In this document: one piece after another, positions 1 through 36,910 of the stretch
How positions within the stretch are numbered: position 1 is the stretch's first letter
Layout: each line of letters opens with the position of its first letter
DNA from: a virus
DNA: 36,910 nt
Strand: one strand, 5' to 3'
IMG/VR virus record: IMGVR_UViG_3300009129_000044
Span: 1-36,910 of that record
Made by a program: the position numbers and the translations under genes
Notes under the pieces: generated by a model
Told to the model about the DNA's origin: nothing
The model's input: the letters and a program-made list of their open reading frames with translations, nothing else
Database searches by the model: none

Positions 1-1
1 G

Positions 2-3000
2 AGGGTTTCGGACGATCAAACCGAACTTGAATATGTTGATATTTCCGATACAGGTATAACAGGTGCGTTTAACATTGGCGCGGGGAGCGGGGTCGTTAGT
101 GGTGTAGTTGATCAGGACGCGTACTTTAAGTCTCTTGTCGGCGGTACGAATGTTACGCTTTCCTCTGACGACAGTACGATTACTATTAATGCTGCTGGTG
201 GCGGAGGGGGAGATAGTTCAGGCTGTTGCAATACGATAAAAATAAGAAAGAATGATGCTGATGTTCCGACTTCAGAAATGGCTCGTGAAGTTATTTCAAA
301 TTTATATTTTGGTTATGCCCAAGCAGGAGGCTATCCCTATTCTTATTATTACGCTAGTCTTGATAAGATCACCGATGGGGACTCAAATACTTATTGGCAG
401 CCATTCGAAGGACATAATACATATTCATCTCAATGGGGCAAGAATGTTCAAGCTTATATTAATTTTAACACAGATATTTATATTAATTCTATTGAATGGG
501 AAGGAGATCCTTGGTATGGTAAAGTTCAAAAAATACAATCTTCTTCAGGTACTCTCTGGCAAAGATCAAGTAACAATCAATATGGAGTCACTCCTTTTAC
601 TACTGATGATATAAATCAGTCTAGTACAAGCGCACTAGTTGGCAAAGCTTATCAAATCAAACAGGGCTGGAGCACAATAACTACCGATCCTAATGCAGTT
701 CCTTCCTATGATTTTTCTAATTTACCAGCAGGTGGAAAACTTAATCAAATTTATTGGAGCAACCCCTATTCACAAACAAACAATAATGCCGGAATGCCTT
801 TTGTATCCTTGGTTGGAAATGGAAGACAAGGTAGATATCCAACAATTAAAAACATTAAGTTGGCTTATGCTCTTACGGACCCTTCTGTTCCTAATTATAT
901 AGTTCAACGCCCTTTTGCTGGCGGAATTTCTGCTAGTACAAATGCGACTATATATTTACAAAGAGGGCAATCTTATACTTTTGAAGTTGAGTCGGCTGGT
1001 AACCCGTTTTATATAAAGACTGCTAATGTCGGAGGCACCTCCGATTTATTTAGTGCGGGAGTCACTAACAATGGCGTGGGGGATGGCGATTTAACTTTTC
1101 AGGTTCCATATGATGCGCCCGAAACTCTATATTATGTCAGCTCTAATGTTCCCACATTAAGCGGGATGATTAAGATATTAGCTGCTGACGGTGGTTCATT
1201 TTCCAGTTCCGGCGTGACTGATGTTTCTAATGTTGGGGCTGGAAGCGGTGTGGCTAGCGGGGTTGTAGATAATACCGGGTATTTTAAATCCTTGATCGGT
1301 GGTACGAATCTTGAGATTCTTGGTGACGAAAATAGTCTTACTCTTAATGTAACTGGAATTTCTGCCGGAGGGGGCGCCGCTGGCGAGGGAGGTATCGGCT
1401 CCAAAGCTGAATTTGCAAATTGTAACTTTACCGGCCAGTTACCTGATTTTATTTATCAACAAGATAATGCTGGTGTAGAATATGCCCTTAGTTTATCTGT
1501 AATTAGTACTGCTGTATTCAGGTATGAATGTAACACCGCAGGGACAAATCGCATTTTAAGCTTTGGAAACAATACTTCTGGTGGCCCTATGAGTAACCCC
1601 GGAACTTGGACCTTGGGGGGTAATAGTCCGGGGCCTGTTTCTATCCAATGGTATATAGATAATGATCAAGCTCTTTACCTTGGTGGCGGCAGCAGCGCTG
1701 GGGGAGGAGCTGGACTTAATACAGGAGTTTTGAACAGAAGTAATTTCGGAAGTATTATTCCCGATCAAATATTACTTACGAGCACCCATCCAAGTGCTCT
1801 GGATAACGAAGTGGACATAGCTTACTTTCATCGCATAAATGATGATCAAATTATGTACCAAATGTGGACAGACGGCCAAGGCGCCGACAGTTATTATTTA
1901 TGGTTCGCAAATGATGTTTCAGGAACCAATCCCGTGATCTCCGGTCCATCCTACTACGAATTTTTTCCCGGAGATTCCAATCTGCAGGATGTTATTGATA
2001 ATGGTCATGCAATTTATCTTGGCGGTGGTTCTAGTTCGAGTAGCTCTACTAGTGGAATTACCGGAGTTGAGAGTCTTGGTGCAGGGTCTGCGTTAGCGAG
2101 TGGAATTTCAGAGAGTGACCTGATGCTTAAATCTTTAGTTGGAGGGGCTAACATTACGCTTTCTTCTGACGATAGTACGATTACAATTAATGCCGCTGGT
2201 GGATCCAGTTCTTCAGGTTCCTCAACTTTGTCATACGAAACCAAAACATTAAGTGCGGATTTTTCACATAACACCCCACCATATGCCGCAGAATTAACGG
2301 GGCTGGCATTCGACAATCTTGAATCAGGTAAGGATTATCTAGTTAGTGCTTATTTTAGACTCGAAACTGAAAATTCTGCAAATGATTTTGTTCAGGCGCA
2401 GGTTAACCATGGAAACGATTTGTTGTTCAAATTTCCACTCCATGCTGACGGGGCACGGGCTTGGGGAACACCGGCGGCCAGTAAATTCATTACGGCTACT
2501 GGAGATCTTACTGTGTGGGGCGGTTCCCTTGACGGGAATAGTAAAATCTTAGCAGGATCATATTTACAAGTAGCGGATTTAGGAGCTGGTGGAGGAAGTT
2601 CCAGTAGCTCAAGCTGTTCTGGCTCCGGAGGTGCAGGGTCCAATCCATTCGTTACGGGAGCGAGTGATTTTTACACCTTTCTTCCGGATCAGCTTATTCT
2701 GAATAATAATGGCGGTAGTCCCGTGGTTTACGGGCTTGATACAATAGGTGCTAATTGGATCTATTATCTCTTCGACGAGAAGTATCTTAAATTTAATCAG
2801 AATGCTGAGGGCACATTCGACTCAAATGGCTGGAGTTCCCACACTCCTGATCTTAGTCTATCTGGCTTTATAGATAGTGGCCGAGCTGTTTATTTTGGCG
2901 GATGTGGTTCTTCTGCTGGCGGAGGAAGTGCTGCTTCTTCTTCCGCCACCACTGAATGCAGTGGTGGTGCATTCTCGAATCAAGATATAAAAGGAGCTTT

Positions 3001-5689
3001 TGCCGGAGATTTTACTTTACCAGACGCGATTGTCGTGCCAATAACAAGAGGTGGCGGTGATCAGCTTAGAATATTTCATCTTAATGGTTTTTATGGTGGA
3101 ACTATTAGCAATCCCACCAACATTCAATATGAATGGATAATTGGCGACGAAGAAAGATACACTTTACAATTCGAGAATGATATAGGTGGAACTTTTGTGT
3201 TATTTTATTCATTAGACTCTGGAGGATCACCATCATCAACCACATCGGTTCAGTGGTCAGAAATTCAATCCGTTATAAATGATGAGCCCACCTTAAAAGA
3301 ATTTATTGACGACAATAAGGCGATTTATTATGGCGGATGCGGTTCTTCAAGTGGTAGTTCTTCTTCAAGTGGTGGTTCTTCTTCAGTAATTTTACCATCC
3401 GGATCAATTTTGCAAAAAGTCCACGATGATTTTGGAGCAATGGCAGATGTGGCCGGAGTCGGAACTGAATTGTGCTCATTGGACATTACCCCAAAAGCAA
3501 GTGACTCGATTTTAGTTTGTACATTCAACTGCTTATATTCGGAAGATATAAATTCCGCACAACAAGGTAGATTTCATAAGGATGGAGCTGTTTTTGGGGG
3601 TTTTTGGTATAACTTATCGTCAGATAACTATGCTCGCACAACCTCAACCTTGATTGCAGAAACAACTGCTGATGATTTAAATACCAAGGCAATTTCAATG
3701 AGGATTACCTATGATAATTTAAGTCGCGTAGATTATAGCAGTATCTATATGACGATTGAAGAAATTGCTCAATCCGATTATGAGTTGGCAGGTGGTTCTT
3801 CAAGTAATGGTTCTTCTCTTTATCAAACATATTTAGATAAAAACAGTAAGATCGAGGTAGATAGATTAACCAATAGCCCTGTAGGGCCAAATAGCTATCT
3901 AACTTTATTTGATTATAATTCCGATAAACCTATATACATATACGGCGGAACTTATCAAAATTCTTTTTCTTGGAATCCAGAAATAACAATCGATGGAGTT
4001 ATTGTATCAGATGACGAAGGTTTGATTGTTGGGCAAGACCAAGGCGATGATGATATATCTATTGTTCACATACCGCCACTTTATGCAACGGGTCAAGTAT
4101 TTATCAGAATGTTTAATGATTCTGCGACTACCCAAGAAGTCGGCGGTTATGTAACTTATTCTACTGGAAATGATATTCAGACTATAGATGCTCAGGGCGG
4201 CGGCTCTTCTTCGGCATCTTCTTCAAGTGGTGGTGTGGGTCTTAGTGAGGAAGTTCTTGCGAGAAGTAATTTTGGTAGCACGATTCCCGATGCAATCCAG
4301 CTGGATCCGGGTGACGAAGAGCCCGTTACCTTTGTGTTTAGACATATTGGCGATGGTGCAATGCAGTTTTATGATGTCAGGGGGAATGAGACAAGAATTC
4401 GTTTTAACAACGATCTCACAGGAACCAAGCTTGATGACAACACTGCATATGAACGTTACCAAGGAGACGTTACTCTACAAGACATTATTGATAACGGTCA
4501 TGCAATTTATTATGGTGGCTCTTCTTCTGCTGGCGGAGGCGGAGGCGGTGGTTCTTCTGATTTTACTGGCCTTTCCGACACTCCTAATTCTTATGATTCA
4601 GGAAAATATTTACAGTCTAGCACGACTGGTTTGGACTGGGTCGATGCTCCTACCGGAGGTCTTGTTAACTGGACTGAAACAAATGGTCATATATTACCAA
4701 ACATAACCGAATCATATGACATCGGATCGGCAGATTATAAGGTTCGCCATCTATTTCTTTCCGATAGTTCCCTTAAGTTTGTAGATGCTAGTGATAACAT
4801 TACATCCATTAACAGCTCTAGCTTTACAATTACTGGGCTATCTGATACTTTTAATAGCTATGATGACTGTAGCGGAAAATACCTACGGGTAAATAAAAAC
4901 GAGGATGGCGTTGAGTTCACTCCTCTTGATTTGGGCGATAGCGATCTTGATTTTACAGTTGACTCCACTAATGTTCAATTTATAGAAAAACGATTAAATA
5001 CTAACATAAAAAGTGATCAAACTATTTCTGACTTTACTTTTCCAAATTTAATTGTTGGGAAAACCTACAGAGTATCCGCAACCTTGAGTTTTTATTCAGA
5101 GAGCGAAACCAATTTAGTACAAGCTGAAATTTATAACGGGGCTAATAAGTTAGTAACTCTATCAAATAAAGGAAGATCAACTACTGCTAGCGCAAGCATG
5201 CTTTTTATCGCCGCTCATGATACCGTTACGGTTGAGGGGAAAAACTTAAGCACTATTGATTATATACTTGGAGATCCCACTATTAGCATCGTACAATTAG
5301 AACTTCCTCCGTCTGCTATTGTTAGTGTTGATAGCCAACCTATTAATCCCGGCGTTCCTCCTGCCTCTGGCATATTTACCATTGGAGATGTTAACGTACA
5401 TGCTAGCATCAATGACTTCCAAAATCACTCTAATGAACTTTCTGGTATCTCAGACGGTATTTTTGCTGGAAACATTATTCAAGCCGCAAACATTAATTCA
5501 ACAATTAATATTCAAGATATCACTACTGAAAATACATTTGAAGATATAGACGGCAATCTAACCTCTTTTGGTGTAATTAATATTGCTGACATGAAAGTAA
5601 ATACTATAATAAGACACACCGGTGATCAAGACTTGAGCAATCAGGCTCCATTTAACGATCATTCTCTTTCTCTTACAGGCATTGTTTAA
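2..5689 (+). CDS. Giant modular tail fibre / adhesin protein (5' end outside window)
   Basis: The frame is open from base 2 with no start, so this is the C-terminal part (about 1,895 residues) of a longer protein. It is a string of small domains joined by Gly/Ser linkers, which is typical of phage fibres. Visible parts are three copies of a ~50-residue module ending in STITINAAGG or similar; five copies of a ~90-residue module ending in a D(N/S)GxAIY(L/Y/F)GG-type motif; two jelly-roll-like modules (about 2224-2600 and 4981-5310); a cupredoxin-like module (about 893-1186); and near 4681-4790 a stretch with YDIGS, VRHLFLSDSSLKF, common in phage structural proteins. Poly-Ser and poly-Gly linkers separate the modules. 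No catalytic motif was recognised. The likely role is host-surface contact, with the next gene encoding a companion virion protein. That it is structural is fairly certain; the exact position in the particle is inferred. Confidence 0.85.
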   Translation, partial: RVSDDQTELEYVDISDTGITGAFNIGAGSGVVSGVVDQDAYFKSLVGGTNVTLSSDDSTITINAAGGGGGDSSGCCNTIKIRKNDADVPTSEMAREVISNLYFGYAQAGGYPYSYYYASLDKITDGDSNTYWQPFEGHNTYSSQWGKNVQAYINFNTDIYINSIEWEGDPWYGKVQKIQSSSGTLWQRSSNNQYGVTPFTTDDINQSSTSALVGKAYQIKQGWSTITTDPNAVPSYDFSNLPAGGKLNQIYWSNPYSQTNNNAGMPFVSLVGNGRQGRYPTIKNIKLAYALTDPSVPNYIVQRPFAGGISASTNATIYLQRGQSYTFEVESAGNPFYIKTANVGGTSDLFSAGVTNNGVGDGDLTFQVPYDAPETLYYVSSNVPTLSGMIKILAADGGSFSSSGVTDVSNVGAGSGVASGVVDNTGYFKSLIGGTNLEILGDENSLTLNVTGISAGGGAAGEGGIGSKAEFANCNFTGQLPDFIYQQDNAGVEYALSLSVISTAVFRYECNTAGTNRILSFGNNTSGGPMSNPGTWTLGGNSPGPVSIQWYIDNDQALYLGGGSSAGGGAGLNTGVLNRSNFGSIIPDQILLTSTHPSALDNEVDIAYFHRINDDQIMYQMWTDGQGADSYYLWFANDVSGTNPVISGPSYYEFFPGDSNLQDVIDNGHAIYLGGGSSSSSSTSGITGVESLGAGSALASGISESDLMLKSLVGGANITLSSDDSTITINAAGGSSSSGSSTLSYETKTLSADFSHNTPPYAAELTGLAFDNLESGKDYLVSAYFRLETENSANDFVQAQVNHGNDLLFKFPLHADGARAWGTPAASKFITATGDLTVWGGSLDGNSKILAGSYLQVADLGAGGGSSSSSSCSGSGGAGSNPFVTGASDFYTFLPDQLILNNNGGSPVVYGLDTIGANWIYYLFDEKYLKFNQNAEGTFDSNGWSSHTPDLSLSGFIDSGRAVYFGGCGSSAGGGSAASSSATTECSGGAFSNQDIKGAFAGDFTLPDAIVVPITRGGGDQLRIFHLNGFYGGTISNPTNIQYEWIIGDEERYTLQFENDIGGTFVLFYSLDSGGSPSSTTSVQWSEIQSVINDEPTLKEFIDDNKAIYYGGCGSSSGSSSSSGGSSSVILPSGSILQKVHDDFGAMADVAGVGTELCSLDITPKASDSILVCTFNCLYSEDINSAQQGRFHKDGAVFGGFWYNLSSDNYARTTSTLIAETTADDLNTKAISMRITYDNLSRVDYSSIYMTIEEIAQSDYELAGGSSSNGSSLYQTYLDKNSKIEVDRLTNSPVGPNSYLTLFDYNSDKPIYIYGGTYQNSFSWNPEITIDGVIVSDDEGLIVGQDQGDDDISIVHIPPLYATGQVFIRMFNDSATTQEVGGYVTYSTGNDIQTIDAQGGGSSSASSSSGGVGLSEEVLARSNFGSTIPDAIQLDPGDEEPVTFVFRHIGDGAMQFYDVRGNETRIRFNNDLTGTKLDDNTAYERYQGDVTLQDIIDNGHAIYYGGSSSAGGGGGGGSSDFTGLSDTPNSYDSGKYLQSSTTGLDWVDAPTGGLVNWTETNGHILPNITESYDIGSADYKVRHLFLSDSSLKFVDASDNITSINSSSFTITGLSDTFNSYDDCSGKYLRVNKNEDGVEFTPLDLGDSDLDFTVDSTNVQFIEKRLNTNIKSDQTISDFTFPNLIVGKTYRVSATLSFYSESETNLVQAEIYNGANKLVTLSNKGRSTTASASMLFIAAHDTVTVEGKNLSTIDYILGDPTISIVQLELPPSAIVSVDSQPINPGVPPASGIFTIGDVNVHASINDFQNHSNELSGISDGIFAGNIIQAANINSTINIQDITTENTFEDIDGNLTSFGVINIADMKVNTIIRHTGDQDLSNQAPFNDHSLSLTGIV
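53..2220 (+). repeat. Three copies of a ~50-residue 'GAGSG...STITINA' module
   Basis: Copies lie at about 53-208, 1211-1376 and 2054-2220. Each reads G(I/V)T(G/D)..., then GAGS(G/A), ASG or VSG, a (F/L)KSL(V/I)GG(T/A)N segment and a strand ending in TITINA or LTLNV. Copies 1 and 3 are close in DNA too: 155-201 and 2156-2202 differ at 4 of 47 bases. Each copy is followed by a Gly/Ser linker, so the linker looks like the joint at which modules were added. Confidence 0.85.
1402..4530 (+). repeat. Five copies of a ~90-residue module ending in AIY(L/Y/F)GG
   Basis: Approximate copies: 1402-1690, 1730-2035, 2641-2910, 2950-3345 and 4246-4530. Shared features are an opening phrase with (F/L)PD(Q/A)I (for example SIIPDQILL, STIPDAIQL, FTLPDAIVV), a central strand with YxxxF.N, and a closing phrase such as VIDNGHAIYLGG, FIDSGRAVYFGG or FIDDNKAIYYGG followed by Ser/Gly. 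Copies 2 and 5 are the most alike, including at the DNA level around 1736-1770 and 4261-4297. The module family was not identified. Confidence 0.8.
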
Positions 5690-5703
5690 AAGGATAAAAT
5701 ATT

Positions 5704-7998
5704 ATGGCAACTACATTTAATAGATCGATTAACGAAGACTTTGGGGGCATGCTTGGATTAGCAAGAAACATAGACGGCGGCGACACAGTTAAGATAATGT
5801 CCAGAATGTCTGCCCTAGGCTCTGACCATGCAGCTGTTCAGAATTATGATCGGCTTAATATGGATCTGACTAAGTCATATGCTACCAAAAATTCCACTCA
5901 TCTTGCTGCTGGCGGAGATGCTCAACATTTATATTTATCTTGGGACGAGAGATATACGCTTAATGAAAATTCTGATCGTGGTCCATTTGATCGATATGTT
6001 TGGGCCGGTCAGTTTCAGAAAAAAGCCGGTTCTCAGGGTACGGTATTTACTCATTCGGAAATTGACGGCACTCAGACGGATGGCATGATGCTTATTCCCA
6101 GCCCTTATGCGGATTTTGTTCCCGGCTCACATCAATATTGGGGCTCTGCAAATTTTGAATCCATCAGACTAAAAATAAAGAGCAATCTTGCCGGAGGAAT
6201 ACCTGCAAATAAATTTGTTCCGCTTTTTGGATATACATATACTTGTGCCGGGCAGCCCCAAGTAATAAACAATAGTGCAGGAACGGCATATCGAAGTGAT
6301 GTTGTTTTTCGATATAAGAATGGAGCTAACACCAGCAACGGAGCGAACACTACTCAAAATGGCTATCGATTGGATGGAGCCACACCAAATGCTCTTGCTT
6401 CAGACGCTAACAATTTAGATCAATGGTCAAACGTTATGTCCAATGCATATCAAAATTGGCATGATTATGCAAGAAATACCACTGTTTGGTTTTTATATGC
6501 ACATGATGGGGCTGGAAAAGGAATGATTGTTATGTGTGCCGGAGAAGGTGCTGCTAGCCAACATTTTGAGTCTTCAAGGCTTGATGGTTATAATCGATAT
6601 CGTCCGCATAATGGATATTTTGGAGACAAAAACGGATATTTGGATTTTCAACAACCATGGTATCTTGATGATTGGTTAAATGGAGCAAGTCCAAAAACCC
6701 TACAGCAATTATGGGACTACTGGAGCGTTGGTGGTGCGGGGCGTGAAACTTTTAGCGAGGATGATCGTCGAAAAGCTTCCAGCATAAGACATATGTATCT
6801 ACATTGGCGAGATATGAATGATGATAGTATAGGTGGTTATCATAATAATGTTGATACCACTTGGAATACCATGCTCGCGAGAGGCTGGGGCCAAGGCGAC
6901 GGCTTTCATCAATATCGCTGGGAAGCAAATCAATGGGCGTACAGCCATTATGGAGACGGCAACCGTCCAAATAGCTCACATTTTGGCGCGTTTAATTGGA
7001 CACCCTTTCAAATAATAGCATTTGGAGATGCCGGAGCAAATTCCAAACTTGAAAATTCTGAAGAAATTATAATTAATGCAAATACGATTGGCATTGGCAA
7101 TACTCACAATTACCATCGAGATTTAGGCATACAAAGCGATAATCTTCGGAGTGGCACATCCCGCGCCCGCCACCTTGCGGCAAGACAAATACTATATACT
7201 GGTAAGATTTTAAATTTCAATTTTAGGGATGTTCCGGGCCAGATGTGGCATGATCGCTATAGGCTTTATGACCAGAACAACGATAGTTATATTGCCGACC
7301 AGACTTTTGGCAAAGGGCCCTACGCTTTAGTATTACGACCCACCCATGAGGATAAGATGCAAGTAGAATCAGTCTCGTATTCAAATTATACAAATAATGA
7401 TACTCCTGAGGTAATAGGTGGAGATACCACTTTGGATGATACCTATAGATCTTCTTCCTCTACGTCTTATCTTTTTGGTGGAGATGGTGCGTCCTATGAT
7501 CCCTTGGATGCCGCCAAGTCAGACCCAGCTAAAATTATTGATAATGCATCAGCTTGGACGGATAAGGCCAATCTAATTGACCAAGATTTAAGCAGCAGGG
7601 CGCAGTTAGACGCAGAGGGTCACGAAAATGCTCTGTATATAGAGTTGAGCGGGACGGATGCAACTCTCTCGGAGGCTGAGAGTAGTTATGATGTTACCTC
7701 TATGGGTATTACGGTCAGGGGCATCACCTTGTCCGCAATTGATTATCACAAATTAAGGTTTGCGATAGTTGATGGAACTGATATTTCCACGCAAACTACT
7801 TATTTTACAACTATTACAAGCGCTCAGGTGGAGCATCAAGACAGACTTGACATTGGAGACATACCAATTAGCAACACTACAATATCTCCAGTTGGAGACG
7901 GGGCTTATCATATTCAATTCCAAACTACCCTTCCAGATAATTACACTTATGATGTGATTAAAAATGCTTATCTTAAAGTCTGGACGGAAGTGTCGTAA
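5704..7998 (+). CDS. Large virion-associated protein, family not recognised
   Basis: 764 residues starting with ATG 14 bases after the fibre gene; an AAGGA stretch about 10 bases upstream can serve as a ribosome binding site. There is no signal peptide and no membrane segment. The protein is rich in Trp, Tyr, His and Asn (for example QNWHDYARNTTVWFLYAHD, RWEANQWAYSHYG), which is often seen in beta-rich carbohydrate-binding or tail proteins. The last ~180 residues, after a Ser-rich stretch (SSSSTSYLFGG), look like a separate beta domain. No catalytic signature was found. Its position behind the fibre gene makes a tail, baseplate or receptor-binding role likely, but this is inference from context. 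Confidence 0.75.
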   Translation: MATTFNRSINEDFGGMLGLARNIDGGDTVKIMSRMSALGSDHAAVQNYDRLNMDLTKSYATKNSTHLAAGGDAQHLYLSWDERYTLNENSDRGPFDRYVWAGQFQKKAGSQGTVFTHSEIDGTQTDGMMLIPSPYADFVPGSHQYWGSANFESIRLKIKSNLAGGIPANKFVPLFGYTYTCAGQPQVINNSAGTAYRSDVVFRYKNGANTSNGANTTQNGYRLDGATPNALASDANNLDQWSNVMSNAYQNWHDYARNTTVWFLYAHDGAGKGMIVMCAGEGAASQHFESSRLDGYNRYRPHNGYFGDKNGYLDFQQPWYLDDWLNGASPKTLQQLWDYWSVGGAGRETFSEDDRRKASSIRHMYLHWRDMNDDSIGGYHNNVDTTWNTMLARGWGQGDGFHQYRWEANQWAYSHYGDGNRPNSSHFGAFNWTPFQIIAFGDAGANSKLENSEEIIINANTIGIGNTHNYHRDLGIQSDNLRSGTSRARHLAARQILYTGKILNFNFRDVPGQMWHDRYRLYDQNNDSYIADQTFGKGPYALVLRPTHEDKMQVESVSYSNYTNNDTPEVIGGDTTLDDTYRSSSSTSYLFGGDGASYDPLDAAKSDPAKIIDNASAWTDKANLIDQDLSSRAQLDAEGHENALYIELSGTDATLSEAESSYDVTSMGITVRGITLSAIDYHKLRFAIVDGTDISTQTTYFTTITSAQVEHQDRLDIGDIPISNTTISPVGDGAYHIQFQTTLPDNYTYDVIKNAYLKVWTEVS

Positions 7999-8020
7999 CT
8001 TTTATAAGTTAGCCTTTTAA

Positions 8021-8034
8021 GTGTACTATATAGT
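8021..8034 (+). promoter_or_regulatory. GTGTAnnAT-type promoter box before the 49-residue gene
   Basis: GTGTACTAT lies at 8021-8029 and the ATG is at 8035, so transcription would begin at or next to the start codon. Only a weak -35 (TTTATA at 8001-8006) is present. The same box recurs upstream of several other genes in this window. Confidence 0.5.
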
Positions 8035-8184
8035 ATGCCACTACCAATCAAGAAAAAAGACGAAAAACGAGGTAAGTTTATTTCTCGTTGCATGAGTGAC
8101 CCTATCGTTCGTAAGGAATTTCCCGATGGAAAACAACGAGCGGCAGTTTGTTACAGTCGATACGATAAAAAGGTTAAGAAATGA
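8035..8184 (+). CDS. Small conserved phage protein with FISRCMSD...EFPD...AVCYS signature
   Basis: 49 residues. The sequence runs MPLPIKKKDEKRGKFISRCM, then SDPIVRKEFPDGKQRAAVCY. This Cys-containing short block is familiar from many tailed phages, alone or fused to head-maturation or other structural proteins; its function is not established as far as I know. The start is ATG at 8035 directly after a promoter-like box, and the stop overlaps the next gene in an ATGA. Two Cys residues (in SRCMS and AVCYS) could pair or bind metal. The gene is too short for most ORF cut-offs and easily missed. Confidence 0.75.
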   Translation: MPLPIKKKDEKRGKFISRCMSDPIVRKEFPDGKQRAAVCYSRYDKKVKK

Positions 8185-9392
8185 AATACGCCATCTTGCT
8201 TTCCGCGCTGAGCATCTCATTTGTCTCGGCATATTTTAGCATTATAGGGCTCACAGCTATGTTTCCCGCCGCTTTCTGGTCAATTGTGATCATGGGTACG
8301 GTTTTGGAGATTGCCAAGCTTGTATCGGCTAGTTGGCTGCATCATAACTGGCGCATTGCCCCTCGTAGTTTAAAGATTTATCTGACTACAGCTGTTGTGG
8401 TATTGATATTCGTTACCAGTATGGGAATCTTTGGCTTCTTGAGCAAGTCCTATATTACTCATCAAACCGTAGCTGAAGAAACTAAAATTGTTTTATCTCA
8501 ACTTGATGATAAAATTATCCGCGAAAAAGAATATATAGAAAGACAAGATGAATACTTAAAAGATTTAGCCCAACAAAAAACTACCTCTTCTACTGATGCG
8601 GTATACAATATAGAGCTTGAACAAAAGAAAATAGATGATTTACGTTCTTCTCTTGATAAAAACTTAAAGATAGATACTGATGAAATTAATAGATTAAATT
8701 CTAGAATTTCTGTGCTTGACGCTGAAGTTGCAGCGCTAAATGCCAAGCCCGGAGGTTTATTCACTAGTAAAAAGAAAAAACTTGAAGAGCTCGCTACTAA
8801 ACAAAACCCAGAAAGGGATGCGATAAAATCCAAATTGACATCTGCCGAATCCCGCATCTCCAAAGCTCGAGAGAGCACTGCCGCTCAAGTCAATAAGATT
8901 CGAGCGAAAATTGACGAGCGTCAAAATGCTTCGGGAAACAAAGAAGATTTATCTGGAAAAAAAGAAGAGCATAATGCAAATATTAAAGCCGCTCATACCA
9001 AGATAGAAAATATGGAAGCTGAAAAGTTCAAGCATAAGAACGCACAAGTTGAAATAGATGCTGAGGTTGGCCCCGTTAAGTATGTAGCTGAGTTACTTGA
9101 GGATTTGGGGGCGCAAAGTATTGCGCTAGCAGAAGCTATTAGAATAATAATTGTTATATTAATATTTGTATTTGACCCTCTTGCGGTGGCGATGTTATTA
9201 GCTGCCAACATGAGCTTCCAGATGGCAACGGCATCACCTTATGATAAACTTTCCGTTCAAATCGGAGGTAAAAAAAAGAACCAGTCAAATCCCAAACCTG
9301 ATATTGATGAAGAATCGAGCGACTTAACCGAGAAACCAACGCTTCCGGGTGACCCAAAAGGTGATATTACCAACATAAAGATCTTAAAATGA
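8181..9392 (+). CDS. Phage membrane protein with long coiled coil
   Basis: 403 residues. Three hydrophobic segments lie in the first ~95 residues (ILLSALSISFVSAYF, FWSIVIMGTVLEIAKLV, LTTAVVVLIFVTSMGIFGFL). A charged coiled-coil region of about 200 residues rich in Lys, Glu and Asp follows. A further hydrophobic segment near residues 320-345 (IRIIIVILIFVFDPLAVAMLLAA) precedes a polar tail. The layout, especially the AELLEDLG...FDPLAVAMLL part, resembles coiled-coil membrane proteins encoded near structural genes in marine tailed phages. The gene overlaps the previous gene by 4 bases and the next by 4, so the three are co-translated. A role at the host inner membrane (lysis, DNA entry or exclusion) is possible but unproven. 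Confidence 0.75.
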   Translation: MKYAILLSALSISFVSAYFSIIGLTAMFPAAFWSIVIMGTVLEIAKLVSASWLHHNWRIAPRSLKIYLTTAVVVLIFVTSMGIFGFLSKSYITHQTVAEETKIVLSQLDDKIIREKEYIERQDEYLKDLAQQKTTSSTDAVYNIELEQKKIDDLRSSLDKNLKIDTDEINRLNSRISVLDAEVAALNAKPGGLFTSKKKKLEELATKQNPERDAIKSKLTSAESRISKARESTAAQVNKIRAKIDERQNASGNKEDLSGKKEEHNANIKAAHTKIENMEAEKFKHKNAQVEIDAEVGPVKYVAELLEDLGAQSIALAEAIRIIIVILIFVFDPLAVAMLLAANMSFQMATASPYDKLSVQIGGKKKNQSNPKPDIDEESSDLTEKPTLPGDPKGDITNIKILK

Positions 9393-9664
9393 AGAAATTA
9401 ATACTTATATCCTTATTGCTTTTTTCTTGCAGCCCTTCCCATAAAAACAGAAAGCCTCCTTCTATCGTCGTTCCTCCTCACGAAGTTGCAGAGACTATCA
9501 AGCAAAAAGAAGGGCCAATTTATATTTCCAAGGATGCGCCCGCTTGGAAAGCGTTTACCTTAATATTCTTATTAATTACCGCAGGGTGTTTTATATGCAC
9601 AAGACATAAGTTTATTCATAAAACGTGGTGCAAAGTCTGTTCCAAGCTTGACAAAGATAAATAA
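9389..9664 (+). CDS. Small lipoprotein with C-terminal TM segment (possible one-piece spanin)
   Basis: 91 residues. The N-terminus MKKLILISLLLFSC is a lipoprotein signal with a lipobox-like LFSC, so Cys14 would be lipidated. About 36 polar residues with several prolines follow, then one hydrophobic segment (AFTLIFLLITAGCFIC) and a basic Cys-containing tail. Lipid anchor at one end and TM at the other is the layout of unimolecular spanins such as phage T1 gp11, which link outer and inner membranes during lysis. The periplasmic part is shorter than in T1. No endolysin is recognisable nearby, so the spanin role is only a candidate. The gene's 3' end contains the -35 of the tmRNA promoter. Confidence 0.7.
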   Translation: MKKLILISLLLFSCSPSHKNRKPPSIVVPPHEVAETIKQKEGPIYISKDAPAWKAFTLIFLLITAGCFICTRHKFIHKTWCKVCSKLDKDK

Positions 9665-9676
9665 TTCGTGTACTAT
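9648..9676 (+). promoter_or_regulatory. Promoter of the tmRNA gene
   Basis: TTGACA at 9648-9653, a 17-base spacer and TACTAT at 9671-9676, the latter inside GTGTACTAT. Predicted start is about 9683, which is 17 bases before the mature tmRNA 5' end, leaving a short leader for RNase P to remove. This is the only site that carries both the consensus -35 and the recurring GTGTAnnAT box. Confidence 0.75.
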
Positions 9677-9699
9677 AAGTTAGTTCTTTAAAATTTTAT

Positions 9700-10063
9700 G
9701 GGCGTGTTTCGGATTCGACTTGAATTGAATTGATGCACTACAAGCCGGAGACGCACTTGGCTTCGATAAAAAAGTGCAACGTTGTACATGGCAACAAAGA
9801 CCGTGTTAGAGCTTTCGGGTTTAAGAGCCCCAAGCTCGCCTTAGCAGCATAGGCTGCTAACCTTCTACCAAGAGACGCAGATATTTTGGATAGGGGGTCA
9901 TCCATCTGCAAAACAGAAAAGGTTTACTTGTTAATAAACTGTAAATAATTGTAACAAGGAGTTCGATGTTAGTGTCAATAACTCAAAAGGAAACTAACTA
10001 AGCTTGTAGATGTGTATGCTTGAAGGTTTAAGGACGCGGGTTCAATTCCCGCCACGTCCACCA
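9700..10063 (+). ncRNA. ssrA: tmRNA (transfer-messenger RNA)
   Basis: The two ends form a tRNA-like domain: 5' GGGCGTG (9700-9706) pairs with CACGTCC (10053-10059), followed by an encoded ACCA; the T arm is GCGGG TTCAATT CCCGC. A downstream pseudoknot is visible, with AAGCC/GGCTT as stem 1 and GCACTT/AAGTGC as stem 2, followed by the tag frame. The stop codon sits in a hairpin of TTAGCAGC and GCTGCTAA with loop ATAG. The 3' half contains AACTAACTAAGCTTGTAGAT, close to the conserved segment of bacterial tmRNAs. The RNA rescues ribosomes stalled on broken mRNA and adds a degradation tag. It lies between the lysis-type genes and a convergent minus-strand gene that ends 3 bases downstream. No strong terminator follows. 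The features are those of a functional, one-piece tmRNA. Confidence 0.96.
9790..9852 (+). other. tmRNA tag-peptide reading frame
   Basis: The frame ending in GCC TTA GCA GCA TAG gives a tag ending KLALAA, the standard Clp-protease degron. Reading back to GGC at 9790, 12 bases after pseudoknot 1, gives 20 residues beginning GNKDRV. A Gly resume codon is less usual than Ala. The alternative GCA frame starting at 9791 (ATKTV...) ends without the LALAA degron, so it is less likely. Confidence 0.8.
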
Positions 10064-10065
10064 TT

Positions 10066-10869
10066 TTATTCGGGTCTTTTGCCTAAAGGCTTTCCATCTT
10101 GCCCGATTTCTCCTGCGCGAATTTTGGTTGCGGAAACTGCTTGAAGCTCCTTGCTTAGCTCAAGTTGTTCAATATTATAGCCAACCCCTCTTCCGTAGAA
10201 TATATCCATAATATTTGGAAGTTCAATAATTTTTATCTTATTCCCAAATTCTACACAAGCAGTTTTTATTTCCGCCTTTACTTTCTTGAAATCATAGAGA
10301 TTGTTCTCATCGATTCCCCCTACGTCCCTGAGGGCGATACAGCACTGCCCTGTCCTTTTGAGGGCTTCTGCGACCAACGCCTTGTGTCCAGCATGAAAAG
10401 GCTGATACCTACCTATAAGCAGAGCGGTGGGGGCTTGATTATCCCACTCCTCGGTTTCATTTAATTTTTTGGTGACTGCCTTAACCCATTCTTCAGATGT
10501 CCCGCCTTCCAGTTTTATATCATAATCTTCTGGTTTTTCAAACATTTTATTAGTGTCGGCATATCTCCCTTCTTCTATACGATTTACCCAAATTGTAAAA
10601 TCTGCGTTAAATGCTTTTCTAGTTTCTTTTGTGGGGCAAATAAAGTCTGCCACTGCATATCCACCCCCAAGAGTCGCCCAATCACATAATTTACCCATCC
10701 GAGTAGCATGCTTTATCCTGTCTTCGTAGTCAAAACCAAGCTCAGAATAAATGTCCTGCCTGACTGCATCGGCATTGAACCAAGCGGCGTTAAGTTTTTG
10801 AATTAGCTTTTCGGCTAATGTAGTCTTACCCGAACCGGGAAGCCCCATTATAAGAATTTTTCGTTTCAT
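10066..10869 (-). CDS. APS kinase-like P-loop kinase fused to NMNAT-like nucleotidyltransferase
   Basis: 267 residues from ATG at 10869; an upstream in-frame start at 10917 is possible but would run through the promoter-like box. The N-terminal half has a Walker A (GLPGSGKT), then NADAVRQDIYSELGFDYEDR and a later RYADTNKMFEKPEDYDIKLEG segment, matching the adenylylsulfate kinase family. The C-terminal half has GRYQPFHAGH, a HxGH nucleotidyltransferase motif in the form used by NMN adenylyltransferases, and a closing SATKIR (S/TxxR-type motif). Substrates cannot be decided from sequence: nicotinamide riboside/NMN salvage, sugar or sulfate activation are all possible. It is one of two minus-strand genes here and converges on the tmRNA. 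Confidence 0.85.
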   Translation of the reverse strand: MKRKILIMGLPGSGKTTLAEKLIQKLNAAWFNADAVRQDIYSELGFDYEDRIKHATRMGKLCDWATLGGGYAVADFICPTKETRKAFNADFTIWVNRIEEGRYADTNKMFEKPEDYDIKLEGGTSEEWVKAVTKKLNETEEWDNQAPTALLIGRYQPFHAGHKALVAEALKRTGQCCIALRDVGGIDENNLYDFKKVKAEIKTACVEFGNKIKIIELPNIMDIFYGRGVGYNIEQLELSKELQAVSATKIRAGEIGQDGKPLGKRPE

Positions 10870-10876
10870 TCTTAGA

Positions 10877-10885
10877 ATAATACAC
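10877..10885 (-). promoter_or_regulatory. GTGTAnnAT-type promoter box, minus strand
   Basis: Read on the minus strand the site is GTGTATTAT, 7 bases before the ATG at 10869. No good -35 is seen. It is back-to-back with the consensus promoter for the + strand gene at 10939, forming a short divergent control region. Confidence 0.5.
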
Positions 10886-10903
10886 CGTCTTACATTAATA
10901 TTC

Positions 10904-10931
10904 TTGACTTTTTTCAAAAAAAATATATACT
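10904..10931 (+). promoter_or_regulatory. Sigma-70-type promoter, start at or next to ATG
   Basis: TTGACT (10904-10909), 16-base spacer, TATACT (10926-10931). The ATG at 10939 is 8 bases after the -10, so the mRNA would be leaderless or nearly so. It drives the HTH protein, RecA-like and nuclease genes. Confidence 0.75.
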
Positions 10932-10938
10932 ATTAATA

Positions 10939-11487
10939 ATGGAAAAAATTTCCAATGATCTTTTGCGGAATATTATAAATATTTCTCAGCCTAATCCGTC
11001 CTACTCCCTGAAGGATTGTTGCCTTAAGGCAGGTTACAAGTCCACCACTCTGTATAATTGGTACAGGAATTTAAAAGAAGGAAAATGGCAAGCGGGGTAC
11101 TCCAAAACACATGACGGAACGCCTCTTAGCGAAGATGTAATACATGATTTTCTCAAGTGTTTTGTATTTTCTCATAACGCCCAGAAAATATTAAAAAGAT
11201 TAGTAAACCCAAAATGTTTAAAAGATAAATATTGTTACGCCAAACAATTAAAAGTATTAAAAAATATTTTTTCAAAATATCCCAATGTTAATTTTTGGCT
11301 ATACGCTAATCTTGGAGAGCCGAAAGACGAAGTCTTGTTTTACATTGGTAAAAACGAATCTAATTTAAAAAAGAAATATGTTGATTTTTCAGCCAAAGAT
11401 GACTATACTAAGGTTGAATACAAATACCAACCAGAAGAAAGGGCTTCCCAAATAAAAGTAAAGAAAAATCTTTGGGATTATTATTGA
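10939..11487 (+). CDS. Helix-turn-helix-like protein of unknown function
   Basis: 182 residues. Residues ~20-45 (PSYSLKDCCLKAGYKSTTLYNWYRNLK) look like a helix-turn-helix with a YNWY recognition helix. The rest is Lys-rich with several Cys and ends in KNLWDYY. It begins directly at a promoter and precedes the recombinase gene by 2 bases, suggesting a DNA-binding or regulatory role in the recombination/replication operon. No family name can be given. Confidence 0.65.
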   Translation: MEKISNDLLRNIINISQPNPSYSLKDCCLKAGYKSTTLYNWYRNLKEGKWQAGYSKTHDGTPLSEDVIHDFLKCFVFSHNAQKILKRLVNPKCLKDKYCYAKQLKVLKNIFSKYPNVNFWLYANLGEPKDEVLFYIGKNESNLKKKYVDFSAKDDYTKVEYKYQPEERASQIKVKKNLWDYY

Positions 11488-11489
11488 TT

Positions 11490-12587
11490 ATGAGCACAGC
11501 GAACGAAATGTTAAAATCGTTCCTTAAGGAAAACAAGGAACATCACTACAACTACGAAGAGGAAATAGACTATAAGGTGTCTAGCGGTAGCCTTAACGTT
11601 GATTTTGAACTGAATGGAGGGTTCGGCCCCGGTCTGCATAGATTCGTAGGCATGAACGAAGGAGGAAAAACTTCCGAAGCTCTTGAGGTTATGAAAAACT
11701 TCCTCAAGATGCCTAATGCTAGAGGTTTATACATTAAAGCGGAAGGCAGGCTCCCCAAGGAAATGCAAGCACGGGCGGGAATTAATTTTGCAACCCAAGA
11801 GGATGACTGGGAAGACGGTAGCTGTTTTGTTTTCGAGAGTAATATATATGAAACCGTATTGGATTTAATGCGAGCTTTAGTTGGAGAAAATAAAAACAAG
11901 ACTAAGTACTGCTTTATCTTGGACTCCCTTGACGGTCTCATTATGAAAGATGACCTAAAGAAAGACTTTCAAGATTCCCATAAAGTTGCGGGGGGTGCGT
12001 TGTTAGGGGCGAAGTTCATGCAAAAAATGAGCATTGCACTAGTGAAGCGTGGACATATGGCCATCTTCATCTCTCAAGTTCGGGCAGACATTAAGCTAGA
12101 CCCTTATAGCAAGGCCCCCATTCGCCAAACCAGCGCTACGGGAGGAAATGCATTGCTTCACTTTGCTAATTACATTCTTGAGTTCGAAGCTCGTCACAAA
12201 AAAGATCTTATTCTCGAAAACCCGACTCAACCAGTAGACAAAGACAAAAATAAAATCCTAGGGCATCACGCTAAGATTACAGTTAAAAAATCCCCCAATG
12301 AAAAAACTAATTATGTCCTTCAATACCCCATAAGGTATGGCAGAACGGGTGGAAATTCAGTTTGGGTAGAGAAAGAGCTTATAGATATGCTGTATGGGTG
12401 GGAATACGTTCACAAGAGAGGGGCGTGGATAAGTGCCGACGACTCCTTTTTAGATCTTCTGAAGGAAAATGGTCTCGAGTTTCCGGAAAAGGTTCAAGGG
12501 GAGTCCAAGCTCAGCGCTTTATTTGAAGAAGATAAAAAGCTTACCGAGTTCTTAACTTCTTACTTTAAAAACCTCGTTTGTCAATAA
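11490..12587 (+). CDS. RecA/UvsX-like recombinase
   Basis: 365 residues from ATG at 11490, right after the previous stop. Walker A is GMNEGGKT (residues 54-61), a variant of the RecA GPESSGKT. Walker B is YCFILDSLDGL. A RecA-like loop region follows with FISQVRADIK and SATGGNALLHFANYILEF, comparable to INQIR and TTGGNALKFYAS of RecA. It should form ATP-dependent filaments on single-stranded DNA for strand exchange and recombination-dependent replication or repair. Operon partners are an HTH protein upstream and a small nuclease downstream. Family membership is confident, exact subfamily (RecA versus UvsX) is not. Confidence 0.88.
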   Translation: MSTANEMLKSFLKENKEHHYNYEEEIDYKVSSGSLNVDFELNGGFGPGLHRFVGMNEGGKTSEALEVMKNFLKMPNARGLYIKAEGRLPKEMQARAGINFATQEDDWEDGSCFVFESNIYETVLDLMRALVGENKNKTKYCFILDSLDGLIMKDDLKKDFQDSHKVAGGALLGAKFMQKMSIALVKRGHMAIFISQVRADIKLDPYSKAPIRQTSATGGNALLHFANYILEFEARHKKDLILENPTQPVDKDKNKILGHHAKITVKKSPNEKTNYVLQYPIRYGRTGGNSVWVEKELIDMLYGWEYVHKRGAWISADDSFLDLLKENGLEFPEKVQGESKLSALFEEDKKLTEFLTSYFKNLVCQ

Positions 12588-12588
12588 A

Positions 12589-12996
12589 ATGTTATTCAAA
12601 ACTTTGACGGGTTCTCAGAAACGAGTCATGAGGGCCAAAAAATATCTCATCAAGTGGGACAAGAAAAGCAAAAGCAATATTCAATTTGCCGCCAAACAGT
12701 TCCTTAAGCGTTACTGGCAGAACCATGTTGTGTTTGAAGAGTTCCCGGTTGCGGGTACTAGGTTAAAGTTTGACTTCTACAATGCCAATAAAAACGTTGT
12801 TATAGAAATCAATGGACAACAACACGTTAAGTTTGTACCATTTTTTCACAAGAGGCGCTCTAATTTTGTTAGCCAAATACGCAGAGACCAACAAAAAATA
12901 GACTTCTGTGAATTAAATGATATTAAATTTATTGAGATTTATTCCGAAAGAGAGTTGAGTAAAAAAAAGTTTGAAGAATTGGGCGTTCACTTATAA
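12589..12996 (+). CDS. Small PD-(D/E)XK / Vsr-like endonuclease
   Basis: 135 residues, one base after the recombinase stop. The core is RLKFDFYNANKNVVIEING, an Asp strand then a VIEING strand as in Vsr-like and related restriction-endonuclease folds, followed by QQHVKF and a helix with RDQQKIDFCELNDIKFIEI. It probably cuts DNA in repair, recombination or host-DNA degradation. The N-terminus is strongly basic. The fold assignment is good; target unknown. Confidence 0.7.
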   Translation: MLFKTLTGSQKRVMRAKKYLIKWDKKSKSNIQFAAKQFLKRYWQNHVVFEEFPVAGTRLKFDFYNANKNVVIEINGQQHVKFVPFFHKRRSNFVSQIRRDQQKIDFCELNDIKFIEIYSERELSKKKFEELGVHL

Positions 12997-12999
12997 TAA

Positions 13000-13009
13000 G
13001 TGTAATTAT
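13000..13009 (+). promoter_or_regulatory. GTGTAnnAT-like promoter box
   Basis: GTGTAATTAT, with ATG at 13016, 6 bases downstream. No -35 is recognisable. It matches the recurring class of boxes placed just before start codons. Confidence 0.4.
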
Positions 13010-13015
13010 ATATAC

Positions 13016-13288
13016 ATGAATGAAGACAATCTAAACGAAGGCGAGCTGCCTCAATTCGTCTTACCCGAGTCTTTTTTGAAACAATTATTTGAATTTTCAG
13101 GCTCTACAGATGGAAATCGAGGGTTTATGTTAGCTTTTGTCAACCAAGAGGGTTCTCCTATGGTTTATACAAAGTGTGACAATCAAATTGTTGAGCTTGG
13201 ACTAAGAAAAGCTATAGAGAAATATATAATTGAATCAGAAGAGTCGGAGATGTTTAATAACAATAACGGGAACGATCCTATTTTGTAA
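13016..13288 (+). CDS. Hypothetical acidic protein
   Basis: 90 residues from ATG at 13016; a longer in-frame start at 12971 would overlap the nuclease gene and is less likely given the promoter box just before 13016. It is acidic, with a hydrophobic middle (GFMLAFVNQEGSPMVYTKCDNQIVEL) and an Asn-rich C-terminus. No family recognised. It sits between the recombination and helicase operons. Confidence 0.6.
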   Translation: MNEDNLNEGELPQFVLPESFLKQLFEFSGSTDGNRGFMLAFVNQEGSPMVYTKCDNQIVELGLRKAIEKYIIESEESEMFNNNNGNDPIL

Positions 13289-13294
13289 ATTTGC

Positions 13295-13323
13295 TTGACT
13301 TTAAGTCAATTGTTTGGTAACAT
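13295..13323 (+). promoter_or_regulatory. Sigma-70-type promoter of the helicase operon, leaderless
   Basis: TTGACT (13295-13300), 17-base spacer, TAACAT (13318-13323). Predicted start, 7 bases further on, is 13330, exactly the A of the helicase ATG. Alternative -10 CATACT would give a 20-base spacer. Confidence 0.65.
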
Positions 13324-13329
13324 ACTCCC

Positions 13330-14910
13330 ATGATTCATTCCAAAGAGCTTGAGAAGCAATTGCTGGCTGTGCTCATTCAGCACCCCAAAAGCTATGGCGA
13401 AATAGCAAACCTTCTCGGTCCTGAAGATTTTTATGTGGGCCATCAAAGCTATGTGCATAGGACGATGTTTAAAATCATCAAAGGTATACAAGAGAAGGGA
13501 GATGGAGATGTTATTGATGATGTGATATTAATAGAAAGACTAAAAAATGCCAATGCCACCTTCCGCGATAATGCAGATGTTTCAGAATATATAAGATCTT
13601 TAATGATGAAGCCTGTGCCCGAGTCCGCTATTTTAGCCATCGCTAAAGAGCTTCACTCTTATACGGTTCGTCGCGCTCTTCATGATAATGCCCTTAAAGT
13701 TCAAGAGTTGGCTTCTAAATCCAATAACAAAAATGCTGTTGAAGTTATAGAATCTGCCGATAAAATTTATAACAGCTTAATTAATACTTATTCGGCAAGC
13801 GATAGCCATTTTCCAATCCCTCTTTACGAAGGGTTGAAGGGGACCCTCGAAGATAAGGCCGATAACCCCTCGCCTCCCGGCTTTTTTGCTTTGGATTATC
13901 CTTTGATGAATTCGATGTATGGTCCTTTGTTGCGAGCTGGAAATATTAATATTATTATTGCTAGACCCGGTGTAGGAAAAACTACATTAACCATAGATTA
14001 TGTAAGTAAAGCCTCTAAAGAAAATGGAGATATTCCAGTTTTGCATTTAGACAATGGAGAAATGAGTGCTGACGAGCTAAAACTTAGGCAAGTAGCTGCG
14101 GTTTCCGGCATAAATTTAGATCTTATAGCCTCTGGAAAGTGGAGAAACGTTAGTTATATAGATTCTGACGGGAGAGAAGTTTCCGAAAAAGAAGTTAGAA
14201 GAAAAGTCTACGATGCAGCTACATACCTAGAGGATAGTAAAAACTTTCATTACGTTAATGTGGGAGGTTGTCGGCCTGAAAAAATGCGTCAAATTGCTAG
14301 ATCTCATTATTACAATCATGTGGGCAGAGGAAATCCCATGATGTTAAATTTTGACTACATAAAATCCGGTAACCTTGGGTCCTCAGGAAACAAGCAAAGC
14401 TGGGAGCTCATTGGGGAAATGCTTCAAGGCTGGAAAGACTTCGTAATGTCTGAAATTTTGTTTGACGGAAAGCCTATGATCAGTATGCTTACTTCGGCCC
14501 AAGCCAACAGAAGTGCTGAAACGAGAGGTCGAGATCAACGCGGATATGAGGACAGCTCTATTACTGGGTTAAGCGACATGCTTAATCATTTCGCATCCAA
14601 TATGTTTTTTCTTCGTCAAAGGTTACCCTCTGAAGAGCTTTCCGAGCATCCTTTTTATTCCAAAGCTACTCATAGACTTGTAAACATAAAGCCTAGATGG
14701 TTCGGCGAAGATGTGTCCCGTGCGAAAAATTTAGTTATGCTTCCGGCGCTAGACGAAAACGGAGAGGCTGTAGGAAATCAAAGCGGTGAGCCTAATTGTA
14801 TGTTATTACGAATAGATAATTTTGGGATTAAAGAAGTGGGGGACCTTAGAGATATGGCTGATCGAACTCGGTTTGACAACACGTTACCCAATCAAGATGG
14901 AGAACTCTAA
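13330..14910 (+). CDS. DnaB-type replicative helicase
   Basis: 526 residues. The N-terminal ~110 residues match the DnaB N-domain (ELEKQLLAVLIQHPKSY, PEDFYVGHQSYVHRTMF). The RecA-like motor has Walker A ARPGVGKTTL, an LHLDNGEMSADELKLRQ motif and a Walker B-like MMLNFDYIKSG, with TSAQANRSAETRGRDQRGYEDSS as the later motif. It unwinds DNA at the fork as a hexamer. The next gene, a primase, overlaps its last 14 bases, so helicase and primase are translationally linked. The DnaB signature FFxxxH and related loops are only loosely conserved, as is common in phages. Confidence 0.93.
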   Translation: MIHSKELEKQLLAVLIQHPKSYGEIANLLGPEDFYVGHQSYVHRTMFKIIKGIQEKGDGDVIDDVILIERLKNANATFRDNADVSEYIRSLMMKPVPESAILAIAKELHSYTVRRALHDNALKVQELASKSNNKNAVEVIESADKIYNSLINTYSASDSHFPIPLYEGLKGTLEDKADNPSPPGFFALDYPLMNSMYGPLLRAGNINIIIARPGVGKTTLTIDYVSKASKENGDIPVLHLDNGEMSADELKLRQVAAVSGINLDLIASGKWRNVSYIDSDGREVSEKEVRRKVYDAATYLEDSKNFHYVNVGGCRPEKMRQIARSHYYNHVGRGNPMMLNFDYIKSGNLGSSGNKQSWELIGEMLQGWKDFVMSEILFDGKPMISMLTSAQANRSAETRGRDQRGYEDSSITGLSDMLNHFASNMFFLRQRLPSEELSEHPFYSKATHRLVNIKPRWFGEDVSRAKNLVMLPALDENGEAVGNQSGEPNCMLLRIDNFGIKEVGDLRDMADRTRFDNTLPNQDGEL

Positions 14911-15964
14911 TAAAAATCTTCCACCTGACAAAACCCAAGAAATTCTCGAGGGTTTTGGCTATCGATTGTCGGACAGAGGCAAGTATTGGCAAACGAGCGC
15001 GCTTTATAGAAACGGTGACAACCCTACCGCTCTTCAAATTTGGAAAGATTCTGGTGTTTGGAGGGATTTTGTTCAAGGCACCTCTCCATTGCCTTTTGTG
15101 AGGCTTGTAGAGCTTCATTTAGGAACCAAAGACCCTTCGGTTGTAGAAAAATATGTCTCCCATAGCAGCTCAAGCGTTGAATCAGTATCCACACAAGGTG
15201 ATAGAATTACTATGGAAAAGATATTCAAGGACTCTATTTTAGAGGATTATTTTCCTCATTATGAATTTTATAATAACAAAGGGATTGATACAGAACACCT
15301 TCAGTTTTTAAAAGGCGGCTTGTGTACCGCAGGAAAAATGTATCAAAGGTTTGTCTTCCCTATTTATAATGAGTACAGTCAGATACATGGATTGACAGGA
15401 AGGGACATGACTAACAAGAAAGATATCAAATGGAAGCATGAGGGCAGAAAGTCTAAATGGATTTACCCTTATTATGTACCCCTTGAGGATAGTTTGCCCA
15501 TACAGGATGCTATTGATGAATCTGATTCGGTTATTTTAGTGGAGAGCATAGGAGACGTATTAAATCTTCACCAACACGGTTTTAAAAATTGTTTGGTTAC
15601 TTTTGGTCTGGAAATATCGCCAACTTTATTATGCCACCTATCCTCTTTTACTAATAAAAAGATTGTAATATCATTTAATAATGATTACAATAAAAATATT
15701 AATAGTGGTGCTAGGGCGGCCGTTAAAAACTATTTAAAGCTATTAAATCATTTTGATTTCGAACAACTTCGGATTTGCCTTCCAGTAAAAACTGACTTTG
15801 GGGACATGAATCAATCTGATTTTGACGAATGGAATAAAAAATGTGGATTAAATTTTCAAGAAAAGTGTATATCTATCATAGCTTTTGCTAAAAAAATGAG
15901 AGATTCCAAAAGCTTACCCGCATCCCTTGTTAAAAATATCAAAATATTAGAGCAATATGTCTGA
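14897..15964 (+). CDS. DnaG-like primase with degraded zinc site and altered Toprim motif
   Basis: 355 residues from ATG at 14897, overlapping the helicase. The N-terminal ~75 residues follow the pattern of a CHC2 primase zinc domain (GYRLSDRGKYWQTSAL, NGDNPTALQIW, GVWRDFVQGTSPLPFVRLVE), but the Cys/His ligands are absent. The central region includes FVFPIYNEYSQIHGLTGRD. The Toprim part shows ILVESIGDVLNLHQHGFKNCLVTFG (catalytic Glu) and IVISFNNDYN, where the usual DxD is NxD. It should make RNA primers with the DnaB helicase, yet these losses suggest altered template recognition or metal use. Primase assignment is strong from context plus Toprim order. Confidence 0.82.
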   Translation: MENSNKNLPPDKTQEILEGFGYRLSDRGKYWQTSALYRNGDNPTALQIWKDSGVWRDFVQGTSPLPFVRLVELHLGTKDPSVVEKYVSHSSSSVESVSTQGDRITMEKIFKDSILEDYFPHYEFYNNKGIDTEHLQFLKGGLCTAGKMYQRFVFPIYNEYSQIHGLTGRDMTNKKDIKWKHEGRKSKWIYPYYVPLEDSLPIQDAIDESDSVILVESIGDVLNLHQHGFKNCLVTFGLEISPTLLCHLSSFTNKKIVISFNNDYNKNINSGARAAVKNYLKLLNHFDFEQLRICLPVKTDFGDMNQSDFDEWNKKCGLNFQEKCISIIAFAKKMRDSKSLPASLVKNIKILEQYV

Positions 15965-17045
15965 AAAGGAAATGACTAGGCTTTCTGCAAGCCGAATTAA
16001 GACTGCAGATTCTTGCTCTTGGTTGTATTGGTGCAAGTATAAGTTAAAATTACCAGACACCTCCAATGATGGGGCGTCTAGAGGTACTATTTGTCACCTT
16101 ATTCTGGAGCTTCTTTGCTTACCTAAGCGAAAAAAGTACTACAATAAGATCGTTAAGAATAACACTCTGTTTTGTATCCCTTCCGTCAAGCGCTTGGTTC
16201 ATATTTGGGCTAGACGCTTAGAGGTTTCCGATCCAGATAATATAGAATTAATTGACTCAATGACCATTAACGGATTACACTATGATTATTTTGGCAAAGA
16301 AACAGGGGGTTTGGAGAAGGCGTTTTCTGAAAAAGATTTTAATATAAGTGTCGATAAGGACGGAATCAAATATTCAATTAGAGGCTTTATCGATAAATTA
16401 TTTTTATATAAAAAAGAAAAGATAGCAATAATTAGAGACTTTAAAACGAGCAAAGAGGTCTACGAAGGCAAAGAAGTAACTGAAAATCTTCAGGATTTGT
16501 TTTATTCCTTAGCGGTGAAACACATGTTCCCCGAATATAGTTTTCGTCAATCGGAATTTTTGTTTTTAAAGTTTGATTTGCAGCCCGATCTTTTGGGAGA
16601 AAGCGGCAAAGGTGTTTTAAGGATGAGACCTCTGGACGATGAAGAACTTGAGGGTTTCGAATATCAACTTACGGAATGGCAAAAATATATAGACAACTTT
16701 GATAAAGAGTCAGCTTGTTCAAATTTTGCAATAGATAAATATGGAGGCAATTTCCCGCCCAAAGAAGATGGGTTTTGCGGAAAACTGCAATGCGGTTTTG
16801 CTAAGTACCCGGGCCAATTAAAAAAAGATGGTAGCGTAATGTGGCATTGCTCTTTTAAGTTTGAATTCGAATATTGGGCCCTTAAGGATTCTAATGGTAA
16901 TATCAAAAAGACCGTCCATATTAAAGACAAAGAAGAGCTTTATGCACTCAAAGAAAAAGGGGACACAGTCAAAAAACTTACTTATGATGGTTGCCCTCGG
17001 CACCAACAAGAAGATTCTGGAATTAAAGACGAGTTTGATCTATAA
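15957..17045 (+). CDS. Cas4/RecB-like PD-(D/E)XK exonuclease
   Basis: 362 residues, overlapping the primase by 8 bases. It opens with LSASRIKTADSCSWLYWCKYKL, the typical start of RecB-family nucleases, followed by RGTICHLILELL (active-site His). The core IRGFIDKLFLY and IAIIRDFKTSKE contains the metal-binding Asp residues and the DxK. Cys20 and Cys26 plus Cys in FCGKLQC and WHCSFK near residues 272-300 could hold an iron-sulfur cluster as in Cas4/AddB, although the spacing is not canonical. There is no CRISPR array in the window, so a replication or recombination exonuclease role is more likely than adaptation. Confidence 0.82.
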   Translation: MSEKEMTRLSASRIKTADSCSWLYWCKYKLKLPDTSNDGASRGTICHLILELLCLPKRKKYYNKIVKNNTLFCIPSVKRLVHIWARRLEVSDPDNIELIDSMTINGLHYDYFGKETGGLEKAFSEKDFNISVDKDGIKYSIRGFIDKLFLYKKEKIAIIRDFKTSKEVYEGKEVTENLQDLFYSLAVKHMFPEYSFRQSEFLFLKFDLQPDLLGESGKGVLRMRPLDDEELEGFEYQLTEWQKYIDNFDKESACSNFAIDKYGGNFPPKEDGFCGKLQCGFAKYPGQLKKDGSVMWHCSFKFEFEYWALKDSNGNIKKTVHIKDKEELYALKEKGDTVKKLTYDGCPRHQQEDSGIKDEFDL

Positions 17046-17051
17046 TATTTC

Positions 17052-17468
17052 ATGAGTACTCACCAGAACGTTGGAACGGCTGTGTTTTATAAGGATAATA
17101 TCTTACTGGCAAAGCGCGTAGAAATATATAACGGAGAGCCGGTAAAGCTTGGGGGCTATTGGTCTATTTTCGCGGGTCGCGTAGAGGAGGGGGAGTGTCC
17201 TTATGTCGCTGCCGAGCGAGAACTGTACGAAGAATCCAAAATTAAGTCTTGTGGTCATAACATCATTCGTTATTTCAAGAGCTTTCATATTGACGATTTT
17301 GAGTTTTTATTTTATACGCTAGAGCTTAATCAGCTTGTTCTTCCACAGTTATGTGATGAACATACTGAATATGGGTGGTTTCAAATAGATTCTTTAGAAA
17401 ATTTCCCCGAGAAATTAGATGATACCATCTTGAAATGCATCCTCGCTTATAGTAAAACCAGAAAATAA
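17052..17468 (+). CDS. Nudix hydrolase
   Basis: 138 residues. The Nudix box is visible as G-RVEEG-E, seven residues, then RELYEES, at about residues 43-65; the final Gly of the canonical box is replaced (EESKI). It hydrolyses nucleoside diphosphates linked to another group. The exact substrate is not readable; sanitation of modified dNTPs or ADP-ribose/NAD metabolites are possible, the latter of interest because an NMNAT-like domain is encoded at 10066-10869. Confidence 0.88.
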   Translation: MSTHQNVGTAVFYKDNILLAKRVEIYNGEPVKLGGYWSIFAGRVEEGECPYVAAERELYEESKIKSCGHNIIRYFKSFHIDDFEFLFYTLELNQLVLPQLCDEHTEYGWFQIDSLENFPEKLDDTILKCILAYSKTRK

Positions 17469-17479
17469 GTGTATATAAA
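17469..17479 (+). promoter_or_regulatory. GTGTA-type promoter box, weak
   Basis: GTGTATATAAA lies 7 bases before ATG at 17487 and directly follows the Nudix stop. No -35 consensus. It supports ATG 17487 rather than the in-frame GTG at 17469. Confidence 0.35.
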
Positions 17480-17486
17480 AATAACT

Positions 17487-19193
17487 ATGGAAGACAAAAA
17501 ACTTAAAAAAATCTCTTTATGCAATATTTTAACCGCCTACATCTTAGCTTTTGGATTTCTACTTTTGATCTTCGGCTCTTATAAGCCTGAAGAGGTGCAA
17601 GAATTGGAATTGTCTTTTACGGATTTAAATAAAACAACACAAGAAAGGAATATAGAATACGTCGAAAATAATTCAACGATTATAGTCAATAATCATGATG
17701 TTATTTACAAAGATAGGCTTCAAGGAGTCACCTTTGGGAGGGGAACCGAAGAAAATGTGGTTCAGGACGTCGTAATTGGGGATCATATTTCATTGGGTCG
17801 TACCGAAAGAGATTTTGTTGGCGTATCGGATTATGAAACTTCATTACATACTGCGGGCGTTACACGCCATCGGGTTCATGATAATAATGGGATTGCTATA
17901 CGTGGGGGGCGTCATGGCTTACCTCTCGATCATGCAGGAGATCCTAGAGGCATTACTTTAGTCGATGATACTGTAAGATTTGAAGATGCCGTTTTAAGAA
18001 TAAAGGACAGGGATGGCCAAGACTCTATTGGGCTTACTACAGACACCAAGGGTGATGGTGGTTTTGATGTTTCTAGTCTTTCTCCAGACGACAAGTCTAA
18101 AGATAAGGAGCTAGGTGATATTGATTTCGCAAAAGGTCTTGTGGGCACAGGCCCAAAAGGGGGAGAACTTTATGCTTATAATTTCCCGAGTCAAGGCGTC
18201 GGGGCTGGTGTAGGAACCTCATCGGTTGGAGCTGCCGCAGCAGGTGGTGCCGGGCTTAGTGCCGGAGTGGGACAAGCTGTTTTGAACGGCGAAACTGTTC
18301 CTGCCTTGGGGGGCATAGGCACCTCTTCTTCCCTTTTGAGCCCGAGTAACCCTTCATTACCTCGAACAGATGGAGTAGGCGGTCTAGTGGGTGGCGCAGG
18401 GGCTGGTGGCGCTGCTGGTTTAATGCACGGTTATATTACAAAGAAGCTAGGGATGGGCGCTGGATGCGCCGAACATGGTGCCAATTGCGAAGGGCACGGG
18501 GGTCGTCACTCGTATAGCTTTGATCATCTTCCTGCAGACGGCGCTTTGCATATTATGATGCATGTTGATGGAAGCGGTAGCATCTTAAACACTCGCAAAC
18601 AATTAGATATCATGAAGAACACTTTATTAAAAGAGGCGCTTCTTCCTTATTATAATAATGACGAATCTTTATACAATAACAGGGTAAGCATCATTGCTGA
18701 CTCAGGAGAAAGAACGTTAAAATTCTTTTCCAAAGCTGCCGAAAGAGATAATGTACTCGCCATAGCCTTTCAAGACGAAGCTCAACCTTCTTATCATTTA
18801 CCAAATTTTAATAAAAAGCCCGAGGATGATTACCTTGACGACCTTAAAGTTCTCAAATCGAAGCTTAATTCTCACGATGGCATCTACAGAGGGATAATGT
18901 TCCAAGTTGACAGGGGGAAAACCTTCGCTAAATCCTTCAAGGAGTTTGTGGGTAACGCCTTCCAAGGAAAAGGTTATTTAAAAAATCAAAATCTCAAACA
19001 ATATTATTGGCAGGATAATTTTTCTAGCATAAAACAAAAAAAGGGTGTTGTGTTTAGCGATGAATACCACGCTAAAGACGAAGGAACCCCCCAATATTAT
19101 TTGGATCTTCTCTTCAAGGCTTCCAAAAAGGTAGGGCTTGACTTGAATACTTATGGCGCCGGCCTTACTGACGGTAAGAAAGTTCGAAAATAA
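17487..19193 (+). CDS. Membrane-anchored protein with von Willebrand A-like (MIDAS) domain
   Basis: 568 residues. One N-terminal TM segment (ILTAYILAFGFLLLIFGS, residues ~14-31) is followed by a polar region, then a Gly/Ala-rich stretch (~235-325). A CxxH-x3-CxxH cluster (C327, H330, C334, H337, plus H341 and H347) comes next. Directly behind it is MMHVDGSGSI, a DxSxS metal-ion-dependent adhesion motif with D361, S363 and S365, typical of VWA domains, and a ~190-residue C-terminal domain. VWA domains bind partners through a metal ion. The location between Nudix and polymerase genes gives no clear function; candidates are a virion adhesin, an assembly scaffold or a host-directed protein. The VWA call rests on the motif and on the hydrophobic strand before it. 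Confidence 0.7.
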   Translation: MEDKKLKKISLCNILTAYILAFGFLLLIFGSYKPEEVQELELSFTDLNKTTQERNIEYVENNSTIIVNNHDVIYKDRLQGVTFGRGTEENVVQDVVIGDHISLGRTERDFVGVSDYETSLHTAGVTRHRVHDNNGIAIRGGRHGLPLDHAGDPRGITLVDDTVRFEDAVLRIKDRDGQDSIGLTTDTKGDGGFDVSSLSPDDKSKDKELGDIDFAKGLVGTGPKGGELYAYNFPSQGVGAGVGTSSVGAAAAGGAGLSAGVGQAVLNGETVPALGGIGTSSSLLSPSNPSLPRTDGVGGLVGGAGAGGAAGLMHGYITKKLGMGAGCAEHGANCEGHGGRHSYSFDHLPADGALHIMMHVDGSGSILNTRKQLDIMKNTLLKEALLPYYNNDESLYNNRVSIIADSGERTLKFFSKAAERDNVLAIAFQDEAQPSYHLPNFNKKPEDDYLDDLKVLKSKLNSHDGIYRGIMFQVDRGKTFAKSFKEFVGNAFQGKGYLKNQNLKQYYWQDNFSSIKQKKGVVFSDEYHAKDEGTPQYYLDLLFKASKKVGLDLNTYGAGLTDGKKVRK

Positions 19194-19205
19194 TCCTTTT
19201 CTTGC

Positions 19206-19234
19206 TTGACATTTTCGTTAGAATTTGGTAGTAT
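19206..19234 (+). promoter_or_regulatory. Sigma-70-type promoter of the polymerase operon, leaderless
   Basis: TTGACA (19206-19211), 17-base spacer, TAGTAT (19229-19234). Predicted start at 19241 is the A of ATG of the PHP gene. This fixes the start there instead of the TTG six bases upstream. Confidence 0.75.
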
Positions 19235-19240
19235 TTGTTG

Positions 19241-20014
19241 ATGCTACCATTATTTAAGTCACATTACAGCATAGGAAAAAGTATATTAACCCTTGACCAC
19301 CCCGATAAGGCTACAGAGGGCGGGCCGTCTAGCGTTTTTGGTATAGCAAAGAGCAATGGATTAAAGGAAGTTTTTCTTGTTGAGGATTCCCTTGTTGGCT
19401 TTTTGGAGGCTAAAAAGGTGGCAGAAGATATTGGGGTTCAGCTTATTTTTGGCTTGCGTATTAACGCTTGTGATGACATGAACCTTAAAATAGAAAAGGG
19501 CTGTTCAATGTGCGTACATAAGATTATCGTTTTCGCCAAAGACTCCGAGGGCTGCAAGCTATTGAATAAAATATATAGCTGTGCATTCACCAAAGGAGAA
19601 GGGAGAATAGATTTCAAAACTTTGAAAACTTTTTACAACAAAGATCATCTTAAAATTGTTATTCCGTTTTATGATTCCTTTATGTTTAATAATTCCTTTT
19701 ACTATAGCGAGCCTTGTATGCTTGATGACTCTTTCTTTGAGCCCACTTACTTTATTGAACACAATCATTTACCATTTGATGATGTCTTGGGTGGAATCAT
19801 GAAACATTATTGCTATGAAAACAGTTTCGAATTAGAAAAGGTTAAAACTATTTATTACGAAAACAGAGAAGACTTTGAGGCTTATCAGACTTACAAATGT
19901 ATTTGCAATAGAGGCTTCTCCAATAAGCCTAAGACCTTAGATATGCCGAACCTTGATCATTGCGGTAGTTCGGAATTTTGTTTTGAAAGTTATTTAGAAA
20001 ATGAAAGCGCTTAA
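19241..20014 (+). CDS. Stand-alone PHP domain of DNA polymerase III alpha, metal site degraded
   Basis: 257 residues from ATG at 19241. Sequence order follows the N-terminal PHP domain of DnaE: FKSHYSIGKS at the start, FLVEDSLVGFLEAKKVAEDIGVQ, LIFGLRIN, then HKIIVFAKDSEGCKLLNKIYSCAFTKGEGRIDFKTL, which parallels the H-lak-n-xGy-nL-ls-a pattern. The usual metal ligands are lost: HxH is replaced (LFK) and TDH is replaced by VED. It is therefore likely a structural, non-enzymatic partner of the polymerase core encoded at 21613-24204. It overlaps the GMP reductase gene by 14 bases. Confident on homology by order of motifs; moderate on loss of activity. Confidence 0.78.
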   Translation: MLPLFKSHYSIGKSILTLDHPDKATEGGPSSVFGIAKSNGLKEVFLVEDSLVGFLEAKKVAEDIGVQLIFGLRINACDDMNLKIEKGCSMCVHKIIVFAKDSEGCKLLNKIYSCAFTKGEGRIDFKTLKTFYNKDHLKIVIPFYDSFMFNNSFYYSEPCMLDDSFFEPTYFIEHNHLPFDDVLGGIMKHYCYENSFELEKVKTIYYENREDFEAYQTYKCICNRGFSNKPKTLDMPNLDHCGSSEFCFESYLENESA

Positions 20015-20978
20015 ATACTCAGATATATCTTTAGTTCCCAAGTATAGCGAAGTCCATAGTAGAGTTGACTGTGATACGTCATTGGAAATAGGCAATCATA
20101 AATTCAAGCTTCCTATCATTCCGGCCAATATGAAGTCTGTTATAGATTTCAATATGTCTAGATGGATGAGTTATAATGGTTATTTTTATATCATGCATAG
20201 GTTTGATAGGCATTTGGCAGATGATGTCGGCTTGGCAAATTCAGAAGGCTGGCAAACTATTTCTTTTAGTACTGGCGCAAAGATAAAAGACAAGATACAT
20301 GTAATGAACATTGGTAAAAACTCTAATCTTAGAGTTGATTTTCTTACTATTGATATCGCGCATGGATACTCTGAGCGTATGAAGAGAATGATTGAGCACG
20401 TAAAAAAATGGTTGCCTAAAACTATTATTATCGCTGGTAACGTTACTACCCCCGACGCTGTGGTTGCGCTATCTAATTGGGGTGCTGATATCGTAAAAGT
20501 TGGGATCGGACAAGGCTCTCCTTGCACTACTAAAGACAAAACGGGGTTTACAATGCCCATGTTTACTGCTGTAAGATCCTGCGGGGATTGTTACCAATCG
20601 AGAGATAATTTTGACCGTGGAGTAAAGATTCCCATTATTGCTGATGGTGGAATTAAATGCAATGGCGATATCGCAAAAGCATTAGTTGCGGGGGCCGATC
20701 TAGTTATGGCAGGTGGAATGTTTGCCGCCTGTGTTGATAGCTCTGCGGTTTCCAGCACCATTAACGATGTTCCCCATAAAGCGTATTTTGGGTCTGCTAG
20801 CGTCGAGAATAAAGGTCACTCAAAGAATATTGAGGGCAAGCTCACTAATGTTTGTTGCAATAACATGACCTATGAGCAAAAACTTTTGGAGATTAAACAA
20901 GATCTTCAAAGCGCTATTAGTTACGGTGGTGGTAGCGACCTATCATGCCTAAAAGATGTTAAGCATTTCGAAGTATGA
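20001..20978 (+). CDS. guaC: GMP reductase (IMPDH/GMPR family)
   Basis: 325 residues, without the CBS insert of IMPDH. Substrate loop with catalytic Cys is GIGQGSPCTTKDKTG, followed by the phosphate-binding IADGGIKCNGDIAKALVAGADLVMAGGMFA. N-terminal SLVPKYSEVHSR and LPIIPANMKSV are also family hallmarks. It converts GMP to IMP with NADPH, moving guanine nucleotides towards adenine. The conserved HxES segment after GGMFA is altered (ACVDSS). Its position between PHP and exonuclease of the polymerase operon, with overlaps of 14 and 4 bases, is unusual. Confidence 0.88.
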   Translation: MKALKYSDISLVPKYSEVHSRVDCDTSLEIGNHKFKLPIIPANMKSVIDFNMSRWMSYNGYFYIMHRFDRHLADDVGLANSEGWQTISFSTGAKIKDKIHVMNIGKNSNLRVDFLTIDIAHGYSERMKRMIEHVKKWLPKTIIIAGNVTTPDAVVALSNWGADIVKVGIGQGSPCTTKDKTGFTMPMFTAVRSCGDCYQSRDNFDRGVKIPIIADGGIKCNGDIAKALVAGADLVMAGGMFAACVDSSAVSSTINDVPHKAYFGSASVENKGHSKNIEGKLTNVCCNNMTYEQKLLEIKQDLQSAISYGGGSDLSCLKDVKHFEV

Positions 20979-21616
20979 GCGATAATTTATTAAGATTTAA
21001 CAACAAACAAAAGTACGTTTTCTTCGACTTCGAAACGTGTGGGCTCAACCTTGGATCCTTAAGGAATAAACCTTGGCAATTAGCCTTTGTCATCGTAGAG
21101 AAAGGGAAGATTGTCGAGAAGTGCGACTATTGGCTCAAGTGGGACGACCTTCAAGTTTCGGAAGGAGCAGCCAAAGTAACAGGATGGACACAAAAAAAAT
21201 ATGATGAAAAATCCATTGATCCAGTTGCTCCCATCTCTCATTTTGATAAGTATTTATATGACCCCGAGTATTTAAAGGTGGGGCATAACATATTAGGTTT
21301 TGATGTTTACATGCACGGGCTTTGTCGCCGTTTGCTTAATCAAAAACCTGACTATAGTTTTTTGCCTCAATTAATTGATACCTTGGCTTTGTCTAGGGCC
21401 ATTCAAGGGGATATACTTTATAACAATGAAGACGATTTTCTTTTATGGCAATATAAGGTGATGTCCTTAAGAAGCTCCAAAGGTAGAAATAAACTAATTG
21501 ATCTTTGTAAAAAATACGACATACCTTTTAACCCCAAGAAACTTCATGATGCTCTTTATGATATCGAGAAGAACTATGAGGTTTTTAAAAAGTTAATATG
21601 GGAAATTGAAATATGA
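20975..21616 (+). CDS. DEDD-family 3'-5' exonuclease (DnaQ-like proofreading subunit)
   Basis: 213 residues. Motif I is VFFDFETCGL (Asp, Glu), motif II is VGHNILGFDVYMH (Asp), motif III is LHDALYDIEKNY (His, Asp), giving the DEDDh set. The polymerase core gene follows with a 4-base overlap, so this is very likely its proofreading exonuclease. Length and motif order match epsilon-subunit and phage exonucleases. Confidence 0.87.
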   Translation: MSDNLLRFNNKQKYVFFDFETCGLNLGSLRNKPWQLAFVIVEKGKIVEKCDYWLKWDDLQVSEGAAKVTGWTQKKYDEKSIDPVAPISHFDKYLYDPEYLKVGHNILGFDVYMHGLCRRLLNQKPDYSFLPQLIDTLALSRAIQGDILYNNEDDFLLWQYKVMSLRSSKGRNKLIDLCKKYDIPFNPKKLHDALYDIEKNYEVFKKLIWEIEI

Positions 21617-24204
21617 GTTTTGTTAAACAGTTTTTAAAATATGAAAGCGTGTGCCCTCCGGGCGTTATGCTTCCCGAGATTGATATCGAAGACAAGTACT
21701 ACAAAAGCTTGAGCCTATCGGCTGACATTTCCAACCTTGATTTCTTAAAGAAGTTAAGCTGGGAAGGCATGAAGCAGAAAGGAATTGATAAACTGCCCAA
21801 CAAGGATGAATATTTAGCTCGCACAAAAATGGAACTTGATATTCTTGATGAGCTAGGTTTTATAGATTACATATTACTCAACTGGGATATTTTAAATTTT
21901 TGCCATGAGAATGATATCCCTACGGGCCCCGGACGTGGGTCAGCAGCAGGATCTTTGATTCTTTATTTAATTGGGGTGACTAAGGTTGACCCCGTTAAAT
22001 ATGAATTGTTCTTTGAGCGATTTGTGAGTAAAAGTAGAGCTCGAAAAATCGAAGAGGACGGAGTGACTTATCTAGACGGAAGTTTATTAGCTGATGTGGA
22101 CAATGACATTAGTTACGAAAGGCGTCAAGAAGTTATCAATTACATAGAGGGTAAGTATCCGGGCCGAACCTCTAAAATTTTAACGCTCAATACTCTTAGC
22201 GGTAAGCTTTGCATTAAAGAGTGCGGTAAAATTGTAGGAAATTATAATGAATCGGAAGTAAATTTAGTTAGCGATACCATACCCAAAAAGTTTGGCAAGG
22301 TCGCCCCTCTTGCAGAAGCCGTGGCTGAAAGTGAAAAATTTGCAGAGTGGGCGCTTGATAATGAAGAGGTTTATAAAATAGCCAGAAAACTAGAAGGGCT
22401 TAATAAAAATGCAGGGGTTCACCCTTCGGGAATTGCTATCTCATTTCAAAAACTAGAAAGCATTTGCCCCGTTCAATTGACTAAGGATGGTGATCTAGTA
22501 ACTGGATATGATATGAATTGGGTTGCTGAGCTCATGGTAAAATTTGATATTCTTGGCTTGCGCACCTTAACTGTTATTCATGATGTATGTACCCAGCTCG
22601 ATATAGATATTAATTCTATCGACCCCAATGATCCAGAAATATATAAGCATTTACAAGACTTAAATCAACCTCAAGGTCTTTTTCAAATAGAGGCTCATAC
22701 TAATTTCAATGTGTGCAAAAAAATTAAGCCAAAAAATCTTGAAGAGCTTAGTGCTGTTGTGGCAATTGCCAGACCCGGAGCCTTGGAGTTTCTAGAGGAG
22801 TATACGACTTACTCTCAAAGCGGGGAGTTTCAAAGTCAACATTCTTTTTTTGATGAGGTGCTGTCTTATACTGGAGGGATTCCCCTTTACCAAGAGCAGC
22901 TTATGAAGATGGCTGTTAAGGTTGGCTTTACTCTTGATGAAGCTGAGCAGCTAAGAAGGATAGTGGGTAAGAAAAAGATTGACCAAATGCCCGCTTGGAA
23001 AAAGAAAATTGATGATAAGATAAAAGAAAATGGCTTAGACGACGAGGTTGCTGATATCTTATGGCATGTCGCCGAAGACAGCGCAAATTATTCATTCAAT
23101 AAATCTCATAGCTTAGCTTATGCCAATTTAGCTGCTTGGACTGCGTACTTAAAGTTTAAATATCCTCAAAATTTCTTCATAGCCTTATTGAGAATGGCTA
23201 AGCATGAGCAATGTCCCCACGAGGAGATTAATAAAATATGTCAAGAGCTTTCCTTTTTCGGCATTGAATTATTAAGGCCTGATTTGTCCAAATCCGATAT
23301 GGATTTTAAGATTGAGAATGATGACATACGTTTCGGGCTAAATAGCATTAAGGGCGTGAGCGAGAAATCCTTACAATCCCTGAAGGACTTTAGGGACAGC
23401 AAGAACCCAACTAAATATGATATTTTTCTATCTGCTAAAGAGGCGGGTTTAAACATAGGAATTTTGTCCGCCCTGATTCAAGCGGGAGCCCTTTCGGGTT
23501 ATAAAGTCCGTCGTTCCAGATTAGTACTGGAAGCTCAAGCGTTTAATATATTGACGGACAGAGAAAAGCGCAACTTTGAAGTTCTGGGACCTAAGTATAA
23601 TTGGGATGTTCTAAAAACTATACAGGCGGTTGTTCAGGAATCTTTAGTAGGCGATGACGCGAAGCCTATAATGAAAGAGAGTAGATTTGGAACCTTTCGT
23701 AAAAAATATGATTTATACAAAGAGATTTATGATAAGAACAAAAAATACGAAGCGTTCGCTAATTGGTATTTTGAGTCTGAGCTTTTAGGGTATAGCCATA
23801 GTGTCGCATTGAAAGATGTTTTTTCTGAAAGTGGGTACAAGCTTTCTGATTCTCTTGATTTTAGAGGCTTGAACCACGATGGGTTTGGTCGCTTCATCGG
23901 TGTAGTTTCAGACTCCATTAAGAGAACGAGTCGAAATGGAAATGAATACATTAAAGCTATCATTAGGGACGAGGTAGGCGAATATTCAGTTATGCTAATG
24001 GATCGTAACGCTCGTAGCGAAAGCGGAAATTGGGGCCGAATAAATGTTTTTTCTAAATTTCTCGAAAAACACCCGAAAGGTTTGCCAAAAGGTAGCATTG
24101 TCATAGTTTACGGAAGTAAAGGAGATGACATTCTTTTCTGTCATTCATTTCAAGTCGTGGATGAAAAGATCTATATGAAGCTAAGTGACGTAAAGTCTCA
24201 ATAA
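21613..24204 (+). CDS. dnaE: DNA polymerase III alpha core lacking the PHP domain
   Basis: 863 residues, C-family DNA polymerase. GPGRGSAAGSLILYLIGVTKVDP and FERFVSK are the PolC/DnaE palm signature. The ADVDNDISYERR stretch corresponds to PDxDxDF with the two catalytic Asp residues. KFDILGLRTLTVI carries the third Asp. IPLYQEQLMKMA and NYSFNKSHSLAYANLAAWTAYLKFKYPQNF are characteristic thumb/fingers regions. A C-terminal HhH/OB-like part follows. Bacterial DnaE is ~1,160 residues; this starts after where PHP would end, and the missing domain is encoded at 19241-20014. The protein replicates phage DNA with the exonuclease upstream and presumably the host sliding clamp. Confidence 0.93.
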   Translation: MSFVKQFLKYESVCPPGVMLPEIDIEDKYYKSLSLSADISNLDFLKKLSWEGMKQKGIDKLPNKDEYLARTKMELDILDELGFIDYILLNWDILNFCHENDIPTGPGRGSAAGSLILYLIGVTKVDPVKYELFFERFVSKSRARKIEEDGVTYLDGSLLADVDNDISYERRQEVINYIEGKYPGRTSKILTLNTLSGKLCIKECGKIVGNYNESEVNLVSDTIPKKFGKVAPLAEAVAESEKFAEWALDNEEVYKIARKLEGLNKNAGVHPSGIAISFQKLESICPVQLTKDGDLVTGYDMNWVAELMVKFDILGLRTLTVIHDVCTQLDIDINSIDPNDPEIYKHLQDLNQPQGLFQIEAHTNFNVCKKIKPKNLEELSAVVAIARPGALEFLEEYTTYSQSGEFQSQHSFFDEVLSYTGGIPLYQEQLMKMAVKVGFTLDEAEQLRRIVGKKKIDQMPAWKKKIDDKIKENGLDDEVADILWHVAEDSANYSFNKSHSLAYANLAAWTAYLKFKYPQNFFIALLRMAKHEQCPHEEINKICQELSFFGIELLRPDLSKSDMDFKIENDDIRFGLNSIKGVSEKSLQSLKDFRDSKNPTKYDIFLSAKEAGLNIGILSALIQAGALSGYKVRRSRLVLEAQAFNILTDREKRNFEVLGPKYNWDVLKTIQAVVQESLVGDDAKPIMKESRFGTFRKKYDLYKEIYDKNKKYEAFANWYFESELLGYSHSVALKDVFSESGYKLSDSLDFRGLNHDGFGRFIGVVSDSIKRTSRNGNEYIKAIIRDEVGEYSVMLMDRNARSESGNWGRINVFSKFLEKHPKGLPKGSIVIVYGSKGDDILFCHSFQVVDEKIYMKLSDVKSQ

Positions 24205-24206
24205 AT

Positions 24207-24215
24207 GTGTATCAT
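24207..24215 (+). promoter_or_regulatory. GTGTAnnAT-type promoter box before the Clp gene
   Basis: GTGTATCAT, with ATG codons at 24219 and 24222. No convincing -35. The DnaE stop is 3 bases upstream, so the Clp gene can be transcribed separately from the polymerase operon. Confidence 0.45.
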
Positions 24216-24221
24216 ACTATG

Positions 24222-26678
24222 ATGGATTCGACTCCAAATTTCACACCAAGGGCTCAAGAAGCTCTTAAGATTTCTCGAGACTACGCTCTTGAGTATCGTT
24301 CCTCTAAGGTAGACTTGACTCATTTACTTTTGGGCTTAGTGTCTCAAACCAGAGGGCTATTAAGAGAAGTGTTTGACATCAGCGGTTACGCCATAGATGA
24401 TTTCCGATCTCATCTGGAAAAAAATATTGCACGTGGAAAATATAAAGGAGAGATGGTAAGTTTTTCTGAAGAATTTAAATTAATTTTACAGCTGGCTTAT
24501 CAAACCGCTGAGAGTCTTGATCAATCCTATGTGGGGACAGAGCACTTAATGATCGCCATAATTAAATACAACTGCCCTGAAATAGAATCTATATTTTTTG
24601 AATGCAACATCAACCCTAAGTCTCTTTCCTTGGCCATAAGAACTCACCTCCTTGAATCTTCTCAGATATACTCTTCCTTAGATACTGAGCGCGGTCTAGA
24701 CTCTCCTTTGGCCGCCGTAAACCCCGCAAAGCAAGCAAAATCCCCAAGCGCCCTTGAAGCTTATGCAATAAATTACAATCAATTGGCTGCTGAGGGCAAA
24801 TTTAATCGAGTCATCTGCAGGGATCATGATCTTGCCGAAATGACTGAGATCCTATGCAGGAAAAGCAAAAACAATCCTATTTTATTAGGGGAACCGGGAA
24901 TAGGCAAGACAGCCTTAGTGGAGGGCTTAACTAGAACAATTATAAAGTCGGAATGTTCTGAGCACCTTTTGGGTCATGTAATATATGGGTTAGATTTAGC
25001 CTCTATGATCGCAGGTACTAAATATCGAGGCCAATTTGAAGAACGCTTGAAGAATGTTATCAAGGAACTTAAAGAGGTTTCTAAACTTATATTATTCATT
25101 GACGAGATGCATACCCTCGTGGGAGCTGGGAGCGCAGAGGGGAGCATGGACGCCGCAAATATACTTAAGCCGTTGCTTGCTAGAGGGGAAATACGTTGCA
25201 TAGGAGCCACCACTATTGAAGAGTACAAAAAGCATATAGAAAAAGATGGCGCTTTGGCGCGTCGCTTTCAGCCTGTTAATGTTGACGAGCCCTCGCGTCA
25301 AGACTGCAAGACGATACTAAAAGGCATAGTCTCCAGCTATGAGGGGTTTCATGATGTTAAATATACGGATGAGACACTGGATTTATGTGTTGATCTTTCT
25401 GTTAAATATATACATGATCGATATTTGCCCGACAAGGCAATCGATTTAATGGATCAAGCAGGCTCAAAGGTTAAGATAGAAAACTTCAAAAGACCCAAGG
25501 AAGCAAAAAAAATAGAAGTCGAGCTTGAAAAACTCATGATTGCAGAGGACGAAGCAATTTCTAAATCTATTACTTTTAGTATTACTAAGCGTCAGGATAA
25601 TTTATTTAAAAAGTATAAGAAAATAATTGAAGAATGGTCAGAGTCAAATAAAAAATCTGATTATATTGTTTCTCCCGAAGACGTTCGTTTTGTTTTGGCT
25701 AAGAAAATCGGAGTGCCTCTTTCTCAAATATCTAAAACTTCTGAGCAAGAGTTCTTGAATCTAGAAAGTCAATTAAATGAATTAATCATTGGGCAAGAAG
25801 AGGCTATCTCCTCTATTTGTAAATCTTTAATTAGGAATAGAGCGGGACTTAAGGATGAAAACAAACCTATTGGGTGTTTTTTAATGCTTGGCCCTTCAGG
25901 AATCGGGAAAACCTACACCTCTAAAGTGTTGGCGGAAAAACTCTTTGGAAGTAAGGACAATTTTATTAGTGTTAGCATGACTGAGTATAGCGAAGGTCAC
26001 TCAGGGTCTAAATTAATAGGGGCGGCGCCCGGCTATGTTGGCTATGAAGCGGCTGGTCAATTAACTGAGAAGGTAAGGAAAAAGCCTTATAGCGTTATTC
26101 TTTTTGATGAGATTGAAAAAGCCCATGAAAATGTGACGCAGACCTTACTACAAATTCTTGATGAAGGGTCCATCAAAGACAGTATGGGTCGGAGCATTAA
26201 CTTTAAAAATTGTGTTATTATTCTGACTGGTAATATTGGTTCTAGCATAGCCAAGGGAAATGTTGGTGTTGGTTTTGGCGCAATTAATGATCAACAAAAT
26301 CCGGAAGAGATAAAAGACAGGATTAAAAAGGAGGTTCTAAAAAAGTTAAGTCCAGAATTTATAAATCGATTGGATGACTTTATAGTTTTTAAGGAATTTA
26401 ATGAAGACAATTTCTTTAAAATCATCAATCTACATATTAACGATCTTAAACTCAAGCTTCAACCTAAAGGATTTTCCATCTTTGTAAACAAAGCCGCTAA
26501 ATTAAATCTTGCAAAAGAAGCTCAAGTTTTTAAAGATGGAGCCAGACCTGTGGCTAGGATAATACAGAAGCATATTGTAGACCCTTTGTCAGAAAAACTC
26601 TTGCAAAATTCATCTAAAGAATTTAAAAAGGTCAAGGTTTCTTATACTAAAAAAGGGTTTCAGTTTAAATTCGAATAA
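24222..26678 (+). CDS. ClpC-like AAA+ protein unfoldase
   Basis: 818 residues from ATG 24222 (24219 is also possible). Two Clp N-terminal repeats (FTPRAQEALKISRDYA, LILQLAYQTAESL) are followed by D1 with Walker A GEPGIGKT, Walker B LILFIDEMH, then an M-domain-like coiled coil (~residues 415-480). D2 has Walker A GPSGIGKT, VILFDEIEKAH and SPEFINRLDD. The M-region length fits ClpC rather than ClpA or ClpB. A VGF tripeptide (residues 683-685) sits where ClpC/ClpA carry the ClpP-docking loop, which ClpB lacks. It would unfold substrates and feed them to host ClpP. No ClpP gene is in the window. A phage-coded ClpC next to a tmRNA-coding genome is notable. Confidence 0.92.
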   Translation: MDSTPNFTPRAQEALKISRDYALEYRSSKVDLTHLLLGLVSQTRGLLREVFDISGYAIDDFRSHLEKNIARGKYKGEMVSFSEEFKLILQLAYQTAESLDQSYVGTEHLMIAIIKYNCPEIESIFFECNINPKSLSLAIRTHLLESSQIYSSLDTERGLDSPLAAVNPAKQAKSPSALEAYAINYNQLAAEGKFNRVICRDHDLAEMTEILCRKSKNNPILLGEPGIGKTALVEGLTRTIIKSECSEHLLGHVIYGLDLASMIAGTKYRGQFEERLKNVIKELKEVSKLILFIDEMHTLVGAGSAEGSMDAANILKPLLARGEIRCIGATTIEEYKKHIEKDGALARRFQPVNVDEPSRQDCKTILKGIVSSYEGFHDVKYTDETLDLCVDLSVKYIHDRYLPDKAIDLMDQAGSKVKIENFKRPKEAKKIEVELEKLMIAEDEAISKSITFSITKRQDNLFKKYKKIIEEWSESNKKSDYIVSPEDVRFVLAKKIGVPLSQISKTSEQEFLNLESQLNELIIGQEEAISSICKSLIRNRAGLKDENKPIGCFLMLGPSGIGKTYTSKVLAEKLFGSKDNFISVSMTEYSEGHSGSKLIGAAPGYVGYEAAGQLTEKVRKKPYSVILFDEIEKAHENVTQTLLQILDEGSIKDSMGRSINFKNCVIILTGNIGSSIAKGNVGVGFGAINDQQNPEEIKDRIKKEVLKKLSPEFINRLDDFIVFKEFNEDNFFKIINLHINDLKLKLQPKGFSIFVNKAAKLNLAKEAQVFKDGARPVARIIQKHIVDPLSEKLLQNSSKEFKKVKVSYTKKGFQFKFE

Positions 26679-26683
26679 TATTC

Positions 26684-26712
26684 TTGACAAAAGTCTTTAT
26701 GTTTGCTATATT
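26684..26712 (+). promoter_or_regulatory. Sigma-70-type promoter, leaderless start
   Basis: TTGACA (26684-26689), 17-base spacer, TATATT (26707-26712). Predicted start 26719 is the A of the next ATG. This is the closest match to consensus of all promoters seen here. Confidence 0.8.
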
Positions 26713-26718
26713 TAAGGG

Positions 26719-27255
26719 ATGAATTTATTATATAAGACCAAAACCTATTTGGTTGGGCATATGCAGTATGTTAGTGGTCGTAACTGGAGGGAAGAGATTA
26801 CTGATGAATTAAAACCCTTGAGCATTACTTGCTTTGACCCTTACAAGAAACCATTTATGAAGGATGTTGAGGAAGACGAAGCGTCTCGGCAAGAAATGGA
26901 AACATGGATGAAGACCAAGCAATACGATAGAGTGACAGAAAGAATGAAAATCGTGCGCTCTTACGACTTGAATTTGGTTGATAGATCTGATTTTATCGTT
27001 GCTCATCTTGTCCCTGATGTGGCTAGCTGGGGAAGCGCAGAAGAAATAGTCACAGCTGTAAGAGAAAAGAAACCCGTCTTTGTCAGCATGGAGGGCGGTA
27101 AAGCAAAGACTCCCCTCTGGATGCTTGGAATGTTTCCCCACAAATATATTTATAATTCGCTTGAGGAAATCGTCGAAATGCTGTATGCCATTGATAGCGG
27201 AAGCAAGCCTATTGACTCCGACAGATGGAGGTTACTTCAAAAACAATTTAGATAA
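26719..27255 (+). CDS. Nucleoside 2-deoxyribosyltransferase-like protein
   Basis: 178 residues. TKTYLVGHMQYVSGRNWREE at the start, VRSYDLNLVDRSDFIVAHLV in the middle and WGSAEEIVTAVREKKPVFVS follow the nucleoside deoxyribosyltransferase/YtoQ fold, where these families bind nucleoside and keep an active-site Glu. It may swap or cleave bases of deoxynucleosides, feeding salvage of dNTP precursors. The insert of charged residues (EDEASRQEMETWMKTKQYDRVTERMK) is common in phage members. Leaderless start fits the promoter upstream. Confidence 0.75.
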   Translation: MNLLYKTKTYLVGHMQYVSGRNWREEITDELKPLSITCFDPYKKPFMKDVEEDEASRQEMETWMKTKQYDRVTERMKIVRSYDLNLVDRSDFIVAHLVPDVASWGSAEEIVTAVREKKPVFVSMEGGKAKTPLWMLGMFPHKYIYNSLEEIVEMLYAIDSGSKPIDSDRWRLLQKQFR

Positions 27256-27392
27256 TGAAATATTTTTGGCCAATTGCAAGTTTTGGAACGCTGTTAACAC
27301 TTTCCTGTTACGATAGTTCGCTATTGTCTGTTACTTTTTATGTTTTTATAGCTTATTTATTCCACAAAGGTACTGAAAGACGAAAGGCATAA
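27255..27392 (+). CDS. 45-residue membrane protein
   Basis: Starts at ATG overlapping the previous stop (TAATG). Two hydrophobic stretches (PIASFGTLLTLSCYD and LLSVTFYVFIAYLF) and a basic end ERRKA suggest an inserted small membrane protein. Too short for usual cut-offs; no family known. Confidence 0.6.
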   Translation: MKYFWPIASFGTLLTLSCYDSSLLSVTFYVFIAYLFHKGTERRKA

Positions 27393-27393
27393 C

Positions 27394-27645
27394 ATGTTAA
27401 TATTAATTTCAAGTGGTAAGTTGGGCTTTGAGTTTACTTTAAATCAATCCCATAATGATACCCTAGAAGGTTTAAGAACGGCCTTTATAGAAAAAGAAGG
27501 CAGAGAAGTCTATTCGAAGGCCGGCAAGATAGTTGTTGTTGAAGAGCATTTTTATAATGTTATAAAAGATAGGTATGGCCCAGCTTTAGTCGGGGAACAC
27601 ATCGATAATTTGGATGATTTAATCGACGCTCATTTAAATGTCTAA
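27394..27645 (+). CDS. Hypothetical protein, 83 residues
   Basis: ATG at 27394, with GAAAGG about 7 bases upstream as possible ribosome binding site. Short beta-rich start MLILISSGKLGFEFTLNQ then acidic helices; ends HIDNLDDLIDAHLNV. No family recognised. Its 3' end overlaps the end of the minus-strand gene by 12 bases. Confidence 0.6.
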   Translation: MLILISSGKLGFEFTLNQSHNDTLEGLRTAFIEKEGREVYSKAGKIVVVEEHFYNVIKDRYGPALVGEHIDNLDDLIDAHLNV

Positions 27646-27975
27646 TCTTTTGAATTTATCTAAACTTCTTACTATAATATGTAAATTATGAGCGGTAATT
27701 CTATCAATTTTTAAACTTGCTTTTTTTATTCCTATTTTGTATCCTGTTTCCTCATTAACCTCCACTATTTCATCAATAAAATCATAAGCTCCATAGCTTT
27801 TGAGCCAATGATAATAAGAATCTTTTAAGTTTTTCTCGCATTCTAACAATACATCAGCCCTTACAAAACACGAAGTATACAGGGTAGCGTCCCTAAAGCA
27901 ATGCACTGAGCTTGGCGGCTCCGATAAACATCCCTCAAATATCACCTTCACATATAAATTTACACTATGAATCAA
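27634..27975 (-). CDS. Minus-strand hypothetical protein
   Basis: 113 residues if translation starts at TTG (27975); the next internal GTG codons (VKVIF region) are alternatives, so the start is uncertain. No competing + strand frame occupies 27650-27960, and the sequence looks protein-like (CFVRADVLLECEKNLKDSYYHWLKSYGAYDFIDEIVEV). No family recognised. It overlaps the start of the + strand gene at 27967. Confidence 0.6.
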   Translation of the reverse strand: MIHSVNLYVKVIFEGCLSEPPSSVHCFRDATLYTSCFVRADVLLECEKNLKDSYYHWLKSYGAYDFIDEIVEVNEETGYKIGIKKASLKIDRITAHNLHIIVRSLDKFKRLDI

Positions 27976-28131
27976 AAAACCGTTAAAGTGTTAAAGAAAA
28001 TCATCAATTACGAAAAGGGAGATCCCACCCAAAAGCGCTTGTTTAACAGGCTTAAAAAGCAATACAATAATTTAAGTGAGGGCGCAAAGCCGATTTTTCT
28101 TGACAAATTAAGAAATATGTACGATAATTAA
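27967..28131 (+). CDS. 54-residue basic protein
   Basis: ATG at 27967. Lys/Arg/Asn-rich helical sequence beginning MNQKTVKVLKKIINYEKGDP and ending LDKLRNMYDN. The -35 and -10 of the next promoter lie inside its 3' end. It may bind nucleic acid, but no family is recognised. Confidence 0.6.
   Translation: MNQKTVKVLKKIINYEKGDPTQKRLFNRLKKQYNNLSEGAKPIFLDKLRNMYDN
28100..28128 (+). promoter_or_regulatory. Sigma-70-type promoter, near-leaderless
   Basis: TTGACA (28100-28105), 17-base spacer, GATAAT (28123-28128). Predicted start about 28135, 3 bases before ATG 28138. It drives the SSB-like and following small genes. Confidence 0.75.
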
Positions 28132-28137
28132 AATATT

Positions 28138-28449
28138 ATGACTGAAGAAAATAAAACTAATACATCGCAAAGCGATTGGAAGAAACGTGAGATCGGAGCC
28201 TTATGGCGTCGAGACGGCAAGAACCAAAAATTCTTGTCTGGGAAAATTACGATTGGTGAGTTTGGGGAGGACAAGACCTACTCTATAGTTGTTTTTTCCA
28301 ATAAGTTCAAAGAGAAGGAAAATCAACCTGATTTTAGGGTTTATGAAGACACTCCTTTAAAGAAAGAAGGTTCGGCAGAAGCTCCTGCGGAAGACCCTAG
28401 CCCTACCTCTGAAGACAATGACGACGATTTGCCTGACATTCTACAATGA
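28138..28449 (+). CDS. DUF736-like protein with acidic tail; candidate SSB substitute
   Basis: 103 residues. IGALWRRDGKNQKFLSGKIT, then TYSIVVFSNKFKEKENQPDFRVYE, follows the DUF736 pattern of short beta proteins found in plasmids and phages. The C-terminal ~30 residues are Pro/Glu/Asp-rich and end DNDDDLPDILQ, reminiscent of the acidic tail of single-stranded DNA-binding proteins (DDDIPF). No ordinary SSB was found in this window, although replication genes are abundant. The SSB role is a hypothesis; homology to DUF736 is moderately confident. Confidence 0.65.
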   Translation: MTEENKTNTSQSDWKKREIGALWRRDGKNQKFLSGKITIGEFGEDKTYSIVVFSNKFKEKENQPDFRVYEDTPLKKEGSAEAPAEDPSPTSEDNDDDLPDILQ

Positions 28450-28700
28450 TCAACGTTCTTAAAGTTGTATTGGGCTTGCTAATAGCCATCCCCTTTACCT
28501 ATTCTTTTTCTAAAATTGAATCAAACTGTGTTGGGCCCCAAACTAGTGGCGCATCTAGTGGAAGAGGGAAGACTTACTCAGAAGCTTACTCCATCGCCTT
28601 CTCTCAAATGCCTTCAGGGGTAACGGTTTACAATAAAGGCATTATCAAGGGGGTTAACGGCAATGATTGGGTGGTTACATTGTTCTGGAGATCAAGATGA
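28446..28700 (+). CDS. Small secreted or membrane protein
   Basis: 84 residues, overlapping the previous stop by 4 bases. N-terminal hydrophobic segment (VLKVVLGLLIAIPFTYSF) looks like a signal or anchor; the rest has Ser/Gly-rich SGASSGRGKTYSEAYSIAF and ends VTLFWRSR. No family recognised. Confidence 0.6.
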   Translation: MINVLKVVLGLLIAIPFTYSFSKIESNCVGPQTSGASSGRGKTYSEAYSIAFSQMPSGVTVYNKGIIKGVNGNDWVVTLFWRSR

Positions 28701-29086
28701 GCCTAGAATATGCATTGATCACTGATAGTTCCTTACCTGTCGAGGTAAAAGAAAGCGATTATTATGTTACAGTTGACAAAGAACAATGGGTAGATTTAGT
28801 TGACTATTCAGAGAACTTAGTCAATCAAGACTCATCTCAAAAAATATTGTTTTTAATTGTTGCCAAAGGAACTCCGGAACAAGAATCTGCTGACGCTGAG
28901 CGTAGGAGAAAAGAAGAAGAGGAATTGGAAAAAGCGGAGAAAGATAGGGCTGCTCTAGAGCGAAGCTTATCTGCACAAGACAAACTTAAGCAAGAGCAAG
29001 CTGAATTAGCCGCTCAAAATAGGCGCGACAAAGAAGAGCTTAGAAATAAATCTAAATCTATATTTAACGCTCTCTATCGTCGTTAA
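28697..29086 (+). CDS. Protein with C-terminal coiled coil
   Basis: 129 residues from ATG 28697, in an ATGA overlap with the previous stop. The first ~70 residues are a compact beta-like domain; residues ~70-125 form a charged Glu/Lys/Arg-rich coiled coil (AERRRKEEEELEKAEKDRAA). It overlaps the next gene by 1 base. Function not recognised. Confidence 0.65.
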   Translation: MSLEYALITDSSLPVEVKESDYYVTVDKEQWVDLVDYSENLVNQDSSQKILFLIVAKGTPEQESADAERRRKEEEELEKAEKDRAALERSLSAQDKLKQEQAELAAQNRRDKEELRNKSKSIFNALYRR

Positions 29087-29514
29087 TGTACGAATATAAG
29101 TTTAAGTTTACTAGAGTCGTTGATGGCGATACTGTTGACGGCATTATAGATCTAGGTTTTGGAATATTATTAAAAGAGCGTATTAGAATTTATGGAATCG
29201 ATGCTCCTGAAGTTCGATTGCAGTCTTCTATTAAAGACATTAAGGAGCGTTATGCAGAAAAAGACAGGGGGCTAAAAGCAAAATCTAGATTAAAAGAATT
29301 ATTAATTTATGGATCCAAACAACCAGAAGGCTTGTTTATAACTACCTTCTTAGATAAGAAAGGGAAATACGGTCGAATATTAGGGGATATAAAGTATATT
29401 TATGCGCGCGACTTACACAACTTTAAAGAGGGTTCCAAGCCTTGGGTTGGGTGGAAAAGTATTTCGAGCCAATTATTAGAAGAAAAGCTGGTTGAGGTAT
29501 ATAATATATTATGA
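29086..29514 (+). CDS. Staphylococcal-nuclease-fold (thermonuclease-like) protein
   Basis: 142 residues. FTRVVDGDTVDG and RIRIYGIDAPEVR are the SNase motifs holding calcium-binding Asp residues and an active-site Arg; a later KKGKYGRILGDI supplies the second conserved motif. It is a probable DNA/RNA nuclease. No signal peptide, so it acts in the host cytoplasm, perhaps on host nucleic acid or recombination intermediates. Confidence 0.85.
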   Translation: MYEYKFKFTRVVDGDTVDGIIDLGFGILLKERIRIYGIDAPEVRLQSSIKDIKERYAEKDRGLKAKSRLKELLIYGSKQPEGLFITTFLDKKGKYGRILGDIKYIYARDLHNFKEGSKPWVGWKSISSQLLEEKLVEVYNIL

Positions 29515-29696
29515 GCGAATCTTATGTTTACGTTGTTACTAGAAATAAGCGCCGGGTTGAAGAGAGGAATTACTCAAGCCCAAAAGATGCAGAGGCGCGA
29601 GCTTCTAGCCTACGAACCGTCTTGAAAGAATGGGATCCTGCTGACGTAAAAAATGTGTCAGTCTCCAAGACTAAAAAACCTAATCAAATAAGATAA
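29511..29696 (+). CDS. Small basic protein
   Basis: 61 residues with a 4-base overlap. Rich in Arg, Lys, Ser and Glu, starting MSESYVYVVTRNKRRVEERN. No family recognised; possible DNA- or protein-binding accessory to the SNase gene. Confidence 0.55.
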   Translation: MSESYVYVVTRNKRRVEERNYSSPKDAEARASSLRTVLKEWDPADVKNVSVSKTKKPNQIR

Positions 29697-29701
29697 ATTA
29701 G

Positions 29702-29711
29702 GTGTATTTAT
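29702..29711 (+). promoter_or_regulatory. GTGTAnnAT-like promoter box
   Basis: GTGTATTTAT, ATG at 29718, seven bases downstream. No -35 is visible. It supports starting the next gene at 29718 rather than the TTG at 29715. Confidence 0.45.
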
Positions 29712-29717
29712 TTTTTG

Positions 29718-30224
29718 ATGTATTCGCGCGACTCTCAAAAATCATTTAAGATGTTTTTGGATTGCGTAAAGTCTCACGGTTTTGAACATCGTTCCGCTAC
29801 CAATGAAGAGAGACTGGAAGATATTGATTTGGTAATGTGGGACCCCCAAAAAGAAGGGGATGTTTTTGCAGTAGCCATAAAGAAAACTATTTTAAAAAAA
29901 AGCAAGCGCAGAAAGCACAGGTGGGGTTGGGTGGAACTAAAGGATCGTTACGGTAATGAGGGGTGGCTTTACAAGAAGTGTACGTTTGTGGTTTATGAGA
30001 GAAAAGATGATTTTGTCCTTTTGCAAAAGACGGACTTTAAAAATTGGATTCAAGCAAAAAATTTGGCGCGATGGGACCTTCCCTTCGTTAAGGATAGCTG
30101 GTCGGCTAGCTGCCGACTGTATAGGCGTCCCAATACACGAGAAGCTATTTTTCATTTAAAAATCTCGGATGCAATAAAAAATTGCAGACATCACATTTGG
30201 AGCAAGGATGAAGGAGACTCTTGA
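29718..30224 (+). CDS. Hypothetical protein, possibly nuclease-like
   Basis: 168 residues from ATG 29718. A segment LEDIDLVMWDPQKEGDVFAVAIKKT (Asp strand, then a strand ending in Lys) resembles the start of PD-(D/E)XK folds; Trp-rich GWVELKDRYGNEGWLYKKCTF and FVLLQKTDFKNWI follow. No family is identified with confidence. The last 17 bases overlap the next small membrane gene. Confidence 0.6.
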   Translation: MYSRDSQKSFKMFLDCVKSHGFEHRSATNEERLEDIDLVMWDPQKEGDVFAVAIKKTILKKSKRRKHRWGWVELKDRYGNEGWLYKKCTFVVYERKDDFVLLQKTDFKNWIQAKNLARWDLPFVKDSWSASCRLYRRPNTREAIFHLKISDAIKNCRHHIWSKDEGDS

Positions 30225-30372
30225 ATTTATTTTTTCTAGTTTTTGGACTTTTTTCGGAACTTTATTTATTATTTTGACCATAGGTTACTCGTGTGCTATA
30301 CCATTTTACTGGTATTATAAAGTAAAAGCGTTAAAGATGGCTCGAAGTATTTGGGGCCATCATTTGAATTAA
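30208..30372 (+). CDS. 54-residue membrane protein
   Basis: ATG at 30208, inside the end of the previous gene. Hydrophobic FIFSSFWTFFGTLFIILTIG and CAIPFYWYYKV suggest one or two TM helices, then a basic tail. No family recognised. Confidence 0.55.
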   Translation: MKETLEFIFSSFWTFFGTLFIILTIGYSCAIPFYWYYKVKALKMARSIWGHHLN

Positions 30373-30378
30373 ATAATA

Positions 30379-30807
30379 ATGAATAAGCAAGCTAGGTACG
30401 ATCAGATGTACCTTGATATTTGCGAGCGCATTTCCCATATGAGTTTTGCAGTTCGGGCTAAAGTCGGCGCCATCCTTGTCAAAGATGACAACATAATAAG
30501 CATGGGGTGGAACGGAATGCCTTCCGGATTTGACAATGACTGTGAGTATGATTCGGACATTCGCTTTAATGTTACGCGTCCAGAGGTTCTTCACGCAGAA
30601 AGCAACTGCATCAGTAAGGTTGCAAAATCTTCCAATTCCAGTCTTGGCGCCACAATGTATATAACAATTTCCCCCTGCATGGACTGCGCTAAACTCATTG
30701 TTCAAGCTGGAGTATCAAGGGTCGTTTATAAAAAATTTTATAGAGACAAGAAAGTGCTTGACTTTTTATCTGAATGTGGTATTATTATAGAAAGCAATGG
30801 AATTTAA
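30379..30807 (+). CDS. dCMP deaminase (zinc-dependent)
   Basis: 142 residues. Zinc site motifs are VLHAESN (HAE) and SPCMDCAKL (PCxxC); the N-terminal RAKVGAILVKDDNIISMGWNGMPSG is typical. It converts dCMP to dUMP, supplying dTMP. Together with the deoxyribosyltransferase-like and GMP reductase genes it adjusts dNTP supply. The gene stops 1 base before the next ATG. Confidence 0.92.
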   Translation: MNKQARYDQMYLDICERISHMSFAVRAKVGAILVKDDNIISMGWNGMPSGFDNDCEYDSDIRFNVTRPEVLHAESNCISKVAKSSNSSLGATMYITISPCMDCAKLIVQAGVSRVVYKKFYRDKKVLDFLSECGIIIESNGI

Positions 30808-31065
30808 ATGAGAAAGTTATTAAATACTATATTAAATAATATACAAAAACTTGTGTCCAAAGAAGAATCAAATCAATATTTAATGATATATAAGACTGAA
30901 GAAAATAAAACCAAGAGTTATATAATCAGCAAACCTGATCTTTATGATTCTTTCGGAAATAAGGGCGAAGACAGAGATAACGTGGGCTTTAGGGCTTATT
31001 GCTACGGGCGGGATTCGGTTCGCTCTTTTAGGCATGATCGTATTGTCTCAATCACTAAACTATAA
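30808..31065 (+). CDS. Small protein with WYL-like motif
   Basis: 85 residues, directly after dCMP deaminase. GFRAYCYGRDSVRSFRHDRIVSITKL looks like the conserved Arg-rich strand/turn of WYL-type domains, which bind ligands or nucleic acid ends. The first ~30 residues are polar and helical. WYL homology is suggestive only. Confidence 0.6.
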   Translation: MRKLLNTILNNIQKLVSKEESNQYLMIYKTEENKTKSYIISKPDLYDSFGNKGEDRDNVGFRAYCYGRDSVRSFRHDRIVSITKL

Positions 31066-31070
31066 AACAT

Positions 31071-31274
31071 ATGTACTTATTAAATTATTGCTTAAATAAA
31101 TTTTGCCCTTACATTGCCATTCTAATTATTATGATTTTTACTATCGGTGGGACGGCACCTTTAATTTATGCCATTCTCCCTTTTATTATGTGGATAGACA
31201 GACATAGTTTCAAGGCGGGTTATTCGGTTGCTTATTGTGAATGCAATGGTATCGATTTAAACTCGACTGACTGA
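31071..31274 (+). CDS. Small two-TM membrane protein
   Basis: 67 residues. Hydrophobic segments FCPYIAILIIMIFTIGG and APLIYAILPFIMWI, then a polar tail with two Cys (AYCECNG). No family recognised. Overlaps the next gene by one base. Confidence 0.6.
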   Translation: MYLLNYCLNKFCPYIAILIIMIFTIGGTAPLIYAILPFIMWIDRHSFKAGYSVAYCECNGIDLNSTD

Positions 31275-31798
31275 TGGATTACATTTTAATTTCCCTTTTC
31301 GGGATTTTACTGTGTATCATAGTAAAACTTAAAAACAAAGAGCCAGATTACACTGAGTTTAATAAAAAAATATCCAAATTAGAAGACGATAAATTAGAAC
31401 TTGTAAGAAACAACCAACAGGCGAAAGACCAAATAAAACACCTTGAGTCTACTTACTCACTTAAACTTAAAGAATTTAGAATTTTAGTTGAAAAACTTGA
31501 ACAGGATCTATATAATGAAGAACAATCACGCAAGACTACCCTTTCTCAGAAAAAGAGTAGTGAAGTTAGGTTAGGACAAATAGCAGAAAAACTCGCTCCA
31601 TTTTTAGAAGATTTTCCTTATAGCCCAGAAGACGCCACCTTTTTAGGACAACCTATTGATTATATAGTATTTGACGATGACTCCATTGTTTTTTTAGAGA
31701 TTAAAACAGGCAAGAGTAAATTATCCGCAAAGCAAAGACACATAAGAGATTTAGTAAAAAATAAATACGTAGAGTGGAAAGAAATAAGAATAAAATAA
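31274..31798 (+). CDS. Membrane-anchored Holliday-junction-resolvase-related endonuclease
   Basis: 174 residues. N-terminal TM (YILISLFGILLCIIV), coiled coil (~25-95), then the nuclease part: EVRLGQIAEKLAPFLEDFPYSPEDATFLGQPIDYIVFDDDSIVFLEIKTGKS, the pattern of the Endonuc_Holl family (Holliday-junction-resolvase-related). Conserved acidic and Lys residues (IDYIVFD, FLEIKTGK) form the putative active site. It may process junctions or act in exclusion of other DNA. Membrane anchor plus resolvase-like domain is unusual. Confidence 0.72.
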   Translation: MDYILISLFGILLCIIVKLKNKEPDYTEFNKKISKLEDDKLELVRNNQQAKDQIKHLESTYSLKLKEFRILVEKLEQDLYNEEQSRKTTLSQKKSSEVRLGQIAEKLAPFLEDFPYSPEDATFLGQPIDYIVFDDDSIVFLEIKTGKSKLSAKQRHIRDLVKNKYVEWKEIRIK

Positions 31799-31820
31799 TT
31801 TTATAATAACAAAATATATT

Positions 31821-32474
31821 ATGAAGAATACAAAAATAATTATCACAGCCCTTTTGGGGCTTTTTATTAACGTCGCTTCTGCAGAGAATTATTCTGCTGA
31901 AATTAGGTATACCTCTGATTATTTTTATCGGGGAGCCCTCAAGTCAGACCAAGCCGTTCAGTCGAGTGTTGGATTGTCGGCTTCAGGTGGTGGACTTGGT
32001 TTTTCTGCAGGTGCATTCACCAATCAAGCTGTTGATTCGGGCTCCGACACTTATATTTTAAGCGCAGGAATTTCCAAAAGCTTTGTTGACGAGCTGTTGT
32101 CAGCTTATGTTGGGGTTAACCATGTTGAAGATGTTGCCGGGGCTGCTGCTTTAGAGGCTCAAGTTTCCATTGGGTTAAACTGGCCCTTATCTCCAAATTT
32201 AAGTGTTTATAGAGATCTTGACGATTCTTTATATACTTATGAGCTCGCCTTGAGTCATGAACTTGATTTAGAAGTTCTTTCTTTAGGTCTTAACGGTTCG
32301 ATTGGGAATACGGAAACGAGTTCTTCGGCTGATAATAGTTATTATACCGTAGGAGCCGTTGCTTCTCGCTCTTTGAGCGATAATTCCACTGTTTCCCTTG
32401 GGGTCACTCATGTTGACTCTGATACTATCTCTAACGAGTATGTATTTGATTTTGGCGTAGCTATTAAATTTTAA
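31821..32474 (+). CDS. Outer-membrane beta-barrel protein (Gcw_chp-like)
   Basis: 217 residues. Signal peptide to about residue 21 (MKNTKIIITALLGLFINVASA, cleavage before E). The mature part begins ENYSAEIRYTSDYFYRGA, which matches the start of the Gcw_chp family, and shows amphipathic strands (SDTYILSAGIS, DNSYYTVGAVASRSLSDNSTVSLGVTH). The C-terminus is IKF with a final Phe, as in outer-membrane proteins. A TATAAT at 31802-31807 precedes the gene with only a weak -35. A phage-coded outer-membrane protein could change receptor exposure (superinfection exclusion) or nutrient entry. Confidence 0.82.
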   Translation: MKNTKIIITALLGLFINVASAENYSAEIRYTSDYFYRGALKSDQAVQSSVGLSASGGGLGFSAGAFTNQAVDSGSDTYILSAGISKSFVDELLSAYVGVNHVEDVAGAAALEAQVSIGLNWPLSPNLSVYRDLDDSLYTYELALSHELDLEVLSLGLNGSIGNTETSSSADNSYYTVGAVASRSLSDNSTVSLGVTHVDSDTISNEYVFDFGVAIKF

Positions 32475-32499
32475 CCACAACCCTCAACCATCAATCATT

Positions 32500-32736
32500 A
32501 TGGATAACGTAGTAAAAACCATCAAAGGCGCCATCGGCGGCCTTTTTGCCCTGTTAACGTCTATCGTCGGTCTTCTTGTGCTTGCACAAGTGGTCTTCGG
32601 TGAAGCGGCTGGCATGAATGTCATTGGAAATATCCAAGGCATCGTCAACGGCTTTGTAGGTCCTGAAGCTAGCCTCGCTGGCCTCATTACCTTAATGTTG
32701 CTTATAGGCTTGCTTTCCAAGCAAGACGATAAGTAA
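32500..32736 (+). CDS. Small two-TM protein, GC-richer, possible holin or highly expressed membrane protein
   Basis: 78 residues with two hydrophobic segments (GAIGGLFALLTSIVGLLVLAQVVFG; SLAGLITLMLLIGLLS) and a charged tail KQDDK, a class II holin-like layout. Its codons end in C/G much more than neighbouring genes, and it is followed by the strongest terminator in the window, suggesting heavy expression. The leader is C-rich without a Shine-Dalgarno. No endolysin is near. Holin is one candidate; a structural membrane peptide is another. Confidence 0.65.
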   Translation: MDNVVKTIKGAIGGLFALLTSIVGLLVLAQVVFGEAAGMNVIGNIQGIVNGFVGPEASLAGLITLMLLIGLLSKQDDK

Positions 32737-32761
32737 TTCGTTCCCTACAGGGATCTAGATA

Positions 32762-32789
32762 GGAGGGGCTTCGGCCCCTCCTTTTTTTT
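32762..32789 (+). terminator. Strong intrinsic terminator
   Basis: Stem of 8 bp GGAGGGGC / GCCCCTCC with a TTCG tetraloop, then eight Ts. It closes the outer-membrane/holin-like pair and separates it from the next transcription unit. Confidence 0.93.
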
Positions 32790-32809
32790 GCTATAAAAGA
32801 GCCCCTCGG

Positions 32810-32820
32810 CTGTATACTAT
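32810..32820 (+). promoter_or_regulatory. CTGTATACTAT promoter box
   Basis: CTGTATACTAT, then ATG at 32828. Related to the GTGTAnnAT class with an extra TA. No good -35 because the preceding bases are the terminator tail and a GC-rich stretch. Confidence 0.45.
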
Positions 32821-32827
32821 ATAGTAT

Positions 32828-33046
32828 ATGAAAGACGGTTTTAATTTTGATGGCCCTTCTGATTTTGATGAACAGACAGACGCTTTTCGTTTTGAGCTAG
32901 AAGATTTAGTTAATAGATACTTGTCTGAATTTGACATTAATACTTTTACTATAATGGGAGCTCTTCAAGAAAAGATAATAGAAATGTCTCAATTGGGCAA
33001 TTTTGATATGGAGATACCTTTAGATGACGAAGAAGAAGAAAAGTAA
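32828..33046 (+). CDS. Small acidic protein
   Basis: 72 residues, strongly acidic, ending LDDEEEEK. Contains FDFN/DFD-rich phrases (FNFDGPSDFDEQTDAF). No family recognised. Its 3' end overlaps the start of a very basic gene by 23 bases. Confidence 0.6.
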   Translation: MKDGFNFDGPSDFDEQTDAFRFELEDLVNRYLSEFDINTFTIMGALQEKIIEMSQLGNFDMEIPLDDEEEEK

Positions 33047-33179
33047 AACCCCCAAGATTGAACCCCCTCCCCCCAAAAAAAATAATTCAAATGGCAAGGG
33101 GGACAGCCCTAGAAATAATGCTTCTAAGGATTTTAAAAATAATTACGACTCCATAAACTGGAAAACGAAAAAAAAATAA
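33024..33179 (+). CDS. 51-residue very basic protein
   Basis: ATG at 33024 inside the acidic gene. MTKKKKSKTPKIEPPPPKKN start, then Lys/Asn-rich with a WKTKKK end. Low complexity; may be a nucleic-acid-binding peptide. Confidence 0.5.
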   Translation: MTKKKKSKTPKIEPPPPKKNNSNGKGDSPRNNASKDFKNNYDSINWKTKKK

Positions 33180-33197
33180 AAACGGAATTTGAGTCAT

Positions 33198-33207
33198 AGT
33201 GGACTAT
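33198..33207 (+). promoter_or_regulatory. AGTGGACTAT promoter-like box
   Basis: Partial match to the GTGTAnnAT class; ATG 33210 follows after 2 bases, closer than at other sites. Weak evidence. Confidence 0.3.
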
Positions 33208-33209
33208 AT

Positions 33210-33389
33210 ATGAGTAATCGTTATCAGAAAAAATACGCGCAATCAGAAAAGGGCAAAAAGGCCCAAGCTAAGGCGCAAAAGAAATATGATGAAGATAATC
33301 TCGAGAAAAGAAGGCAACAGAAAAGAGACTATATGAGAAAAAAACGCGCGGAAAACCCCAGTTATTGTAAATGGAAAAATAAATCTTGA
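33210..33389 (+). CDS. 59-residue highly basic protein
   Basis: ATG 33210; an upstream TTG at 33189 is less likely. MSNRYQKKYAQSEKGKKAQA followed by KAQKKYDEDNLEKRRQQKRD, helical and basic, with PSYCKWK near the end. Resembles short DNA-binding peptides seen in phages; no function assigned. Confidence 0.6.
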   Translation: MSNRYQKKYAQSEKGKKAQAKAQKKYDEDNLEKRRQQKRDYMRKKRAENPSYCKWKNKS

Positions 33390-33414
33390 CTTTTTTTCTG
33401 CTTTATGTTATTCT
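33386..33414 (+). promoter_or_regulatory. Sigma-70-type promoter with short leader
   Basis: TTGACT (33386-33391), 17-base spacer, TATTCT (33409-33414). Start about 33421; ATG at 33438 gives a ~17-base leader without Shine-Dalgarno. It drives the HTH and sigma-factor genes. Confidence 0.7.
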
Positions 33415-33437
33415 TTGTATATAACGCATAAATAGAC

Positions 33438-34481
33438 ATGTCTAATAAAAAAAATTTTCAGTACCTCGCAAGGCGCAAGGCTTTTCATTTTCATCAGTAT
33501 TGGAATATAAATTATACCGAAAGGTATGGCAATGGTACAGAAAAAGACTTTAAGACTTTTATTAAATCAAAATCTTATGCGTTTGCCAAAGAGATTTTAT
33601 TAAAACGCCTTCGAGAGGACGATCCTGATATTAAAATTAAGGCGGTTCATGGATTTATGTTTCATAAAGACTACAGGTCGATGACCAAGCCTTCATTAAA
33701 AGTAGAAGATTGGGAGCAAATCAGAAAGGCGTCTTTTCCCAACGAACATAATGTTCTTTTTAAATATGAGGTGGAGCGCGAAAACGGGAAAAGTAATCGC
33801 TTCAACGCGACAGATTATGAACGTTTAAAGGGTATAGGCTTTAAATCAGGGGAAGATAATTGGTCTTCTCAAAATAGAAAAGGAAAAATCCTCCCCTTAG
33901 ATAAAAGATCTCACATGATATTCAGGGGTAAATGGATCCCTTGGGATAAAGAATGCAGAGACAATACAAAACAAGAAATTATTAATGCTTTAATCAAGAG
34001 CTCAAATAATAGAAGTAATGCTGCTATTTATTTAAATATTAGCCGTCATAAGCTGTATACCCTAATGTCTCGTTTTCCTGAGATTGATTGGGATAGTAAG
34101 TTCCCCCCAATTCGCCCTTTTTCTACAGTTACTAAGGTTGTTCCTGCCGAGGTTCGTTCTGAGATTCAAAAAAAGGTTATGAAAAAGCGCATGGACGCTG
34201 GTCATGTTCCTTTTCAACTCACTTCGGAACAAGCCAAAAAGAGAGACCAAGGCAAAGAAAAATATTTAAAAAGAATAAGGGCTGAGCGAGAAATTCGCTA
34301 TCTTCACTTAGTTGACTTAGTTAAAAAAGCCCTGCTCGATAATGACAATTATAGGCGTAAGGCTGCCGAATCTCTAGGGTGGAGTTCTAGTTATTTAAGC
34401 AAGGTGATGCAAAGAACCAAGCATATAGTAAACTGGAATAATGATTTTCCAAATGTTAATATTTGCAAGAAATACCTATGA
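33438..34481 (+). CDS. Protein with two FIS-like helix-turn-helix repeats
   Basis: 347 residues. Two similar C-terminal repeats: EIINALIKSSNNRSNAAIYL...SRHKLYTLMSRFPEIDW and LVKKALLDNDNYRRKAAESL...SSYLSKVMQRTKHIVNW, each with a two-helix HTH (NRSNAAIYLNISRHKLYTLM; YRRKAAESLGWSSSYLSKVM) and a following W...(F/D)P phrase. The N-terminal ~170 residues are basic and not recognised. It is translationally coupled (ATGA) to the sigma factor gene, so it may act with it in transcription control. Confidence 0.7.
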   Translation: MSNKKNFQYLARRKAFHFHQYWNINYTERYGNGTEKDFKTFIKSKSYAFAKEILLKRLREDDPDIKIKAVHGFMFHKDYRSMTKPSLKVEDWEQIRKASFPNEHNVLFKYEVERENGKSNRFNATDYERLKGIGFKSGEDNWSSQNRKGKILPLDKRSHMIFRGKWIPWDKECRDNTKQEIINALIKSSNNRSNAAIYLNISRHKLYTLMSRFPEIDWDSKFPPIRPFSTVTKVVPAEVRSEIQKKVMKKRMDAGHVPFQLTSEQAKKRDQGKEKYLKRIRAEREIRYLHLVDLVKKALLDNDNYRRKAAESLGWSSSYLSKVMQRTKHIVNWNNDFPNVNICKKYL

Positions 34482-35521
34482 GCGACCCTCTTTCTGTGCC
34501 AGAGGGTCAATTAGAGGAAACAAGACCTCCCCACCCACAGTCCGACCTTTTCAATTCTTTTTTGCAAAATTATCAAGAAGACATAAAGCGTATTGTTGGT
34601 AAATTTAGATATTCTTCCCATCATTTGGAGCCGGCAGAAATTGCCAGTCGAGCCAACCTCGCCCTTTTAAAAAAGAGAGAGGATATTCTTTATAACTATG
34701 AGGGGGAGTTTGATCACGTTGCTTTTAAAAAATTAGCCTATATGTACGTTAAAAACATTATAGGGTGGAGTCACTATAAGGAAGACAAGGACAAATACGT
34801 TAAAAATAGACTAAATGGCACTCATTCCACAGAGGATGGTCTTAAAACTAGTTTTGAGATAGCAATTGAAATAGAAGGGGAAGAGGATTTAAGCTTTGAA
34901 GCGTTTGATTCTAATGAAAAATTTATCACCCTTTTGCATGTTATCAAGGAATACTGTCATATATTAACGGATGGAGAGTTAAAAATTCTGTCGTGTTTAG
35001 AGATGGGCATGACGCACGAGCAAATATCCGAAAAGTTTAGATTTACTAGGCAAGCCGTTTCTGCCGCCGCCATTAAGCTGTTTGAAAAAGTTAAAGCTCA
35101 TTTTTCTTCCGACGTATTATCGGACCAGACTGCATTCAAGGTGTCAGATGGCAACAAAGCCATTCATGCGTTTTTTTCCTCCTCCGATGGGTTTACGCGC
35201 ATACAATTTAAAGACAGGGAGCCATTAAAAAAGTTTTTATTATCTAACGCCACATTATACACTTGTAAAGAGGTTGCCAGAAAATTCTTAAATGGAAAAT
35301 ATAAACCTCATCAAATAACTACTTTTTGTATTAAAAATAAGTTGATCTTTTGCTTAATAAAACTTGAAGTTAGGCCTAAATTTTCAGAAAAAGAAACTCA
35401 GCGTATTGTAGATTTATATAATAGCGGAAAAAACACTTACGAAATAGCGGATATTTTCGAAACTACTGCTAAAGTAATCGCTGGTAAAAAAGGTCACCTT
35501 TCTAGGCGCGGATTAATTTAA
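34478..35521 (+). CDS. Phage sigma-70-family RNA polymerase sigma factor
   Basis: 347 residues from ATG 34478. A region-2-like part (FLQNYQEDIKRIVGKFRYSS, ASRANLALLKKREDILYNYEGEFDHVAFKKLAYMYVKNIIGWSHY) and a region-4-like HTH (LTDGELKILSCLEMGMTHEQISEKFRFTRQAVSAAAIKLFEKVKAHF) are separated by an acidic linker. A C-terminal extension of ~130 residues ends with another HTH (SEKETQRIVDLYNSGKNTYEIADIFETTAKVIAG). It would direct host RNA polymerase to phage promoters, possibly the GTGTAnnAT boxes that lack a -35. Overlaps the previous gene by 4 bases and the next by 1. Confidence 0.8.
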   Translation: MSDPLSVPEGQLEETRPPHPQSDLFNSFLQNYQEDIKRIVGKFRYSSHHLEPAEIASRANLALLKKREDILYNYEGEFDHVAFKKLAYMYVKNIIGWSHYKEDKDKYVKNRLNGTHSTEDGLKTSFEIAIEIEGEEDLSFEAFDSNEKFITLLHVIKEYCHILTDGELKILSCLEMGMTHEQISEKFRFTRQAVSAAAIKLFEKVKAHFSSDVLSDQTAFKVSDGNKAIHAFFSSSDGFTRIQFKDREPLKKFLLSNATLYTCKEVARKFLNGKYKPHQITTFCIKNKLIFCLIKLEVRPKFSEKETQRIVDLYNSGKNTYEIADIFETTAKVIAGKKGHLSRRGLI

Positions 35522-35694
35522 TGCGCCCGTGGAGCAAACTTAATGCCAAAGGACGGCTTTTGCTTTGCTGTTGCCTCGTTAATATATGGCTGGCTATCAT
35601 TGTGGCCATGGCTGGTAGTTTATTTTGTCTATTTCCCTTTTGCTGTGCCATGTATTGCGGTCTAATGACCCTCTTGCCTTCCTATCAAAAATAA
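35521..35694 (+). CDS. 57-residue Cys-rich membrane peptide
   Basis: ATG overlaps the sigma-factor stop. Contains RLLLCCCLVNIWLAIIVAMA and FCLFPFCCAMYC, i.e. three Cys clusters within or beside hydrophobic stretches. The sequence is plausible as a small two-TM protein; function unknown. Confidence 0.5.
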   Translation: MRPWSKLNAKGRLLLCCCLVNIWLAIIVAMAGSLFCLFPFCCAMYCGLMTLLPSYQK

Positions 35695-35716
35695 TAATCC
35701 AAATTAATTAATTAGA

Positions 35717-35725
35717 GTGTAATAA
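35717..35725 (+). promoter_or_regulatory. GTGTAnnAT-like promoter box
   Basis: GTGTAATAA with ATG 35731 five bases later. No -35. Same class as the boxes listed above. Confidence 0.4.
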
Positions 35726-35730
35726 ATATT

Positions 35731-36036
35731 ATGAGTGATGAAGAAATTTATTTAGACCTGAGAGTAAAAGTTAATGCGGTATCTTTATTTTCAGACCCTC
35801 GGACTGCCTTAGACCTTATAGAGTCCAACGATAGTGTGCAGCTTTATAGCCCCTCTCGTTGGAACGGGGGCGGCCCCGTCAAGATTTCTATGCATGGCGT
35901 GAATATATGTTGCGCCGAATTGCATGAAAGTTCATATAGCGCATTAGCCGAGATCGCAAACTTAAGAGCTGTTGAAGATACTGAGGATAGAATTGATAAA
36001 TTAAATAGCTACCTGTCTGAACTTAAGAAAAAATGA
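35731..36036 (+). CDS. Hypothetical protein, 101 residues
   Basis: Mostly acidic; contains NGGGPVKISMHGVNICCAELHES and a helical C-terminus ending in KKK. Overlaps the next gene by 4 bases. No family recognised. Confidence 0.6.
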   Translation: MSDEEIYLDLRVKVNAVSLFSDPRTALDLIESNDSVQLYSPSRWNGGGPVKISMHGVNICCAELHESSYSALAEIANLRAVEDTEDRIDKLNSYLSELKKK

Positions 36037-36476
36037 CCTTAAGGGATTTATTAAATAAATGCTCTTATAAAAAAACTTTCAATGCGATATACAAAGTTTA
36101 CTTAAAGGGCAAACGATCACAGGATGATATAATCAAAATTGATTCGGCTTATTGTTCTTTTTTTGAAGATCTCAAAAAACTACCCAAATCCAAGTCTTCT
36201 GTTGATAAAATTTATGTAACCGGCGCTAGCGATTGCGATTCGGAACAAATTATTGATGTTTGTTTTTTTGACACAAATAAAGAGGAGTTGTTCGCGCTTG
36301 ACTTCATTAGATGGGGCGAAATAATAGACTTAGAAGTTTTTAGAACTCTTAAACTTTCTGACGAGGAGTGCCTTGCTCATATATTGCATGAAATTACTTT
36401 TTGGGGCTTTGACCAAAAAACATTCGACAAACAAAAAAAATTACTTCGAGATTCCATAGATGAACAAAATAGATGA
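36033..36476 (+). CDS. Hypothetical protein, 147 residues
   Basis: ATG overlaps the previous stop. Basic N-terminus, then a beta/alpha middle (DKIYVTGASDCDSEQIIDVCFFD) and an acidic phrase HEITFWGFDQKTFDKQK. The last 17 bases overlap the next gene. No family recognised. Confidence 0.6.
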   Translation: MTLRDLLNKCSYKKTFNAIYKVYLKGKRSQDDIIKIDSAYCSFFEDLKKLPKSKSSVDKIYVTGASDCDSEQIIDVCFFDTNKEELFALDFIRWGEIIDLEVFRTLKLSDEECLAHILHEITFWGFDQKTFDKQKKLLRDSIDEQNR

Positions 36477-36822
36477 ATCAATTCGCCCGTGGGGGCATTA
36501 TGAAATTTTACTTGACGCTGAATACTGCAAAGTCAAGCGGATTTTTGTTAAACCCAATCAGCGCTTAAGCTATCAGTACCATCATAAAAGGGAAGAAGCA
36601 TGGACTGTTGTGTCAGGAGTGGCCAGAATCACCATAGATGACGTTACTAAGGATTATAAGGGCGGAGAGACCGTATTGATCCCTTTAGGCGCAAAACACC
36701 GTATGGCTAACCCTTTGGGCGATCAGGACATGATCTTGATTGAAGTCCAAACTGGTACATACTTTGGGGAAGATGATATTGTTAGGGTTCAGGACGACTA
36801 TGATCGTCCGAAATCTTTTTAA
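36460..36822 (+). CDS. Mannose-6-phosphate isomerase-type cupin (type II PMI C-terminal domain)
   Basis: 120 residues. IRPWGHYEILLDAEYCKVKRIFVKPNQRLSYQYHHKREEAWTVVSG is the family cupin motif with metal-binding HH and E; IPLGAKHRMANPLG and YFGEDDIVRVQDDY complete it. It interconverts mannose-6-phosphate and fructose-6-phosphate, or acts on a related sugar phosphate, perhaps for surface glycan or glycosylation. Starts inside the previous gene. Confidence 0.88.
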   Translation: MNKIDESIRPWGHYEILLDAEYCKVKRIFVKPNQRLSYQYHHKREEAWTVVSGVARITIDDVTKDYKGGETVLIPLGAKHRMANPLGDQDMILIEVQTGTYFGEDDIVRVQDDYDRPKSF

Positions 36823-36824
36823 AA

Positions 36825-36910
36825 ATGAAGAAAGTTGCTATTAGTGGTTATTTTGATCCCATTCATATCGGCCATCTTGAATACATTAAGTTAGCCAGAG
36901 AACTCGGGGA
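36825..36910 (+). CDS. Cytidylyltransferase-like protein (partial, runs off window)
   Basis: ATG at 36825, two bases after the cupin stop. The visible 28 residues, MKKVAISGYFDPIHIGHLEY and onward, contain the HIGH motif of the glycerol-3-phosphate cytidylyltransferase/RfaE-type nucleotidyltransferases. With the neighbouring cupin it suggests sugar or glycan-precursor activation. The rest lies beyond the window. Confidence 0.8.
   Translation, partial: MKKVAISGYFDPIHIGHLEYIKLARELG

Follow-up and report, generated by a model that had tools for sequence, protein, structure and literature searches.

The window analyzed here is the whole of virus record IMGVR_UViG_3300009129_000044, 36,910 bases from a virus of bacteria, whose first 25 kb gave no DNA similarity to known phages by megablast. 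A gene for a ClpC-type AAA+ unfoldase lies in its replication block, away from the virion genes, and a tmRNA gene is found 14 kb from it. The relevant features are:

9700–10063, plus strand, one-piece tmRNA gene with encoded CCA and a G3:U70 pair (Rfam RF00023)
9790–9852, plus strand, tag reading frame GNKDRVRAFGFKSPKLALAA and stop, ending in LALAA, a Clp degron
19235–20014, weak PHP-domain ORF, part of the apparently split polymerase region
20001–20978, GMP-reductase-like ORF within the apparently split polymerase region
20975–21616, proofreading exonuclease ORF just before the polymerase part
21613–24204, plus strand, catalytic part of DNA polymerase III alpha, directly upstream of clpC and used as lineage marker
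24207–26678, plus strand, ClpC-type AAA+ unfoldase gene, 823 amino acids from a GTG start
24240–24656, plus strand, N-terminal Clp domain, residues 12–150 (Pfam Clp_N above cut-off; alignment from residue 12)
24888–24911, plus strand, D1 Walker A GEPGIGKT (alignment)
25089–25106, plus strand, D1 Walker B ILFIDE (alignment)
25494–25658, plus strand, M-domain coiled coil of ClpC length, residues 430–484 (model helices 431–448 and 453–483; span length)
25890–25913, plus strand, D2 Walker A GPSGIGKT (alignment)
26094–26111, plus strand, D2 Walker B VILFDE (alignment)
26268–26276, plus strand, VGF tripeptide, residues 688–690 (alignment with the ClpP-docking loop)

The likely clpC start is 24219 or 24222, because relatives begin with MMDSTPNF. 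DNA polymerase III alpha appears to be split across 19235–24204, and the relatives listed carry an ORF upstream of the polymerase with an N-terminus similar to the PHP ORF of the window. Elsewhere, the ORF at 31821–32474 begins like a signal peptide and matches Gcw_chp below threshold; should its product be an outer-membrane protein, this would hint at a Gram-negative host.

By sequence comparison, the ORF at 24207–26678 was confirmed as a full-length ClpC-type unfoldase with an N-domain, two intact ATPase rings and a ClpC-length M-domain. Its top match among solved structures is S. aureus ClpC (E 2e-202, residues 12–820, ~40% identity), its PHROG match is phrog_4871, 'ATP-dependent protease' (E 2e-221), and it contains the Pfam set Clp_N, AAA, AAA_lid_9, AAA_2 and ClpB_D2-small. 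The Walker A lysines K234 and K568 and the Walker B pairs D/E 299/300 and 634/635 are kept in 84 of 84 aligned phage Clps, bearing out the original prediction of a phage ClpC-like unfoldase with both AAA+ Walker motifs. D1 R352/R353, D2 R721 and the pore tyrosine Y273 are equally invariant (84/84), and Y610 is present in 82 sequences, with F in the other two. The M-like coiled coil that had also been proposed was recovered as two helices in an AlphaFold2 model and as a D1–D2 span of 118 residues; the corresponding lengths are 121 for S. aureus ClpC and, in E. coli, 64 for ClpA and 182 for ClpB. Because this span is near the ClpC length and not that of ClpA or ClpB, the coiled coil is ClpC-like; the phage protein thus has the short M-domain, a class feature that is absent in ClpA and longer in ClpB.

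The AlphaFold2 model was built from 14 viral sequences with a mean pLDDT of 79 and a pTM of 0.54, so that the relative placement of domains in it is uncertain. Within the model, the N-domain (residues ~14–149) is confidently predicted to be all-helical, and the best fold match of the model as a whole was a ClpC–ClpP model, followed by the S. aureus MecA/ClpC/ClpP complex. Assignment as ClpA was rejected at 665 bits against an NCBIfam equivalog cut-off of 993, and assignment as ClpB at 756 bits against a cut-off of 1232; the M-domain length also speaks against both, and the ClpP loop against ClpB. Recent capture of clpC from a host is likewise unsupported, as cellular sequences reach at most ~42% identity among the 80 matches listed and the phage sequences fall on their own branches. 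The Clp tree was built with FastTree only and included three bacterial rows with mis-read frames, while one more bacterial row dropped out of it; these four rows were left out of the aligned-residue counts.

The feature that would connect this unfoldase to a protease is the VGF tripeptide, which the original prediction had placed at the ClpP contact site. Alignment to ClpA, ClpB and ClpC put it inside the ClpP loop, where S. aureus ClpC has AGF and E. coli ClpA has IGL, with no counterpart in E. coli ClpB, and VGF agrees with the published ClpP-binding motif (L/I/V)-G-(F/L) (PMC8745299). In the AlphaFold2 model it falls inside a low-confidence loop (685–696). The 84 phage Clps carry IGF (31), VGF (30), MGF (9), LGF (9), IGY (2), FGF (2) or MTF (1) at this position, so that G689 is kept in 83 and F/Y690 in all 84, while adjacent columns are free to vary. 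A constrained tripeptide with variable flanks is the pattern expected if the loop has stayed in use, and the alignment together with this constraint makes it likely that the phage ClpC docks on host ClpP through its VGF loops.

The same data bear on the possibility that the protein is a ClpP-independent chaperone or assembly factor, acting in ClpB-like disaggregation or in virion assembly, with VGF as a relic. Such a role would suit the Clp genes of XaC1, Vibrio phage 2.275.O and Klebsiella phage fENko-Kae01, which are found amid virion genes or close to them, and the fENko-Kae01 Clp protein has been identified by mass spectrometry. It fits poorly with a tripeptide kept across 84 aligned phage Clps beside freely varying positions, with the lack of that tripeptide in ClpB, with an M-domain of ClpC rather than ClpB length and with the location of the window clpC in a replication block instead of with virion genes. 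We therefore consider this explanation improbable.

The tmRNA predicted in the same genome, with a tag ending in LALAA, was found to be complete at 9700–10063 and to encode the tag GNKDRVRAFGFKSPKLALAA. It scores 145.6 bits over the full RF00023 model (1–374), and its fold is better than that of shuffled sequences by 3.6 standard deviations (z-score −3.6). As read off the sequence, the acceptor end GGGCGTG pairs with CACGTCC, which is followed by ACCA, and contains G3:U70, the alanine identity pair. From this intact anatomy, the phage tmRNA is likely functional and of the alanine type. Directly behind it, an opposite-strand ORF (10066–10917, minus strand) has APS-kinase-like and cytidylyltransferase-like domains.

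Tags from the 30 tmRNAs of the lineage defined below were taken from reading frames that end at the conserved position, with an ending filter of (A/V/I/L)A. All 30 end in AA or VA and 21 end in LALAA, the latter share being the informative figure, rather than the bare final A, because the filter selected for such endings. The interior and length of the tags are highly variable, and the conserved ends fit a constraint on the degron end. Unusually long tags of ~31 residues with an apparent internal repeat (for example, GNKNRVRALGFKNRLAAKRFGFKGRKLALAA) were observed at loci L082, L084, L201 and L217–L219. That the tmRNA could be a functionless hitchhiker, picked up by integration at, or imprecise excision from, host ssrA, derives some plausibility from ssrA being a known prophage integration site (discussed in PMC9004378). 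The gene is complete, however, with acceptor pair and tag end intact and with tmRNA kept across a divergent lineage, and integrase was not found among the ORFs scanned; we regard this origin as very improbable.

Co-occurrence of the two genes was assessed in a lineage defined independently of both Clp and tmRNA, namely 50 records with relatives of the neighboring DNA polymerase III alpha, in which ClpC was scored by the lid domain typical of ClpA/B/C. clpC was present in 49 of the 50 records, a count raised by linkage because the polymerase adjoins clpC, and tmRNA, whose count is unaffected by this, in 30 of 50. Among records of more than 100 kb the numbers were 17/17 for clpC and 14/17 for tmRNA, in line with the co-occurrence in relatives that had been anticipated, and all six records of at least 150 kb carried both. 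In a second set, the records holding the best 80 viral Clp relatives, tmRNA scored above the Rfam cut-off in 18 of 50, the two closest relatives included. In a published survey, 2.3% of phage genomes had a tmRNA (PMC9004378), a figure that serves here as a rough yardstick only. clpC and tmRNA are thus a real and well-conserved pair. Because both are near-core in the lineage, shared ancestry accounts for much of their co-occurrence, and with clpC near-universal there, no contrast within the lineage can prove a functional association; lacking Clp-free members for comparison, the association cannot be separated from shared descent.

Gene order, measured by tblastn, gave a more varied picture. tmRNA follows clpC on the same strand by ~40–45 bases in G083 and G084, by 58 bases in G013 and by ~150 bases in G016, and lies ~1.3 kb behind it in G029, G058, G061 and G066; together these eight records fall in three separate clades on the Clp tree, with direct adjacency (40–150 bases) in two Clp clades only. 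Elsewhere, the distance ranges from ~1 to >100 kb. Outside the lineage, tmRNA lies closely behind a true ClpP gene in jumbo phages G045 and G047 and within ~0.7 kb of one in G020, and in jumbo record G038 a ClpP gene neighbors a tmRNA match just under the Rfam cut-off. These ClpP–tmRNA neighbors (G045 222727–223757, G047 193634–194645, G020 178291–179893 and G038 222294–223318; loci L114, L115, L118 and L097–L100) are ~130 bases to 0.7 kb apart, and the two ClpPs tested from them resemble canonical ClpP, not head proteases. In G046 (47723–48622; loci L096 and L123), tmRNA is directly followed by an SmpB gene, and the same virus record also has a ClpC-type ATPase. The first reading of the window did not include this genomic hint, with tmRNA next to clpC in some members of the lineage and next to clpP or smpB in jumbo phages unrelated to it.

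Spacing of this kind is central to the main rival explanation, in which the two genes are independent tools: ClpC with host ClpP would act on specific phage or host proteins in assembly or host takeover, tmRNA would only rescue ribosomes, with tagged products passing to host ClpXP/ClpAP, and their joint presence would reflect the tendency of large phages to gather genes of this type. Variable spacing and the existence of phages that carry one of these genes alone back this reading, among them phages with Clp and ClpP that have no tmRNA and other marine phages from which tmRNA has been reported (PMC9004378), as do published proposals that jumbo-phage Clp ATPases function in assembly or replication control (PMC7824862 and PMC6102473). 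Unrelated tools would not be expected to show the clade-specific position of tmRNA immediately after clpC, nor that of tmRNA by clpP in jumbo phages. We see the independent use of the two genes as a substantial possibility, though one well short of even.

A search for the remaining partners was negative in the lineage, within the limits set by records that may be fragments. SmpB was found in 0/18 large lineage records, nor was it found in the lineage members of the Clp-relative set; ClpS was found in 0/31 records; and the window encodes no ClpP, with no canonical ClpP in the lineage records searched. Four lineage members have an S14 ClpP-like serine protease (loci L250–L253; records G003, G055, G063 and G062). 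The two that were tested scored about equally as ClpP and as head-maturation protease, and the S14 proteins are therefore not counted as canonical ClpP. In G062 and G063, this protease occurs alongside ClpC and tmRNA. With neither SmpB nor canonical ClpP in the lineage, a working system would need host SmpB and host ClpP, and the absence of canonical ClpP fits use of the host protease.

Taken together, we favor as the best explanation, and hold to be moderately probable, a single phage proteostasis kit consisting of ClpC on host ClpP and an alanine-type tmRNA with host SmpB. In such a kit, the hexameric ClpC-type unfoldase would dock on host ClpP via its VGF loops, while the phage tmRNA and host SmpB would, in the course of infection, release ribosomes stalled by broken messages and add an LALAA-ended degron to the stalled chains; host ribosomes would be kept usable, and stalled or unwanted chains would be returned to amino acids through host ClpP. 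The jumbo-phage tmRNAs next to true ClpP (G045 and G047, near it in G020, and as a weaker match in G038) or SmpB (G046) form an independent parallel in favor of the kit. Counted against it are the restriction of direct adjacency to two clades, the presence of a tmRNA above the cut-off in only one of nine named or public jumbo phages and its occurrence in other marine phages in a paper that does not mention Clp (PMC9004378). The weakest step, which we purely infer, is the handover of tmRNA-tagged chains to the phage ClpC and not to ClpX or ClpA of the host, and we give this somewhat less than an even chance. A dedicated tag-and-degrade pathway, in which phage tmRNA tags stalled chains, phage ClpC on host ClpP prefers those tags and host proteolysis is reprogrammed by the swapped ATPase, with an all-viral version using its own SmpB and ClpP in jumbo phages, appears less likely than not. 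The combined tag-and-route system of the original prediction accordingly stands in part: co-occurrence, some adjacency, degron-like tag ends and the lack of canonical ClpP agree with it, but recognition of the tag by the phage ClpC and selective routing of host proteins stay at the level of proposals, as does a single unit, given spacing from ~40 bases to >100 kb, 20/50 lineage records without tmRNA and phages with one gene only.

If the pair does act together, the degradation tag and the ATPase serving host ClpP would both come from the phage, which would in this way reprogram protein turnover in its host. Many phage tmRNAs would then gain a concrete downstream partner, and the role of phage tmRNA would become testable with two genes.

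Each part is already known in phages, and in the open-access literature searched, we found no paper in which a phage tmRNA and a phage ClpC are considered together as one unit. The novelty claimed in the original prediction holds for the unit as such and needs qualifying for the co-presence, as jumbo Sinorhizobium phage AP-J-162 is on record with tmRNA and six Clp ORFs in one genome (PMC11242549). Clp ATPases and ClpP of jumbo phages have been described, with proposed roles in assembly, replication control and host-protein degradation (PMC7824862 and PMC6102473); the window phage shares Clp ATPases with Atu_ph07 (PMC6102473) and AP-J-162, and tmRNA with the latter. Among nine jumbo phages, named or public, that have a Clp relative, tmRNA scored above the cut-off in one; most of the nine records have a ClpP-family protein and no tmRNA. 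The window lineage differs from them in having ClpC and tmRNA but no canonical ClpP, and in its separate ClpC branch. On the tmRNA side, huge phages with tmRNA and SmpB are known (PMC7162821), and tagging of host proteins for degradation has been proposed for the tmRNA of OM43 phage Melnitz, which is two-piece, in contrast to the one-piece tmRNA of the window phage, in a paper silent on Clp (PMC9004378). On the protease side, the phage ClpC has in common with ClpC of Bacillota (S. aureus and B. subtilis), which works with ClpP, the domain order, ATPase motifs, short M-domain and ClpP-loop tripeptide. Unlike Bacillota ClpC, it is phage-encoded, sits on its own branch at no more than ~42% identity to cellular sequences (among the 80 matches listed) and comes from a system in which no phage ClpP, ClpS or MecA/McsB-type adaptor was identified. 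The characterized phage adaptor SPO1 gp53 redirects host ClpCP (PMC6873191) by adapting the host's ClpC, whereas the window phage supplies ClpC itself; if that ClpC docks, both would be phage-side redirections of ClpCP proteolysis, and supply of the ATPase would contrast with adaptor-only (SPO1 gp53) or inhibitor strategies.
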